Part shown: piece after piece, positions 1 through 64,000 of the stretch
Position numbering within the stretch: the first letter of the stretch is position 1
How the letters are laid out: each line of letters opens with the position of its first letter
Assembly (NCBI RefSeq): GCF_003545765.1
Contig: NZ_QXIO01000003.1
Span: forward strand, 372,001 to 436,000
Source: Colwellia sp. RSH04
GTDB taxonomy: Bacteria > Pseudomonadota > Gammaproteobacteria > Enterobacterales > Alteromonadaceae
DNA length: 64,000 nt
Reading direction: 5' to 3'
The notes under the pieces: model-generated
Databases searched by the model: none
Told to the model about the DNA's origin: nothing
Seen by the model: the letters and a program-made list of their open reading frames with translations, nothing else
Program-made: the position numbers and the translations under genes

Positions 1-215
1 TAAGTAACTCTTCCATTAATCTCAACCGTAATTATCTTAAATTTTGAATCGGCACATTATACCCAAGTCTCTTAAAAATGCGAGCTTAACGCTGCCGATA
101 TCCCTTTTAGTAAATAGCCTTGGAACATTTCTTTGGTGAATAAGACTTTTCGAGCGTGTACAATGTCGCCAATTTAATCACTCACTCGCAATTAACGACA
201 CTGCAGGAAACTCTT

Positions 216-1775
216 ATGGCGAATAAAAAATCAATGGTACTAATGATATTAGATGGCTGGGGCTATAGAAAAGACAGTAAAGCTAATGCCATTTTACAAG
301 CAAACACCCCAGTGCTTGATGATTTAACCGCTAATTACCCAAACATGTTAATTAACACCTCTGGCATGGCTGTTGGATTACCTGAAGGTCAAATGGGTAA
401 CTCAGAAGTAGGTCATGTAAATTTAGGCGCAGGCCGAGTGGTTTATCAAGATTTTACCCGCATAACTAAAGCCATTGCTGATGGCGACTTTCAAACAAAC
501 ACTGTACTTTGCCAAGCAATAGACAAAGCGGTAGCAAATAACAGCGCAGTTCATGTTTTTGGCTTATTATCTCCTGGTGGGGTGCATAGCCACGAAGAAC
601 ACCTGTTCGCTACATTAGAATTAGCAAAACAGCGTGGTGCGAAAAAAATCTACTTACACGCATTTCTTGATGGTCGAGATACACCACCACGCAGTGCTCA
701 AGCTTCATTAGAAAAAGCACAACAAGTGTTAGCTAACATAAGTGAAGAAAATGGTATTGAAGCACAAATTGCTTCAGTTATCGGTCGTTACTTCGCCATG
801 GATAGAGATCAACGTTGGGATCGTGTTGAAAAAGCATACAACCTGATGGTTGAGGGCAAAGCAGATTACCAATTTCCTGATGCGGTATCCGCTTTAAAAG
901 CGGCTTATGATCGTGATGAGAACGATGAGTTTGTCAGTGCCAGCGCAATTACTGATCAACAAAACAATACCATTGAAGTGAATGATAACGATGCCATGAT
1001 ATTCATGAACTTTAGAGCCGATAGAGCACGTCAATTTACCCGCTGTTTTACTGAACAAGCATTCGATGGTTTTAATCGTAACAAAGTACCAAACATTGCT
1101 GATTTTGTTATGTTAACTCAATACTCTGCTGACATTGATACTAGCTGCGCATTTGCGCCAGAAGCATTAAACAATGTGCTAGGTGAGTGGTTAGCGAAAC
1201 ATCAAAAAACACAATTACGCATTTCAGAAACTGAAAAATATGCGCACGTTACATTTTTCTTTAGTGGTGGCAAAGAAGACACCTTCCAAGGTGAAGAACG
1301 TATTTTAGTGCCTTCACCAGAGGTAGCCACTTATGATTTACAACCTGAAATGAATTCAAACTTGTTAACCGATAAATTAGTCGCAGCCATCGAGAGTGGT
1401 GAACATGATGTGATTATTTGTAATTACCCCAATGGCGATATGGTCGGTCATACGGGTGACTTTGACGCTGCGGTAAAAGCCTGTGAAGCGGTAGATTATT
1501 CGGTAGGAAGAGTTGTTGCTGCACTGAAGAAAACAGGCGGCGAATGTTTAATTACCGCTGATCACGGCAATGCCGAGCAAATGCTTGACGATACAACAGG
1601 TCAAGCACACACTGCACATACCTGTGAACCAGTACCACTCATTTATGTAGGTCGTCAGGCGATACCTGCAGAATCAGGTACGTTAAGCGACATTTCACCT
1701 ACGTTACTGCACCTTTTAGGGATGGAGCAACCACAAGAAATGACCGGTTCTGTTTTAATGAAGCTAGCCAAGTAA
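216..1775 (+). CDS. gpmI: 2,3-bisphosphoglycerate-independent phosphoglycerate mutase
   Basis: Interconverts 3- and 2-phosphoglycerate in cytoplasmic glycolysis and gluconeogenesis through a phosphoserine intermediate with two Mn ions. The protein has 519 residues, the usual length. It opens with the family N-terminus (LDGWGYR at 12-18) and carries GNSEVGH with the catalytic Ser63 plus the C-terminal metal motifs [11 protein letters not shown] and TADHGNAEQ. The frame stays open upstream to an ATG at 156, but the start at 216 is chosen because AGGAA lies 6 bases before it and the family begins here; the extra 20 residues match nothing in the family. envC follows after 26 bases, the usual gammaproteobacterial arrangement. 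Confidence 0.98.
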
Positions 1776-1801
1776 GGTTTAAATCATTACACTCGGTAAC
1801 C

Positions 1802-3001
1802 ATGAGAAAAAATTGTTGTATATCCAAGTTTTGGCGAAAACCTAAAAAAAGCTCAATAACGAGAATAAGCTTGCTTTGCGTAAGCTTATTCTTTGCTAAT
1901 GCTATGCCGTTCGCTGCAGAGAAAATTGACGCTAACGAAAAGGCACAACAAGAAAACAAAGCGAAACTCGAAAACATACAAAAGGCGATTGCTAAACAAG
2001 AATCAAATATTTTTGATACTAATAAAAAGCGAAGCGCCTTAGAAAAAGAGCTTAAACGTGATGATATGGCCATTGCTAAAGTCGCAAGAGCCATTAACAA
2101 TATAGAGAATCAGCTAGTAGAGCGCCAGCAACAAATCAGTGTATTGGCAAAAGAAAAACAACAACTCACCCAAGAAAAAATTAAACAAGAATCCTTATTA
2201 GCCAAACAGTTACGTTCTGCCTACACCACTGGCCAACACGATTATTTAAAGCTATTACTTAATCAAGAGCAAAGCGAAAAAATTCAACGTACCGTAAGTT
2301 ACTATCATTATTTAAATAAAGCGCGCATTGAAGAAATAGAGACGTATCAAACAACCATAGCGCAGTTATTAGAAGTCACTACTGCACATCAAGAAAAAAT
2401 TGAACAACTTGAGCAACTAAAAGTCAGCCAAAATCAACAAGCGAAACTACTCAAAAGCACTAAAGCTAAACGTAGTAAAACCTTAGCCAACTTAAGTAAG
2501 CAGTTACTATCTAGTCAACAGCAATTAACTAAACTAAAATCTGAAGAAAATAACTTAAACGCTGCGTTACAAAAGCTAAGTCAATTAATACAAGCTGAAA
2601 TAAGCCTCACCGGGTTAAGTAAATTAAAACGAAAATTATCTTGGCCAGTAAAAGGGCGAATGCTCCATCGTTTTGGTAGCCGAAAGCAAGGCTATTTAAC
2701 CTGGAAAGGGATGATGATATCAGCCCCTATTGGCAGACAAGTGCAATCAATTCATAACGGTACAATTTTATTTTCAGATTGGCTTAAAGGTTATGGTTTA
2801 TTAACGGTAATTGACCATGGCAATGGCTATATGAGCTTATATGCTCATAATCAAACACTTTTAAAATCTGTTGGTGATCGAGTAGAAACCGGAGAGCCAA
2901 TTGCGTTAGTTGGACAAAGTGGTGGCCAAGAACAATCGGGGCTCTATTTTGAAATTCGTCATCGCGGTAAAGCGGTTAATCCTAAGCTATGGTGTAAATA
3001 G
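1802..3001 (+). CDS. envC: Murein hydrolase activator EnvC
   Basis: Periplasmic divisome-associated activator of the septal amidases AmiA/AmiB. The 399 residues comprise a basic N-terminus with a hydrophobic export segment (about 22-38), a long Lys/Gln/Glu-rich coiled coil (about 45-275) and a C-terminal LytM/M23 domain (about 280-399). The LytM domain is degenerate: the first HxxxD metal site is missing and the last motif reads YFEIRHRG rather than HxH. This is known for EnvC, which activates amidases but does not cut murein itself. It follows gpmI and precedes the YibQ-type gene, a conserved trio that is probably co-transcribed. Confidence 0.95.
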   Translation: MRKNCCISKFWRKPKKSSITRISLLCVSLFFANAMPFAAEKIDANEKAQQENKAKLENIQKAIAKQESNIFDTNKKRSALEKELKRDDMAIAKVARAINNIENQLVERQQQISVLAKEKQQLTQEKIKQESLLAKQLRSAYTTGQHDYLKLLLNQEQSEKIQRTVSYYHYLNKARIEEIETYQTTIAQLLEVTTAHQEKIEQLEQLKVSQNQQAKLLKSTKAKRSKTLANLSKQLLSSQQQLTKLKSEENNLNAALQKLSQLIQAEISLTGLSKLKRKLSWPVKGRMLHRFGSRKQGYLTWKGMMISAPIGRQVQSIHNGTILFSDWLKGYGLLTVIDHGNGYMSLYAHNQTLLKSVGDRVETGEPIALVGQSGGQEQSGLYFEIRHRGKAVNPKLWCK

Positions 3002-3063
3002 GTCGTTTTAATGTTACCGTTTATCTGTTTCCCTATCTTCTTATATAAGAGCTATTTATCAAT

Positions 3064-3822
3064 ATGAAAAAAATACTTTCTGCCCTGCTCTGCTATTGCC
3101 TTTTGTCTTGTTCTACCCTAGCGAATTCACCTGCTAGAGTCGCCATTATTATCGATGATATGGGATACCGCTATACCGACAAACATGCATTAAGCCTACC
3201 GGGAGATATTACCTATTCAATATTGCCCCATACCACTTTTGGCAAAAAATTAGCTGTTGCGGCCAATGAAAATCATCATGAAGTGCTTTTGCATATTCCG
3301 ATGGAAGCAACCAATGGCAAAAAATTAGGCCCTGGCGCTTTAACCATTGATATGGATGAAAGGGCTATTTATCAAAGTTTACAAAAGTCATTTGAGGAAA
3401 TTCCATTTGCCATAGGTATTAATAACCATATGGGAAGTCGGCTAACTGAGTTATATGAGCCAATGGCTTGGACGATGTTATTTTTAAAACAAAATGATTT
3501 GTTTTTTCTAGATAGTAAAACAAGCCCTAAATCTCAAGCAGAGCAAGCAGCAAAAGACTTCGGTGTACCCGTTAAAGCTCGTCATGTTTTTCTAGACAAC
3601 CAATTAGACAGTGAATATATCAAAGGGCAGTTTTTAGAGTTGATTCAATTGGCAAATAAGCGTCAAATTGCCATTGCTATTGCACACCCTCACCCAGAAA
3701 CTATTGAGAATTTACAGCAACTCATCCCTACCTTAGCGCAATATAATATTGAGCTAGTGCCACTTTCACGCTTATACCCTACAAACTCACTAGCAAAACA
3801 CAGTGGAATGGTTAGTGAGTAA
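3064..3822 (+). CDS. Divergent polysaccharide deacetylase family protein (YibQ type)
   Basis: Periplasmic protein of 252 residues with a cleavable signal peptide (1-20, cysteine-rich hydrophobic core ending in STLA). The domain is the NodB-like divergent polysaccharide deacetylase fold formerly called DUF610. Recognisable motifs are IIIDDMGY (28-35, paired aspartates), LLHIPMEA, NNHMGSRLT, DSKTSP and IAHPHPET near the C-terminus. These are candidate metal and substrate residues by analogy with polysaccharide deacetylases. The true substrate is not established. The position directly downstream of envC suggests a cell-envelope role and probable co-expression. Confidence 0.9.
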   Translation: MKKILSALLCYCLLSCSTLANSPARVAIIIDDMGYRYTDKHALSLPGDITYSILPHTTFGKKLAVAANENHHEVLLHIPMEATNGKKLGPGALTIDMDERAIYQSLQKSFEEIPFAIGINNHMGSRLTELYEPMAWTMLFLKQNDLFFLDSKTSPKSQAEQAAKDFGVPVKARHVFLDNQLDSEYIKGQFLELIQLANKRQIAIAIAHPHPETIENLQQLIPTLAQYNIELVPLSRLYPTNSLAKHSGMVSE

Positions 3823-3884
3823 GAGGTGATTTTTCTGATATTGGCAATAACCTTATAGGGGTTGTATTGTTAATGACTTCCTCA

Positions 3885-4649
3885 TTACAAAGAAATATCA
3901 TGCTCTTGTAATAATTGATGTAAATACTTAACAGGTATAGCATAAGTAATACCGCTCGGCTTTTCGATAACGGCTTCCTTAGTCTCTTGCACAAAGACTT
4001 TATTAATAACGCCAACCACTTCACCTGTTTTTTGATCATACATAGCACTACCACTATTACCCGGATAAGCCGTTGCATCTAACTGGTAAACTAAATATGG
4101 GTTTCGTAAACTCTTTAGCATTTTAATACTAATTTGCCCTGCTGATGGCACGGGCACAATAGTAGGTGTAGTACTAGCAATAATCCCTCGATGAGTTACA
4201 GGATATAGCCCTAGAACAGCACCGATAGGAAAACCAGTAAAAGCAATAGAAGTGCCATCTGGAATAAAGGCACCTTGAGCTAACGTTAGCGCAGGTAATC
4301 GCGCTCCTTCTAATTTAAGTAGCGCCAAATCATAACGCTGAGATGTTGCAATAGTCTCTGCTTGCCTAACTTTAGCTTCTCTACCTGAGCCAATAAAAAC
4401 GGCCATTTTTTGCAATAAGGCATCATCAAGCATTTCAGGTAATACATGTGCATTCGTGACAATATAACTTCCATCACCAATAACAAACCCTGTGCCTCGT
4501 AATACATTCTGCGGCCTGCTAGTAGGTGTATGAGTACCAATACCGACAACAGACGGTTTCACTTTAGCAACAACCGTCACTAAATCAGCCTGACATTGAA
4601 AGCTTACTAGCATAGCAACTAGTACTATCCATTGAACTAAACGTTCCAT
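3885..4649 (-). CDS. Trypsin-like periplasmic serine protease without PDZ domain
   Basis: The 254 residues start with a signal peptide (1-21, cleavage after FQCQA) and form one chymotrypsin-fold domain of the S1C/DegP type. The catalytic triad is visible: His68 in TNAHVL, Asp107 in YDLALL and Ser199 in GNSGS. HtrA/DegP proteases carry one or two PDZ domains after this domain; here the protein ends just after the protease fold (IPVKYLHQLLQEHD). It is therefore a stand-alone protease whose substrates and control cannot be read from sequence. It is convergent with the YibQ-type gene (62 bases apart) and divergent from the patatin gene. Confidence 0.85.
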   Translation of the reverse strand: MERLVQWIVLVAMLVSFQCQADLVTVVAKVKPSVVGIGTHTPTSRPQNVLRGTGFVIGDGSYIVTNAHVLPEMLDDALLQKMAVFIGSGREAKVRQAETIATSQRYDLALLKLEGARLPALTLAQGAFIPDGTSIAFTGFPIGAVLGLYPVTHRGIIASTTPTIVPVPSAGQISIKMLKSLRNPYLVYQLDATAYPGNSGSAMYDQKTGEVVGVINKVFVQETKEAVIEKPSGITYAIPVKYLHQLLQEHDISL

Positions 4650-4855
4650 GTTTCTCCACCCTTAGACCTAACGATCTCGTTGTATTCACTTTTCTTATGT
4701 TCAGTTTCGCAAAATTACCAAGATTGTCCATAATTAATACCAAGATACCCATAGGTTACTTGTTAATTATCGATGACTTCACTGTTAACTCATTTTAGCA
4801 CTAAAGCATATGATAAAGGTCATGCGCTGCTTAGTTAATGGATTAAGGAGACTAA

Positions 4856-5683
4856 ATGAAAAAAAGCATTGTCCCTATTTTTGCTGGTGGAGGCACAAGG
4901 CTGCCTGCGCATTTAGGGGTGCTCAAAGCATTAGAGATTCTTGATGTTCCTTTTACCGATCTGGTCGGTGTTTCAGGTGGTAGTATTATCGCTAGCTTTT
5001 ATGCCGCTGGATTATCAATTAATGACATCAAAAAAATAGCCTTGCAAACAAACTACAATGAATTTAGAGAGTTTTCTCTGGTTAAATTAATTCGACATGG
5101 GGGCTTGAGTTCTGGGGATGCTTTCGAAAAATGGGTAGATCACCATTTACAAGGTAAAACATTTAGCCAATTATCAATGAAACTTCATGTAGTTGCTACC
5201 GATGTCACTAATGGTAAACCCGTTATATTCGATGCAGAACGTACACCCGATATGAAAGTCTCTCAAGCAGTGCGCTTTTCTATGTCAATTCCACTAGTTT
5301 TTAGTTTTAAACCCTTTGGCAAACGTATTATGGTTGATGGAAGTATTCTTTCAGAAGATGCCTTGCATCGAGATTGGGATCATCAGGGTACACCCGTTCT
5401 ATGTTTTCGATTACGCGGTGAACATGAATACGACAGTTTAAATGTGAATGGTTTCTTTCCAATATTTAATTACGTAACTTTGCTTATTAGAACATTCATG
5501 ACTACTATTTCACGCGAATACATAAATGATACTTTTTGGCATAATACTATTGTAATCAATATAGGTGAGTACTCTGCGGTTGACTTTAAAATGAATAAAG
5601 AACAAAAACATGATTTATACAAAGTAGGATTACAAACAGCCCTAGAAATAGTACCGATTAAACTTGCCTATAAACACACCTAA
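4856..5683 (+). CDS. Patatin-like phospholipase
   Basis: Predicted lipid acyl hydrolase of 275 residues with the Ser/Asp dyad of patatins. The oxyanion-hole region is AGGGTRLPAHLGVL (10-23), the nucleophile elbow is GVSGG with Ser40, and the catalytic Asp160 lies in VDGS. The glycine usually found three residues after GGG is Leu15 here, a variant of the motif. There is no signal peptide, so it is probably cytoplasmic or peripheral to the inner membrane. A strong ribosome site (AAGGAG) precedes the ATG. It is the first gene of a same-strand group with the ligase, decarboxylase, acyltransferase and oxidase genes; supplying fatty acids to them is an inference. Confidence 0.88.
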   Translation: MKKSIVPIFAGGGTRLPAHLGVLKALEILDVPFTDLVGVSGGSIIASFYAAGLSINDIKKIALQTNYNEFREFSLVKLIRHGGLSSGDAFEKWVDHHLQGKTFSQLSMKLHVVATDVTNGKPVIFDAERTPDMKVSQAVRFSMSIPLVFSFKPFGKRIMVDGSILSEDALHRDWDHQGTPVLCFRLRGEHEYDSLNVNGFFPIFNYVTLLIRTFMTTISREYINDTFWHNTIVINIGEYSAVDFKMNKEQKHDLYKVGLQTALEIVPIKLAYKHT

Positions 5684-5732
5684 TCACGAGCCAACTTAAG
5701 CTTCTCTTTAAAGTTTTTACTCAAACAATTAC

Positions 5733-5762
5733 TTGCTTGATACGCAAAATCATTGCCATAAT
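5733..5762 (+). promoter_or_regulatory. Possible sigma-70-like promoter before the ligase gene
   Basis: TTGCTT (5733-5738) and CATAAT (5757-5762) are separated by 18 bases and lie 60 bases before the ATG at 5822. This is a moderate match in AT-rich DNA, and the ligase gene could equally be read through from the patatin gene. Confidence 0.35.
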
Positions 5763-5821
5763 ACCTGTAGGATAATTTTCTACGATTTAGGGCCTTTCGA
5801 TCTAAGTCATCAGGATGATAA

Positions 5822-7414
5822 ATGCTTAACTATATTCATGAACTGATCAGTCAACGTGCTGAGTTAACACCACGTTCAACAGCATTGCAAGTCAAAGAAA
5901 ACAGGCTTAGTTATCAGCAATTACATCTTCAAGTTCAAGAATTCTCTTGCTATCTAGCTCGTTTTTCTAAACCTGAACAACGTATTGGTATCTATCTTAA
6001 TAAAAATATAGAAAATGTTGTCACTATGTTCGCTTGTTCAGTCGCTGAACTCATTTTTGTGCCAATAAACCCCGTGTTAAAGTCTGCTCAAGTTCAACAT
6101 ATTGTTGATGACTGCCAAATTCAGACCTTAGTAACAAACAAAGCAAGGTTGGCAGGTTTAGCTAAGGTACTGCCATCACTAAGCTCAATAGAAAATATAA
6201 TCATCATTGATGCTAATTCAACAGACATTGAAGAATTTTCTGATAATTTTCCAATCATTAATTTCACCGAATGGCCAAAAAACGTAACGGCTATAGAGTC
6301 GAGTCTACCAAAGGGTAGAGATCGCTCTTCTCATGATCTAGCTTGTATTCTTTACACCTCAGGAAGTACTGGTAACCCTAAGGGGATTATGATCAGTCAT
6401 CACAATTTAATTTTGGGTGCGGAGTCAGTAAGTCAGTATTTACAAAACACTGCCAAAGATAAAATTCTTGCCGTACTGCCATTAAGCTTTGATTACGGTT
6501 TAAACCAACTAACCTGCAGTTTTTTAGTCGGGGCACAGTGTATTTTACTTGATTATTTATTTGCTAAAGATGTCATAAACGCAATTGAAAAGTATGATAT
6601 TACAGGCTTAGCAGCTGTTCCTGCTCTCTGGTCACAATTATGTCAAATTAATTGGCAGCAGCAACAAGTAAAGTCTATACGTTACTTTACTAATTCTGGT
6701 GGTGTATTAGCACAGCAGCACCTTGACATATTACGAACTAGAATGCCAAAGGCAAAACCATTCCTTATGTATGGCTTAACGGAGGCATTTCGCTCAACAT
6801 ACCTTTCGCCTGATGAAATAGATAAGAGAGTCGGCTCTATAGGTAAAGCGATTCCCAATGCAGAGATTAAAGTATTACGCTCAGATGGATCAGAATGCGA
6901 TGTAGGCGAAGAAGGTCAACTCGTTCATATTGGCCCATTAGTCACTTTAGGTTATTGGCAGAACCCTGCTAAAACGAAAGAGCGTTTTAAGCCCTATGGC
7001 AATGCCAATAACATTGCCGTGTTCTCGGGTGATTATGTCAAAAAAGATAGCGATGGCTTCTTATATTTTGTTGGCAGACACGATGAAATGATAAAAACAT
7101 CAGGTTATCGTGTAAGCCCTAGCGAAATTGAAGAATGCTTATCTAGCTTAAGCGTAGTATCAACTGCCGTTGTCTTTGGCAAGCCTGATAGTCATTTAGG
7201 CCAATTAATTATTGCGCAAGTTCAATTAGCAGAACAACATAAATCAGCTCATGAGTTAACGGCACTAAAGCAAGAAATTAATCAAACATGCAAAAAACAG
7301 CTTGCTAACTATATGCAACCCCATGAGCTCTATTTTATTGATGAATTTCCAATCAATGCTAATGGTAAAATTGATAGAAATAAAGTGCGATTAAACTACC
7401 TAGCCAACTTGTAA
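5822..7414 (+). CDS. AMP-forming acyl-CoA ligase, exosortase A system-associated type
   Basis: ANL-superfamily adenylating enzyme of 530 residues that activates a carboxylate as an acyl-AMP. The P-loop motif is LYTSGSTGNPKG (177-188), YGLTEAFRSTY marks the A5 region, SGDYVKKDSDGFLYFVGR and MIKTSGYRVSPSEIEE mark the hinge and C-terminal lobe, and NGKIDRNK carries the catalytic Lys. The stretch LPLSFDYGLNQL, the YGLTEAFRSTY region and the hinge resemble, from memory, the family annotated as exosortase A system-associated acyl-CoA ligase (TIGR03098). AGGA precedes the ATG by 6 bases. The decarboxylase gene starts 13 bases later, the usual pairing for this family. The substrate is unknown. Confidence 0.9.
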   Translation: MLNYIHELISQRAELTPRSTALQVKENRLSYQQLHLQVQEFSCYLARFSKPEQRIGIYLNKNIENVVTMFACSVAELIFVPINPVLKSAQVQHIVDDCQIQTLVTNKARLAGLAKVLPSLSSIENIIIIDANSTDIEEFSDNFPIINFTEWPKNVTAIESSLPKGRDRSSHDLACILYTSGSTGNPKGIMISHHNLILGAESVSQYLQNTAKDKILAVLPLSFDYGLNQLTCSFLVGAQCILLDYLFAKDVINAIEKYDITGLAAVPALWSQLCQINWQQQQVKSIRYFTNSGGVLAQQHLDILRTRMPKAKPFLMYGLTEAFRSTYLSPDEIDKRVGSIGKAIPNAEIKVLRSDGSECDVGEEGQLVHIGPLVTLGYWQNPAKTKERFKPYGNANNIAVFSGDYVKKDSDGFLYFVGRHDEMIKTSGYRVSPSEIEECLSSLSVVSTAVVFGKPDSHLGQLIIAQVQLAEQHKSAHELTALKQEINQTCKKQLANYMQPHELYFIDEFPINANGKIDRNKVRLNYLANL

Positions 7415-7427
7415 GCAGCTAAGATGA

Positions 7428-8699
7428 GTGAGTAACATTTTGACAATGAAAACAGATAATAAAACTATGGCACATCAACACAATTTTACTATACAAAATA
7501 ACGCTATTTCAGTGGCTGACCATTCAATTGATCATATTGCCCAAATGCTAGGTGGTACGCCATTTTATGTTTATGATAAACAACAAATTATCGATAGAAT
7601 CGACGCTTTAAAAGTCTTATTACCTCCTCAAGTCAAGTTGCACTATGCAATAAAAGCAAACCCACTGCCAAGCCTAGTACACATGATTGCACAGCATGTT
7701 TCTGGTTTTGATGTTGCGTCAACTCAAGAAATGCTACTAGCATTACAAACCAATATTTCTGCAACAGACATTAGTTTTGCAGGTCCTGGTAAAACAGAGC
7801 AAGACTTACGTTCAGCTATCATAGCTAATGTGACTTTGCATGTAGAATCAACAAACGAATTATCATCTATTCAAACAATTGCGAGTAGCTTGAATAAAAA
7901 AGCCAACATCGCTATTCGCGTAAATCCATTGTTTGAATTAAAAGCTTCAGGAATGAAAATGTCTGGAGGCTCGAAACCTTTCGGCATTGATGAAGAGCAT
8001 ATTGACACCATTCTTCAAGAGATAGATCACACGGTCATCAAACTTTGCGGCTTTCATATTTATTCAGGCTCGCAAAACCTCAATGCCGATGCGCTTATTG
8101 AGTGCCAAAAGCAAACGCTTTCGTTAGCCAATAATCTGGTTTCTTTAGCACAGCAACACAATCATAAACAGTTAATTTACATCAACATAGGTGGCGGCCT
8201 AGGCGTACCATATTTTAGTCATGAAAAACCTTTAGCAGTAGACAAGGTTTTTCAGCATTTAACTTCAGCATTGACCCAATACCAAAGTAACTTAGCTAAC
8301 ATCGAAATTGTTATCGAACTTGGGCGACACTTAGTCGCTGAAGCTGGGTTATATGTCACTAAGGTTATCGACAAAAAAGAATCGCGCGGGCAGCAATATC
8401 TTGTCTGTGATGGGGGGTTACATCATCATTTAGCTAATTCAGGAAACTTTGGGCAAGTGATTAGAAAAAACTATCCTGTAAGGCTTGAGCAACAGCACAC
8501 TCCCATTGATGACTCGACCGAAACCGTCTCGGTAGTTGGCCCTTTATGCACTCCTCTTGATATTTTGGCAGAAAAGGTAACACTACCTACAGCCAACATA
8601 GGAGACTACTTTATTATTTTTCAATCAGGTGCTTATGGTGCATCAGCGAGTCCAGTTAACTTTTTAAGTCAGCCTGCTTTAAAAGAAATTTTATTATAA
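7428..8699 (+). CDS. PLP-dependent decarboxylase, exosortase A system-associated type
   Basis: Fold-type III PLP enzyme of the DAP/ornithine decarboxylase superfamily, 423 residues, with the PLP lysine in HYAIKANPLP (Lys76), the glycine loop NIGGGLGVPY and the late motifs GPLCTPLD and QSGAYGASASP. The phrases DGGLHHHLANSGNFGQV and FQSGAYG strongly recall the family described as exosortase A system-associated pyridoxal-dependent decarboxylase (TIGR03099). It is paired with the adenylating enzyme upstream. The start is uncertain: a GTG at 7428 and ATGs at 7446 and 7467 are in frame, and none has a clear ribosome site. The amino-acid substrate cannot be assigned. Confidence 0.9.
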   Translation: MSNILTMKTDNKTMAHQHNFTIQNNAISVADHSIDHIAQMLGGTPFYVYDKQQIIDRIDALKVLLPPQVKLHYAIKANPLPSLVHMIAQHVSGFDVASTQEMLLALQTNISATDISFAGPGKTEQDLRSAIIANVTLHVESTNELSSIQTIASSLNKKANIAIRVNPLFELKASGMKMSGGSKPFGIDEEHIDTILQEIDHTVIKLCGFHIYSGSQNLNADALIECQKQTLSLANNLVSLAQQHNHKQLIYINIGGGLGVPYFSHEKPLAVDKVFQHLTSALTQYQSNLANIEIVIELGRHLVAEAGLYVTKVIDKKESRGQQYLVCDGGLHHHLANSGNFGQVIRKNYPVRLEQQHTPIDDSTETVSVVGPLCTPLDILAEKVTLPTANIGDYFIIFQSGAYGASASPVNFLSQPALKEILL

Positions 8700-8804
8700 C
8701 AAGGTTAAATAGGTGTATTTTTTGAGCTTATAATACGGCTATCTGCAAGGAAGCAGCTATACTTATATTAGTTAATTTTGTCAGTAGTTTTTATTTTGGT
8801 TGTA

Positions 8805-8832
8805 ACCTAATTTAGGTACAGGATAAACCTGT
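8805..8832. repeat. Two adjacent small inverted repeats upstream of the LuxI-like gene
   Basis: ACCTAA-T-TTAGGT (8805-8817) is a perfect palindrome. It is immediately followed by ACAGG-ATAAA-CCTGT (8818-8832). Together they lie 25-53 bases before the acyltransferase ATG at 8858. They could form leader hairpins or be an operator; their function is unknown. Confidence 0.5.
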
Positions 8833-8857
8833 GTAAATAATATTCTATGGAATAATA

Positions 8858-9676
8858 ATGAATTGGAACAAGCGCCTATTAAAAACTCCCGTCCTTGGTG
8901 ATATCACCAAGAAAATTGTTTCAATTAAAGCAAGCAGAGAAGCGCACAGCATTGCTGATCACTTTACCCAATTTCTGCAACCGCAAATTGCCACTAGCGA
9001 ACAATTAAGAAGTGAGGTATTCAAAATTAGACACAACGTCTATTGTGAAGAACTTGCCTTTGAAAAGATTCAAGCAAATGGTGAAGAAAAAGACGAGTTT
9101 GATGACCAATCAATTTTCTCACTCATTAAACATAAACCTACAGATACTTACACCAGCTGTGTACGCTTAGTAAAAGCTAGCGGCCCTGGGGAAAAACTAC
9201 CCATTGAGAAGTATTGCTTAGATTCAATCACTAATACTAACTTAAGTCCAGAACGCTTTAATCGCGCAGAAATAGCCGAAATATCACGTCTTGCAGTAAA
9301 AGCTGACTTTAGACGACGCCAAGCAGATCAATTTAAAGGCTCTAGCACTGGTGTCATTAGCGAAATTACCTATTCTGAAACTGAATTACGTTGCTTTCCT
9401 TTTATAGCCATTGGCTTATATATGGCAGCTGCTACCATGGGGATGAATACAGGCATTCGACATGTTTACGTGATGATGGAGCCTAGATTAGCTCGAAGTA
9501 TGAAATTTATAGGGATTACTTTTCAACAATTAGGAGCGCCGGTTGAGTATCACGGTTTACGAGCTCCCTATTATATTAGCCCCGATATTTTTATGAAAAA
9601 TTTATCACCGGGATTTAGAAGCTTATATCAAACTATCGAATTAGATATTTGCCAGCAACTCGAACAAGTTAACTAG
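8858..9676 (+). CDS. PEP-CTERM/exosortase system-associated acyltransferase (LuxI/GNAT-like)
   Basis: Predicted acyltransferase of 272 residues, distantly related to acyl-homoserine-lactone synthases. LuxI-like landmarks are LRSEVFKIRHNVYCEELAF (about 46-64), DEFDDQS with the conserved acidic residues, SCVRLVK and EISRLAVKADFRRR. This architecture fits the family described as exosortase-associated acyltransferase (TIGR03694). By family analogy it transfers an acyl group from acyl-ACP or acyl-CoA to an amine; the product is unknown. No exosortase is in the window. It sits 158 bases after the decarboxylase gene and 64 before the oxidase gene on the same strand. Confidence 0.85.
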   Translation: MNWNKRLLKTPVLGDITKKIVSIKASREAHSIADHFTQFLQPQIATSEQLRSEVFKIRHNVYCEELAFEKIQANGEEKDEFDDQSIFSLIKHKPTDTYTSCVRLVKASGPGEKLPIEKYCLDSITNTNLSPERFNRAEIAEISRLAVKADFRRRQADQFKGSSTGVISEITYSETELRCFPFIAIGLYMAAATMGMNTGIRHVYVMMEPRLARSMKFIGITFQQLGAPVEYHGLRAPYYISPDIFMKNLSPGFRSLYQTIELDICQQLEQVN

Positions 9677-9740
9677 AAGTAACTAATACGGACTATTAAC
9701 TCGCCCTCTACTGCATTAGACATAATTATGGAGCTTATGA

Positions 9741-11411
9741 ATGTCAGCAACACTACTGAAAACTCTTGAAGAAAACTTATCAAATTCAACCATAATCTCT
9801 AATGACAAAGCTGTATTAAATATCTACCTTCAAGGCACAGAGGGATTAGAAAAGTTAAACGGAAAAAATCGTGAACTTATTGCTGTAGTGAAAGTAGCAG
9901 AAGCGAACGATATCAAATTACTGTTAGATTTAGCGAATAAATTAGCAACGAATCCTAAAGAAAAATTTACTCTTTATCCGATTAGTACAGGAAATAATTG
10001 GGGTTATGGCACTAGTCAGCCTGCTAGTTTAGAAAAAAATATTATTTTAGTAGATTTAAGTGCGTTAACCACGATTAGCGAATTTGATCATACATTAGGA
10101 TTAGTGACACTTGAGCCAGGGGTAACCCAGCAGCAACTCAGCGATTATTTACTGCAACATAACTATGATTATATGGTTCCAGTGACAGGCGCTGGCCCTA
10201 ACTGTTCAATATTAGCTAATGCCTTAGAAAGAGGTTATGGCATTACACCTTATACCGATCATTTTGGTGCGGTAATCAGCATTCATGGTTACTGGGCTGA
10301 TGGCACCCCTTTTCAATCAGCGATTTGTGAACTTGATAAATCAACGGACAAATTTGTTGATAAAACCTTTAAATGGGGCTTAGGACCTTATTTAGATGGT
10401 TTATTTACCCAATCAAATTTTGCTATAGCGACTCAAATGACTATTCGGTTAGCTAAATTAAAACCCGAATTTACTTCATTCTTTATTCAAATTGAAGATG
10501 ATGCATTGCTTGAAAAAGTGATTCCATTAATTCGTCAAACATTACAAGATTATGAAGGCATAGTAGGTTCAATTAATCTCCTTGATCAACGGCGTATTCT
10601 TTCAATGTTCGCTAAAAACCCTCATGCAAGTAAGCAATATAATTTAACGTCTAATGAAGTGAACATGTTAGCAAAACAACAAAATGCCCCTTGCTGGACT
10701 GTTATTGGTAGTATCTATGGTAGTAAAGGTGTTGTTAAGGTCGTTCAAAAAGAGGTTGATACAATATTCAAACAAATACCGTGTAAGCGCATTTTTTCAA
10801 ATAGCCTTTTGATTACTCTGCCTAAAAAAATCATTAATTTAATACCTCGATGGCTAATTAAACGAGTTAATTTGCTATCGATGGCAGCCGAACAGCTAGA
10901 TTCTTTTGATAAGGGCAAAGAAATAATGCTTGGTAAGCCGAATACTGTTGCTTTAAAGCTTGCCTATTGGCGCCATAATAACGCTGCATCGTTTGATAAA
11001 AGCAGCTTGTCACCTAGTGAAGATAGCTGTGGTTTATTATGGTATGCTCCTTTAATAACGATGAAAGCAAGCCATATGCGTGAATTTGTCTGTTTTGTTC
11101 GCGACGTTTGCCCAAAATACTCTATTGAACCTTTTATCACTTTCACAAATTTAAGACATGACTGTGTCGATAGCACAGTACCTATCGTTTTCGACTCATC
11201 CAACCCTCAGGCGGTTAAAGATGCACATGCGTGTTTAAAAGAGTTAGTGACCATCGGTCTCACTAAAGGCTTTGTTCCTTATAGACTCAATATAGATCAA
11301 CAACAATGGTTGCTCGATGAAAAAACTGATTTTTGGCAAACAGTAAATAAGCTCAAAAAAGCGCTTGATCCTAACGACATTCTTAGCGTAGGACGTTATA
11401 ACCCAAGATAA
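9741..11411 (+). CDS. FAD-binding oxidase/dehydrogenase (PCMH/vanillyl-alcohol oxidase type)
   Basis: Flavoprotein of 556 residues. The N-terminal FAD-binding PCMH domain (about 45-240) contains YPISTGNNWGYG (79-90), LVTLEPGVTQQQL and VPVTGAGPNCSILANALERGYG. The C-terminal substrate domain ends in KKALDPNDILSVGRYNP, the usual end of vanillyl-alcohol-oxidase-like enzymes. There is no signal peptide or membrane segment. The substrate is unknown. As the last gene of the ligase/decarboxylase/acyltransferase group, with a hairpin terminator right behind it, it probably oxidises an intermediate or product of that pathway; this is inference from context. Confidence 0.85.
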   Translation: MSATLLKTLEENLSNSTIISNDKAVLNIYLQGTEGLEKLNGKNRELIAVVKVAEANDIKLLLDLANKLATNPKEKFTLYPISTGNNWGYGTSQPASLEKNIILVDLSALTTISEFDHTLGLVTLEPGVTQQQLSDYLLQHNYDYMVPVTGAGPNCSILANALERGYGITPYTDHFGAVISIHGYWADGTPFQSAICELDKSTDKFVDKTFKWGLGPYLDGLFTQSNFAIATQMTIRLAKLKPEFTSFFIQIEDDALLEKVIPLIRQTLQDYEGIVGSINLLDQRRILSMFAKNPHASKQYNLTSNEVNMLAKQQNAPCWTVIGSIYGSKGVVKVVQKEVDTIFKQIPCKRIFSNSLLITLPKKIINLIPRWLIKRVNLLSMAAEQLDSFDKGKEIMLGKPNTVALKLAYWRHNNAASFDKSSLSPSEDSCGLLWYAPLITMKASHMREFVCFVRDVCPKYSIEPFITFTNLRHDCVDSTVPIVFDSSNPQAVKDAHACLKELVTIGLTKGFVPYRLNIDQQQWLLDEKTDFWQTVNKLKKALDPNDILSVGRYNPR

Positions 11412-11427
11412 AATAGAAGCCCACAAA

Positions 11428-11451
11428 AAAAGCTGCCATTTGGCAGCTTTT
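11428..11451. terminator. Bidirectional rho-independent terminator
   Basis: Perfect 11-base arms AAAAGCTGCCA (11428-11438) and TGGCAGCTTTT (11441-11451) are flanked by an A-run on one side and a T-run on the other. The hairpin lies between the stop of the FAD oxidase (+) and the stop of murA (-) and can end transcription in both directions. Confidence 0.85.
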
Positions 11452-11474
11452 AAACGGTGATAACACATCACATA

Positions 11475-12740
<1,266 letters not shown>

Positions 12741-12795
12741 TTACTACTTACTTAAAAATTAAAAACCAGAATTAGTATACACAATGAGATATAAA

Positions 12796-13059
12796 TTAAC
12801 TGTTAAATAATTTATCACGTTGCCATTGTTGCTTGTTAAACGTTTTCACTGAAACAGCGTGAATTTTACCTTCTTGAATAATATCAGCTAAAGGGGCTAA
12901 TACAGCTTGTTGACGCTTCACACGGCTCAACGAATCAAATACATCACTTACAGCAACAATACTACATTGTGAACCATCAAAGTTTACATTCAATTCATCA
13001 AGTTCTAGTGCATCACTGATTAATTGCTTTACTAGCGCTTCTACTTCATTTATTTCCAA
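12796..13059 (-). CDS. ibaG: BolA family protein IbaG
   Basis: Small BolA-like protein of 87 residues, a partner of monothiol glutaredoxin in iron-sulfur handling and linked to acid stress and envelope homeostasis. BolA features are the helix-rich start, the DVFDSLSRVKRQQAVLAPL core and the HAVSVKTFNKQQW end, which holds the conserved His. The assignment to IbaG/YrbA rather than BolA rests on position, between mlaB and murA. The gap to murA is 61 bases. Confidence 0.92.
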   Translation of the reverse strand: MEINEVEALVKQLISDALELDELNVNFDGSQCSIVAVSDVFDSLSRVKRQQAVLAPLADIIQEGKIHAVSVKTFNKQQWQRDKLFNS

Positions 13060-13132
13060 GGTTTTCTCCTAAAATTTTTTACTCAAATCAGTATAAGCAC
13101 TCTTTACTTATACTCAATATATTTCTTTAGCA

Positions 13133-13429
13133 TTATTTTATGGGTAACAACCCATTAACACCACTAAGCTGTATCAAATTAATTAATTTAGCTGGTAATT
13201 GGGTGAACTCAATACGACTTGAACGAGCCTGTGCTTGTTCAAGTAAATATAATAACCAAGCAAGTCCTGCTGTATCTACCGTGTTTAATGCTGACAAGTC
13301 AATTAAAGTGTAGTCATTCGCCCATAGTAAATCTAACTCATCGCTTGAAATGCTCAATAAGGTATGACGAGTAAGATCACCATAAAACTTAGCATTATGG
13401 TCGCTAATTTGTAAGTTAATCTCTAACAA
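13133..13429 (-). CDS. mlaB: MlaB, STAS-domain subunit of the Mla lipid transporter
   Basis: Cytoplasmic STAS-domain protein of 98 residues that stabilises and activates the MlaFEDB ABC complex, which moves phospholipids between the inner membrane and MlaC. The STAS core LIDLSALNTVDTAGLAWLLYLLEQA contains the conserved D-T/S-A-G-L motif. The frame has no ATG at its beginning; the best start is TTG at 13427-13429 with AAAGGGA just upstream, so translation is probably coupled to mlaC, which ends 3 bases earlier. A rare start may hold MlaB below MlaC; that is inference. Confidence 0.9.
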   Translation of the reverse strand: MLEINLQISDHNAKFYGDLTRHTLLSISSDELDLLWANDYTLIDLSALNTVDTAGLAWLLYLLEQAQARSSRIEFTQLPAKLINLIQLSGVNGLLPIK

Positions 13430-13432
13430 ATG

Positions 13433-14182
13433 TTATCCCTTTTTTAAGGCTTCGCGGCTTTTTTTGAGAGCTGTAGATTTACTGTCTTTAAAGACAATAT
13501 CTCGCTCACTTTTCTTTTTCAGCATCTCGGTAACATAAGGTAAACCTTTTTGTCTGATAAGGCTGCCAAGCTCAGCTTGCTTCGAGTCAAGTAGACTTAT
13601 ACCTTCTGCTACCATATCGTATGCGGACCATTTTTGTGATTTTTTACTTTTTCTTACTTTGAAGGCAACATCAATATTATCTCTTCCAGGCATCACGACG
13701 ACGGTACTTACAGCAACAATTCTTTTATCTGAAAAATCACGCGCGGGGGCAAACTTAACTTCTTGATTCTCATATAAAGTAAAAACTTGCGCATATGATG
13801 TGACTAAGTACTCTTTAAAAACGGGTACGAAAGCACGTCGCTCTTCGTCTGTGGTTTTTCTAAGATGCTTACCTATAACTTTAAATGCTGAATATTTATA
13901 GTTTACGTAAGGCATTAATTCCTCACGGACAATATTTTTTAGTAAATTTGGGTTTTCTTGAATGGCTTGCTGTTCATCAGCAAAGCGTTGAAAGGTTATG
14001 CCGGCAACTTCTTTGATCATATTATACGGATTTGACTGATCAGCTAACTCTTCACTTGCCCAACTATTATTAATGCTTACGAGTAAAAAAAAGCTAGTAA
14101 CAACACTTGTAAACCAGTGCGCTGCTTTTTTAATTACGATGCGTTTTGAAAAAATATTCATTGCCTTTCTCTTGTTACTCAT
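13433..14182 (-). CDS. mlaC: MlaC, periplasmic phospholipid-binding protein
   Basis: Soluble periplasmic carrier that shuttles phospholipids between MlaA-OmpC in the outer membrane and MlaFEDB in the inner membrane. Of 249 residues, the first 42 are a long signal peptide ending near NNSWA, and the rest matches the MlaC/Ttg2D fold (ITFQRFADEQQAIQENP, FTLYENQEVKF, YDMVAEGISLL). The ATG at 14182 overlaps the mlaD stop as TAATG. A second in-frame ATG seven codons later (14161), with AGAAAGG before it, gives a more usual signal peptide and may be the real start. Confidence 0.93.
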   Translation of the reverse strand: MSNKRKAMNIFSKRIVIKKAAHWFTSVVTSFFLLVSINNSWASEELADQSNPYNMIKEVAGITFQRFADEQQAIQENPNLLKNIVREELMPYVNYKYSAFKVIGKHLRKTTDEERRAFVPVFKEYLVTSYAQVFTLYENQEVKFAPARDFSDKRIVAVSTVVVMPGRDNIDVAFKVRKSKKSQKWSAYDMVAEGISLLDSKQAELGSLIRQKGLPYVTEMLKKKSERDIVFKDSKSTALKKSREALKKG

Positions 14183-14655
14183 TATTCGTCACCACTTCCT
14201 TGGCTAAATAAAAACTGTCCAATTAATTCTTCTAGTACTAAAGCGGGTTTAGTATCTTCAATAAAATCACCCGGTTGAAGTGTATCTAGTGATTCATCAA
14301 TAAAGCCTGGTTGTAAGCCAACATATTGTTCACCGAGCAAACCTGATGTTAGTATTGCGACAGAGGTTGCTTCGGAGAAATTATTGTAATCAGTGTAAAT
14401 TTCTAAAGTGACCACTGGGGTATAATCTTCATCATCAAGTGATATATCACTCACTCGACCAACCACTACGCCACCAACTTTTATCGGTGAACGTACTTTT
14501 AAACCACCAATATTATCAAATTTTGCAAATAAGTTATAACTTGCACCGCTTCCCGCAATTCCAGAATTTGCAACTTTTAAAGATAATGCCAATAGTGCGG
14601 CAATACCTAATGCAACAAAAAAACCTACCAATAATTCAACTTTTTTAGACACCAT
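14182..14655 (-). CDS. mlaD: MlaD, MCE-domain substrate-binding subunit
   Basis: Inner-membrane-anchored MCE protein of 157 residues. It has one N-terminal transmembrane helix (about 8-27, VGFFVALGIAALLALSL) followed by the MCE domain (about 40-118: FDNIGGLKVRSPIKVGGVVVGRV) and a short acidic tail. It forms the periplasmic hexameric ring of the MlaFEDB complex through which phospholipid passes. It shares one base with mlaC and lies 60 bases after mlaE. Confidence 0.95.
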   Translation of the reverse strand: MVSKKVELLVGFFVALGIAALLALSLKVANSGIAGSGASYNLFAKFDNIGGLKVRSPIKVGGVVVGRVSDISLDDEDYTPVVTLEIYTDYNNFSEATSVAILTSGLLGEQYVGLQPGFIDESLDTLQPGDFIEDTKPALVLEELIGQFLFSQGSGDE

Positions 14656-14715
14656 GTCTTCACCAATACTCTTTTTAAAATCATCAGTTAACGTGACTGC
14701 TAACTATATAAACAC

Positions 14716-15495
14716 TTATTTAGTAAACATAAGCGCTGTTAAAATAAAATCTAATCCCAGAACGAGTAGGGATGAATGTACCACAGTCGCTGTGGTTGCT
14801 TTACTTATACCTTCTGATGTTGGTTCACAGTCATATCCCTTATAAACCGCTATCCAGGTTACAACAAAGGCAAAAACTAAACTTTTAATAACGCCGTTCA
14901 TTATATCTTTATTAAAATCGACTTGATCCTGCATGACTGACCAAAATGTCCCTGAGTCAACACCTAGCCAGTCAACCCCTACTAAGTGCGCACCCAAAAT
15001 ACCTACCATAGAAAATATTGCGGCTAATAAAGGTAGGCTAATAAAGCCAGCCCAAAACCTTGGCGCAATAACACGTCTTAACGGGTCAACGGCCATCATT
15101 TCAAGGCTAGATAATTGTTCGGTCGCTTTCATTAGCCCTATCTCTGCTGTTAAAGCAGAACCTGCTCGGCCAGCAAATAATAATGCCGCAACCACCGGCC
15201 CTAATTCCCTTAATAAAGACAAAGCAACCATAGGACCAAGGCTAGCCTCAGCACCATAACCCACTAAAATGGTATACCCTTGTAAAGCTAAAACCATACC
15301 GATAAAAGCACCTGATACCACAATGATAACCAGCGACATAACACCAACACTATAAAGTTGCTGTAATAATAAAGGTAAACCTTTTCTTGGGTTTGGTACG
15401 TGCATTAAAGCTGAATACAACGTAATTACCGCCCTACCAAGCCCACTGACTTGTGCAATGGTATTTCGACCAAGCTGTTCTAGTTTCTTTATCAT
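14716..15495 (-). CDS. mlaE: MlaE, permease subunit of the Mla transporter
   Basis: Integral inner-membrane permease of 259 residues and about five hydrophobic segments. The conserved core of the MlaE/Ttg2B family is visible: [43 protein letters not shown] and the coupling region [24 protein letters not shown]. It pairs with the MlaF ATPase, and the two genes overlap by ATGA (15492-15495), indicating translational coupling. Confidence 0.96.
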
Positions 15496-16337
15496 TGTGA
15501 ATTACTGCCTAACTGCTTTGGGTCATTCGATTTAACTAATTCGCTTTGATAGTTAGATGCAGGAAAGTGAAAAGGAACGGGCCCATCAGATTCTCCTCGC
15601 ACAAATTGCTGAACTAAAGCAGATTGATCTGCGCGAATCTGCTCAGGTGTCCCTTGACCAATGACTCGCTGCTCAGCCACGATATAAATATAATCGGCAA
15701 TACTCATCACTTCAGGTACATCATGAGAAACAACCACAGACGTTAAACCTAAAGCATCATTTAATGAACGTATCAATCGTACAATCACTCCCATTGAAAT
15801 CGGATCTTGCCCTGCAAAAGGCTCATCGTACAATATTAGCTCTGGATCTAATGCAATAGCTCTCGCTAATGCGACACGCCTAGCCATTCCCCCTGAAAGC
15901 TCACTAGGCTGTAAGTGCCTAGCTCCACGAAGCCCTACAGCTTCTAACTTCATCAATACAATTTTTTCAATAATATTTTCAGGTAATTGCGTATGCTCTC
16001 TGATTGGAAATGCAATGTTGTCGTAAACACTCATATCCGTAAACAAGGCACCGCTTTGAAACAGCATACTCATACGTTTTCGAGTTTCGTACAGATCACT
16101 TCGAGAAAGTTTCGGTATATTTTTTTCTTCAAAAAATATGTTACCGCTGTCTGGTGTTAATTGACCACCAATCAACCTCAACAACGTTGTTTTGCCTATA
16201 CCACTTGGACCCATGATAGCTGTCACTTTCCCCTTTGGAATAGACAGGCTTATATCATTATAGATAATCCGTTCACCGCGGCTAAAAGTAAGATTTTCAA
16301 TTTTAACTAAATTTATTGAAGGCAATGGGTTTGTCAT
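15492..16337 (-). CDS. mlaF: MlaF, ATP-binding subunit of the Mla transporter
   Basis: ABC ATPase of 281 residues driving phospholipid transport with MlaE, MlaD and MlaB. Walker A is GPSGIGKT (43-50), the signature is [14 protein letters not shown], Walker B is [14 protein letters not shown], and the switch His lies in VVVSHDVPE. It is the first gene of the leftward mlaFEDCB-ibaG-murA group. No clear Shine-Dalgarno sequence precedes the ATG. It is divergent from yrbG across 292 bases that must hold both promoters. Confidence 0.96.
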
Positions 16338-16592
16338 TTATTTAACATCAATGTTATTAAAAAGGAGTAGTACAAGCATTATGGTTGTTGATTTTACCTG
16401 AGCAGTAACAATTGTTCATTAGAAATAACGCAATTAACGAAGATTTAATGTAAGAAAAGTCATCTTATTTGTAAGTAAATGATCATTTTTCCAATCTAAT
16501 TGCTTAAAAGTAAGGCACAATTACAATTTTTTACGGCTAATAGGCATTATTTACTTTTTTTTTGCTGCGCAACCAGCGACAATTTACCCCTT

Positions 16593-16612
16593 ATACCAAT
16601 GCTAATTGGTAT
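16593..16612. repeat. Perfect inverted repeat upstream of yrbG
   Basis: ATACCAAT (16593-16600) and ATTGGTAT (16605-16612) are perfect 8-base arms around a GCTA loop, ending 17 bases before the yrbG ATG. The repeat lies just ahead of the GTGGAG ribosome site, so it could be an operator or a leader hairpin. Confidence 0.6.
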
Positions 16613-16629
16613 CACCCGTGGAGTTTTAA

Positions 16630-17613
16630 ATGTTACTACAAGTTTTTATATTAGCGATGTCTTTAGTTGCTCTGGTATGGAGTGCTGACAAGTTCGTCTT
16701 TGGCGCTTCTTCGCTAGCCAGAAATTTAGGTGTATCGCCAATGATAATTGGCTTAACTATTGTTGCCATGGGGTCTTCTGCGCCTGAAATGATGACTGCG
16801 GCAACAGCCTCTTTGCAAGGCACTCCTGATTTAGCGATAGGTAACGCTATAGGCTCAAATATAACCAACATTGCTTTAGTGCTTGGTATAACCGCATTAT
16901 TGCAACCGTTAACCGTTTCTTCTCAAACAGTTAAACGGGAAATCCCCTTAATTCTAATTATTTCTGCGATTGCTTACTGGATTCTTTTCGACCAATTTTT
17001 CAGTTTCAGTGAAGGGTTAGCGTTAATCATTGGCTTTTTTATCTACATCGCTACCTTACTTATCATCACAATAAAAAGAACCAAAGGTAAGAAAAGTGAC
17101 GACCCCTTAATTATAGAAGCAGAGCAAGATGTGGCAGAGCCCGTCGAATTAAAGTTTTCTATTATGTGGCTTATTATTGGACTCATCGTATTACCCACAA
17201 GTGCAAGTTACCTTGTTGATTCATCAGTTTTCATTGCCAAAAGCTTTGGCATTAGTGACTTAGTGATAGGGTTAACCATTGTCGCAATTGGTACAAGCTT
17301 ACCAGAGTTGGCGGCTTGCCTAATGAGTATTATCAAAAAAGAAGATGATCTCGCCCTAGGTAATATTATTGGCTCAAATATATTCAATATATTGGCAGTA
17401 TTATCATTAGCAGGTTTGATTGCACCAGGAAACATTGATGCACTCGCCGCTACTCGCGACGCTCCCTATATGTTAGGCGTAACCTTATTACTGTTTGTAT
17501 TATGTTTTAGTCGAAAGTTCGGTTACTTTAGAATAACAAGAGCAAAAGGCGCATTATTATTGCTCACCTTCATTGCTTATCAAGTATTACTTTTTAACCA
17601 AGTTAATAACTAA
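16630..17613 (+). CDS. yrbG: Calcium/sodium antiporter of the CaCA family (YrbG)
   Basis: Inner-membrane cation exchanger of 327 residues and about ten transmembrane segments. It shows the two inverted alpha repeats of the family: GLTIVAMGSSAPE with GNAIGSNITN in the first half, and GLTIVAIGTSLPE with GNIIGSNIFN in the second. The conserved acidic residues of the SAPE and SLPE motifs coordinate the cation. It is the first gene of the rightward run ending at npr. The start at 16630 is preceded by GTGGAG. Confidence 0.95.
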   Translation: MLLQVFILAMSLVALVWSADKFVFGASSLARNLGVSPMIIGLTIVAMGSSAPEMMTAATASLQGTPDLAIGNAIGSNITNIALVLGITALLQPLTVSSQTVKREIPLILIISAIAYWILFDQFFSFSEGLALIIGFFIYIATLLIITIKRTKGKKSDDPLIIEAEQDVAEPVELKFSIMWLIIGLIVLPTSASYLVDSSVFIAKSFGISDLVIGLTIVAIGTSLPELAACLMSIIKKEDDLALGNIIGSNIFNILAVLSLAGLIAPGNIDALAATRDAPYMLGVTLLLFVLCFSRKFGYFRITRAKGALLLLTFIAYQVLLFNQVNN

Positions 17614-17628
17614 AAAAGAACCGCTTTT

Positions 17629-18594
17629 ATGAAAGATTTTAAACAATTAGCAAAAAATGTTATTCATATCGAGCAACAAGCGATCGCCGAATTATTACAA
17701 TATATTGATGATAAGTTTGAGCAAGCGTGTCAACTTATGTATCACTGTAAAGGAAGAGTAATCGTTATTGGCATGGGTAAATCTGGCCATATCGGCGGAA
17801 AAATAGCCGCTACCCTTGCAAGCACCGGCACCCCAGCTTTCTTTGTACACCCCGGCGAGGCCAGTCACGGTGATTTAGGTATGATAACTAGTGATGATGT
17901 CGTGCTAACCATTTCTAATTCAGGTGAAACACACGAAGTATTAGCAATTATCCCTGTGATTAAGCGAATAGGTGCAAAACTTATTTCTATGACTGGCAAT
18001 GAAACCTCAACATTAGCCCAAGAAGCTGATACTCATGTTTGCATAAAAGTAACTGAAGAAGCTTGTCCATTAGGCTTAGCACCAACCTCTAGCACGACTG
18101 CAACGCTTGTGATGGGTGACGCTTTAGCTGTTTCATTACTCAATGCGCGTGGCTTTACCGCCGATGATTTTGCGTTGTCTCACCCTGGCGGTAGCTTAGG
18201 AAAACGACTACTGTTACGTTTAAGTGACATAATGCATAAAGGTGAGCGTTTGCCTGTTGTTTCAGAGCACGCCTTAATAAAAGACGCCCTTGTTGAAATG
18301 TCATTGAAAGGCTTAGGTATGACAGCAATTATTAATGAAGAAAGTGTCTTACAGGGTGTATTCACCGATGGTGACTTACGAAGAATACTTGATGAGAAAA
18401 TAGATATTCATCAAGACAAAATTAGCTCTGTTATGACACAATCGCCCAGCACAGCACAAGAAGAGATGTTAGCAGCACAAGCATTAAAAATTATGGAAGA
18501 TAAAAAAATCAACGGCCTCATTATCGTTAATGACAGCAATCAACCTGTCGGGGCTATGAATATGCACGATTTACTCAGTTCTGGAGTATTATAA
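17629..18594 (+). CDS. kdsD: D-arabinose 5-phosphate isomerase
   Basis: Converts D-ribulose 5-phosphate to D-arabinose 5-phosphate, the first step of Kdo synthesis for lipopolysaccharide. The 321 residues comprise a SIS sugar isomerase domain (about 30-170, GMGKSGHIGGK at 49-59, HPGEASHGDLGM and SNSGET) and two C-terminal CBS domains (about 205-321, PVVSEHALIKDAL and INGLIIVNDSNQPVG). The gene is followed after one base by kdsC, and both lie ahead of the lpt genes that export the finished LPS. Confidence 0.97.
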   Translation: MKDFKQLAKNVIHIEQQAIAELLQYIDDKFEQACQLMYHCKGRVIVIGMGKSGHIGGKIAATLASTGTPAFFVHPGEASHGDLGMITSDDVVLTISNSGETHEVLAIIPVIKRIGAKLISMTGNETSTLAQEADTHVCIKVTEEACPLGLAPTSSTTATLVMGDALAVSLLNARGFTADDFALSHPGGSLGKRLLLRLSDIMHKGERLPVVSEHALIKDALVEMSLKGLGMTAIINEESVLQGVFTDGDLRRILDEKIDIHQDKISSVMTQSPSTAQEEMLAAQALKIMEDKKINGLIIVNDSNQPVGAMNMHDLLSSGVL

Positions 18595-18595
18595 A

Positions 18596-19141
18596 ATGAA
18601 TACCCTGTACGGTGAGGTATCAGCTGATACCTTTGATAAAGCTAAAGAGATTAAATTACTCGTTTGTGATGTAGACGGCGTCTTTTCGGACGGTAGAATT
18701 TATCTTGGTAATCAAGGAGAAGAACTTAAAGCATTTCACACAAAAGACGGCTTCGGTATAAAAGCGCTAGGAAAAAGTGGCGTTCAAGTTGCCATTATTA
18801 CAGGACGCACTTCTGCTATTGTTGAAAATCGTATGAAAGCGCTTAATGTTGCTCATATAATTCAAGGACAAGAAGATAAACTACCTGCTTTAGTTGATTT
18901 AGCTAACGCCTTAAATATTGAGCTAGCAAACGTTGCCTATATTGGTGATGACATGCCTGACTTGCCCTGTATAAAAACAGTAGGTCTAGGAGTCAGTGTT
19001 GCCGATGCTCACCCGGCAGTGATTAACGGTGCTAATTATGTCACCTTCACTCACGGAGGATTTGGTGCCGTTAGAGAAGTGTGTGATCTACTTATGCTCA
19101 GTCAAAATACGTTAGCGGATGCAACAGGCGCTAGTCTATGA
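18596..19141 (+). CDS. kdsC: 3-deoxy-D-manno-octulosonate 8-phosphate phosphatase
   Basis: HAD-superfamily phosphatase that releases Kdo from Kdo-8-phosphate; a tetramer in the cytoplasm. The 181 residues carry HAD motif I DVDGVFSDG (25-33), motif II ITGRTS and motif III GDDMPDLP, with no large cap domain, as expected for KdsC. The start lies one base after the kdsD stop, and the stop overlaps lptC by ATGA, so the three genes are translationally coupled. Confidence 0.97.
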   Translation: MNTLYGEVSADTFDKAKEIKLLVCDVDGVFSDGRIYLGNQGEELKAFHTKDGFGIKALGKSGVQVAIITGRTSAIVENRMKALNVAHIIQGQEDKLPALVDLANALNIELANVAYIGDDMPDLPCIKTVGLGVSVADAHPAVINGANYVTFTHGGFGAVREVCDLLMLSQNTLADATGASL

Positions 19142-19707
19142 GTCGACTGAATAGTTTAGCGCTTTTTACTCTGCTGCTAAGTGCTATGGTTTATGGCATT
19201 ATTGAATGGCGCAGTGCGTTAAATAAAGAAGAAAATATAATCGATGATGAACTATCCCCTGATTTCATTGCCGAAACATTAAAGAGTGATATTTTTACTG
19301 ATGAAGGAAAGTTATCTCATACCATTGAAGCCGATCGTATGGAGCACTATTCTACCTTAGCGATGACGCACTTTGAGTTACCAAATTATACCCTGCATCC
19401 TAAAAATAGTGATCAGCCATGGAAGTTAACGGCAAAAGAAGCAACACTGTATAAAGATAATAGAGTAGTATTAAACCATCGGGTACGGTTAAAATCGACC
19501 GACCAATACAGTTTAATTGAAGAAATTCATTGTAAGTATTTAGAGCTCGATCTGACAACAAATATTATCAGTTCGGAACAAACAGTCATGGTAATAGGTA
19601 AAGATTTTACTATGTACGGCTCAGGGTTAATTATTGACCTAAATACCAAGCAAATGACATTAACCGAACATGTTCGCACCATTTATAAAAAGAAGAATGA
19701 TGATTAA
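19138..19707 (+). CDS. lptC: LptC, LPS export protein
   Basis: Bitopic inner-membrane protein of the LptB2FGC complex that passes lipopolysaccharide to the periplasmic bridge protein LptA. The 189 residues have one N-terminal transmembrane helix (about 7-23) and a beta-jellyroll periplasmic domain (GKLSHTIEADRMEHY, WKLTAKEATLYKDN, MTLTEHVRTIY). It overlaps kdsC by four bases at its start and the lptA start at its end. Confidence 0.94.
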   Translation: MSRLNSLALFTLLLSAMVYGIIEWRSALNKEENIIDDELSPDFIAETLKSDIFTDEGKLSHTIEADRMEHYSTLAMTHFELPNYTLHPKNSDQPWKLTAKEATLYKDNRVVLNHRVRLKSTDQYSLIEEIHCKYLELDLTTNIISSEQTVMVIGKDFTMYGSGLIIDLNTKQMTLTEHVRTIYKKKNDD

Positions 19708-20302
19708 ACCATACCATTTAGAAAAGGCCTTGTTCTTGCCAAAACAATTCACAGTAGGAATATTAATTCTTGCAAGCACAATACTTTTTAGTCACTCAAC
19801 GCTGGCTGCTAAAAAAGACTTGGAACAAGAAATTACGATAAAGTCACAACGACAGTCGGCAGATTTAAAAAATAAAATTGCCAGCTATCTAGACAATGTA
19901 AATATTCAACAAGGTTCAATCTCTATTACCGCTGATATTGTGCAAGTATTTAGTAATAAAGAAGAAAGTACTGTTGAGAAAGCCGATGTATACCTTGCTA
20001 AAGGTAAACCTGCCATTTTTCAACAACAATTAGAAGATGGTAGCTTAATCAGCTTACAAGCTAATGAAATTAAATACCAACCTAATATCAACCTCATAAC
20101 AGTGTCAGGTAATGCCATTGTTAAACAAGCAGGCAGCGAAGTTAGTGGCAGTAAAATTACTTACAATACACTAAATGAAAAATTAGAAGCAGAAAGTAAT
20201 ACCAATGAAACTGTGACCACCGTTTTACAGCCTACTATCTTAAAGAATCAAAAAGAAAATAAAGACAAAAAGAAACAAGGCGATAACCGTGACAACAACT
20301 AG
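19697..20302 (+). CDS. lptA: LptA, periplasmic LPS transport bridge
   Basis: Periplasmic OstA-domain protein that forms the bridge carrying lipopolysaccharide from LptC to LptD. From the ATG at 19697 it has 202 residues: a signal peptide (1 to about 38, ending STLAA), the OstA domain ([46 protein letters not shown]) and a Lys/Asn-rich tail. The frame is open back to 19670, but the tandem ATGs at 19697 and 19700 follow AAAAAGAAG and give a proper signal peptide, so the upstream start is rejected. Confidence 0.93.
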
Positions 20303-21044
20303 TACATCATCGCAAGTACCTTCAATTTTAGTTGCAGACTCGCTAGCGAAATCCTACAAAGGAAGACAAGTCGTTAAACGTGTTAGCTTACAAGTTGAAT
20401 CAGGACAGATTGTTGGTTTATTAGGTCCAAATGGTGCTGGTAAAACGACCTCATTCTATATGATTGTCGGCTTAGTCCCCAATGACCATGGTCATATCAT
20501 ATTAAATGAACAAGACCTTACATTGGCGCCAATGCATGAAAGAGCCCGACAAGGCATAGGCTATTTACCTCAAGAAGCCTCTATTTTCAGAAAACTAACC
20601 GTAACTGAAAATATTATGGCAATTTTACAAACTCAAAAAGAATTATCAGAGCAGCAACGCGCTGAAAAGTTAGAACATTTACTTGAAGAGTTTAATATTT
20701 GCCACATAAAAGATAATTTAGGTATGAGTTTATCTGGTGGCGAGAGACGCCGTGTTGAGATAGCAAGAGCCCTTGCAGCAGACCCTGCATTTATACTTTT
20801 AGATGAACCTTTTGCTGGTGTAGACCCAATTTCAGTTGGCGACATTAAAAAAATAATCATACACTTAAAGCAGAGAGGAATTGGCATCTTAATTACTGAC
20901 CACAATGTACGAGAAACTCTTGACGTTTGTGAGCACGCTTATATTGTCAGCCACGGGGAAATTATCGCAGAAGGCAATGCAGATCAAATTCTTGCGAATC
21001 AAAAAGTCAGAGATGTATACCTTGGCGAGCAATTCACGCTATAG
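20289..21044 (+). CDS. lptB: LptB, LPS export ABC transporter ATPase
   Basis: ATPase of the LptB2FGC exporter that extracts lipopolysaccharide from the inner membrane. The 251 residues contain Walker A GPNGAGKT (46-53), the signature [14 protein letters not shown], Walker [14 protein letters not shown] and the switch His in ITDHNVRET. The start is a GTG at 20289, 14 bases inside lptA, with AAGG upstream. It gives about ten residues more than E. coli LptB before the shared [11 protein letters not shown] start of the domain. Confidence 0.97.
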
Positions 21045-21104
21045 TTAAATTAAATAATAGTAAACGCAGCCGTATTAATAAGAACAGGAAATAGTAACAC
21101 CTAA

Positions 21105-22607
21105 ATGCGCCCTACACTTCAACTAAGAATTGGCCAACAATTAACCATGACGCCACAACTGCAACAAGCTATTAAGCTGTTGCAGCTTTCAACGTTAGAG
21201 CTACAACAAGAAATTCAAGAAGCACTAGAAAGTAACCCACTGCTTGAAGTTGAGGAAGGATCAACAAGTGAGACAACGTCTGAACAAAACAATTTAGAAG
21301 AAGCCTATTCAGCAGAAGTCACTACTGAGCGAACTGATAATGTAGAAGCTGATGTTAGTGCTAGTATCGATGAAATTAGCACGACAGAAGCAATGGAAAA
21401 AAGCGATATTCCAGAAGAGCTTAATATTGATACCACTTGGGAAGAAAGCTATAGCGCAGGTGTCTCTAATACGGGCGCAGTAAGTAGCCCAGCTGATGAC
21501 TTTACTTATCAAGGTGAAACGACTGACTCAATTCAAGATCATTTGTTATGGCAAATGGAATTAACGCCTTTTTCAGAGACAGACAAAACAGTAGCTACTG
21601 CGATTATTGAAGCTGTTGATGATGCTGGCTATTTAACCGTTTCAGCTGAAGAAATATTAGAAAGTGTTGGAATTGAAGGTCTAGAGCTTGATGAAGTAGA
21701 AGCGGTTTTAAAACGTATTAACATGTTTGATCCCATTGGTGTTGCCGCTCGTTCTATTCCCGAGTGTTTACTGATTCAATTAAATCAGTTTGATAAAAGT
21801 ACTCCTTATCTAGAAGAAAGTAAGCATATTATAAACGAGTATATCGATTTACTCGGCAATAGAGACTACCGTCAATTAATGCGCAAAACTAAGCTTAAAG
21901 AAGATCAGTTGCGTGAAGTAATGCGCTTAATTCAAAGCTTAAACCCACGCCCTGGTGATGCGGTTATTAAAGGCGATGATCAATACGTAATTCCTGATGT
22001 AACTGTTGAGAAAAAGAATGGGCGCTGGGTGGTTGAATTAAATTCGGACACTGCACCGAAACTGTCAATTAATCAACAGTATGCGGCGATGACAAAAACA
22101 ATGAAGTCATCAACAGATGGACAATTTATTCGCGCAAACTTACAAGAAGCTAAGTGGTTTATTAAAAGTTTAGAATCGCGAAATGATACTTTACTCAAAG
22201 TGTCTAACTGTATTGTACAACGCCAACAAGGCTTTTTAGAACATGGTGCTGAAGCAATGCGCCCTATGGTACTCAATGATATTGCCGAAGCAGTCGATAT
22301 GCATGAATCAACTATATCCCGAGTGACCACACAAAAATATATGCATACTCCTCGTGGTATTTTTGAATTGAAATACTTTTTCTCGAGTCATGTAAGTACT
22401 GAAAATGGTGGAGAATGTTCTTCAACAGCTATTCGTTCACTTATTAAAAAATTAATCTTAGCGGAAACTCCTGCCAAACCGTTAAGTGATAGTAAAATGG
22501 CAGATTTATTAGCAGAACAAGGTATTAAAGTCGCCAGACGAACCATAGCTAAGTATAGAGAATCATTAGCTATACCTCCGTCTAATCAACGAAAAAGTCT
22601 ACTATAG
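21105..22607 (+). CDS. rpoN: RNA polymerase sigma-54 factor
   Basis: Alternative sigma factor for promoters with -24/-12 elements that need AAA+ activators; used for nitrogen, motility and other functions. The 500 residues show the Gln-rich region I (LGQQL-like [20 protein letters not shown]), a variable acidic region II (about 55-120), the core-binding domain ([16 protein letters not shown]), the helix-turn-helix ([14 protein letters not shown]) and the diagnostic RpoN box [10 protein letters not shown] (477-486). It is followed by hpf, ptsN, rapZ and npr, as in E. coli. Confidence 0.98.
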
Positions 22608-22628
22608 TACAAAAAAAGGATATCGCTT

Positions 22629-22916
22629 ATGCAAATTAATCTTTCTGGTCATCACGTTGAAGTTACAAGCTCATTAAAAGAATACGTAAATACTAAGTTT
22701 GCAAAACTTGAAAGGCATTTTGATCATATAAACAATGTACATGTAGTACTCACTGTCGAAAAATTAGATCAAAAAGCTGAAGCAACGGTACATATGAGTG
22801 GTAATGAAGTTTTTGCTTCTGCTGTCAATACTGACATGTACTCATCAATAGATACGCTAGTTGATAAGTTAGACCGCCAAATCCTCAAATATAAAGGCAA
22901 AATCGCCCATCATTAA
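22629..22916 (+). CDS. hpf: Ribosome hibernation promoting factor (short HPF)
   Basis: Small ribosome-binding protein that promotes 100S dimer formation and silences ribosomes in stationary phase. At 95 residues it is the short form without a dimerisation tail. It has the S30AE/YfiA domain (INLSGHHVEVTSSLKEYV, KLERHFDHINNVHVVL, VDKLDRQILKYKGKI). AAAGGA precedes the ATG. It lies 21 bases after rpoN. Confidence 0.96.
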   Translation: MQINLSGHHVEVTSSLKEYVNTKFAKLERHFDHINNVHVVLTVEKLDQKAEATVHMSGNEVFASAVNTDMYSSIDTLVDKLDRQILKYKGKIAHH

Positions 22917-22936
22917 AGCTTTGCTTTACCTGAACT

Positions 22937-23389
22937 ATGAAATTACAAGATATATTAACGCTAGACTGCACCTCGTGTGCAGTTCAAGCGACAAGCAAAA
23001 AACGCCTCCTTGAACATATTTGCGAAATAGCCGCTAGCTCAATCGGTAATGTAGATCCGAGTGACTTGCTCGATAGCCTGCTTGATCGAGAGAAAATGGG
23101 CAGTACCGGTATAGGTAATGGTATCGCAATACCCCATGGACGCTTAACCAAAACTGAAAAAGCAGTTGCTGTGCTACTAACAACTGAAGAAGCTATTGAT
23201 TTTGATGCTATCGATAACCGTGATGTTGATATATTCATTAGCTTATTTGTTCCTGAAGATCGCTGTTCAGAGCATTTAGAAACACTGCAAAGTATCGCTA
23301 AACTTTTTAGTGACAAACAAACATTAAAGCAAGTAAGAAAGTGTACAAGTGATCAGCAGCTATTTGATCTAATTCAACAAGCAAGTTGA
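22937..23389 (+). CDS. ptsN: Nitrogen-regulatory PTS enzyme IIA (EIIA-Ntr)
   Basis: Terminal phosphate acceptor of the nitrogen PTS. It regulates potassium transport, sigma-related functions and envelope stress through its phosphorylation state. The 150 residues form one EIIA type-2 domain with the phosphorylated His67 in GIAIPHGR, preceded by REKMGSTGIGNG. It acts with npr at the end of the same run; a PtsP enzyme I is expected elsewhere in the genome. Confidence 0.97.
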   Translation: MKLQDILTLDCTSCAVQATSKKRLLEHICEIAASSIGNVDPSDLLDSLLDREKMGSTGIGNGIAIPHGRLTKTEKAVAVLLTTEEAIDFDAIDNRDVDIFISLFVPEDRCSEHLETLQSIAKLFSDKQTLKQVRKCTSDQQLFDLIQQAS

Positions 23390-23447
23390 AGCATTCAACA
23401 CTAAAATATGCTGTTAAAAAGCATTTCTCAACTGCTTAGGTATTAAA

Positions 23448-24302
23448 ATGAAATTAATTATTGTTAGTGGCCGCTCCGGCTCTGGTAAATCTGTTGCGCT
23501 TCGTGTTTTAGAAGATCTTGGTTATTATTGCGTAGATAATATCCCCGTCAATTTATTACCCGCTCTAACACATACCGTTATTAATGATTATGAAACTGTT
23601 GCGGTTAGCTTAGACGTTCGAAATTTACCAAATGATCCGCAAGATATCCCTGAAATAATCGGCTATCTGCCCAATGCAGTTGAAGTAACCACCTTATATT
23701 TAGATGCTGATGATAACGACTTAATTAGACGCTTTAGCGAAACACGTCGTTTACATCCGCTCATCAAAGAAAATATCGCGCTTGATCAAGCTATCGCTTT
23801 AGAAAAAAAGCTGCTTGAGCCCATTTCAACAAGTGCTGACTTATATATTAATACAAGCCAATTATCACCTCACCAACTTGCCGATTTGGTGCGAGAAAGA
23901 ATACTCGGTAAAAAAACAGGTTCTATGGTTTTAGTATTCCAATCTTTTGGCTTTAAGCACGGTATTCCTGTTGATGCTGATTATGTATTTGACGCACGAT
24001 TTTTGCCTAACCCATTTTGGGAAAAGTCATTAAAAGGTCAAACGGGATTAGATCAAGGGGTAAAAGACTTCTTAGCCTCTCAACCCATCGTAACCAAATT
24101 TGTTTGGCAAATAAATAGCTTTATGATGACTTGGTTACCACACTTAGAACGTAACAACCGCAGTTATATCACTATTGCTATAGGCTGTACTGGCGGAAAA
24201 CACAGATCTGTGTATATCGCTGAATTGCTGGCAAAAAACTTTAGAAAAGAGCGTGAAGATATTCAAACTCACCATCGTGATATCGACGTAAAATCAACTT
24301 AA
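23448..24302 (+). CDS. rapZ: RNase adapter protein RapZ
   Basis: Nucleotide-binding protein which, in enterobacteria, binds the small RNA GlmZ, presents it to RNase E and senses glucosamine-6-phosphate. The 284 residues have Walker A GRSGSGKS (8-15), the Walker-B-like VAVSLDVRN, and the conserved C-terminal RNA-binding and substrate region (FQSFGFKHGIP, DARFLPNPFW, IAIGCTGGKHRSVY). Whether GlmZ-type regulation exists in this organism cannot be seen here. Confidence 0.97.
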   Translation: MKLIIVSGRSGSGKSVALRVLEDLGYYCVDNIPVNLLPALTHTVINDYETVAVSLDVRNLPNDPQDIPEIIGYLPNAVEVTTLYLDADDNDLIRRFSETRRLHPLIKENIALDQAIALEKKLLEPISTSADLYINTSQLSPHQLADLVRERILGKKTGSMVLVFQSFGFKHGIPVDADYVFDARFLPNPFWEKSLKGQTGLDQGVKDFLASQPIVTKFVWQINSFMMTWLPHLERNNRSYITIAIGCTGGKHRSVYIAELLAKNFRKEREDIQTHHRDIDVKST

Positions 24303-24335
24303 CTTCACTCCATTAACCAGATAAGGCGTTTTTGC

Positions 24336-24605
24336 ATGCTTTCTCAAGAAGTAATGATTTGTAATAAACTTGGCCTGCATGCGCGAGCGGCAACTAAACT
24401 GGCCCAATTAAGCCAAAAATTTGATGCTAAAGTTTCTCTAGAATTAGAAGGGAAACATGCTGATGCTGGAAGTATTATGGCACTGATGTTACTTGCAGGT
24501 GCTCAAGGTAAAACCGTCAATATAAAAGCCGAAGGTGAAGATGCTCAACAGGCATTATCTGAAATCTGCCAACTTATCAGCGATAAGTTCGATGAAAGCG
24601 AGTAA
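24336..24605 (+). CDS. npr: Phosphocarrier protein NPr
   Basis: HPr-like phosphocarrier of the nitrogen PTS that passes phosphate from PtsP to PtsN. The 89 residues carry the active His15 in NKLGLHARAAT, and the regulatory-helix region ADAGSIMALMLLAG matches the NPr/HPr fold. AAGG lies before the ATG. It is the last gene of the run starting at yrbG. The 200 bases to mgtE contain no gene and no clear terminator hairpin. Confidence 0.95.
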   Translation: MLSQEVMICNKLGLHARAATKLAQLSQKFDAKVSLELEGKHADAGSIMALMLLAGAQGKTVNIKAEGEDAQQALSEICQLISDKFDESE

Positions 24606-24805
24606 CAGCATACCTTTGAAGTAAATATTCTTATTCATTTCATCATAAAATAGCTGATAAAACCACAGACTTACGATAAACTTAGTTCATAGATCATCTA
24701 GCGGTTTGAAAAACATAGCTTTCTCCCAAGCTTTACACTCAACCTGTTTCTCTTTGTTAGCAACAATCACATCAAGGTGTGTATTTATAAATAAACAGAG
24801 TCGCT

Positions 24806-26164
24806 ATGCCTGAAATTACAGAGCAAGAATACAACCAACAACGCTTACAGCAAGTTAATGAAGCACTTGGTAGTGGTATGTTTGTCTATGTGCGTAAGTT
24901 ATTACAACACATGCCTGCATACGATCTTGCATTAATCCTTGAGTCTTCCCCTGCAAAAAGCCGTCCCGTATTATGGCAGCTTATTGATCCTGATTTTCAT
25001 GGTGAAGTGCTAGAAGAGCTTAACGAAGAAGTTCGAAAAGGCATTTTGAAAAGCATGCGACCAGAGAAACTGGCTGCTGTTGCTGAAGGCATGGATGTTG
25101 ATGATTTAGCTGAGGTATTGAGAACACTACCCGATAGTATCTACAAAGAAGTTCTTAATTCCATGGACTCACAAGATAGAAGCCGAGTAGAAACGGCATT
25201 ATCTTATGAGGAAGATACTGCTGGTGGTATCATGAATACCGACACTATTACACTTCGCCCTGATGTAAGCGTTGATGTAGTACTGCGTTATTTAAGATTA
25301 AAGGGTGAACTGCCTGAATCAACCGATTCGTTTTACGTGGTTGATAGAAACAACCGTTTTATTGGTGCCGTTTCACTTGCTTCTATTGTAACCGCGAAAC
25401 CTGAAGTCATCGTTTCCACGTTAATTAATGATGAAGTAGAAGCCGTTTTAGCCGAAATGACAGAACAAGATGTCGCTCAGCTATTTGAACGCCATGATTG
25501 GTTTTCTGCCCCTGTTATTGATCAAATGGGTCACTTACTTGGTCGTATCACTATAGATGACATTATTGATGTCATTCGTGAAGAAGCTGAACACTCCATG
25601 ATGAGTATGGCTGGTTTAGACGATGAAGCTGATACATTTGCTCCTGTTTTAAAGAGTACAAAACAGCGTTCATTATGGCTGGGTGTTAATTTGATTACCG
25701 CGTTAATGGCAGTTGCGGTTACTAGCATGTTTGAAGGAATATTTTCTCAACTTGCCATACTTGCGGTATTAAACTCGCTTGTGCCAAGTATGGGTGGAGT
25801 TGCAGGCAATCAAACATTAACGCTTGTCATTCGCGGTATTGCCTTAGGTCACGTTGGTGAGAGTAATGCCAAAGCATTATTATTTAAAGAAGCAGCCATA
25901 GGCTTTTTAAATGGAGTTATTTGGGCTGTGCTTATTGCCAGTGTCGTTGCTATTTGGAAACAAGATTTAATGCTTGGCGGTATTATCGCTTTTGCCATGC
26001 TAATGAACATGACTGCAGCAGGCCTTGCTGGTGTAGGTATACCTTTACTACTGAAAAAAATGAATATTGACCCTGCGTTAGCGGGTAGTGTAATAATTAC
26101 CACCGTTACAGATGTGGTTGGTATTTTTGCCTTTCTTGGTACGGCAACGTTACTGCTAACTTAA
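24806..26164 (+). CDS. mgtE: Magnesium transporter MgtE
   Basis: Mg2+-gated magnesium channel of 452 residues. It has the cytoplasmic N domain of helical repeats (about 1-130), a pair of CBS domains (about 131-255, EDTAGGIMNTDTITL and WFSAPVIDQMGHLLGRITIDDI) and five C-terminal transmembrane helices (about 285-452) with the pore region PSMGGVAGNQTLTLVIRG. No M-box-like leader is evident, and control is expected at the protein level through the N and CBS domains. Confidence 0.95.
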   Translation: MPEITEQEYNQQRLQQVNEALGSGMFVYVRKLLQHMPAYDLALILESSPAKSRPVLWQLIDPDFHGEVLEELNEEVRKGILKSMRPEKLAAVAEGMDVDDLAEVLRTLPDSIYKEVLNSMDSQDRSRVETALSYEEDTAGGIMNTDTITLRPDVSVDVVLRYLRLKGELPESTDSFYVVDRNNRFIGAVSLASIVTAKPEVIVSTLINDEVEAVLAEMTEQDVAQLFERHDWFSAPVIDQMGHLLGRITIDDIIDVIREEAEHSMMSMAGLDDEADTFAPVLKSTKQRSLWLGVNLITALMAVAVTSMFEGIFSQLAILAVLNSLVPSMGGVAGNQTLTLVIRGIALGHVGESNAKALLFKEAAIGFLNGVIWAVLIASVVAIWKQDLMLGGIIAFAMLMNMTAAGLAGVGIPLLLKKMNIDPALAGSVIITTVTDVVGIFAFLGTATLLLT

Positions 26165-26210
26165 TTATCCCGAGTTAAGGTCAATTATTTCAGCAGTAAC
26201 GATTTATTTA

Positions 26211-27572
26211 TTAATGCCCTGCGACTTGCATTTCATCAATTAAAATTGAACCTGTTCGAATACTACCTCGCAAATCAACATCTGATCCAACCGCCACAAT
26301 ACCTTTAAACATTTCTACTAAGTTACCTGCGATGGTGATTTCACTTACAGGATATTTTATCTCGCCATTCTCTACCCAAAAACCTGCGGCACCACGAGAA
26401 TAGTCTCCGTTAACCACATTGACACCTTGACCCATTAATTCAGTCACTAACAACCCCGTGCCTAACGTCTTTAACATGGCGTCAAAGTCACCAGAATGTC
26501 CACTCGCTTCAACAAGCCAGTTATGTATTCCTCCAGCATGTCCCGTTGTAGTAAGTCCTAACTTTCTTGCAGAATAACTAGTTAACAAATATGTTTCTAA
26601 TGCGCCTTGAGTAATAATATTTCTATCAACTGTCACCACACCTTCATTATCAAATGAACTACTTGCTAATGCTTTCTTAATATGTGGTTGCTCAGTTATA
26701 TTTAAAAAGTTAGGAAAGATATCGTTACCAAGCTGATCCAATAAAAATGATGATTTACGATATAAATTTCCACCACTTATCGCCGCAATAAAGTGACCCC
26801 AAATTGAGTTAGCTATATCTGCACGAAAAAGTACTGGCACTTTACCCGTAGATAATTTTTGAGCATTTAAGCGTGATAATACTTCGTTGGAAGCTTGAAG
26901 ACCTACCTCTTTTGCGCCATCTAGCAAATTGAAGTCTCGATTGACAGTATAAGCATAGTCACGTTGCATATCATCACCTTCACTGGCGATCATGACACAA
27001 CTCAAACTATGGCGAGTGCTAGGGTAACCCACTAGTTGCCCATGACTATTACCATACACTTTAAAGCCAGCAAAACTATCTAGGTTTGCACCGTCAGAAT
27101 TATTGATACGTTTATCAGCACCTAAAGCACTTTGCTCACACTCTTTCGCGATTTCTATTGCTTGTTCAGTAGTTAGCTCCTGCGGATGGTATAAATCAAG
27201 ATCCTTAGGGTTCATCTCAAGTAAAGCTTTATCAGCGAGACCTGAACATTCATCAACTGAAGTATATTTAGCGATGTTGACTGCCGCTTGAACTGCTTGC
27301 TTTAAGGCACTATCAGATAAATCTGCTGTTGAAGCACTACCTTTTCTACCTTCTTGATAAACCGTAATACCTAATGCGCCATCATTAGTAAATTCAACAT
27401 TTTCAACTTCGCCCATACGTGTGCCAACACTTAAACCTTGTTGACGACTCATAGCCACTTCAGCACCATCGGCTCCTAAAGTTTTTGCTAAATCTAATAC
27501 AGTTGCAACTCTTGCTTTTACTTCATCAAGTTGTTTAATTAATTGATCATTTGCTTTACTGGTGACGGTCAT
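26211..27572 (-). CDS. pmbA: Metalloprotease PmbA (TldE)
   Basis: Subunit of the TldD/TldE heterodimeric metalloprotease, which degrades unfolded peptides and matures microcins and CcdA. The 453 residues match TldE: it lacks the HExxxH zinc motif, which is in TldD, and has the family stretches GADGAEVAMSRQQGLSVGTR, GNLYRKSSFLLDQLGNDIFP and GAAGFWVENGEIKYPVSEITIAGN. It is convergent with mgtE. tldD lies about 1 kb upstream on the same strand, with darP between in the opposite orientation. Confidence 0.96.
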   Translation of the reverse strand: MTVTSKANDQLIKQLDEVKARVATVLDLAKTLGADGAEVAMSRQQGLSVGTRMGEVENVEFTNDGALGITVYQEGRKGSASTADLSDSALKQAVQAAVNIAKYTSVDECSGLADKALLEMNPKDLDLYHPQELTTEQAIEIAKECEQSALGADKRINNSDGANLDSFAGFKVYGNSHGQLVGYPSTRHSLSCVMIASEGDDMQRDYAYTVNRDFNLLDGAKEVGLQASNEVLSRLNAQKLSTGKVPVLFRADIANSIWGHFIAAISGGNLYRKSSFLLDQLGNDIFPNFLNITEQPHIKKALASSSFDNEGVVTVDRNIITQGALETYLLTSYSARKLGLTTTGHAGGIHNWLVEASGHSGDFDAMLKTLGTGLLVTELMGQGVNVVNGDYSRGAAGFWVENGEIKYPVSEITIAGNLVEMFKGIVAVGSDVDLRGSIRTGSILIDEMQVAGH

Positions 27573-27679
27573 ATTTTGTTTCTACGGTTATTTACTCAGC
27601 TTCAAATTTAGCTTGTGAGTATATTAATGATATAATTGGCTAACACTATAAATGCAATCCACTATTGATAACTATTATT

Positions 27680-28192
27680 ATGCCCCACTCAGCTAACGAT
27701 ATCGACGATTTAGAGCAAGAATTAAAAAGTAAAACAGAAATAAAGCGCGAAATGCATGACCTACAAGATTTTGCGCAAAAATTAGTGGAGATGTCTAAAC
27801 ATCAACGAAGTAGACTGCCACTAACCGATGAGTTACTTGATGCTATGATTGTCGCAGACAAAATAACAAATAAGCATGAAGCCTTGCGTCGCCATATTCG
27901 CCATATTGCGAAGATATTATTAGAAACCGATTTAGCCCCTATTCATCAAGCCATTGATGTAATGAATAATAAGCATCAGCAAGAGACAGCAAAATTTGTT
28001 CGTCTAGAGAATTTACGCGATGAATTAATTGAGCAAGGTAATAATGCCATCGAAGCAGCACTGATTGAAAAGCCGACTATGGAAAGGCAAAAATTAAGAC
28101 AACTAGTACGCCACGCAGCAAAAGAAAAGAAAGCTGAAAAGTTAGGTAAACATTATCAAAACTTATTTGCTTATCTAAAAGAGCATAGTTAA
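27680..28192 (+). CDS. darP: Ribosome maturation protein DarP (YjgA)
   Basis: Small basic protein associated with late assembly of the 50S subunit. It has 170 residues from the ATG at 27680 (the frame is open to a TTG at 27665 with no support). The DarP/DUF615 features are KSKTEIKREMHDLQDFAQKLVEM near the N-terminus, RRHIRHIAKILLE in the middle and the Lys-rich end ERQKLRQLVRHAAKEKKAEK. It is adjacent to and divergent from pmbA, as is common in gammaproteobacteria, and is followed by a perfect terminator. Confidence 0.93.
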   Translation: MPHSANDIDDLEQELKSKTEIKREMHDLQDFAQKLVEMSKHQRSRLPLTDELLDAMIVADKITNKHEALRRHIRHIAKILLETDLAPIHQAIDVMNNKHQQETAKFVRLENLRDELIEQGNNAIEAALIEKPTMERQKLRQLVRHAAKEKKAEKLGKHYQNLFAYLKEHS

Positions 28193-28204
28193 CCACATAT
28201 AAAG

Positions 28205-28239
28205 AAAACGGTAATTAGTTATACTAATTACCGTTTTTT
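28205..28239 (+). terminator. Rho-independent terminator after darP
   Basis: Perfect 15-base arms (28205-28219 and 28223-28237, core ACGGTAATTAGT) around a TAT loop, followed by a T-run. It lies 12 bases after the darP stop. The flanking A-run lets it work for the opposite-strand small gene as well. Confidence 0.88.
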
Positions 28240-28264
28240 ATAGAATATAATTTTCGTTTACATG

Positions 28265-28387
28265 CTACGACAGTAACGTAATCCAACCCATTAACATAGG
28301 TAATAAAGGCAAGGCAACAAGAGCAGTTACAACCATAAATAAGTGACGCTTTGATGAGCTATCTTTAAAATCTTCGTTATGTGACAT
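28265..28387 (-). CDS. 40-residue single-pass membrane peptide, unknown function
   Basis: Short reading frame of 40 codons plus stop, not recognised by family. Residues 1-14 are polar (MSHNEDFKDSSSKR); residues 15-40 form one hydrophobic segment ending WITLLS, so an inner-membrane peptide is predicted. The ATG has an excellent ribosome site (GAGGAA, 8 bases away). A perfect FNR-type box lies 86-99 bases upstream, and the darP terminator hairpin follows the stop on this strand. These three signals together make it a real gene in my view. The size and a polar head with one helix loosely recall NapE/TorE or oxidase small subunits, but no diagnostic motif supports that. Confidence 0.7.
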   Translation of the reverse strand: MSHNEDFKDSSSKRHLFMVVTALVALPLLPMLMGWITLLS

Positions 28388-28436
28388 CTTTTAATTCCTC
28401 AACTACATACTCACTATGAGTATAAAAAAGACGCGC

Positions 28437-28442
28437 ATCATA
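28437..28442 (-). promoter_or_regulatory. Possible -10 element of the small membrane-peptide gene
   Basis: TATGAT on the minus strand, about 50 bases before the ATG at 28387. It would place the FNR-type box near -49; a weaker AATATC (28445-28450) would place it at -41.5. The start point is therefore uncertain. Confidence 0.4.
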
Positions 28443-28472
28443 CCGATATTTTGAACGATTGAATAGCTTTTA

Positions 28473-28486
28473 TTGATCTAGATCAA
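28473..28486. promoter_or_regulatory. Perfect FNR-type box TTGAT-N4-ATCAA
   Basis: TTGATCTAGATCAA matches the FNR/Anr/EtrA consensus in every defined position. It lies between the tldD stop and the small membrane-peptide gene, 86 bases before that ATG, and no other start codon is nearby. It suggests control by an oxygen-sensing FNR-family regulator. Confidence 0.7.
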
Positions 28487-28577
28487 TAAAATAAAAGCCC
28501 ATAAATTATTATAAAAATAACTTAATATGGTATTTCAGTAACTTAGAGCTTTCATCATTATTTCACTCTTGAGACGA

Positions 28578-30017
28578 TTATTGAGTACCGCCTACCGTCA
28601 TTTCGTCAACTTTCAGCGTAGGTTGACCTACGCCAACAGGGACACTTTGACCGTCTTTACCACACACCCCAACACCAGCATCAAGTTTAAGATCATTACC
28701 GACCATACTAACCTTTTTCATTGCCTCTGGCCCACTGCCAATAAGTGTGGCACCTTTGACTGGCGAGGTAATTTCACCATTCTCAATTAGGTAAGCTTCA
28801 GAGCTGGTAAATACAAATTTACCCGATGTTATATCCACTTGACCACCAGCAAAGTTTGGCGCATAAATGCCCTTTTTCACGGATTTAATAATATCTTTAG
28901 GATCAGACTCTCCTGCAAGCATATAAGTATTTGTCATACGAGGCATAGGTAAATGTGCATATGATTCACGTCGACCATTACCAGTAGGGTTTACTCCCAT
29001 CAAAGCAGCATTATGCTTGTCTTGCATGTAACCTTTTAAGATGCCCTTTTCAATGAGCACATTATATTGGCCTGGTGTACCTTCATCATCGATAGAAATA
29101 GAACCTCGTTTATTCGCCAATGTACCATCATCAACAATAGTACAAAGATCAGAGGTCACTTGTTCACCGACCTTACCCGAGAAAGCAGATGAACCTTTAC
29201 GGTTGAAATCACCTTCTAAGCCATGGCCAACAGCTTCATGTAATAAGACGCCTGGCCAACCTGCACCTAACACAACAGGAAAAGTACCTGCAGGTGCTTC
29301 AATAGCCACTAAATTAACAAGTGCTTGTCGAACGGCTTCTTCAGCAAAAGCTAAATAACGTGCTTTACCTTGTTCAACTTCAAAGAAGTAACTGTAGTCT
29401 GTACGAGCACCGCCGCCAGCACTCGCTCGTTCGCGCTTACCTTTATCTTCGACTAGAACAGAACAATTTAAGCGTACTAATGGACGAATATCAGTGCCAT
29501 ACGTTCCATCAGTTGCCGCAACTAACACCTTTTCATAGACACCAGACAAGCTAACAATAACTTGAGATACTCTACTATCTACCTGTCTTGCATGAGCCTC
29601 TACTTGATGAAGTAAATCAATTTTTTGTTCTTGAGTTAAGCTGCCTAATGGCTCTACCGATTGATATACTTCTATCGGTGATTGTTTGGTAAAGGCTTTT
29701 ACTTTTACGCCACTGATTGGATCAGCAATGCCTTTAGCAGCATCGGTAGCTTTTTGTAACGCCTCTACCGAAATATCATCAGAGTATGCAAAACCTGTTT
29801 TTTCTCCTGAAATAGCACGTACGCCAACCCCACGTTCAATATTATATGAACCTTCTTTGACAATACCGTCTTCTAACACCCAAGACTCATGTAAACTTGA
29901 TTGAAAGTACAAATCTGCATAATCGACTCTTCTGTCTTGCATGCGTTTTAAAGTGGTTGATAAGACCTCTTCATCAATATTACTATCAGCTAACAATGAC
30001 TGCTCTACACTATTCAT
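28578..30017 (-). CDS. tldD: Metalloprotease TldD
   Basis: Catalytic subunit of the TldD/TldE protease. The 479 residues carry the zinc motif [11 protein letters not shown] (HExxxH, near residue 260), with a third ligand expected in the C-terminal half ([40 protein letters not shown]). It works with PmbA, encoded about 1 kb downstream. The gene follows the nitrilase gene with a 17-base gap, as in other gammaproteobacteria (yhdP, nitrilase, tldD order). Confidence 0.97.
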
Positions 30018-30034
30018 TTAAGACTTACTCAACT

Positions 30035-30865
30035 TTACTTTACTATTAAATTCGACACCAAAGGCATACTTTGGCGGATCTGTTTTACTTTGTTTAATTC
30101 AAATGTGGCACTAACATAGCCTTCGCCCTCTGGCAGGCAATTTAGTACATCACCCCACGGACTAATAATCATAGAGTGACCCCATGTCTCTCTACCATTA
30201 GCATGAACCCCTTCCTGCGCTGCAGCTATAACAAACGCTTGATTTTCAATGGCGCGTGCCTTTAATAAGGTTTCCCAATGCGCCTCACCAGTAACTCGAG
30301 TAAATGCACTGGGAATAGTAATGATATTGGCACCTAATTTTGATAACTGTTGAAACAATACAGGAAAACGTAAATCAAAGCATATAGATAAGCCGATATT
30401 AGCAAAAGGTGTTTGAACCACTTTTGCTTGCTGACCCGCTTGTGTATAACGCGATTCTCGATAATTAGCCTCACTATCTGCCACATCAACATCAAATAAA
30501 TGAATTTTATCGTAAGCAGAAAGCAACTCACCTTCAGGACTAAAAACACAACACTGGTTGGTAAATTTGTCTTGATTAGGCACTAAAACTGGAATAGAGC
30601 CAGCTACTAAATATATATTAAATCGCTGTGCTATCTCAGCTAAACTACTCACCAACTTGTTAGTTGATTGCGATGATTTTGCCAGTTCAAGCTGTTCACT
30701 ATCACGACCACCAAAATATAGACAACATTCTGGCAACACAACGATATTATCGGTTACCTCAGCACTTTGCTGACTTTTCATATTATTGATTTGATTTGCT
30801 ATCGCCTGTAAGTTTTCACCTACATCGGGTTTTGAACATAGTTGAATTGCGGTAAGTTTTATCAT
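30035..30865 (-). CDS. Carbon-nitrogen hydrolase (nitrilase family, Nit1-like)
   Basis: Amidase of 276 residues with the Glu-Lys-Cys triad of the nitrilase superfamily: Glu46 in LPECCLY, Lys120 in YDKIHLFD and Cys162 in SICFDLRFP. The short insertion-free layout and the position between yhdP and tldD fit the branch that includes deaminated-glutathione amidase (Nit1), a metabolite-repair enzyme. The substrate is inferred from family only. It is probably co-transcribed with yhdP, 54 bases upstream. Confidence 0.9.
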   Translation of the reverse strand: MIKLTAIQLCSKPDVGENLQAIANQINNMKSQQSAEVTDNIVVLPECCLYFGGRDSEQLELAKSSQSTNKLVSSLAEIAQRFNIYLVAGSIPVLVPNQDKFTNQCCVFSPEGELLSAYDKIHLFDVDVADSEANYRESRYTQAGQQAKVVQTPFANIGLSICFDLRFPVLFQQLSKLGANIITIPSAFTRVTGEAHWETLLKARAIENQAFVIAAAQEGVHANGRETWGHSMIISPWGDVLNCLPEGEGYVSATFELNKVKQIRQSMPLVSNLIVK

Positions 30866-30919
30866 CAGTTACTTATTGAGTTGGTTAATTGCCTTTTGCT
30901 AAATCACTATTGTCATTCG

Positions 30920-33900
30920 CTATGAATCATCTTTTAGTTTTTCTGGTAATTCATTGCTAGGGTTTGACTTTTTGTATTGCCTCATCCCCTTTTCGGGTGC
31001 TTTAGATTTACTATTATCAACCTCATTATTCAGGTTATCAACAACCTCTGGCGGTGATTTTCTACCGACACTAACATCTTTACTCTTACGATCAACTTCT
31101 CGAAAGTTAGGGTCTGAAACGTTACCCGTTAATTCAAAGGTAAACTCGGAGACTACCTGAGATTTTATCACCTGATCGATTGCAACTCCGGCTAAAAAAG
31201 TCACTGGGTTTAAGGTCGCAATCCAAGCTAGCACGGGTAAACTCGATGTTAAGTTTGGCTTATATGACATTTTATAATCAAGCATCCCCGTTGCTAAGTT
31301 AGTATTTCCTGTCATGAATAAATCACCCGCAGTACCATTCATTTTAGTACTGTCAGTATATAATACGCCTTGTTTTAACTGGTATTCACCTTTAATGGTA
31401 CTATAGAACATCCCGTCACTGAAAATATCTCGAAAATCTAACGTTAACTTTCTCACGAGTGACTGCAAGCTTAACACTGAAAATATACGCGCTTTATCAC
31501 TCACATCCGCTAAATAGCCATCATCAATTTCAGCACTAAACTGTCCATTACTTTGAGACATTTCAAAATCATGAGGGCCACCTGACCAATTAAGCTTAAA
31601 GTCCAACTCAGCACCACTATCACGAATTATTGAGTCATAACCCAATTGGTTCATTTCATGTTCAATACTATCGACAACAAGGTCGCCGGTAAACTGACTG
31701 ATTGACTCTTGCTGATTATGGCGCCAGTCACCTGAAAGAGACAACATAGTTTTGTCACGCTTAGCACTAAACTGATTTACAGAAATGATGTCATCATGGC
31801 TACGTTCAACAGTAAAATTAACTTCGCCTAAATTTAAAAGACCAACCTGACAGCGATCACAATGAAAGTTCATTTTGGGAATATTCGCAAAGACCATATC
31901 ATTGGTAACAATTTCAGACACTGAAGATTCAAGCGCTAATGCCGCTTCATTAGATTTTTCAGGCTCTGAGTCAGTCGGAACAAGGTGTACAAACTCAGCA
32001 TTTATATCAACACCTTGCTCGTACCAATCAGGGTAGAACTTTATCTGACTTCGAGTCTCTTTAGCATTTAGCTGTAGTAACCACCAATGCTCTTTATCTA
32101 GTAAGTTAAACGAGACATTGTTTAGTGTTTGTCCTAAAACGGCTAACTCACCAATAGTGCCACGGATACGCTCTGGCACAGCAAATAAAGGGGTGCTATC
32201 TGCTGCGATTTCATTATTTTTGAGTTGTTCTTTGTCATTAACAGTGTCAATAATGTCACTAATTAATGGTTGCCAATGAGAGAATTCTGCTTGCTTTAGT
32301 TTAGTCGTAATGTGAAAACCGTTCATGGGTAATAACATTTTTTCATTACCTAATACTAAATGGGCTTGAGCAAAACTAGTGTTTTTATGATGTAAAACGC
32401 CATAAAAACTCATCTCCTCACCAAGCTGCGCATTAATCGTTGACCGTGCCTTTTGCCCCGTTGCGATTACAGAAAAGCCATTTGTTTGTGCTGCTTTTTT
32501 ACCATAAGGTTGAGGCAAATTCAGAATGCTACCCGTTAAGTCTGAAGATATCGCTAAATTATAGGAAAAACCGTCTTGATGATGTTGATGCAGGGATAAA
32601 GTACCAGACCAAGGTAATTCACCTGCACTATATTTTTTTAATAAATCAGGCACATGTTGCTGATAGACATCTTCTTGCCAAATCGCCTGCATTGCAATAT
32701 CTGTATTATAATAACTCTCTTTATTTTCGCCATTTATATCAAGCTTGATTGGTAAGCCTTGCCACAATAGAGATAAATTCTTTGTTTTAATTCTATCGTT
32801 TGCAAAAGTTAACTGGCCATTTACCTCACTAAAATCCATGCGCGGAGTTTGCAGTGCCACGTTATTATCAGCAAAATTGATCACCCCCCTTGCCAAACTC
32901 TGTGATACGTCATGTAACGGTAAATCTAATGAAAAATTACCACTTATTTCACCCGACACTTGTAATTGTTCGAGTGTCGCGCCCACGGTGTCTTTTAATG
33001 GGCTGTGATTCATTAAGTTTGCGACAAGTTCGGCTTGTGAAGGCTTTATTTTCGTTTCAACTTTTAACAGCTGTTCACCTTTCAATTCTTCAATTTCAGC
33101 ACGAACACCAGTGACATCAAGCCCTGATAAGAATCCTTTTCGTCCAGTTATTAGCATTGAATTATTAGTAAAATTCAAGTTTGCTGAGAAATCAGTTATT
33201 TCAGGCCAATCATTGGCAAACTTAAACGTACTCTCGGTCAATTCAGCATCAACGACGAAAATACCGCTGCCATCAGTAAAAGGGAAATGAGATAAAGGAC
33301 CATTCACTAATACCTGAGCTTGTTCAATAGTGCCATCAACTATTGCAGAGTTTAAGTAGCCGACTAAATTATCACTCATCAAAGATAATGGATAAAAATG
33401 ACCTGCTAAAGCGGCATCGCCTTGATGAATATCAGCCATCAGCGCCATAGTTGTTTCACCACCAGAAGGTGAATCCACCTCAACCTGTGCTGAAAGGTTA
33501 AGTTTAGGCGAGACAAAATCTAATGAATTAACGGCTAAACGCCAACCTGACGCTAATAAAGATAGATTAAGTTCGGCATTAAGCGTTTGATAGTCAATTG
33601 GGGTGATAAAGTGCTGTTCAAAATCTAAAGCGCCGTCATTTGCATTAATCTTTATAAATAATTCATTATTAACATAACTGATATTCCCAGAAATATTGGT
33701 AAGCCCAGGAATACCATGACTAAATTTATTACTTAGTTGTGAAAAGTCTGTAACGAGTTGAAAGCTTTCTTGTTGCTTTGCAATATGTATATCGGTGACT
33801 TGACCTGAAAGGGACAGTTGTGAAAAAAGGTCTCGCGTTGCTTGCTCTTCCACAACTAATGGCCCAAGTTGACCTAGTAAGGATAGATCTAAAGCAGAGA

Positions 33901-34945
33901 TAAAGGCGGAGAAGTATTCACTTTCTTGATTAATCGAAACAGTAAACTCTTGTTTTTCTTGCTGGTTAAATTGCAACAACAAAGGAGTACTAAACATTCT
34001 AAAGCTATTTGGTTTCTTCCCTTTCACTAAAAGAAGCTGCCCTTCTCCTAAGCTTAGTTTTTGCTTTGACTCCTTGATAAACCAATGAATATTATTTTCA
34101 TCGAGTTTTGCTTGTAGTCGTTCTATGGCACTATTTTTAACATTTAACCAAGCCGAAAAGCTAATATCTGATTTTGTTTTGTCGTTTTCAACAGCTAAAA
34201 CAGAGTCAAGCCATGGGGTTATATCTAAATTGTTTGCTTCAACATAAATTTGTCCATTTAGCTCATTACTACTTTCTCCCGTTAAATTTAAAGAGAGTTG
34301 AATATTATTAGAACTTAAATCATTGATAACGACACTGCCTTGTGCTTGATGTAATTCATCTGTATTTAACCAATGCAGGTTATTAATATGGACATCTCGC
34401 TCAAGAGCGTCATTCTTGATAACAATTTCACTATCGATTATTGAAAAGCGATTTAAGCGGTTGAGGAATATATTGGTGATCATAGAAAAGTTATCAGCAT
34501 TTTCTTCTTGTGCTGATACAGGCGATTGATTCACCTCGTTATTAATAGGTGTTTGATTAGACCACAAGCTCTGTTCAATATGAACTTTAGCGCCTTTAAT
34601 CACTAAATTACTTGATACTAATGTTTGCTGGCTTAAAGAGGCCCAAAAATCTAATTTCAACTCCATTTGCTTTATGTAAACAGACGCTTGATCAGTATCA
34701 AGTAAGGAGACATCAGTTGAAACAAGAACAGGTCCAAAGCGATGCCATGCCATGCTTAATGAGCCGAGTGTTATTTGAGTTTGGTTTTTTTCGTTTAGGT
34801 AATCTTGTAAATCAGCACGGTAATGTCCAACGTAAGGTAGCAGCAATCGAAAAGCGCTAAGCAGCACTGCCACTATCACCAGAAAAATGGCAATAGTTTT
34901 ATACAGGCGATTCAGCCAACGGTTCGAAATAGTGGTTATACTCAT
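30920..34945 (-). CDS. yhdP: YhdP, AsmA-like inter-membrane lipid transport protein
   Basis: Very long envelope protein (1341 residues) with one N-terminal transmembrane helix (about 14-37) and a periplasmic body rich in beta strands. It is of the YhdP/AsmA-like repeating-groove type that, with TamB and YdbH, carries phospholipids to the outer membrane. Family segments include FRLLLPYVGHYRADLQDYL at the start, and GAELDFKLNWSGGPHDFEM and YKPNLTSSLPVLAWIATLNPVTFLAG near the end. The last 70 residues are charged and low complexity (SKSKAPEKG). It lies between rng and the nitrilase gene, the conserved order. Confidence 0.95.
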   Translation of the reverse strand: MSITTISNRWLNRLYKTIAIFLVIVAVLLSAFRLLLPYVGHYRADLQDYLNEKNQTQITLGSLSMAWHRFGPVLVSTDVSLLDTDQASVYIKQMELKLDFWASLSQQTLVSSNLVIKGAKVHIEQSLWSNQTPINNEVNQSPVSAQEENADNFSMITNIFLNRLNRFSIIDSEIVIKNDALERDVHINNLHWLNTDELHQAQGSVVINDLSSNNIQLSLNLTGESSNELNGQIYVEANNLDITPWLDSVLAVENDKTKSDISFSAWLNVKNSAIERLQAKLDENNIHWFIKESKQKLSLGEGQLLLVKGKKPNSFRMFSTPLLLQFNQQEKQEFTVSINQESEYFSAFISALDLSLLGQLGPLVVEEQATRDLFSQLSLSGQVTDIHIAKQQESFQLVTDFSQLSNKFSHGIPGLTNISGNISYVNNELFIKINANDGALDFEQHFITPIDYQTLNAELNLSLLASGWRLAVNSLDFVSPKLNLSAQVEVDSPSGGETTMALMADIHQGDAALAGHFYPLSLMSDNLVGYLNSAIVDGTIEQAQVLVNGPLSHFPFTDGSGIFVVDAELTESTFKFANDWPEITDFSANLNFTNNSMLITGRKGFLSGLDVTGVRAEIEELKGEQLLKVETKIKPSQAELVANLMNHSPLKDTVGATLEQLQVSGEISGNFSLDLPLHDVSQSLARGVINFADNNVALQTPRMDFSEVNGQLTFANDRIKTKNLSLLWQGLPIKLDINGENKESYYNTDIAMQAIWQEDVYQQHVPDLLKKYSAGELPWSGTLSLHQHHQDGFSYNLAISSDLTGSILNLPQPYGKKAAQTNGFSVIATGQKARSTINAQLGEEMSFYGVLHHKNTSFAQAHLVLGNEKMLLPMNGFHITTKLKQAEFSHWQPLISDIIDTVNDKEQLKNNEIAADSTPLFAVPERIRGTIGELAVLGQTLNNVSFNLLDKEHWWLLQLNAKETRSQIKFYPDWYEQGVDINAEFVHLVPTDSEPEKSNEAALALESSVSEIVTNDMVFANIPKMNFHCDRCQVGLLNLGEVNFTVERSHDDIISVNQFSAKRDKTMLSLSGDWRHNQQESISQFTGDLVVDSIEHEMNQLGYDSIIRDSGAELDFKLNWSGGPHDFEMSQSNGQFSAEIDDGYLADVSDKARIFSVLSLQSLVRKLTLDFRDIFSDGMFYSTIKGEYQLKQGVLYTDSTKMNGTAGDLFMTGNTNLATGMLDYKMSYKPNLTSSLPVLAWIATLNPVTFLAGVAIDQVIKSQVVSEFTFELTGNVSDPNFREVDRKSKDVSVGRKSPPEVVDNLNNEVDNSKSKAPEKGMRQYKKSNPSNELPEKLKDDS

Positions 34946-35031
34946 GTAAAAACGATTTATTCCTAATGACTCTTATTGCTTAGATGCTTTATTTCGTTGA
35001 AAGTTAATTTTATATCGTGACTTATTTTAAT

Positions 35032-36489
35032 CTACATCATCACAACATCGAACTGTTCTTGATTATACATTGGTTCTACTTGTACTTTAATTAACTTACC
35101 GATAAAGACTTCTACTTCCCCTAGGTTATGATACTCATCATTCACTAGAAACTCGCTGACCGCAGGTGAGGCATAGACAATAAATTTGTCTGCATCATGA
35201 GCACGATTTACTCTTACAATTTCCCGTAATATCTCAAAACATACGGTTTCAACGGTTTTTAAATTACCACGACCTGTACAAACTGGGCATTCATCACATA
35301 AAACGTGCTCTAAACTTTCTCGCGTTCGTTTTCGTGTCATTTCGACAAGACCAAGCGATGAAAAACCCTGAATTGAATATTTTACCTTATCTTTACTCAT
35401 TGCCATATCAAGACTATGTAATACTCTGCGTTTATGATCTTCGTTGTGCATATCAATAAAATCAACAATGATAATGCCACCTAAATTTCGCAGCCTTAGT
35501 TGTCTAGCAATCGCTTGAGTGGCTTCAACATTAGTACTAAAAATGGTGTCTTCTAAGTTACGATGTCCGACAAAAGCCCCCGTGTTAATGTCAATTGTTG
35601 TCATGGCTTCCGTTTGATCAATAATTAAATAGCCACCTGATTTCAATTCTATTTTTCTGTGTAATGCGCGTTGTATTTCTCTTTCAACAGAAAACAAGTC
35701 AAAGATCGGACGTTCACCAGGGTAATACTCAAGTACAGGCGTAAGTTCAGGAACAAACTCTTGAGTAAACTCCGCTAATTGATCATAAGTTAATTTAGAA
35801 TCAACTCTTATTCGCTCAAGTTCAATACCAACAAAGTCTCTTAATACTCGAGAAGATAACGGTAAGTCTTGATATAAAGGTAACTTTACTTGTTTGCGTA
35901 ATTTACGCTCTAATACTTTTTGCCAAACACGACGTAAAAACTCCGCATCATGTTTAAGCTCTATTTCTCCTGCTCCTTCACCCGCTGTTCTAACAATAAA
36001 ACCTTGGTGCTCATCGCAATAGGGACTAACGATACTCTTTAATCGTTTACGTTCTTTATCATCTTCAATGCGTTGAGAAATACCTGCATGGGTTGCATGA
36101 GGCATTAACACTAAATAACGAGAAGCAATGGTAATATCTGTTGTTAATCTAGCGCCTTTAGAGCCAAGTGGATCTTTAACCACTTGCACCATAATGTACT
36201 GCCCTTCATGAACCAATGAGCGTATATCGGCAGTTTGATCATTTTCTTCTTTTAACAGTAATTTAGAATTGATATCTGACGCATGCAAAAATGCCGCTTT
36301 TTCTAAATTAATATCAACAAAAGCGGCTTGCATACCTGGTAAGACTCGGATGATTTTACCTAAATAAATATTACCTACGATACCGCGTTTTGCTTCACGC
36401 TCAATATGAACTTCTTGCAATGAGCCATTTTCAATAACAGCGACACGTGTTTCACTTGGCGTTACATTTATTAATAATTCTGCGGTCAT
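35032..36489 (-). CDS. rng: Ribonuclease G
   Basis: Single-strand endoribonuclease for 16S rRNA 5' end maturation and mRNA decay, an RNase E paralogue without the degradosome scaffold. The 485 residues have the N-terminal S1 domain (about 38-125, GNIYLGKIIRVLPGMQAAFVDI), the DNase-I-like catalytic part with the metal aspartates in TTIDINTGAFVG and IVDFIDM, and the zinc-link-like CDECPVCTGRG near residue 405. It lies 54 bases after maf in the mre-maf-rng-yhdP block. Confidence 0.98.
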   Translation of the reverse strand: MTAELLINVTPSETRVAVIENGSLQEVHIEREAKRGIVGNIYLGKIIRVLPGMQAAFVDINLEKAAFLHASDINSKLLLKEENDQTADIRSLVHEGQYIMVQVVKDPLGSKGARLTTDITIASRYLVLMPHATHAGISQRIEDDKERKRLKSIVSPYCDEHQGFIVRTAGEGAGEIELKHDAEFLRRVWQKVLERKLRKQVKLPLYQDLPLSSRVLRDFVGIELERIRVDSKLTYDQLAEFTQEFVPELTPVLEYYPGERPIFDLFSVEREIQRALHRKIELKSGGYLIIDQTEAMTTIDINTGAFVGHRNLEDTIFSTNVEATQAIARQLRLRNLGGIIIVDFIDMHNEDHKRRVLHSLDMAMSKDKVKYSIQGFSSLGLVEMTRKRTRESLEHVLCDECPVCTGRGNLKTVETVCFEILREIVRVNRAHDADKFIVYASPAVSEFLVNDEYHNLGEVEVFIGKLIKVQVEPMYNQEQFDVVMM

Positions 36490-36543
36490 GTTCGTTGCCT
36501 TAATTGAAGTCAGATAATGAAAAAAATGTCATCAAATCAGCCT

Positions 36544-37143
36544 TTATTCTGAAGACATAGGTAATACACTTGTTAAGCCAGCTTGCTTTAACAATTGACC
36601 ACATTCAAATAATGGTAAGCCGACAACAGCAGAAAAACTCCCTTGAATTGACTTAACAAATTGCCCTGCAATACCCTGAATAGCATAAGAGCCTGCTTTA
36701 TCTTGTGGCTCTTTGGTTTGCCAGTATTGTTCAATTTCATCAAGAGTTAATGTTTTGAAAAAAACACGAGTGGTAACAACATCAAAAGTAACCGTGTTGT
36801 TGCTCACTAACGCAATAGCTGTCAATACTTGATGCTCTTTACCTGAAAGTGAAGTTAACATCGAAATACTATCAGCTAAATCGTTAGGTTTGCCAAAAAT
36901 ACGCCCATCACAAACAACACAAGTATCAGACCCTAATACTAAACTATTGTCTTGATTTGCTAATAAATCAAAAACATGTTGAGCTTTTTCTTTAGCTAAC
37001 CTAACAACATAATGCTCAGGGTCTTCATTGCTATATTGATCTTCGTTTATATCAGCAACTACCGTTTCAAATTTGTATCCTAGTTGATTCAATAAACTTT
37101 TGCGTCTTGGCGACTGTGAAGCCAGAATTAATTGCTTACTCAT
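36544..37143 (-). CDS. maf: Maf-family nucleotide pyrophosphatase (YhdE type)
   Basis: Nucleoside triphosphate pyrophosphatase of the dTTP/UTP-acting Maf branch, a house-cleaning enzyme also linked to septum inhibition. From the ATG at 37143 it has 199 residues, starting with LILASQSPRRKSLL and carrying LGSDTCVVCDGRIFGKP and the late YWQTKEPQDKAGSYAIQG. The frame is open 20 codons further up, into mreD, but the family start is here, two bases after the mreD stop. Confidence 0.95.
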   Translation of the reverse strand: MSKQLILASQSPRRKSLLNQLGYKFETVVADINEDQYSNEDPEHYVVRLAKEKAQHVFDLLANQDNSLVLGSDTCVVCDGRIFGKPNDLADSISMLTSLSGKEHQVLTAIALVSNNTVTFDVVTTRVFFKTLTLDEIEQYWQTKEPQDKAGSYAIQGIAGQFVKSIQGSFSAVVGLPLFECGQLLKQAGLTSVLPMSSE

Positions 37144-37145
37144 AA

Positions 37146-37625
37146 TTACATAATCTTGAAATGGCGACGAACTCGGCGCAGTAATAAAAAGACCCAAGGC
37201 CACAACACGACACTGGTAATAACCGGGTATAAATAACTGGTAAGAAAAACAGCATCAGTAAGGAAGCGCTGCATCCAGAAAACTAATAAATGATATAAAG
37301 CAGCTAAAATACCTATGATTAACGCTTGTTGCCAAACGGAAAAATTTCGTATTTTTTGAAAGTTTACCACAACAATATATACTGATAATGCCATAGCAGC
37401 CGCATGCACGCCCAATACCGAGCCTAGCAATACATCAAGTATAAACCCCATAAACCAAGCGGTAATAATATTAACTTTACTCGGCAAAGCTAAACACCAA
37501 TAGACTAATACAATGAGTACCCAATCAGGGCGAAAAGCATCAACACTAAGTGGCATTGGCATAATGCTCGCCATCAGTGCTATCAACAGAGTAAAAACAA
37601 TAATAATGCCATTATGAGAAAACAT
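37146..37625 (-). CDS. mreD: Rod shape-determining protein MreD
   Basis: Inner-membrane component of the elongasome. The 159 residues have about five transmembrane segments with the family features LLIALMASIMPMP, VYWCLALP and GFILDVLLGSVLGVHA. It is translated from a TAATG overlap with mreC, and maf follows after two bases, so mreC, mreD and maf are tightly coupled. Confidence 0.95.
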   Translation of the reverse strand: MFSHNGIIIVFTLLIALMASIMPMPLSVDAFRPDWVLIVLVYWCLALPSKVNIITAWFMGFILDVLLGSVLGVHAAAMALSVYIVVVNFQKIRNFSVWQQALIIGILAALYHLLVFWMQRFLTDAVFLTSYLYPVITSVVLWPWVFLLLRRVRRHFKIM

Positions 37626-38518
37626 TAGTTACTCTCCGTTACGCTAGCTGCTTCTTTTATTTTTTCACTCGCACCTTTGGGTGCAAAAATGCTGACAGGC
37701 TCTTCTTTAGAGAGTAATAACACATATCTTAAGCGATCTATTTCGGCAATGGGTTGACTGTAAACACGTAAAAACTCGCGTGTTTCATCATTGCTTACTC
37801 TAGTCACTCTAGCCACAGGGTAACCTTCAGGGTATTTACCGCCTAAACCAGAAGTAACAATTAAATCACCTTCTTGAATATCTGCACTGTGTGGAACAAA
37901 ATTATGTATAAGTAAGTCAATTCTACCGGTACCTGAAGCTGTTAACCGCAAGCCATTTCGTTGAATTCGTACTGGAACTGCATGAGTCACATCAGTGATT
38001 AATATGACACGTGAGCTTCTTGCGCCAACATGTAGGATTTGACCTACAATACCTTTTTCATCAAGTACAGGTTGCCCTTCATAGACACCATCGCTAGTAC
38101 CACGATTAATCAAAACTTGATGCGTATAGGGGTCACTATCTACTGACAGAATCTCAGCAAACATTTTTTTTATATCAGGTCTTACAGGTGAGGCAAGTAA
38201 TGAGCGTAGTCTTTCATTTTCTTGTTTTATGATGTTCAATTGCATGGACTGTTCATGAAATGAAAGTTCATTTTTACGATACACTTCATTTTCAGTCATT
38301 AATCGCTGACGAGTGACTAAGTTCTCAGCCCCCCATGTCATCAATTGTTTAGGGGCATTCGCCATATACTGCAATGGACTAACAATCGATTGCAAATAAC
38401 CTCTTACTACATCAAAGCTTGACATCTTATGATCAAAAAATATCAACACTGCAGAACAGAACAGCACCAAGATAAGTCGGTGCTGTGGGGATGGTCCATG
38501 TTTAAAAATTGGGTTCAT
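37625..38518 (-). CDS. mreC: Cell shape-determining protein MreC
   Basis: Bitopic periplasmic scaffold of the elongasome that links MreB to PBP2 and RodA. The 297 residues have a transmembrane segment (about 13-30), a coiled coil (about 65-105, QLNIIKQENERLRSLL) and the double beta-barrel core (GTSDGVYEGQPVLDEKGIVGQILHVG, VTSGLGGKYPEGYPVARV). It lies 63 bases downstream of mreB. Confidence 0.96.
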   Translation of the reverse strand: MNPIFKHGPSPQHRLILVLFCSAVLIFFDHKMSSFDVVRGYLQSIVSPLQYMANAPKQLMTWGAENLVTRQRLMTENEVYRKNELSFHEQSMQLNIIKQENERLRSLLASPVRPDIKKMFAEILSVDSDPYTHQVLINRGTSDGVYEGQPVLDEKGIVGQILHVGARSSRVILITDVTHAVPVRIQRNGLRLTASGTGRIDLLIHNFVPHSADIQEGDLIVTSGLGGKYPEGYPVARVTRVSNDETREFLRVYSQPIAEIDRLRYVLLLSKEEPVSIFAPKGASEKIKEAASVTESN

Positions 38519-38581
38519 AGAAAAGCTACAAGTTTTGCGTATTTAAAAAGTTAAAAACATTAAATCCTTGTGAGCAATGGT

Positions 38582-39652
<1,071 letters not shown>

Positions 39653-39665
39653 TTAACTAGTGCGC

Positions 39666-39681
39666 GTGATCTTTAAATCAC
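39666..39681. repeat. Short inverted repeat in the mreB leader
   Basis: GTGAT (39666-39670) and ATCAC (39677-39681) flank a six-base spacer. They lie just downstream of a TATGAT -10-like element (39692-39697, minus strand) and 44-59 bases before the mreB ATG. It could be a regulator site or chance. Confidence 0.35.
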
Positions 39682-39764
39682 AGATCGAACAATCATACCT
39701 TAGTATGAAGTGAATGTGTTGCTTTTTTTGAGAGAAAACAAACGATACCAAGAGAAATATCATA

Positions 39765-39801
39765 AAAAAAGTAACAGAATATTAGAGCCTGTTACTTTTT
39801 T
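39765..39801 (-). terminator. Terminator after mshQ
   Basis: Perfect 13-base arms AAAAAAGTAACAG (39765-39777) and CTGTTACTTTTTT (39789-39801) around an 11-base loop, 39 bases after the mshQ stop. On the minus strand the stem ends in a T-run. It separates the MSHA operon from mreB. Confidence 0.8.
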
Positions 39802-39839
39802 AATTATATTACTCATTTTGGCGCTTAATGCGTCTTTGG

Positions 39840-42800
39840 TTATCTATCGACTTCACGCTGATAAATAATACGATCGTTGCCGCGGTATAAGCCAAAAGTT
39901 AAGGTTGCTCTTGGGTTATCATCAAAAGCATCATTACCAGTCCAGTCAAACTGTAACCACGGTGGTACTTCATATTCGACCCTCAGAGGACCTTGACGAT
40001 TACTTGGTGGTGGCGCTGAAAACTTCAACGCAGGAGAAAGCCCACTCTCTCTATAAACACCTACAGTAAAGCTTTCACCATCAACACTGGCATCTGTGTG
40101 TGCAGGCGTAAGATTATCTGTATTATCTGCATCAACTAATCGATAATCCCATAAGGCTAATCCGCCACTACCTAGGGTGCCTGATATAGACTTAGTTGCA
40201 ATTTGTGGAATCATACAGCTTTCATCAGGGTTATTAATATACTCAACACCATTAAAATATTGAATAAACATTGGCATAGGCAAGTCTTGTGTTTCTGGTG
40301 CAAAACTATTTTGCATTAACCAACGCCCAAAACGTATTTCAACCCCTTCGGTAATCACGTTCTCTTTAGGGGTAATTGAAGCAGCAGAACCAGCATACAA
40401 AGCAACACCATCGTCATCAATAATGGTATCAACGATAAAAGGAATGCGCGCCTGAAATGGTGCTAATTCAGAGCGATTATTGTGCTCATAAATAAAATGG
40501 TCGGTGCTATTAAAGGTGTAAATCAATTCGCCATTATTATCACCTACTACAGGATTACTACCTGCACTCATCACCGAGGAAATTCTCACTCTATCATCAA
40601 CAACAGGTGGAACAATGGGCTTTCTCTCTTTAACATCATCCATAGTCGGTTCAAGTATGGTGATACCTGAGGCAGCTAATTTAGTAAACCCTGCCTCGGT
40701 ATAATTCTGTGTGACGACATTATTTATATTATACGCGGTAATCTTAATTTCAGGTTCATCAGCGGCGGCATAAGAGATAGCACCTGTTGTATTGCCACCT
40801 TGAGTAATCGTTTGCCCTGCATAGGCCCAATCTTTATTTTCACATAACAGCTGCGTGCCATCTATGTCATGATTAGCCGATAAGCTTCCCGTATTATTGA
40901 CTGTTTGTATGAAGTAAGCAGGATAAAAACGACCTACGTTAGCAATTTTTCCTTGAATCTTCCCTAAACCACTGCCAAGGTAGTCCGCATTCTTCAATTC
41001 TGCGTCAATGGTAATAATACCGACTTCACTATAAGTGAGCGTATTATTCACCGAACTATTATTAGCTTCTATAAAGAAATTATCTGAAATTTGCTCAAAT
41101 ATACCTGCATTGCCAGGTGTTGGTAATTGAAGGGCACCTGTTAACGTTACTTGCTCATTGGCAAAATGTAATGCAGTAGTATTTGCAGATACTGATGTTA
41201 AATCATCAGGGTAACCATCACTATTACCATCTTGACCACTCGCCCATTGAACAGCCGTTGTCGTAATAATAAAATTATCGCCTGCCACTTTAAACTTAGT
41301 GCCATTTGCCCGAGAACCAGAGACAATCTCTGCCAAAGCCTCAGCATTATCACTATCTACATTTTCATCAAAAAATAACTTAAAAGCAAAAGGGCGCACG
41401 ACAAAAGCATTAGAAGAAACAGACAAGTCTAAATCTTCTGTATTGCCATCAGCATCACTCACTTGCACCGTCTTTTGTGCATTAAGTATTAATTTACCCG
41501 CGTCAGGATAATTAATATCAAAAAAGGCTTTTGAATCGGTATTAAAACGTAGGCTAGGAGCAGATACCGCAGTAGAAATAGCATGAGAAGTACCATTATT
41601 GGTTAACATTAACGCATTAGTGCAAGCACTGCTGTCACCATGACAAGTATATGACAAGTTGATTGGTACATCACCGCCATCGGGAAACAGCCCTACGCAA
41701 GCACCACTGTTATCATCTGTTTTAACGGCTTGAATAAATAAATTACGTGCGTTGTATTCAACATCGGAAGATTTTCCCGATAACTGCGTTGGAATACCGT
41801 CATTTAATGCATTATCAATAATGAAACCAGCCGTCTTAAAATCAACATCACATGGCGTACCATTGCTGTTTCGACATTCGTACCCTTGAGCTAAACTTAA
41901 CTCGGCATTACCTGCAACAGTGTAGCTATAGTCGGTATTGACACTACCGCCTGAAAAATTGATGCTCTTATTTGGTATACCATTTATCAATAAGTCAACA
42001 GTAAAATTGTCTATATTTAAAGTATTACAGTCAACGTCCGCGCAAGCGCGAATGGTAATATTATCTGCCTGACAAGTGAGCCCTTCTCCGTCTAAGGTAT
42101 CAATTTCAAAATGATCTAAATAAATATCACAAGGATGAGTTGCTTGATAGACATCATTAACTTCAGTACTGCTTAAAGCATAATCATAAATGCGCACTTC
42201 ATCGATACGACCATGAAAAAAGCGAGAACTAATACCTTGATCTTGACCTATCTGCAATGGGTTGCTATTGACAGGTAACGTGCCAGCGTGACTTAACGAC
42301 CCTCTATTTACGCCATTAATATAAATATTCTGCTTGCCATCACGATACGTTATAACAACATGATACCAATTGTTTGCGGCAATATTAGCGCCTGAGGTAC
42401 TGAAACTATTGTCTCCCCACCACCAAAATATTTCCCCTTGCGGGTTTAAGTGAAATTCATAATTAGTATCTTTTGATACTATCGACTTTAAACCAGAACC
42501 TGGAATAGATTCGGGATAAATCCAAGTAGACACACTTAATGCCTCAGACAAGTCTAAAAGGTCATTGTCGGCTATTTGTACGTAATCATTTACACCATCA
42601 AAAGTCCCAAAGCCACACGTTCCGGGGTTGCCTGCACGAGCAGGATCACTATTTGATGTCAATGCACCGCCCAGCGCTTGGCCATGTAAAGCGTTTATTT
42701 CATCCAATACTTCACCCGCAGAGCCATTCCAAAGCAGCTCATCCATACGCCACTCGGCAATGATTGACTTAGCACATCCATTGTCGTCATCCATATCGGT

Positions 42801-44723
42801 TTGAATTTCTGTCGGTGTTAAGACTTTGTTATAAATTCTGACTTCATCATAATCACCCCGAGATGAATAAGGCGAAGCAATTACAGAGTTACCCGCTTGG
42901 GTATAGTTTGATGAATTATCACCGAAAACAATTCGATTAAACTCACCTAGTGCACCGTTAGTATTGCGTGTTTCTTGAACTCTCAAGACGCCATCAACAT
43001 AAATAGCAAAGCTATTATTGGTAAAATCCCAAGTAGTGGTGACATAATACCAAGTATCTTTAACTCGGTTATTACTCCCTTCAATGATAGTAAAATCAGC
43101 ATCAGCAGAGTCTTCAAACGCAAACTTTAATCGTCCGTTTTGTTGAATTTCTAAGACAAAATACTTATCTGTCGCTGATTGTTTACTCGCATCAAAAAGA
43201 ACACGCTCTTGCCCTTGGTCCCAATCAATTGAACTATTAAACCAAAAGCTAATTGTCCCTTGAACCCCTACTTCATTAATAGTTGGCCCTGCTCTAAAAG
43301 CATCGGTGATACCGTTATAATCATTCCAACTTTCACTTTCAAAGCCTCGGCAATACTTACCATCAGGTGTCGACAAACCACCCAAAATATTATCCGCATG
43401 GTTATCATAACCACTAGTGTCATCTATTTGCGTATTAAAATCTGGTTGCTCAAATTTATATTCCGCCACCAAGGGAGAACAAAATACTGGAGTTCGAGTT
43501 GTTCCATCATAGTTATTTTTAACAGATTGATTGGCAAAAATCTCTTGGATTTGTGTTAATGATAAAGCGTTATCAAATACGATAAATTCATCTAATGGGG
43601 CTCTGAACCCTTGGGGGGAACCACTACCTATATCATCAAATGAAGTACCTATGTATCTTAATGTACCACTTGGCATTCTACTGACAGAATCAACAAAAAC
43701 GCCATCAATAAATAATTGAGTATTGCCTGCGCTATATACCAATGTTAAGTGATGCCAATCACTATTTAAATTACCAAACTCATAGGTACCATTCGTTGAT
43801 CCTGCACCGTCATATACCCCCCAACGCCAGTTATTTTGACCGTCTAAGTACAATAAATCTCCGCCCGTCGCCATAGCACCTAAAACAAAATATTGATTTC
43901 CATTAGCTGCTGTTGGTTTTTTAAACCACGTTGAAACACTATAGCTTGCCGGCAAGGCAACAGACGTTTCAATATAATGCTGCGCGTCATCTATATTAGC
44001 AGAATACTCTATTTGACCATTAACATCAGTCGTAAACCCACCGACGGCTATACCGTTACTTGCTCCGACACTATCAACCACTTCGCCACTAACGCCCTGA
44101 TAGCGACACTCATCAAACCGATACTCTAATATCGCAATAGCTGGCGTAACACCGTTGTTACACATTCCATTGAAATCTGCATTTAAAATAGCATCACTAT
44201 CATAATTAATGTCAGCACTGGGTGTGGCACTGATATTACCTTCAGCCGCAATAGCACCATTAATATCGACTTTACCGGTAATAGTAACAGACCCCATACT
44301 GTAAATAATGGCATTGATTTCAGTATTACCGCCATCTATAGCTAAACTACCACTAACAATTATAATAAGATCTTCGGGGTTACCACTGACATTAATTTTA
44401 GCATTTATCCAACTTGCGCCCCCAGCAATATATAAACGAGAGGTTGTTTCAGATGTTGGTAAAGAGTCAACTGTAATAGTTTGAGATGATGCATTCGCTA
44501 AATAATGTTGATCGCCTAACAATAAGTTTTGAGGATTACTTAAATATCCATTTGCCCCAGTAAAAGGAGGCACATTAATAAAGCCATTTCCCAATAAGCC
44601 GTCATTAGTTGCACCGGGAAAAATATCAATACAATTCGCACTGTAACTTGATGTTGAAAATACTAGGCAAATAATTACGCCTAAGTGAATACAGGTTCTT
44701 TGCAGCAAGTTCATCAACATCAT
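39840..44723 (-). CDS. mshQ: MshQ-type LamG/DUF6701 surface protein
   Basis: Secreted protein of 1627 residues at the end of the MSHA structural operon. Visible parts: signal peptide (1-28, ending SSYSA); a beta-helical stretch (about 95-185, INAKINVSGN, SVTITGKVDINGAI); three LamG/concanavalin-like modules (about 198-410, 420-650 and 655-870), each with a W-F/Y motif, a (Y/F)(V/I)(D/N)GV strand and a closing DEVRIYN/D or DEFIVFD; then a long C-terminal region with repeated DLSVSSNAFVVRPF-type strands that fits DUF6701 (about 870-1627). It is probably a pilus-associated or surface adhesin; the ligand is unknown. It overlaps mshP by four bases. Confidence 0.85.
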   Translation of the reverse strand: MMLMNLLQRTCIHLGVIICLVFSTSSYSANCIDIFPGATNDGLLGNGFINVPPFTGANGYLSNPQNLLLGDQHYLANASSQTITVDSLPTSETTSRLYIAGGASWINAKINVSGNPEDLIIIVSGSLAIDGGNTEINAIIYSMGSVTITGKVDINGAIAAEGNISATPSADINYDSDAILNADFNGMCNNGVTPAIAILEYRFDECRYQGVSGEVVDSVGASNGIAVGGFTTDVNGQIEYSANIDDAQHYIETSVALPASYSVSTWFKKPTAANGNQYFVLGAMATGGDLLYLDGQNNWRWGVYDGAGSTNGTYEFGNLNSDWHHLTLVYSAGNTQLFIDGVFVDSVSRMPSGTLRYIGTSFDDIGSGSPQGFRAPLDEFIVFDNALSLTQIQEIFANQSVKNNYDGTTRTPVFCSPLVAEYKFEQPDFNTQIDDTSGYDNHADNILGGLSTPDGKYCRGFESESWNDYNGITDAFRAGPTINEVGVQGTISFWFNSSIDWDQGQERVLFDASKQSATDKYFVLEIQQNGRLKFAFEDSADADFTIIEGSNNRVKDTWYYVTTTWDFTNNSFAIYVDGVLRVQETRNTNGALGEFNRIVFGDNSSNYTQAGNSVIASPYSSRGDYDEVRIYNKVLTPTEIQTDMDDDNGCAKSIIAEWRMDELLWNGSAGEVLDEINALHGQALGGALTSNSDPARAGNPGTCGFGTFDGVNDYVQIADNDLLDLSEALSVSTWIYPESIPGSGLKSIVSKDTNYEFHLNPQGEIFWWWGDNSFSTSGANIAANNWYHVVITYRDGKQNIYINGVNRGSLSHAGTLPVNSNPLQIGQDQGISSRFFHGRIDEVRIYDYALSSTEVNDVYQATHPCDIYLDHFEIDTLDGEGLTCQADNITIRACADVDCNTLNIDNFTVDLLINGIPNKSINFSGGSVNTDYSYTVAGNAELSLAQGYECRNSNGTPCDVDFKTAGFIIDNALNDGIPTQLSGKSSDVEYNARNLFIQAVKTDDNSGACVGLFPDGGDVPINLSYTCHGDSSACTNALMLTNNGTSHAISTAVSAPSLRFNTDSKAFFDINYPDAGKLILNAQKTVQVSDADGNTEDLDLSVSSNAFVVRPFAFKLFFDENVDSDNAEALAEIVSGSRANGTKFKVAGDNFIITTTAVQWASGQDGNSDGYPDDLTSVSANTTALHFANEQVTLTGALQLPTPGNAGIFEQISDNFFIEANNSSVNNTLTYSEVGIITIDAELKNADYLGSGLGKIQGKIANVGRFYPAYFIQTVNNTGSLSANHDIDGTQLLCENKDWAYAGQTITQGGNTTGAISYAAADEPEIKITAYNINNVVTQNYTEAGFTKLAASGITILEPTMDDVKERKPIVPPVVDDRVRISSVMSAGSNPVVGDNNGELIYTFNSTDHFIYEHNNRSELAPFQARIPFIVDTIIDDDGVALYAGSAASITPKENVITEGVEIRFGRWLMQNSFAPETQDLPMPMFIQYFNGVEYINNPDESCMIPQIATKSISGTLGSGGLALWDYRLVDADNTDNLTPAHTDASVDGESFTVGVYRESGLSPALKFSAPPPSNRQGPLRVEYEVPPWLQFDWTGNDAFDDNPRATLTFGLYRGNDRIIYQREVDR

Positions 44724-45184
44724 AAACTCCTCGCTTCAACTTGTATTGTTCTGCTACTACGCACTACGCCTTTAGACTGGTCACTAATAGCACCGCTACC
44801 GCATTCACCTGTGCTGGTTAAACGATAATAATTAACTAGATTATGCGTATTATAGATGGCACAACTTACTGAAGCATTACAGTGCTTTAAACCATCGATA
44901 TCTGATAGATCATAGGTGTCATCAGCAGGGCATGAATTGGAATTATCTAAGGGAAAAGTGCGCTGTAAATGTGCCTGCATGCCTGAATTTGCCGCCATCA
45001 ATGCGCGAGTACCTATCACTTCTTGTGCAATAGTTTCGCTGCTGGTTGAAAGTACCTTAATTAAAGCACTACCTAACAATAACAATACAATAATAATAAA
45101 TAATGACAGCATAAGCGCACTCCCTTGTTGAGAGTCAACTTTAGTAAAATATCTTCGCTTTAAAGGATAAATATACTGCTTCAT
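44720..45184 (-). CDS. mshP: MshP, MSHA biogenesis minor pilin-like protein
   Basis: Protein of 154 residues with a hydrophobic N-terminal segment (about 25-46, ALMLSLFIIIVLLLLGSALI), preceded by QQGSA and followed by a short cysteine-containing globular part. This is the PilX/PilV-like organisation expected of MshP. It lacks the classical GFTLIE cleavage site. It lies between mshO (130-base gap) and mshQ (ATGA-type overlap). Confidence 0.85.
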   Translation of the reverse strand: MKQYIYPLKRRYFTKVDSQQGSALMLSLFIIIVLLLLGSALIKVLSTSSETIAQEVIGTRALMAANSGMQAHLQRTFPLDNSNSCPADDTYDLSDIDGLKHCNASVSCAIYNTHNLVNYYRLTSTGECGSGAISDQSKGVVRSSRTIQVEARSL

Positions 45185-45314
45185 GATTGGTCTCTTAATC
45201 TTAGCGCCATAATTAGCGACTACTACATTTTTGTATCAAGAAAAAACCTTATCTATAAAAAGGTAACGCGATATGCCTAACTTAGCAATAGACCTTCGTA
45301 ATATCAGGTTCATA

Positions 45315-46202
45315 CTAAGGAACATTATTTATATGTACTGCATTGTCGAAAACTACGCGTTCGTTATCACGTAAAAATACCAACTTTGTTTGTACAACAG
45401 CATTACGCTGTAGCGTTGCATTTAACACAATAAAAGGTATTTCAGCTTGAGAATAAACTACGTTTTCTGCCATTAAGCTTAAATTAGCGCCTGAAGCAAT
45501 TAAGTCACTCGAACTTTGCTGATTTTGCTGAAAATTATAGTTACTGTAACGTACCACCTTTGCCTCTCCCGATTGCGCAATAACACAATACGATACAGGC
45601 GAATTAATAATATAGGCTCGATTTGTTGGTGAATGTTCGGCAAAGCTTTCCGCTGCTTCTAATGTTAATGTTGCAACCTGTGCTGGCGCTATCGGCAAGG
45701 TATAATCTTCGAGCGAATAACGTTTATTATTTGCTGCAGTGTAAATATCTTCGCCATTGGTATTCGTTGGATAAACCACGATAGCATCAGAGCAATTAGC
45801 GCACACATAGTCATTACCATCAATATCAATGAAAGGAATAACCTCTAAGGTATTACTATTGTCAGGGTTAACAGGGATATCAGTATATACAGTACTTGCC
45901 AATATTGGTGTAAATTCAAGGCATTGCTCAGTGGCTGAGCTTTTCTGGCGAATACTGTTAGGAACTGCATTTCGAAGTTCACGATTAAGCCTTTCAACAA
46001 CAAATCGGGCACTAGAAATAAGCTCATCTCGCTCACTCACGTTTAAATAGGTTTGAGTCGTTAATTTAATAAAGCCTGAAATACCAACAGCCATTACCCC
46101 AAGTAAAATAATAACAATGATCAACTCCATCAAAGTAAAACCTGCTGTTCGCTTACTCGATGTATAGTGTCTATTAACTCGACTATTGAATAATTTAGCC
46201 AT
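45315..46202 (-). CDS. mshO: MshO, MSHA minor prepilin
   Basis: Minor pilin of 295 residues with a type IV prepilin leader: cleavage is predicted after Gly21 in RTAG/FTLMELIIVIILLG. The hydrophobic stalk is followed by a large globular domain with cysteine pairs (DYVCANCSDAI). PilW/PulJ-like minor pilins prime the pilus. Its start shares a base with the mshD stop (TAATG), indicating coupled translation. Confidence 0.9.
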   Translation of the reverse strand: MAKLFNSRVNRHYTSSKRTAGFTLMELIIVIILLGVMAVGISGFIKLTTQTYLNVSERDELISSARFVVERLNRELRNAVPNSIRQKSSATEQCLEFTPILASTVYTDIPVNPDNSNTLEVIPFIDIDGNDYVCANCSDAIVVYPTNTNGEDIYTAANNKRYSLEDYTLPIAPAQVATLTLEAAESFAEHSPTNRAYIINSPVSYCVIAQSGEAKVVRYSNYNFQQNQQSSSDLIASGANLSLMAENVVYSQAEIPFIVLNATLQRNAVVQTKLVFLRDNERVVFDNAVHINNVP

Positions 46203-46768
46203 TATAAATTTGCCTTATGGCTAGCAAATTCAATAACAGTACCAAGCGGTGTTTCTACCGAAACAGTTATTTTTTTAGCTAACCTGTTATTAGCTAGACT
46301 TAAACTGTCTCCGTCATAAGTCACTTCAACATTCAAAACAAAATTAGTGTAGCCCGAATCTAATCCCGCATTTATCGCGTTCACCTGCTGAGTAAAACCA
46401 TGAAAATCATCCACATCATCAAAGGTATTTATATCGTTCGCATTTTCACCCGCTTCAACGCCAAAATTAACTTCATCAGTACAATCAGGTTGAGTACCAT
46501 CATCACAGCGCAATCGACCACCTGTCATATCTGAATTATCATCAAAAGCACGGCTATTAATATCATTCATTAAGCTTTGACCTAACTCTGCCGCTTTAAT
46601 TTGTAAAATTGCATCGGCACTTTGCTCTTCGGTTGGGGCAATTAAAGAAGAGATAATAGACAGGGAAATTGATAACACGACAATCGATAAGATAATTTCT
46701 ATTAAGGTAAAACCTTGCATTTTTGCTTTAACATTGAGTAAAGCATATTTATTTAGTTTACAGGCCAT
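46202..46768 (-). CDS. mshD: MshD, MSHA minor prepilin
   Basis: Minor pilin of 188 residues with the prepilin site after Gly19 (KMQG/FTLIEIILSIVVLSI) and a small globular domain with a CDDGTQPDC disulfide candidate. It is PulI/PilV-like in size. The ATG lies 11 bases inside mshC. It stands in the conserved mshC-D-O-P-Q order. Confidence 0.9.
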   Translation of the reverse strand: MACKLNKYALLNVKAKMQGFTLIEIILSIVVLSISLSIISSLIAPTEEQSADAILQIKAAELGQSLMNDINSRAFDDNSDMTGGRLRCDDGTQPDCTDEVNFGVEAGENANDINTFDDVDDFHGFTQQVNAINAGLDSGYTNFVLNVEVTYDGDSLSLANNRLAKKITVSVETPLGTVIEFASHKANL

Positions 46769-47261
46769 GAATATAGCCCTCAGGTTCTATTTGAATCGAT
46801 AACGTTTCGACATTACTGTTAACATTTATAATACAACCACTGGCACAACCCCCTATTGGACGGCCTAACCAATCAAAGGCAATAACAGCATTGACTGCAA
46901 ACGAATTGTTAAAGGTAATATTATATCGGCTGTCCACAACATGCCCTGTTATATCAGACGCTTCATCCCAATCATCATTTAGGGTTAAATCAGTACAATC
47001 CAGACGGTCAGGTACGCCATAGCGCTTATTTTCAATGACTAGGTGATGACAATAAGTCTCACCTGAAGCGTTATCTTGACGAGTTTGCTGCATGGCACGT
47101 TGTTGCGTTAACCGTAAAGCTGATATGAGTTGTGCACGGTGACTATGTGCCTCATAAGCACTTGTACCATCAAATTTTGGCAGCACATTGACCGCTAAAA
47201 TACCCACTAAGATAATTACGGTGACCAATTCAATTATAGTAAAACCAGATTGATACTTCAT
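46758..47261 (-). CDS. mshC: MshC, MSHA minor prepilin
   Basis: Minor pilin of 167 residues with a very short leader (cleavage after Gly6, KYQSG/FTIIELVTVIILVG) and a FimT/GspH-like globular domain (RAQLISALRLTQQRAMQQTR). Four cysteines are visible, including GGCASGC. It is the first gene after the terminator that follows mshA, so its expression depends on read-through or on a separate weak promoter. Confidence 0.9.
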   Translation of the reverse strand: MKYQSGFTIIELVTVIILVGILAVNVLPKFDGTSAYEAHSHRAQLISALRLTQQRAMQQTRQDNASGETYCHHLVIENKRYGVPDRLDCTDLTLNDDWDEASDITGHVVDSRYNITFNNSFAVNAVIAFDWLGRPIGGCASGCIINVNSNVETLSIQIEPEGYIHGL

Positions 47262-47323
47262 ATGGTTAATTATATCACCTAAATAGAATTATATTTTTAA
47301 CAAAATAAAGCGCTTAAAGCAAA

Positions 47324-47347
47324 AAAGGAGAGCCGAAGCTCTCCTTT
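47324..47347 (-). terminator. Strong UUCG-capped terminator between mshA and mshC
   Basis: On the minus strand GGAGAGC and GCTCTCC form a stem capped by a C(TTCG)G tetraloop and followed by six T. The full perfect arms are 10 bases (47324-47333 and 47338-47347). It lies 22 bases after the mshA stop and should end most pilin transcripts. Confidence 0.88.
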
Positions 47348-47369
47348 ATATATTAAGATAGCAGTCTAA

Positions 47370-47921
47370 CTATAAACAAATCACAACATCAGTAACAGGT
47401 GAAGTACCTAATGCTTGAGACTCTTGATAATATGCAAAACAACTCGATTCTGCGGCTGTTGGAGCATCGTTATCTGCTGGCAAAGCAGTAGGTTCAGTTC
47501 CACCCTCAGGATAAACAACTACATATCCGGCAATTGAATCGTCTGAAATAATAAATTCATCAGCATTTACCTCTAACAATAAGGCCCAATCGTCTGCAGG
47601 TACTGTTGCAGCACCTGCTGTTGAAATAGGGTAACCCAAATCTAAATTTACTACATCACCTTGACTATTAACCACAACAGTTTCACCGTCAGCTGCTACA
47701 GCTGATTCATTACCTTGAATCAATGATTTACTGTGAACTAAGGTATATGCACTTTGCATAGAAGCTTTTACTGCTTCTAATGTTGCAGTACGTGCATCAG
47801 CTTGTAAGTTAATAAACTTAGGTGCTGCAGTTACTGCTAAAATACCTAAAATGACAATTACTACAACTAATTCGATTAGCGTAAAACCTTGTTGCGCTTT
47901 ATTTTTCATTGAATATTTCAT
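47370..47921 (-). CDS. mshA: MshA, major MSHA pilin prepilin
   Basis: Structural pilin of 183 residues. The prepilin leader is cut after Gly12 (KAQQG/FTLIELVVVIVILGILAV), and the mature domain starts with the conserved PKFINLQADARTATLEAVKASMQSAY. Two cysteines (161 and 182) can form the C-terminal disulfide loop of type IVa pilins. AAAGGG precedes the ATG. Its size, the strong ribosome site and the terminator just behind the gene point to the major pilin, with the neighbouring longer prepilin gene as mshB. Confidence 0.92.
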   Translation of the reverse strand: MKYSMKNKAQQGFTLIELVVVIVILGILAVTAAPKFINLQADARTATLEAVKASMQSAYTLVHSKSLIQGNESAVAADGETVVVNSQGDVVNLDLGYPISTAGAATVPADDWALLLEVNADEFIISDDSIAGYVVVYPEGGTEPTALPADNDAPTAAESSCFAYYQESQALGTSPVTDVVICL

Positions 47922-47990
47922 ATTAAACCCTTTACCACTTAAAAAATCATTACAAATACTATCTATAAATTAACACTAATCGTCAAGTAC

Positions 47991-48674
47991 TTATGGCGTA
48001 TTAACGTTAACAACCACTTCACTATTCGCTGCATTGTAAGTAAAGTTATTACCAATATCGATATTACCACCAGGTGAAACAAAATTACCTGCTGCATTCT
48101 TATCTAAAGTTTCTTTTAAATAAAACACACAACCTGTAAATGTTTGAGTAGCACCCGCTGAATCGATTAATTCTACACTGGTAGTGTCGGCTAAATAATC
48201 AATATTTAATCCCACGGTATTTAAGTCTGCAACCGCTGAAGACACACTAGGTGGCTGAGCAAACACCCCTTGCCACAATTCAATACAACGGGCATTTGTC
48301 ATGTCTGCTGTACTGGCATTACCGTTAACAAGGCCAACTGGATAACCAGGACGGATACTTTTAGTATTATTTGGTGTTGGCGGAGTCGTTAATGCAAAGA
48401 AGCTTCCTTCATAATCTACACGGTTCACATTAGCAGCCGTTGGGCGACCTTCTGCTTCCCACTGCGCACGAACTAAAGATACGCCTGTGGCAAAGCCACC
48501 CGCCATACCTTCAATATTTGCTTGTTTAGCTTTATCGGTTAGATCCAAAAATTTTGGAATAGCCGTTACCGCTAAAAAACCTAAAATAACGACAACAATC
48601 ACTAATTCAATTAATGTAAAACCGCGCTGGTTATTTAAGTTTTTCACATTGTATTGAGAAAACACTTTATTCAT
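47991..48674 (-). CDS. mshB: MshB, prepilin-like MSHA pilin
   Basis: Prepilin of 227 residues with the leader cut after Gly18 (NNQRG/FTLIELVIVVVILGFLAV), the stalk continuation PKFLDLTDKAKQANIEGMAGGFATG and a cysteine pair (NARCIELWQ, TGCVFYL). It resembles MshA in its first 60 residues and is the first gene of the structural half. GAGG precedes the ATG. A 208-base leader, with a hairpin, separates it from mshF and probably contains a second promoter. Confidence 0.88.
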   Translation of the reverse strand: MNKVFSQYNVKNLNNQRGFTLIELVIVVVILGFLAVTAIPKFLDLTDKAKQANIEGMAGGFATGVSLVRAQWEAEGRPTAANVNRVDYEGSFFALTTPPTPNNTKSIRPGYPVGLVNGNASTADMTNARCIELWQGVFAQPPSVSSAVADLNTVGLNIDYLADTTSVELIDSAGATQTFTGCVFYLKETLDKNAAGNFVSPGGNIDIGNNFTYNAANSEVVVNVNTP

Positions 48675-48722
48675 ATGAACCTCACAAACCTTGATGTACA
48701 GATATTAAAATCATTGTAACAA

Positions 48723-48753
48723 CGATTAATTAAATAAGTCACTTAATTAATCG
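48723..48753 (-). repeat. Perfect 11-base inverted repeat in the mshB leader
   Basis: CGATTAATTAA (48723-48733) and TTAATTAATCG (48743-48753) around a 9-base loop, 49-79 bases before the mshB ATG. No T-run follows on the minus strand, so it is not a standard terminator. It may be a leader hairpin or a regulator site. Confidence 0.6.
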
Positions 48754-48882
48754 ACAAAAACCTCTTTGAGAACAAATTATTACTAAATCTAAATCGAAAT
48801 CATAAATTCTTATTTTATAGTCATAGTGTAGCGTATTTTTATAGATGCGTAATTTAGTCTATTGTAAATACAAATTATTTGT

Positions 48883-49374
48883 TCACTTGCTTTTTGGTAT
48901 TACTTCAGTCACTTTGCCCGTTTCACTGTGATAATCAAAAAATTGCCCTGAAGGCAAAATATATCGACAATGATGAAAGTTTTTACCTTGTTCTTTTAAC
49001 TCTATTGTTGCTATAGAAAGTTTCATTAATGACATCGGCACCGCAACAGCTGCTTGCCATATTTTCTCACAAGAAAAATTATTCTTTGTGATATCTAACC
49101 AGCCATTTTTATTTACTGAAAACCTTTGCTTAGCTTCACTATTAAGTTGTTTAAGTGTTACAACGCTAGGCTTATTTTCCATCAACCACTGGGCATGTAC
49201 TGCAATGACAGTGCTATTAAAACTTTGCGCTAAACGGTTAAAGCCCGTCGTGGTTATTTGTTCTTGCTGGTCAAAATAATAACTAATAAACACTTTCATC
49301 AACAACGCGAGTAGGACAACCGTGATAATAAACTCAGTCAGAGATTTTTCTCGTTTCTCGACTTTATCAATCAT
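48883..49374 (-). CDS. mshF: MshF, MSHA biogenesis protein
   Basis: Protein of 163 residues with one N-terminal membrane helix (about 13-31) and a small periplasmic part with one cysteine pair (NNFSCEKIW, FHHCRYILP). The helix start, KSLTEFIITVVLLALL, looks like a prepilin stalk with the conserved Glu, but the leader glycine needed for prepilin peptidase is missing. Its position between mshG and mshB identifies it as MshF. The exact function is not established. Confidence 0.85.
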   Translation of the reverse strand: MIDKVEKREKSLTEFIITVVLLALLMKVFISYYFDQQEQITTTGFNRLAQSFNSTVIAVHAQWLMENKPSVVTLKQLNSEAKQRFSVNKNGWLDITKNNFSCEKIWQAAVAVPMSLMKLSIATIELKEQGKNFHHCRYILPSGQFFDYHSETGKVTEVIPKSK

Positions 49375-49403
49375 AGCCTTATCCTAGCGCACATAACACA
49401 ACG

Positions 49404-50639
49404 TTACTTACCCTGCATCGCAGACGCCATATCCCACATTGGTGTAAATATACCTAAGGCAAGTACTAAAACCATCGCCGCTACAACAATAAGTAATAAC
49501 GGCTCTATTCTCGCTGTTAGCGTACTTAGATCGTAATCAACCTCACGTTCATAGTAATCGCCCACTTCTTTTAATAGGTCGTCGACACGTCCTGTTTCTT
49601 CACCTACGGCAATCATTTGCAATACCAGCGGCGTAAATAATGTACTAGCAATTGCTGCTCGCAATAAACTTTCACCACTTTCTATTGCCACACGCATAGC
49701 AATAATTTTCTCTTTCATGAAACTATTATCAACGGCATCGGCAACTAAATTGAGCCCCGATGTCATCGGTACTCCTGCCGTCAAAACTATACCAAAGCTA
49801 TGAGAAAATCGTGCCAATATTGAGCGTTCAATAATACTACCAATAATGGGAATTTTAATTTTTCGTCTATCCCAAACAAATCGACCTTGTTTGGTTTTAA
49901 GTGATTGGCGTAAGGTGACAAAAAGAATCAACACGCCTATTAGCATATATGGCCAAAAATTTATGAAAAAATTTGAACTAGCGATAATAAATTTAGTCGC
50001 TAGTGGTAGATCGGCTCCTAGTTTTGAAAACATGCTGGCAAAGGTGGGTATTACCCAAATATTTAAGATAACTAATGCAGCAGACAAAGCCATTACAACC
50101 ATAGTAGGATACCGTAATGCCGTTTTAATACGTTTTTTTGTCGCTTGTTCACGCTCAAGATATGTTGTTAATTTTGCGAAGGATTGATCGAGTTGCCCTG
50201 TATTTTCACCCACATGAATTAACGAAATAAATAATGAACTAAAAATATTAGTGTGCTGATTGAGTGCTGAAGATAACGTGTAGCCACCTTCTAATTGCTT
50301 ACCTATGTCATGTAATGCCTTTTGCAAACTAATTGAGTTACTTGACTCAGCCATACCGTTTATTGCACGAAGTATAGGCACACCAGAACGCATTAACGCA
50401 TACATTTGACGACAGAAAATAATCATCTCATCTAATGAGACACTGGCAAAACCTAACAGTTCTTTAATATCAGCACTTGCCAGGCTGCCATCATTACTGT
50501 GCTTGGCTTCATTAATATCAATTGGTGTTATATTTTGCCTAAATAATTGTTCAGCCGCGGCAGTAGAGCTAACGGCTTCGAGCGTGCCCTTAACTTGACT
50601 ACCGCTAATATTACGACCTGTATAATTATATGATGCCAT
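49404..50639 (-). CDS. mshG: MshG, inner-membrane platform protein of the MSHA pilus
   Basis: GspF/PilC-family platform protein of 411 residues that couples the ATPase to pilin assembly. Two GspF domains are visible (about 75-200 and 275-400), with FCRQMYALMRSGVPILRAI and FSHSFGIVLTAGVPMTSGL as the paired motifs. Three membrane segments lie near 178-196, 225-243 and 380-400. It follows mshE after 19 bases and works with that ATPase. Confidence 0.96.
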   Translation of the reverse strand: MASYNYTGRNISGSQVKGTLEAVSSTAAAEQLFRQNITPIDINEAKHSNDGSLASADIKELLGFASVSLDEMIIFCRQMYALMRSGVPILRAINGMAESSNSISLQKALHDIGKQLEGGYTLSSALNQHTNIFSSLFISLIHVGENTGQLDQSFAKLTTYLEREQATKKRIKTALRYPTMVVMALSAALVILNIWVIPTFASMFSKLGADLPLATKFIIASSNFFINFWPYMLIGVLILFVTLRQSLKTKQGRFVWDRRKIKIPIIGSIIERSILARFSHSFGIVLTAGVPMTSGLNLVADAVDNSFMKEKIIAMRVAIESGESLLRAAIASTLFTPLVLQMIAVGEETGRVDDLLKEVGDYYEREVDYDLSTLTARIEPLLLIVVAAMVLVLALGIFTPMWDMASAMQGK

Positions 50640-50658
50640 AGTGCAATATTAACCTTTA

Positions 50659-52371
50659 TTAACTTACATCAACTGTTTCAACGAGTCTTAGCACTTCTTC
50701 GACTGAAGTAATACCCTGAACTGCATAATCGAAAGCAGCTTTTGCTAAAGGCGTAAAGGTTGGGTTTGCTTTAGATAACTCTGTAAATGCCTCACTGTCA
50801 TCTCTTTTTAACGCAGCCATCATTCCTTCATTCATTTCTAATAATTCAAAAACACCTATACGACCACGATACCCCGTATACTTACATGTTTGACATCCTG
50901 AGCCTTGCGTGAATTTTGCTTGCTTTGCCTGCTCTCCTGCTAAATTAGTTAGCCAAAGCAGCTCTTGCGCTTCAGGTATATATTCTTGAGCACAATTATC
51001 ACACACTCTGCGTACTAAACGTTGTGCGATAATAGCTCGCAGTGAGCTACCCACTAAAAAGCCTGCTGCGCCCATATCGATTAAACGTAAAGCACTGGTG
51101 ATAGCGTCGTTTGTATGTAACGTTGATAAAACTAAGTGACCTGTTAATGCGCCTCTAAGGCCTATCTCAACCGTTTCTTGATCACGCATCTCACCCACCA
51201 TCATTATGTCGGGATCTTGACGTAATGCGGTACGTAATACACTTGAGAAAGTTAATTCTATTTTAGTATTAACTTGTACCTGATTAACCCGCGGTAACCG
51301 ATACTCGACTGGGTCTTCAACGGTAATTATTTTCTTGCTAGCTTCATTTAACTCACTCAGCGCAGCATATAACGTCGTTGTTTTACCACTACCTGTTGGC
51401 CCAGTAACCAGTACCATACCATGAGGGCGTGTAATCTGATGGCGTACACGTTTAACTAAATCTGCTGGCATACCGGTTTGATCAAACGATAGCAAGCCTG
51501 CAGACTGATCAAGCAAACGCATAACTACCGATTCACCATATTGCACAGGCATGGTGGATATACGGACATCAATACTGTGACCACTAATTTGAATATTAAA
51601 ACGTCCATCTTGAGGTATACGTTTTTCTGAAATATCAAGCCCTGCCATGAGCTTCAAACGAAGTACCATTGCCGCTGCAATTTTATTTTCTTTGAGAATA
51701 TTTTCTTGCAATACGCCATCGATACGTTGTCTGATACGTAACTGGCTTTCATCAGGTTCAATATGAATATCTGATGCACGCATTTGCACTGCATCTTCAA
51801 AAACAGACTGTAATAATTTGCCTACCGTTGCATCACCCGTTTCATCAACAAATGAGGTGGATAAATCAAAATCTGATGTTTCTTGATATTCTTCTTCTAG
51901 CTGACTAGCAAACGATTCAATATCAGCAGTACGACGATATAAACTATCGAAGGCATCATACAGTTGAGATTCCATCACAACCGCAAGTTCTATTCGCTTT
52001 GGCGAAAGCATATTCTCTAATTGATCTAAACCACTTAAATCGGCAGGATCACTCATACCAAGAAGAACTGAATCACCCCTGTCTTCAATAATCAGTGCTC
52101 TTAAACGGCGGGCATGAACTTCAGGTAAAAGGTTAGCTATTGACGTTGGAATTTGTCGCTGGCTGATATCTAAAAAAGGAACATTTAACTGCTGAGCTAA
52201 AAATTGTAGTAATTGTTTTTCTGATAAGTAACCTAGCTCAATTAGCGTGTCACCCAATTTACGACCTGACGTTTTTTGACTGTTTAGTGCTTGCATTAGC
52301 TGATCATTGGTAATGATATGTTCATGTACCAATAAGTCACCTAGTCGCATCTTTAACTTGGGTGCCGCCAT
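50659..52371 (-). CDS. mshE: MshE, pilus extension ATPase with c-di-GMP-binding domain
   Basis: Cytoplasmic GspE/PilB-type ATPase of 570 residues that powers MSHA extension. The N-terminal MshEN domain (about 8-70) shows the doubled motif RLGDLLV..I...QL..AL and KLGDTLIELGYLS..QLLQFLA..L, which binds c-di-GMP in Vibrio cholerae MshE. The catalytic part has Walker A GPTGSGKT (324-331), the Asp box GEMRDQETVEIGLRGALTGH and a zinc tetracysteine (CDNC, CQTC near 445-490). AGGAGA precedes the ATG. It lies between mshN and mshG. Confidence 0.97.
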   Translation of the reverse strand: MAAPKLKMRLGDLLVHEHIITNDQLMQALNSQKTSGRKLGDTLIELGYLSEKQLLQFLAQQLNVPFLDISQRQIPTSIANLLPEVHARRLRALIIEDRGDSVLLGMSDPADLSGLDQLENMLSPKRIELAVVMESQLYDAFDSLYRRTADIESFASQLEEEYQETSDFDLSTSFVDETGDATVGKLLQSVFEDAVQMRASDIHIEPDESQLRIRQRIDGVLQENILKENKIAAAMVLRLKLMAGLDISEKRIPQDGRFNIQISGHSIDVRISTMPVQYGESVVMRLLDQSAGLLSFDQTGMPADLVKRVRHQITRPHGMVLVTGPTGSGKTTTLYAALSELNEASKKIITVEDPVEYRLPRVNQVQVNTKIELTFSSVLRTALRQDPDIMMVGEMRDQETVEIGLRGALTGHLVLSTLHTNDAITSALRLIDMGAAGFLVGSSLRAIIAQRLVRRVCDNCAQEYIPEAQELLWLTNLAGEQAKQAKFTQGSGCQTCKYTGYRGRIGVFELLEMNEGMMAALKRDDSEAFTELSKANPTFTPLAKAAFDYAVQGITSVEEVLRLVETVDVS

Positions 52372-52396
52372 TACTTTCTCCTAAACCTTGTCTCGT

Positions 52397-53605
52397 TTAT
52401 TGCCCTAGGGCGATTAATCGTTGTTGAGCAAATTGAGCCGAAGCATTTGTTAAGTCATTTCTTGCAAGTGCTAATTTATAAGCTTGCCCTGCTAAGTTAA
52501 ACTGACTGTCTTTGTCGTATACAATCGCTTGACCTAAATACCATCGCCCAACGTTCGGTTGCATATTGATCAATCGCTGATAACTTTGTATTGCCATCGT
52601 TAAGTGGCCAGTTTCTTGCGCAACACTAGCTAACAGCACCTGATATTCTTCGTTTTCAATATCAGCGAGGGGCTCTAATACATTATAGGCTAAGCGAAAC
52701 TTTTGTTGCTTAACAAGAATCTGCGCTTTCATTTGTCGTAATTCTTTATTCTTTGGTGCTAGTGCAATTCCCTGAGATAATAAATTACCTGCTTTGTTAT
52801 ATGCTTTTCTGCCATACCATAATGCAGCAAGCTTTTTTCGCGCTTCAAGATGTTTAGGCTCAATGATGAGTATATCTTGAAGTAATTCTTCTGCTTTGGC
52901 TACATTACGTGTCGCAAGAAGTTTTTCAGCTTGCTGTAATTTTTGCTCTATTAATTCTTGTGAGGTTAATTGCCTCCTTGAAACCGTCATGCTTGATGCT
53001 TTCTTTGGCTTTTCAGCATTCAGTATCTCTTCAGGCGTGACCTGTTCGTTTGCGTTCGCTACTTCATTATTGTTTTGAGCTTTTTTTTTAGTACTTTCAA
53101 TAACCTTAGTCGCAGGATTAACAATGACTTCTGACTCACCTGTATTATTGTTATTTGTAGTGGCAACGGTACTTAGTGAGTTTGGCTTACTGACAGTTTC
53201 AAGCTCTATTTCAGCATTATTCGAGGTATGTAACTCAGCCATAGGTTGCTGTTGTCTTTTGGTAAACTTATTTGCTTTGATCGTATCAGCGCTATTTTTT
53301 GGCTCACTCGCTTGTTTATTTACTATCTCATCACCTATCGCTTCTTCGCTATTGCTGACAATAACCTTAGGGTCAGCGACATTCTCAACGCGTGTTAATT
53401 GTTGACCTTTTAGCACATTATTTTCTTGTGTTAATTGCCAAATATATAAGCCAACAGCATTAATCGCGACAAGGATAAAAACAATAACAACAATGAGTTT
53501 CACTGGTGATTTTTTTACTGGAACAGAAACAGGTACAGAGCCTGACTGATTTTGCTCAGGTGCTCTATCTTCCAAATCTTTTAACATTTGATTAATAACA
53601 CTCAT
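52397..53605 (-). CDS. mshN: MshN, TPR-containing MSHA biogenesis protein
   Basis: Bitopic protein of 402 residues: a cytoplasmic N-terminus starting SVINQMLKDLEDR, a transmembrane helix (about 36-58), a long polar low-complexity linker (about 60-215) and C-terminal TPR repeats (about 215-400, EELLQDILIIEPKHLEARKKLAALW and following). Such proteins stabilise the secretin or the envelope-spanning machine. It overlaps mshM by four bases at its start. Confidence 0.92.
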   Translation of the reverse strand: MSVINQMLKDLEDRAPEQNQSGSVPVSVPVKKSPVKLIVVIVFILVAINAVGLYIWQLTQENNVLKGQQLTRVENVADPKVIVSNSEEAIGDEIVNKQASEPKNSADTIKANKFTKRQQQPMAELHTSNNAEIELETVSKPNSLSTVATTNNNNTGESEVIVNPATKVIESTKKKAQNNNEVANANEQVTPEEILNAEKPKKASSMTVSRRQLTSQELIEQKLQQAEKLLATRNVAKAEELLQDILIIEPKHLEARKKLAALWYGRKAYNKAGNLLSQGIALAPKNKELRQMKAQILVKQQKFRLAYNVLEPLADIENEEYQVLLASVAQETGHLTMAIQSYQRLINMQPNVGRWYLGQAIVYDKDSQFNLAGQAYKLALARNDLTNASAQFAQQRLIALGQ

Positions 53606-54504
53606 GAAGATATTCCTGCCTGATAAATTATATATGCCACACTTGCAACAACAATCAGCACAGTTAACGTTAGCTTAAGACTCATTGTATTATTGTCTAC
53701 TCCTTCCGTATCTTTAATTGCTGCCTGCAAGTGCTTTTGAGTCATTTGATACTGTCCTTGACCATAAGCAAGCATTAACATTTTGTGGCATAAAATGTTC
53801 ACTATTCTGGGAATGCCTTGACTCACTTTAGTCATTTTCTTACACACCTCTTTTGGAAAGAGTTCAGCCCCTTTATAGCCTGCGACCTTCATTCTGTGTT
53901 GAATGTAATGCTGAACTTCAGCTGCATTCATCGCTCTTAATTGATAAGAGAAAGTGATTCGTTGCCTAAGCTGTCTAAAGTCATTTTGAGCTAAACGCTG
54001 GTCAAGTTCTGGCTGAGCAAACAAAACAACTTGCAATAATTTACGTGTTTCTGTCTCTAAGTTAGTAAATAGCCTCAGTGCTTCTAGACTTTCTTCTGGC
54101 AGTGCTTGAGCCTCATCTAAAATCAATACAACAGAATGACCTTTTTTATGTAAATCTAGTAATCTATCTTGTATGCGCTGCGTTAATAATTGTACCGACA
54201 TGCGCTGAGCTTGCTTAACGCCAAGCTCCACAGCTACAGCTCGCCTTAACTCATTTGGATTTAAATATGGATTTGGAATATAAGCCGTAACAAAGTGTTC
54301 AGGTATTTCATTTAACAATTTACGACACAGCAACGTTTTACCGGTGCCAACTTCCCCGACAACTTTAATGAAACCTTCACCTGTTTTTAATGCTGTCATT
54401 AAAACGGCTAATGCTTCATGGTGAGGCGATAACCCTAAAAAGAAATTGGTGTTGGGTGTGAGCGTAAACGGCAGTTCTTGCAAACCAAAATGGTACAAAT
54501 ACAT
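53602..54504 (-). CDS. mshM: MshM, AAA ATPase of ExeA type
   Basis: ATPase of 300 residues with Walker A GEVGTGKT (50-57), Walker B VVLILDEAQ and the arginine-rich RQRITFSYQL segment. The family start YLYHFGLQELPFTLTPN is the same as in ExeA/GspA. A C-terminal membrane helix (about 278-297) anchors it. By analogy with ExeA it may help the secretin assemble through the peptidoglycan, but no obvious peptidoglycan-binding domain is present. Confidence 0.92.
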   Translation of the reverse strand: MYLYHFGLQELPFTLTPNTNFFLGLSPHHEALAVLMTALKTGEGFIKVVGEVGTGKTLLCRKLLNEIPEHFVTAYIPNPYLNPNELRRAVAVELGVKQAQRMSVQLLTQRIQDRLLDLHKKGHSVVLILDEAQALPEESLEALRLFTNLETETRKLLQVVLFAQPELDQRLAQNDFRQLRQRITFSYQLRAMNAAEVQHYIQHRMKVAGYKGAELFPKEVCKKMTKVSQGIPRIVNILCHKMLMLAYGQGQYQMTQKHLQAAIKDTEGVDNNTMSLKLTLTVLIVVASVAYIIYQAGISS

Positions 54505-54553
54505 ATGTTACATTTACCCTCAATCAACCATCAAACTACGATAATGAGATTAC

Positions 54554-56272
54554 TTATTGAGCTTGGTTATTATTATTGTCATTAAACTCACTTTCGCCTG
54601 GGAACCACTTATCTAATAGTTGTCGAGCGTCTTGAAGTTGGTTTTGCCAGGTATCAACACCTACCACAATAGGTTTTAGTAGAATCACTAACTCTCTTTT
54701 TTGTGTAGTTTCACTCTTACTTTTGAATAATTCACCAACAAATGGGATATCACCTAATAAAGGTGTTTTCGATTCTTTATCAATAGTGTAGGTTTCGATT
54801 AAACCACCAATAACAACAATTTCGCCTGACTTTGCGCGAATTATAGTATCTGATTCACGAACGCTGCTTTGTGCTAATGGTAAAATCAGTTCTTCACTGC
54901 CTAGTTGAATACTTTTATTTTGTTCATCAGTAAGAGTTACCGATGGATGAACATGAAGTACAACGTCACCACTTTTATCTATTTGTGGTGTGACATCAAG
55001 CGCAATACCAGAGAAGAAAGGTGTTAGGGTTACCTCAGGAGTCGTGGTTGTTGCCGTGCCTGTTGTGGTAGTACTAGAAACCTCTGTGACAAAGTATTCA
55101 TCTTCGCCGACTTTAATGACCGCTTTTTGGTTATTAGTTGCTGTAATTCTCGGGCTTGATAAAACTTGTACGTTACCTTGGGTTTGCAATAAATCTATTA
55201 CACCACTAAAGTCAGGGCCTGAAAAACTCAATGAAGTCGCGCCACCAATAGCCGACGAAATCACATTACCTGAAATGCTACCATTAGTTTGGAAGGTTAA
55301 ATTAGTATCACCAATACTACCAAGCACTTCATCCCAATGAACGCCCTGTTGGTAATCATCATTCAAGGTGACTTCCATGATTTTAGCTTCGATAATCACT
55401 TGTCGGTGTAAATGCGTCTCGGTATCTGAAATAAACTTCTTAACCGCACTAATTTCATCTGGCATACCACGCACAGTAACTAAACCCGCTTGAGGTGAAA
55501 CAATAACTGAACGACCGCCCTCTGTACCAACAAAGGCTGTTAGGGTCTCTTTTAATTCAAGCCAGAAATCAGATTCATTCTCTGTATAAATGTTGATGCC
55601 GCTAGTAGTACTTTGACTGGTAGAGTTATTGTTATTATTGCTACGATTATTATTACTGCTGTTTCCACCGTTGTTATTGTTATTATTGTTTCCACCAGAG
55701 TTAGGATCATTTTCAGAAACACCACCAGAGTTGATACTCGTACTGGAGGTACCAAAACGTTTTAAAAACAGATAATTCAATGCAATAGTTTCACTGCGCA
55801 TACCTGAAGGATAAACCTTGATGATATTATTACTCTGCTGTATCTCGTAACCGTAAATCTCTTCAATAACACCTAACGTTTCAGCTAAAGTCACATCAGT
55901 TAGATTAAGTGATATTTGCCCAGTTACGTCTGGGTGAATAGCGATGCTATAAGCAGAGCCTTCAACAATTGCATTAAAGAAATCTTTTGCTTCGACTGCC
56001 GTAGCCGACACTTCTAATCGTTTCTCTGATAATAAACTTTGCTTAGCCTGAGCCATACTTTGCTGCATTACTTCTTGCTGAACAGCGTTTGGCACTTGTG
56101 TTAAAGGTTTAGGTGCATTAACCGCTTTAGTATCTTCAATGGCTTCAGATAGACCTTCTTTAAAATCTGTTGGTTGCAAAGGCACAGACTGGCAACCAGC
56201 AAGTGCAAGAACCAAGCTAGAAATAATTATGGATATTGGAATATTTTTCATATTAATCTTTGTTTCTATCAT
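54554..56272 (-). CDS. mshL: MshL, MSHA secretin lipoprotein
   Basis: Outer-membrane secretin of 572 residues. It has a lipobox LALAGC (Cys27 from the ATG at 56272), an STN/N0-type domain (about 90-160), an Asn/Gly/Ser-rich linker (about 191-217), an N1-like domain (IVSPQAGLVTVRGMPDEI) and the secretin core ending SGEIVVIGGLIE and GDIPFVGELF. A second in-frame ATG at 56251 gives a cleaner lipoprotein signal and may be the real start. It forms the pore for the pilus. Confidence 0.95.
   Translation of the reverse strand: MIETKINMKNIPISIIISSLVLALAGCQSVPLQPTDFKEGLSEAIEDTKAVNAPKPLTQVPNAVQQEVMQQSMAQAKQSLLSEKRLEVSATAVEAKDFFNAIVEGSAYSIAIHPDVTGQISLNLTDVTLAETLGVIEEIYGYEIQQSNNIIKVYPSGMRSETIALNYLFLKRFGTSSTSINSGGVSENDPNSGGNNNNNNNGGNSSNNNRSNNNNNSTSQSTTSGINIYTENESDFWLELKETLTAFVGTEGGRSVIVSPQAGLVTVRGMPDEISAVKKFISDTETHLHRQVIIEAKIMEVTLNDDYQQGVHWDEVLGSIGDTNLTFQTNGSISGNVISSAIGGATSLSFSGPDFSGVIDLLQTQGNVQVLSSPRITATNNQKAVIKVGEDEYFVTEVSSTTTTGTATTTTPEVTLTPFFSGIALDVTPQIDKSGDVVLHVHPSVTLTDEQNKSIQLGSEELILPLAQSSVRESDTIIRAKSGEIVVIGGLIETYTIDKESKTPLLGDIPFVGELFKSKSETTQKRELVILLKPIVVGVDTWQNQLQDARQLLDKWFPGESEFNDNNNNQAQ
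55622..55702 (-). repeat. Asn-codon repeat tract inside mshL
   Basis: The stretch encodes 27 residues, mostly Asn with Gly and Ser, in runs of AAC and AAT codons (residues about 191-217). Such runs can slip in replication. It lies in the linker before the secretin core. Confidence 0.75.
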
Positions 56273-56288
56273 TGATATTTGCCAAACC

Positions 56289-56609
56289 TTACTTGATGTT
56301 TTTTAACACTGATGCTTTATGTACATACAACTTAAGGCGCTCGGTTTCACTGCGTAAGACTACACTGTCATCATTTACAGCAACTAGATGGTACTGCCCA
56401 ATAGATTGATTTACCTGCAACACCTTCCCGTTAATAACAGCGGTATGAATCCCTTCACCATGAACTATTGATTCAAGTACAAGTTTATCCTCTTCTTTTA
56501 CGTATGACTGTGAAAGACCTTTTCCAAAAGGCCTTGTTGGATCCACGTCCACTGCCAACACCTTGAAGGTAAATACCAGCGAAATGATAATGAATATCTT
56601 AAACACCAA
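56289..56609 (-). CDS. mshK: MshK, MSHA biogenesis protein (pilotin or PilP-like)
   Basis: Exported protein of 106 residues with a signal peptide (1-19, ending KVLA) and a small beta domain beginning DPTRPFGKG, a start typical of GspC/PilP-like and MshK proteins. The motif GEGIHTAVINGKVLQVNQSIGQYHLVAVNDDSVVL is a small HR-type fold that contacts secretins or platform proteins. It overlaps mshJ by 11 bases. Confidence 0.88.
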   Translation of the reverse strand: MVFKIFIIISLVFTFKVLAVDVDPTRPFGKGLSQSYVKEEDKLVLESIVHGEGIHTAVINGKVLQVNQSIGQYHLVAVNDDSVVLRSETERLKLYVHKASVLKNIK

Positions 56610-57303
56610 TAAAGTCCTCCTTGGTACCTAGGCTATATATCTCAATTTCAACTTCATTGGTTGGATATTCTTTCATGGTAAAATCAAATTCCTGCCAGAA
56701 AAATGTCCAAGACAACTGCTCTAACTTTTGTAAATAAGACAGTAATTCAAAATAACTGCCAGCAAGTTTTATACGAATACCATGGCGATAAAGGTTTAAC
56801 CCTGATTCTTCAAGCATAACAGAATCTAAGGTTTTAGCTTGTGAAGCATTATCAGTCTCTTGGATAGATTGTGGCGAAATTAGTGGTACTGCACCAATGA
56901 GCTCAAATGATAACAACGAAACATTAGGCTCAAGCTTTAACAACTTTAATAACGCATGACGCATTTGTATCGGATTTATTAACTCAGAAGTAAGCGCTAG
57001 TAGTTTCTGGTCTACTTTTGCCATCTTTTGTTCAAGGCGCATAATTCTGTCTTTAATAACCTTGTTTGGATCGAGTTTAAGCGCTTCTTGATATTCTTTT
57101 ATTGCCACAGTTTGTGTTTTATTTTCATGTTTAAGCTGAGAGATTTGCTGGCTGAACTTGTTATTCTCTTGAGCTTTTACCTCAATGAATAAAAAATATA
57201 TCGTAAAGTAAACAGCAACAACGCCTGTTAATAAAATCAGGTACTGCTCTCTAGCTGATAGCTGCAAATACTTTTCTGTTAATAATTGCCACTGCTGCTT
57301 CAT
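56599..57303 (-). CDS. mshJ: MshJ, PilO-like inner-membrane protein
   Basis: Bitopic protein of 234 residues: one transmembrane helix (about 22-39), a coiled coil (about 45-105, FSQQISQLKHENKTQ) and a periplasmic ferredoxin-like domain, the PilO/GspM plan. It probably forms the alignment complex with MshI2 and MshK. The gene overlaps mshI2 by four bases and mshK by 11. Confidence 0.88.
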   Translation of the reverse strand: MKQQWQLLTEKYLQLSAREQYLILLTGVVAVYFTIYFLFIEVKAQENNKFSQQISQLKHENKTQTVAIKEYQEALKLDPNKVIKDRIMRLEQKMAKVDQKLLALTSELINPIQMRHALLKLLKLEPNVSLLSFELIGAVPLISPQSIQETDNASQAKTLDSVMLEESGLNLYRHGIRIKLAGSYFELLSYLQKLEQLSWTFFWQEFDFTMKEYPTNEVEIEIYSLGTKEDFIGV

Positions 57304-57905
57304 TCTGCATCTCCTGATGCTCGTTTTGAGCTGACAGTAAATTCAGTAATATTGTTATCATTGCGAGATAGTTCAAACTGCACAAACGATTTACCTGACA
57401 ACAAGGTAGAGTTCTCGAAACCTGCTAACCAAGCAGGTACCGCTTCAGGTTTTTTAGCAACACCTGAAAAAGTCATATCATCTAAACTTATATTGATCGT
57501 TTGTAGTCTTATATCAGGGTGATGCATTTGAGATAACTCTTCCATCGCTTTGGCAAAACCAACAACGAATGTACGTTTAGTATCGGTTAGTTTTGCATGT
57601 AGGCTTTGTTTGTGTCGCATCAATAAATTTAATGTTGCGAGCTTCTCTTGCAGTTGTCTGTCTGGTGCTCTATCAGCTATCTTTTTTTCTAATAAGCTTA
57701 CTTGTTGACTTTGTTTGTTATTTTTCTTTTGCAAAACACTATAGGTAGATTTTAGCTGTTGATTTGAAGTTTGTGTAATTACAGCCCATACGATCATAAC
57801 TAACAATAACGTAATCCACAGCAATACAACACGGGGCAAGGTTATAAACATTTTTTCAGGCAGCAACTCTGCCTGCAATAAATTAATAGTATGCTTAGCC
57901 TGCAT
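57300..57905 (-). CDS. mshI2: MshI2, PilN-like inner-membrane protein
   Basis: Bitopic protein of 201 residues with the cytoplasmic start NLLQAELLPEK, which resembles the PilN INLLPWR peptide that binds PilM, then a membrane helix (about 25-46), a coiled coil and a periplasmic domain. It fits the PilN half of the alignment complex, with the PilM-like protein encoded immediately upstream (11-base overlap). Confidence 0.87.
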   Translation of the reverse strand: MQAKHTINLLQAELLPEKMFITLPRVVLLWITLLLVMIVWAVITQTSNQQLKSTYSVLQKKNNKQSQQVSLLEKKIADRAPDRQLQEKLATLNLLMRHKQSLHAKLTDTKRTFVVGFAKAMEELSQMHHPDIRLQTINISLDDMTFSGVAKKPEAVPAWLAGFENSTLLSGKSFVQFELSRNDNNITEFTVSSKRASGDAE

Positions 57906-58857
57906 GTTGCACCTCAGAAGAAGCTTTTATTTCACCTGATGCTAATTCGCTTGCGTCTAATAAACTGGCTCCCAGTGCGACAGCAAACTCTCTTTGTTCA
58001 TGATACGGACTAGGCAATGGTAACAAGGTAACAGGAACATTGGTGTTTTCTGACAATTTACGTGCAAAAAAACCTTCGAGTTCAATAGGTAATAATACTT
58101 GAATTTCTTTAATTGGCGCTTGTTTTAATTGTCTTTCAAAATAATCCGTAGAGCGCTGTATTTCTAGACTTAAACTATCAATAACACCTAAACTTAACTC
58201 TTCTTCAGTTTTACTCGCTAATTGAGCAAAACCACGTAAACGACGGTGAAAATAAAGCTGCCCTTGCTTCACAATGATAATTACAATTTCTTGGTCGGGC
58301 TGTTGGCATACAATTAATGTCGCTTCATTTTTTACTGGTACTAAGTTAGCAAAAGCAAACTCTTGAGTAATTATTCGTGTTACTTCAAGTTCTTGTTCAT
58401 TAATTGTATGAACTAATTTTTTTAACTCAGTTAAAGGTGCACAAACAACATTAATTTTCTCTTTGCCTGACATCATCATCGGTGCATCATAGTAATCCAA
58501 CACCATATTGTCAGGAGCAATGGTGACAAGATCTTTAACCTGCCACTTTAAAGCACCTTTAATTTCTTCTTCAGCAAGACTTGGTTTATCTACTTGAACA
58601 ACTTGCGCTTGTTGTTCATTCAATACTAAGTAGACTTGTCCTGAAAAATTATATTGATCTTGCAAACCTTCAATAGCGCTACAAATATCATCATCATTAA
58701 TAGCTTGCTCTTTGAAGTACACGTTTCCAGAATTGCTATCGTCATCTTTAGGAGGTATTGAACAAACGGAAATCACGTTTTGTCGCAATGCGATACCCAC
58801 ACGTTGAGTAGCATGTTTTTTGGAAAGTAAATTCTTTATCCGCGTAAGTATTGACAT
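57895..58857 (-). CDS. mshI: MshI, PilM-like cytoplasmic protein
   Basis: Cytoplasmic actin-fold protein of 320 residues of the PilM/GspL-like type, starting SILTRIKNLLSKKHATQRVGIAL. The fold features are ISVCS near the start, KGALKWQVKDLVTI and LGVIDSLSLEIQRSTDYFERQL. It is expected to link the MshE/MshG motor to the inner-membrane alignment complex. It is the first gene of the MSHA operon, and a promoter lies 58-85 bases before its ATG. No clear Shine-Dalgarno sequence is seen. Confidence 0.9.
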   Translation of the reverse strand: MSILTRIKNLLSKKHATQRVGIALRQNVISVCSIPPKDDDSNSGNVYFKEQAINDDDICSAIEGLQDQYNFSGQVYLVLNEQQAQVVQVDKPSLAEEEIKGALKWQVKDLVTIAPDNMVLDYYDAPMMMSGKEKINVVCAPLTELKKLVHTINEQELEVTRIITQEFAFANLVPVKNEATLIVCQQPDQEIVIIIVKQGQLYFHRRLRGFAQLASKTEEELSLGVIDSLSLEIQRSTDYFERQLKQAPIKEIQVLLPIELEGFFARKLSENTNVPVTLLPLPSPYHEQREFAVALGASLLDASELASGEIKASSEVQHAG

Positions 58858-58914
58858 GTATTAGTATTATTTTATTTATCTAAAAGAGGTATCTAAAAGA
58901 AACACTTAACTAAC

Positions 58915-58942
58915 ATTATCCTTTAATGCATCTTAGGTGCAA
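58915..58942 (-). promoter_or_regulatory. Sigma-70-like promoter of the MSHA operon
   Basis: TTGCAC (58937-58942) and GATAAT (58915-58920) on the minus strand, with a 16-base spacer. The predicted start is near 58908, giving a leader of about 50 bases before the mshI ATG at 58857. Confidence 0.6.
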
Positions 58943-59020
58943 GCTTTTTCCTTTAATTAAGCTATTAGTTATTCCATTTCTATTTTTAGGTTAAAGTTGC
59001 CTATCATTTATATTTATAGC

Positions 59021-59051
59021 TAGTCATAATACTGCTAAGCATTTATGACTA
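59021..59051. repeat. Inverted repeat upstream of the MSHA promoter
   Basis: TAGTCATAA (59021-59029) and TTATGACTA (59043-59051) are perfect 9-base arms. The loop holds a second small palindrome, TGCTAAGCA. It lies about 80 bases upstream of the -35 element, where an activator site would be possible. Confidence 0.5.
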
Positions 59052-59321
59052 TACCTAACTTGTTTTACACTTCCACCATTGTGCATAAAAAAGTGACCAC
59101 TTAGAACGACATGGGTGACATAAGAACAAATAAACTTTGTGTGAGTATCGTTATTCTACATCAAACAAATTTTATCAAGCTATCATAGTGTCCATGTGTT
59201 CCCGAAGGACTACTTTTAAAGGTGTATATACATAGTCATTGATTTTAAATTCTCGCTAATAGAGCACTTTCTTATACTGATTAATTGATATGAAAACATT
59301 TATTTAACTATATTATGGACG

Positions 59322-59364
59322 AAAAAAAACGCTGTTGTTATTTAAAATAACAAAACAGCGTTTT
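59322..59364 (-). terminator. Terminator after rplI
   Basis: AAAACGCTGTT (59326-59336) pairs with AACAGCGTTTT (59354-59364). An inner stem GTTATTT/AAATAAC extends the hairpin after a two-base bulge. On the minus strand it ends in a run of eight T. It lies 31 bases after the rplI stop. Confidence 0.85.
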
Positions 59365-59394
59365 ATATCGAAATCAGTAAATACTGATTATCGA

Positions 59395-59847
59395 TTATGC
59401 TTCAGCGATAACAGCCACTTTGATGCTAGTATCAACATCGTTGTGTAAGTGAATAACGATATCGAATTCACCTGTTTCACGGATAGCACCTAATGGTAAA
59501 CGTACTTCAGACTTAGCAACTTCAACGCCAGCCTCAGTAATTGCATCAGCAATATCACGAGTACCAATAGAACCAAATAATTTACCTTCGTCACCAGCTT
59601 TTGATGCGATTGTAACTTCTGCTAATTCAGTTAATTTAGCAGCACGAGCTTCTGCAGCAGCTAAAACTTCAGCTAATTTAGCTTCAAGTTCAGCGCGACG
59701 AGCTTCAAAGTGCTCAACGTTTGCTTGAGATGCGAAAACTGCTTTACCTTTAGGTAATAAGTAGTTACGTGCATAACCTGATTTAACAGTTACCTTGTCA
59801 CCAAGGCCGCCTAATTTGGCGATTTTGTCTAGAAGAATTACTTCCAT
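59395..59847 (-). CDS. rplI: 50S ribosomal protein L9
   Basis: Binds 23S rRNA domain V and spans the 50S surface; affects frame maintenance. The 150 residues comprise the N-terminal domain ([30 protein letters not shown]), the long connecting helix rich in Ala/Glu/Lys and the C-terminal RNA-binding domain ([16 protein letters not shown]). It is the last gene of the rpsF-priB-rpsR-rplI operon and is followed by a terminator. Confidence 0.99.
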
Positions 59848-59865
59848 TATAAACCCCTTATTAGC

Positions 59866-60093
59866 TTACTTGTGTAAGTCGGTGTATGGTAACAATGACA
59901 AGTAACGAGCGCGTTTGATCGCACGAGTTAATTGGCGTTGGTATTTTGCAGCAGTACCAGTGATACGGCTAGGAACGATTTTACCACTTTCAGTGATATA
60001 GTTTTTTAAAGTAGCAATATCTTTATAATCGATAGATGTTGCGCCTTCCGCTGTGAAACGGCAAAACTTACGACGTCTAAAAAAACGAGACAT
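59866..60093 (-). CDS. rpsR: 30S ribosomal protein S18
   Basis: Forms a heterodimer with S6 on the 30S platform. It has 75 residues from the ATG at 60093, which is preceded by GAGGAG and starts [14 protein letters not shown] as in the family. The frame is open ten codons further up, but that start has no support. The rest matches S18 ([42 protein letters not shown]). Confidence 0.98.
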
Positions 60094-60137
60094 GGAGTTC
60101 TCCTCATTTGATTTAACTAGCAAATGTTAGCTAAATC

Positions 60138-60455
60138 TTAATTAATCATTTGAATTTGCTGAGCATGTAATACTAAAAGCGGATTTCCGTTTCTAGATTC
60201 GTGACGGTTTATAAATCCCACCACTTTTACATGACATCCAGCAACTAATTCACGAGTTAAGTGTGATAATTCACCTGTTGCTACAACTTGTATTCTGACA
60301 AATGCTTGTCTATTCATACCGGCTTCATTTTGTATAGACTTATGGTCTATTGAAAACTGGCTATGAGTAATACCCGCTGGGCTTGTTGACTGTTTAGGGG
60401 TTTTCACCACTTCGCCGGTCAACGTCAGGCTATTCTCTGGTAGAGCTTCTTGCAT
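60138..60455 (-). CDS. priB: Primosomal replication protein N (PriB)
   Basis: Single-strand DNA-binding OB-fold dimer of the PriA-PriB-DnaT restart primosome. About 105 residues match PriB: LTLTGEVVKTPKQSTSPAGITHSQFSI, then NEAGMNRQAFVRIQV and VKVVGFINRHESRNGNPLLVLHAQQIQMI. Two starts are possible, GTG at 60464 and ATG at 60455 with AGAG upstream; the ATG is preferred weakly. It lies between rpsF and rpsR, the normal order. Confidence 0.93.
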   Translation of the reverse strand: MQEALPENSLTLTGEVVKTPKQSTSPAGITHSQFSIDHKSIQNEAGMNRQAFVRIQVVATGELSHLTRELVAGCHVKVVGFINRHESRNGNPLLVLHAQQIQMIN

Positions 60456-60490
60456 TGCATTCACTCTAATAAAGAAAGTTCACAGGATGC

Positions 60491-60910
60491 TTATTCTTCG
60501 CTAGCAGCTTCTTCAGACTTCTCTTCAGTTGAGACTTCTTCAGTTTTAGCTGGCTCAGCAGCAACCTCTTTCTTAGCTTCGCGACGGTCATCTTTAGCAG
60601 CAGCCATAGGTGATGCTTCAGTTACCGCGTCTTTAGTACGCATGATCATGTTACGAATAACAACATCGTTATAACGGAAAGAAGTTTCTAATTCATCAAT
60701 AACTGTTTGAGGCGCTTCAATGTTCATAAGAACATAGTGTGCTTTGTGTAGTTTATTGATTGGGTATGCTAATTGACGACGACCCCAGTCTTCTAGACGG
60801 TGGATTTTGCCTTCAGCAGCATTGATCAAGTCTGTGTAGCGCTGGATCATACCAGACACTTGTTCACTCTGATCAGGGTGAACCATAAATACGATTTCGT
60901 AATGACGCAT
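60491..60910 (-). CDS. rpsF: 30S ribosomal protein S6
   Basis: Platform protein of the 30S subunit that pairs with S18. It has 139 residues from the ATG at 60910, which has AAGGAG before it and begins [17 protein letters not shown] like the family. The frame is open 23 codons further up, without support. The C-terminus is an extended, mostly acidic tail (about 105-139, alternating Lys/Glu/Ala and ending ASEE), longer than the basic fold needs. In E. coli the S6 tail is modified by the glutamate ligase RimK. Confidence 0.98.
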
Positions 60911-61006
60911 TACGAGCTCCTTATGGGTTGTAGCCTCAGAATCTGGCTCAGCCAACACCAGTGTAGAGGCAAGGAACAAAAAGTTCAGGCTGAATTAAGG
61001 ACGCGT

Positions 61007-61035
61007 AGTATAGAGAAAAGTGATGATAATAACAA
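61007..61035 (-). promoter_or_regulatory. Sigma-70 promoter of the rpsF operon
   Basis: TTGTTA (61030-61035) and TATACT (61007-61012) on the minus strand, with a 17-base spacer, followed by a GC-rich discriminator (ACGCG) typical of growth-rate-controlled ribosomal promoters. The leader to the rpsF ATG is about 90 bases. Confidence 0.7.
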
Positions 61036-61077
61036 GCACAAAAAATAGACATGAGTTGATAACTTATCACGCTCATT

Positions 61078-61134
61078 CTTTAGCGCTATTTTTATAATCA
61101 ACTTTTACTGGTTATTATGAATATAGCGCTAAAG
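61078..61134. repeat. Long perfect inverted repeat between DUF945 gene and rpsF promoter
   Basis: CTTTAGCGCTAT (61078-61089) and ATAGCGCTAAAG (61123-61134) are perfect 12-base arms with a 33-base spacer that itself has weak pairing (ATAAT with ATTAT). No T-run follows on either strand, so it is not a classical terminator. It lies 43 bases upstream of the rpsF -35 element. Confidence 0.7.
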
Positions 61135-61155
61135 TATAGATAAACTATCGGTAAG

Positions 61156-62448
61156 CTAGAACAACGGCACTGATTTACCGTTGACTTCTAATTGCCCTTT
61201 AGTAAAAAGCGCATTGAAACGCAACTCTGTTTTGTCTCTCATCAATAACCCTTGCTGTATATATTGATTAACTGCGGCATCTAAACCATATTTGCTTAAT
61301 AACGCTTCTGGTGAAGAACCATTTGCTTTAGCGCTAATTGCAGTCATCAAACTCATGATATTTTTAGCATCAAAAATATCTTTATCAATACTTACAATTA
61401 AGTCTGACTTTACTTTACCTTCAGGTGTCTCAACACTTAAGTTTTCAACGATAATTTGCGGCTCTTTTACAATGAGCTTTTCCGCTAATGCGGTAAGTTG
61501 CATCATGTTATTTTGCGCAGATAATTGCTCAATATTATTGGTTAAATCTGCAAAAGTACTATTCACTTCTTGCATTGTCTCTACATCTAAGCGTGTTATT
61601 TTTAAATCAAAGTCGGCATTAGTAAACTCTTCACTTGCTGAAGTAAGCTTATCAACATGATAAACCACACTTACTTCCATCAAGTCATCATCGACACGGG
61701 TATCAGCAATTAATGAAAGACCATTCATAGTTAACACTGCTGCATCTTTCTCTTCATTTACAACCAAACTATCTAGATGAAGTTTAAAAAAACCAGTAGA
61801 TAAAGTATCGCCTTGAAAGTAATTACCCGAGATCGCTTGTTGCTGAGATTCAAAAGATAATGCACCAATTTCCACCTGAGCATTTTCTTGACTAATAGTT
61901 AATCCTCCCCAATTAAATACGCCCTCAAAAGAACGCATATTCGCTAATGTAAACTCGCCGTAGGCAGGCTTTGAACTAATAGTTTCACCGTCAATAGTTT
62001 CATTTATACTTGCAACTTCAATTGTTGAGATAATGTCTTTACTGAACGTAAATAAACTGGTCATTTTTACATTTTTACTGATAAAGTCAGTTATTAATTG
62101 ATTAAATTCACCTACATCAGTATTTAGCTTAACGGAAGAATTAATATGACTCATGCCAAAGTGAACTTTTTCATTAGCTAGAATAATGGGGCCAAAATCT
62201 AACGTATCTTCAATAATAATTGATACTTCTTCAATGTCATCTTCCGCAATAATGAAGGTAATTTCACTACGAGCAGTGCCACTAAACCAACTTAGGGTAA
62301 AATCAGTTATTTTCGCGTTTATCGCAGGGTGCTCATTCAGTTGAGCAATTGTATTGTGGTATTCCTCTTTGACAATGCCACCAAATATTTTTGGTAAAAT
62401 TAAGCACAAAGCTACCACCAGCATTAGGGTAATAAAGAGTTTTTTCAT
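61156..62448 (-). CDS. DUF945 (YdgA-like) family protein
   Basis: Envelope protein of 430 residues with an N-terminal hydrophobic signal or anchor (about 2-21, KKLFITLMLVVALCLILPKIF). The body is rich in beta strands, with the DUF945 features YHNTIAQLNEHPAINAKITDF and SWFSGTARSEITF near the start and NQYIQQGLLMRDKTELRFNALFTKGQLEVNGK at the end. AAGGA precedes the ATG. The function of the family is not established. Its gene stands alone between rlmB and the rpsF operon. Confidence 0.88.
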   Translation of the reverse strand: MKKLFITLMLVVALCLILPKIFGGIVKEEYHNTIAQLNEHPAINAKITDFTLSWFSGTARSEITFIIAEDDIEEVSIIIEDTLDFGPIILANEKVHFGMSHINSSVKLNTDVGEFNQLITDFISKNVKMTSLFTFSKDIISTIEVASINETIDGETISSKPAYGEFTLANMRSFEGVFNWGGLTISQENAQVEIGALSFESQQQAISGNYFQGDTLSTGFFKLHLDSLVVNEEKDAAVLTMNGLSLIADTRVDDDLMEVSVVYHVDKLTSASEEFTNADFDLKITRLDVETMQEVNSTFADLTNNIEQLSAQNNMMQLTALAEKLIVKEPQIIVENLSVETPEGKVKSDLIVSIDKDIFDAKNIMSLMTAISAKANGSSPEALLSKYGLDAAVNQYIQQGLLMRDKTELRFNALFTKGQLEVNGKSVPLF

Positions 62449-62545
62449 TGGAGTCCTTTCCTTGTAGGTTAATCCGTTGGAAATGCATTAAATATGACAT
62501 ATTAACAATTGCATATTTCATACATTAAAATATAAAAGCGGTGGA

Positions 62546-63301
62546 TTATAGCCCGCGTTGTCGCACCATTTCAAATAAACAAATCCCCGTTGCCACAGAG
62601 ACATTTAGACTTGAAACGCTGCCAGCCATAGGTAGTTTAACTAATTGATCACAGTTTTCACGTGTTAAGCGACGCATTCCTTTACCTTCAGCACCCATGA
62701 CTAAAGCAATTGAGCCTGATAGTTTAACATCATATAAACAAGTATCTGTTTCTCCAGCGGTACCTACTATCCACACACCTGCTTTTTGCAGTTGTTTCAT
62801 TGTTCTTGCTAAGTTTGTTACTTGCACTAATGGAACGCTTTCAGCAGCGCCAACAGCAACTTTTCTTACTGTACCGGTAATTTTAGCGGCATTATCTTTG
62901 GGAACAATAATCGCTTGTACACCCGCCGCATCGGCATTTCTTAAGCAAGCACCTAAGTTATGTGGATCAGTTACACCATCAAGGATAAGAAAAAAGGGAG
63001 ATTTTTTTTGCTTTTCAGCTGACGCAATGATGTCATCTAAGTCGTTTTCTGACAGTGTTTTACCTGGTTTTACTCGGGCTACTATACCTTGATGCTGTTC
63101 ACCTTTGCTTTTGTCATCTAACACTTTACGCTGCACCATTTGAGCAGAAATACCATACTTCCTTGCTAGATTAATAATTGGCATCAAACGCTCATCTTCG
63201 CGTCCTTTTAATAACCACATTTCAATAAAACGCTCTGGTGCACTTTGAATTAATGCATTAATCGCATGAATTCCAAAAACTATTTCTTCATTTTTTGCCA
63301 T
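62546..63301 (-). CDS. rlmB: 23S rRNA (guanosine(2251)-2'-O)-methyltransferase
   Basis: SPOUT methyltransferase that modifies G2251 in the ribosomal P loop. From the ATG at 63301 (AGGAAG before it) it has 251 residues: an N-terminal L30e-like substrate domain ([14 protein letters not shown]) and the knotted catalytic domain with [44 protein letters not shown] and [19 protein letters not shown]. The frame is open eight codons up without support. It follows rnr, the usual neighbour. Confidence 0.97.
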
Positions 63302-63358
63302 GTTAACTTCCTGTGACAACACCAATTGTCATCAACTTTTTCTATTATTTATCAACAA

Positions 63359-64000
63359 CTACTGTTTTATTTGTTTTCTTGCATTTTTACCTGGACGTTT
63401 TTTCCGCGCGGTTCTTTTCTTCGCTTTGCTTTTTTCTTTCTTTACTTTACCTTTGTTAGCGTCCGTTTTTTTAAAACTGCTTTGAGAAGGTTTAGCTTTT
63501 GCTTTCCCTGATTTATTTCGCTTCGAGGGTTCTTTTTTATCGCTTACGCGCTTAGCACTAGCAAGCTTATTCCCTAATGATAGATCTATCTTTTTCTCAT
63601 CAAGATTTACGGCTGCAACCTGCACCGTAACTACATCACCTACACGATACTTAACCCCTGTGTTTTCACCGGTAAGACACATACGAACATCATCATAATG
63701 ATAAAAATCTCTGCCAAGGGAAGTAATATGAACTAAACCTTCAATATGAAGATCTTGTAGGCGCACAAACATACCAAAGTTAGTGACCGTTGAAATAACC
63801 CCTGTAAAAGTATCACCAACGTGATCCTGCATAAATTCACATTTAAGCCAATCAGAAACATCGCGGGTCGCTTCATCAGCACGCCTTTCCGTCATTGAGC
63901 AATGCTCACCTAATTCGATAACTTCGGCTAATTGATAATCATAAGCGCCAGACGTTGCCTTTTTGACTAACTCATCTTCTTGCTGTTGCTGCTGCAAAAT
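63359..64000 (-). CDS. rnr: Ribonuclease R, 3' part (gene continues past the window end)
   Basis: Only the C-terminal 212 residues are in the window; the 5' part lies beyond base 64000. Visible are the end of the RNB region (HCSMTERRADEATRDVSDWLKCEFMQ), a complete S1 domain (about 55-135 of this part, VGDTFTGVISTVTNFGMFVRL and LVHITSLG) and a Lys/Arg-rich tail of about 70 residues. This identifies the processive 3'-5' exoribonuclease RNase R; the basic tail helps it bind structured RNA and ribosomes. rlmB follows after 57 bases. Confidence 0.95.
   Translation of the reverse strand: MLQQQQQEDELVKKATSGAYDYQLAEVIELGEHCSMTERRADEATRDVSDWLKCEFMQDHVGDTFTGVISTVTNFGMFVRLQDLHIEGLVHITSLGRDFYHYDDVRMCLTGENTGVKYRVGDVVTVQVAAVNLDEKKIDLSLGNKLASAKRVSDKKEPSKRNKSGKAKAKPSQSSFKKTDANKGKVKKEKSKAKKRTARKKRPGKNARKQIKQ

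Follow-up and report, generated by a model that had tools for sequence, protein, structure and literature searches.

The five same-strand genes described here, from a window of 64,000 nucleotides of the Colwellia sp. RSH04 genome (the whole stretch analysed, on contig C23), are best read as a piece split off from the cell's exosortase surface-polymer system, the components of which are dispersed over contigs. They appear to form two modules: a ligase and a decarboxylase predicted to act with a carrier encoded in trans, and a NAS acyltransferase paired with a VAO/PCMH-type flavoenzyme that would take the place of the ThiF partner of related clusters on an N-acyl aromatic substrate. To this joint reading we assign a probability of about 0.6. 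We are evenly divided on the wider claim that the flavoenzyme constitutes a second, unrelated means by which exosortase bacteria oxidatively tailor N-acyl aromatic amino acids, and that it has repeatedly exchanged with the ThiF/nitroreductase route.

The ORF calls and the fold statistics of the hairpin (stem of 10 bp; 0/200 shuffles folded equally well) bear out an earlier note's description of five same-strand genes with a closing terminator. The profile search for which that note had asked recovered all three of the families it had named, TIGR03098, TIGR03099 and TIGR03694, above their curated cut-offs, and its patatin lipase and FAD oxidase calls are likewise upheld by PF01734 and PF01565 (Table 1). 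The first two are XrtA-associated families, the third is the acyltransferase family associated with PEP-CTERM/exosortase systems. The acyltransferase also passes, narrowly (28.9 bits against a cut-off of 27.0), the Pfam model PF21926 of FeeM, the type of the N-acyl amino acid synthases (NAS). As a separate observation, the list of a simple terminator scan lacks the 11428-11451 hairpin, the T run of which consists of four T only.

Table 1. Features of the cluster and its flanks, in window positions
Feature	Position	Strand	Details
HtrA/trypsin-like protease next to the cluster, divergent	3885..4649	-	PF13365 80.6 bits
Patatin-like phospholipase/lipase	4856..5683	+	275 aa; PF01734 103.3 bits, cut-off 27.7
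Module 1 AMP-forming ligase, predicted to charge a carrier with an aminoacyl group	5822..7414	+	530 aa; TIGR03098 686 bits, curated cut-off 592
Module 1 PLP decarboxylase, BtrK-like, predicted substrate a carrier-bound aminoacyl group	7428..8699	+	423 aa; TIGR03099 550 bits, curated cut-off 478
NAS acyltransferase	8858..9676	+	272 aa; TIGR03694 269 bits, curated cut-off 112
Module 2 FAD oxidase of VAO/PCMH type, predicted to oxidise or desaturate N-acyl (aromatic) amino acids	9741..11411	+	556 aa; FAD_binding_4 PF01565 42.5 bits, cut-off 26.4
Terminator hairpin separating the oxidase from murA, which is convergent	11428..11451	.	fold -15.5 kcal/mol, z -5.1
murA, boundary, outside the system	11475..12734	-	TIGR01072 595 bits

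Co-occurrence of the five genes in relatives had been set beforehand as a test, and patatin, ligase, decarboxylase, NAS and oxidase genes indeed stand together in the genome itself and in 12 relatives, one of which (G029) carries a single additional ORF separating patatin from ligase. Three more relatives keep the ligase-decarboxylase-NAS-oxidase order without the patatin gene, which is found in ThiF-type relatives too. The HtrA/trypsin-like protease is possibly part of the conserved neighbourhood: its family occurs in 45 of the 65 stretches compared, including stretches without gpmI-envC, and lies within the compared flank of 48 of 80 oxidase loci (80 of 364 relatives).

That no exosortase, PEP-CTERM protein or carrier lies nearby, as the earlier note held, is correct: the PF09721 (one), PF07589 (eight over the cut-off, ten listed) and PF00550 (four) matches of the genome are all off contig C23. 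A carrier hidden inside the cluster is ruled out by this lack of a PF00550 match on the contig together with the intergenic gaps (138, 13, 158 and 64 nt), which are too short for a carrier gene, again as had been noted. The label 'orphan', in contrast, does not survive the genome-wide search, since exosortase A, PEP-CTERM motifs, EPS genes and a carrier are all encoded elsewhere in the same genome. An XrtA exosortase A/EPS locus lies on contig C32, with a full exosortase gene (326.7 bits, above the TIGR03109 cut-off), and a search of the 80 kb of that locus found no ligase, decarboxylase or NAS of this kind, an outcome that the earlier note had itself named as one that would refute its reading. 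At a third locus PrsT is encoded along with two hydrolases and a carrier protein. The acyltransferase is at most 20 kb from an exosortase in nine relatives. An 'orphan' call made from a single window can thus be an artefact of dispersed loci.

The best solved relatives of the ligase are amino-acid adenylation domains of peptide synthetases, followed by a prolyl-carrier ligase. The decarboxylase has as its best solved relative BtrK, the L-glutamyl-[BtrI ACP] decarboxylase (E 7.5e-74, as against 1.9e-47 for the next molecule). The phyletic pattern points to a carrier outside the cluster: the one encoded on contig C52 tracks the decarboxylase, being present in 26/27 decarboxylase genomes and in 0/52 others, at a threshold (E <= 1e-9) that was chosen after inspection of the table and leaves out one weaker match (G040, 4.1e-4). 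The counts over these 79 genomes are not independent, because the partner of the NAS changes only twice among the 37 Colwellia-type genomes that bear a label on the core tree. With both BtrK-type features in place, namely closeness to BtrK and a co-inherited carrier, the decarboxylase is predicted from sequence to act on a carrier-bound aminoacyl group. Three genomes (G053, G059 and G077) have decarboxylase and carrier with no exosortase match, so module 1 is not strictly bound to XrtA.

In the second module, two partners alternate beside the NAS. Among 52 NAS genomes, 29 have the oxidase, 22 have ThiF, none has both and one has neither. On a NAS tree of 69 rows the partner label changes 10 times; this tree comprises NAS proteins of at least 230 aa from the G-numbered genomes, labelled by genome content, along with 15 of 80 L-numbered loci, picked by hand to thin near copies and labelled by adjacency (G018, 136 aa and at a stretch end, and G060 were left out). 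The exclusion is not absolute: oxidase and a strong ThiF match (E 2e-95 or better) occur together in 3/50 non-Colwellia oxidase genomes, in one of which the ThiF adjoins a second NAS, and two loci on the tree (L174 and L176) are in genomes with both partners. In that search 31 of the 50 genomes were matched, three strongly and 28 weakly (<=90.4 bits; presumed general ThiF/MoeB-like paralogues and uncounted), and 19 had no match. Only five of the ThiF loci compared (clusters c56 and c70; two of the five checked by Pfam) had a recognisable nitroreductase, either adjoining ThiF or fused to it, so a complete ThiF-nitroreductase pair may not be present in all cases. Membership of the present genes in a ThiF/oxazolone cluster is ruled out, as the genome itself (G000) has no ThiF homologue of this kind at E 1e-30.

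The oxidase has the fold of the VAO/PCMH 4-alkylphenol oxidisers, its relatives including p-cresol methylhydroxylase, eugenol oxidase and 4-ethylphenol oxidase. Its Y89, Y514 and R515 align with the Tyr/Tyr/Arg phenolate site of PCMH and are invariant in 20/20 and in 80/80 oxidases; the latter set, 80 of 364 relatives, also has an invariant Cys430 and, at the position of the catalytic Asp170 of VAO, Gly150 throughout. This Asp does not define the whole VAO/PCMH family, since a Novosphingobium VAO seems to have Thr there (9fge is titled a T181D mutant). Alignment identified no covalent-flavin residue, the loop between the two aligned stretches being unaligned.

In the mechanism that we propose, in which all substrates and products as well as the cellular role are inferred, the ligase would adenylate an amino acid and load it on the carrier encoded on contig C52, and the BtrK-like decarboxylase would remove CO2 from the residue while still on the carrier. 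The resulting group would be used or trimmed by the products of genes next to the carrier (hydrolases 1 and 2 and a GNAT-fold protein), and perhaps decorates the exopolysaccharide. The NAS, for its part, would couple an amino acid to a fatty acyl group, while the flavoenzyme, substituting for the ThiF(-nitroreductase) partner without being homologous to it, would oxidise the aromatic side chain, most likely turning N-acyl tyrosine into N-acyl dehydrotyrosine via a p-quinone methide. Accordingly worded, our best reading gives the oxidase the place of the ThiF/nitroreductase route, with desaturation of an N-acyl aromatic amino acid as its reaction and tyrosine as the probable amino acid, although tyrosine is a guess, because the residues speak for a phenol site only and there are known NAS enzymes for several different amino acids.

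The same two modules might instead make something else, with the flavoenzyme catalysing beta-hydroxylation, or oxidative decarboxylation to an enamide, via the same quinone methide, or acting on another phenol or amine. VAO/PCMH-family enzymes variously hydroxylate, dehydrogenate or desaturate 4-alkylphenols, and this breadth would accommodate such an outcome, as would the glycine at the acid/base position and the four Shewanella genomes, of five searched that have an oxidase locus with no NAS nearby, that have no TIGR03694 match genome-wide (L163 was left out of this search). Nevertheless, the route to which the alternating partner belongs carries out the desaturation of N-acyl Tyr in relatives that have been characterised. 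This speaks for the oxidase doing likewise, and we consider a different product unlikely, if worth keeping in mind.

Both modules could also feed a single lipid, the NAS acylating or using the decarboxylated carrier-bound residue or its amine. The conserved gene order, with and without patatin, agrees with this, and the earlier note had drawn one linear route from ligase through decarboxylase and acyltransferase to oxidase. Against it, the two halves assort separately among the 52 NAS genomes: 17 have decarboxylase and oxidase, six decarboxylase and ThiF, 12 the oxidase and 16 ThiF without decarboxylase, and one (G031) none of the three. Moreover, four genomes carry the decarboxylase without a NAS over the cut-off, and three have a short ligase-decarboxylase remnant beside an intact NAS-oxidase pair, all of which makes a shared product quite improbable. 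The version originally proposed, a stand-alone, carrier-free route to an N-acyl amine, draws on the local lack of exosortase, PEP-CTERM and carrier matches; it is already contradicted by the phyletic data, with the carrier co-inherited in trans, the XrtA system present in the genome, the decarboxylase closest to an ACP-dependent enzyme and the modules separable, and an orphan pathway of this kind is rejected as a candidate, with barely any probability left to it. Of that earlier interpretation, then, the families stand and the oxidation of an N-acyl product is probably right, whereas the orphan status, the missing carrier and the single linear route fall.

Read as an outlying piece of a dispersed XrtA system, the cluster differs from each of its closest known counterparts. 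Of the activities of the exosortase-locus ligase, decarboxylase and acyltransferase, to our knowledge only the NAS reaction has been described. BtrI, BtrJ and BtrK belong to butirosin biosynthesis, BtrJ being an ATP-grasp enzyme; a decarboxylase closest in sequence to BtrK (structures 7ru7/2j66) and a co-inherited carrier are shared, whereas here the ligase is an ANL/adenylation-domain enzyme rather than BtrJ, the carrier is on another contig and there is no aminoglycoside context. Compared with vanillyl-alcohol oxidase, p-cresol methylhydroxylase and eugenol oxidase, the flavoenzyme has ~20% identity and Gly at the Asp170 position, and is paired with a NAS, and none of the genes in the cluster encodes a cytochrome subunit. 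Craig, Cherry and Brady reportedly linked NAS genes with PEP-CTERM/exosortase loci in J Bacteriol in 2011. A passage of PMC7293339 states this tie, and passages of PMC11631085 and PMC4897644 cite their work on it (Craig, Cherry and Brady 2011). A TIGR03694-type NAS tied to the XrtA system is common to both; here it is away from the exosortase and has a VAO-type oxidase as partner. With the OxzAB/TyzACB/TrzAS acyl-oxazolone pathways and the thalassotalic acid, kyonggic acid and stieleriacine clusters, as portrayed in parts of PMC10404671, PMC12856293 and PMC12479983, our system shares an N-acyltransferase and oxidative tailoring of an N-acyl aromatic amino acid, with an unrelated FAD (VAO/PCMH) enzyme in ThiF's place. 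Two leads open to experiment come from the phyletic data: a partner, in the form of the carrier outside the cluster, and a reaction, the oxidation of an N-acyl aromatic amino acid by phenol-type chemistry. That two unrelated oxidative enzymes have changed places next to the same type of synthase points to one product in common, and this in turn suggests that oxidised N-acyl amino acids have a role in surface biology that many marine bacteria share; if true, an oxidised N-acyl aromatic amino acid would be a regular product of XrtA-type bacteria, reached by two chemistries.

Five plus-strand genes make up the cluster at 4856-11411, in the order that an earlier note gave, beginning with a patatin gene (PF01734) and ending with that of a FAD_binding_4 protein. 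The three families which that note had named (TIGR03098, TIGR03099 and TIGR03694) are correct, all above their curated cut-offs, and its terminator is a strong hairpin at the 3' end, followed by the convergent murA. The 5' neighbours are a HtrA/trypsin-like gene, divergently transcribed, and gpmI-envC-polysaccharide deacetylase. The HtrA/trypsin-like gene occurs in 48 of the 80 named oxidase loci and is kept also where the fetched stretch is without gpmI-envC (G040, G042, G043, G044, G055 and G062), and it may itself belong to the system. The oxidase has its closest named relative in Litorilituus lipolyticus (82%), with Colwellia species next, among the matches listed (80 of 364). Its Cys430 is conserved in 80/80 named relatives and in 19/20 rows of the oxidase alignment A1.

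Features of the cluster and of the loci compared (L, locus; G, genome, G000 being the source genome; C, contig; unprefixed positions are those of the window, which is G000:C23:372001-436000)
Feature	Position	Strand	Remark
HtrA/trypsin-like protease, short gene	3885-4649	-	near patatin/NAS in many relatives
Patatin	4856-5683	+
Ligase	5822-7414	+	TIGR03098
Decarboxylase	7428-8699	+	TIGR03099, BtrK-like
N-acyl amino acid synthase (NAS)	8858-9676	+	TIGR03694
Oxidase	9741-11411	+	VAO/PCMH-type
Ligase-decarboxylase remnant ORFs, short	L075:8623-9138 (G033); L064:11007-11588 (G020); L081:10656-11069 (G038)
Ligase, decarboxylase, then glycerol-3-phosphate-acyltransferase-like gene	L093:7586-12908 (G053)		Pfam
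Decarboxylase, then glycerol-3-phosphate-acyltransferase-like gene	L094:875-4704 (G059)
Two more neighbouring carrier proteins	G000:C52:146758-147232 (L110)		different gene cluster
320-344 aa gene directly 5' of oxidase, Shewanella	L195:4769-5803; L196:4781-5743; L197:4745-5743		genomes without TIGR03694 match
PEP-CTERM protein gene adjoining oxidase-NAS pair	L208:8676-9497
EPS locus, families over cut-off	C32		TIGR03013, TIGR03006, TIGR03019, TIGR03087, TIGR03088, TIGR03108, TIGR04063, TIGR03097, TIGR03007, TIGR03027, TIGR03018, TIGR03016, TIGR03015, PrsR, PrsK
Third locus	C52		PrsT, hydrolase 1, hydrolase-2-like protein, 83-aa carrier, GNAT-fold protein, phosphomannomutase-like protein

The cluster had been described as an orphan, with no exosortase or PEP-CTERM protein nearby. 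This does not hold for the genome as a whole: a genome-wide profile search found a single PF09721 match, on contig C32, and eight PEP-CTERM motifs above cut-off. The full C32 gene scores 326.7 bits with the exosortase A model TIGR03109 (cut-off 208) and sits inside a long EPS locus; in the 80 kb around it the ligase, decarboxylase and NAS profiles and the carrier query found no match. NAS, and the decarboxylase over its cut-off, are each present in one copy in the genome. A third locus lies on C52, its hydrolase-2-like protein scoring 189 bits, below the cut-off of 203. By match coordinates, an exosortase lies within 20 kb of NAS in nine relatives (G009, G011, G013, G018, G019, G022, G043, G045 and G046); the sole one tested, that of G011, passed the general exosortase model and not TIGR03109. 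A PrsT homologue adjoins NAS in 10 fetched loci, and 48 of the 52 NAS genomes have an exosortase match, the other four being drafts of 260, 260, 180 and 130 contigs. From the two loci on C32 and C52 and the proximity of NAS to exosortases in relatives, it therefore follows that the exosortase A/PEP-CTERM/EPS (XrtA) system of this genome is dispersed over three loci. The NAS-exosortase link itself reportedly goes back to Craig et al. in 2011, and it is already stated in PMC7293339. A PEP-CTERM protein gene also adjoins the oxidase-NAS pair at L208 and in cluster c4 (23 loci, those listed being from Marinobacter), the copy tested scoring 34 bits with PF07589.

The single linear route from ligase through decarboxylase and acyltransferase to oxidase, which the earlier note proposed, is contradicted by the comparison of 79 genomes, since its halves assort separately. 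Among the 52 NAS genomes, the decarboxylase accompanies the oxidase in 17 and ThiF in 6; without the decarboxylase, the oxidase is found in 12 and ThiF in 16, and one genome (G031) has none of the three. Of the 27 remaining genomes, 4 have the decarboxylase and no NAS over cut-off. Three genomes (G020, G033 and G038) retain a short ligase/decarboxylase remnant beside an intact NAS-oxidase pair, and the carrier is absent from all three; the remnant ORF tested joins the ligase start to the decarboxylase end, and the G020 decarboxylase is fragmentary and carries a stop codon.

For the first module, the top solved relatives of the ligase are amino-acid adenylation domains, and that of the decarboxylase is BtrK (E 7.5e-74; next molecule 1.9e-47), whose substrate is a carrier-bound residue. 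No acyl carrier protein lies in the cluster, as had been noted, yet a C52-type carrier (E <= 1e-9) is present in 26 of the 27 genomes with TIGR03099 over cut-off (exception G027) and in none of the 52 others. Nine changes of the decarboxylase label fall on a core tree of 38 genomes, and the carrier follows the label in 7-8 of 8 independent pairs (p 0.008-0.016). Of 26 carrier loci (1.5 kb flanks, some at contig ends), 20 have hydrolase 1 beside the carrier and 17 have the GNAT-fold protein there; the carrier adjoins the ligase in G047, and G062 groups the carrier with two hydrolases, a TPR protein, NAS, decarboxylase and ligase. These sequence relationships suggest that a decarboxylated aminoacyl group would be formed on the C52-type carrier, perhaps for decoration of the EPS; three genomes with decarboxylase and carrier and no exosortase match (G053, G059 and G077) count against a strict XrtA link. 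G053 and G059, which have the acyltransferase-like neighbours listed in the table, also lack an NAS over cut-off. The L110 gene cluster has, besides its carriers, a weak ligase-profile match (41 bits).

The second module pairs NAS with the oxidase (counted at E <= 1e-20). Relatives that lack the oxidase encode a ThiF protein (E <= 1e-30) within ~10 kb of an NAS, by match coordinates, and in many the two genes adjoin directly. The 52 NAS genomes comprise 29 with the oxidase, 22 with ThiF, none with both and one, the 76% complete G031, with neither; both are absent from all 27 genomes without an NAS over cut-off. The oxidase is in pieces in G005, on a different contig from NAS in G062 and ~9 kb from it in G040. 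Because the partner label changes only twice on the core tree, which has 37 labelled genomes, these 52 are not independent cases; on a wider NAS tree (69 rows, quick method, long branches included) it changes 10 times, 8 of them forced by supported branches. An NAS match lies in the examined flank of 74 of the 80 named oxidase loci, a ThiF match in none. Against the pairing, 4 of 5 searched genomes of NAS-less oxidase loci (Shewanella) have no NAS match genome-wide; against the exclusion, a strong ThiF match is found also in 3 of 50 non-Colwellia oxidase genomes, in one of which ThiF adjoins its own second NAS. The Shewanella gene 5' of the oxidase, which has no Pfam match in the copy tested, could be a divergent acyltransferase.

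The predicted NAS product is most likely an N-acyl aromatic amino acid, with tyrosine favoured because the oxidase has a phenol site. The flavoenzyme would then most likely abstract a hydride from the benzylic carbon, and the resulting p-quinone methide would most likely tautomerise to the 2,3-dehydro product; hydroxylation and oxidative decarboxylation are alternative outcomes that have their first step in common with the desaturation route. Among the papers listed by a search covering few subscription journals, none describes N-acyl amino acid biosynthesis with a VAO-type enzyme. Desaturation of such a substrate is the point of comparison with the ThiF loci, five of which, as fetched (clusters c56 and c70), have a nitroreductase-type gene 3' of ThiF or fused to it, one of them matching the Rv1355c and PRK14851 models. 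A further comparison comes from Thalassotalea, which we take to belong to the same family as the source organism. In characterised pathways, N-acyl tyrosine or tryptophan is both desaturated and cyclised by ThiF/nitroreductase-type enzymes (PMC10404671, PMC12856293); such enzymes have also been proposed for the thalassotalic acids of Thalassotalea, and others (PMC12479983).
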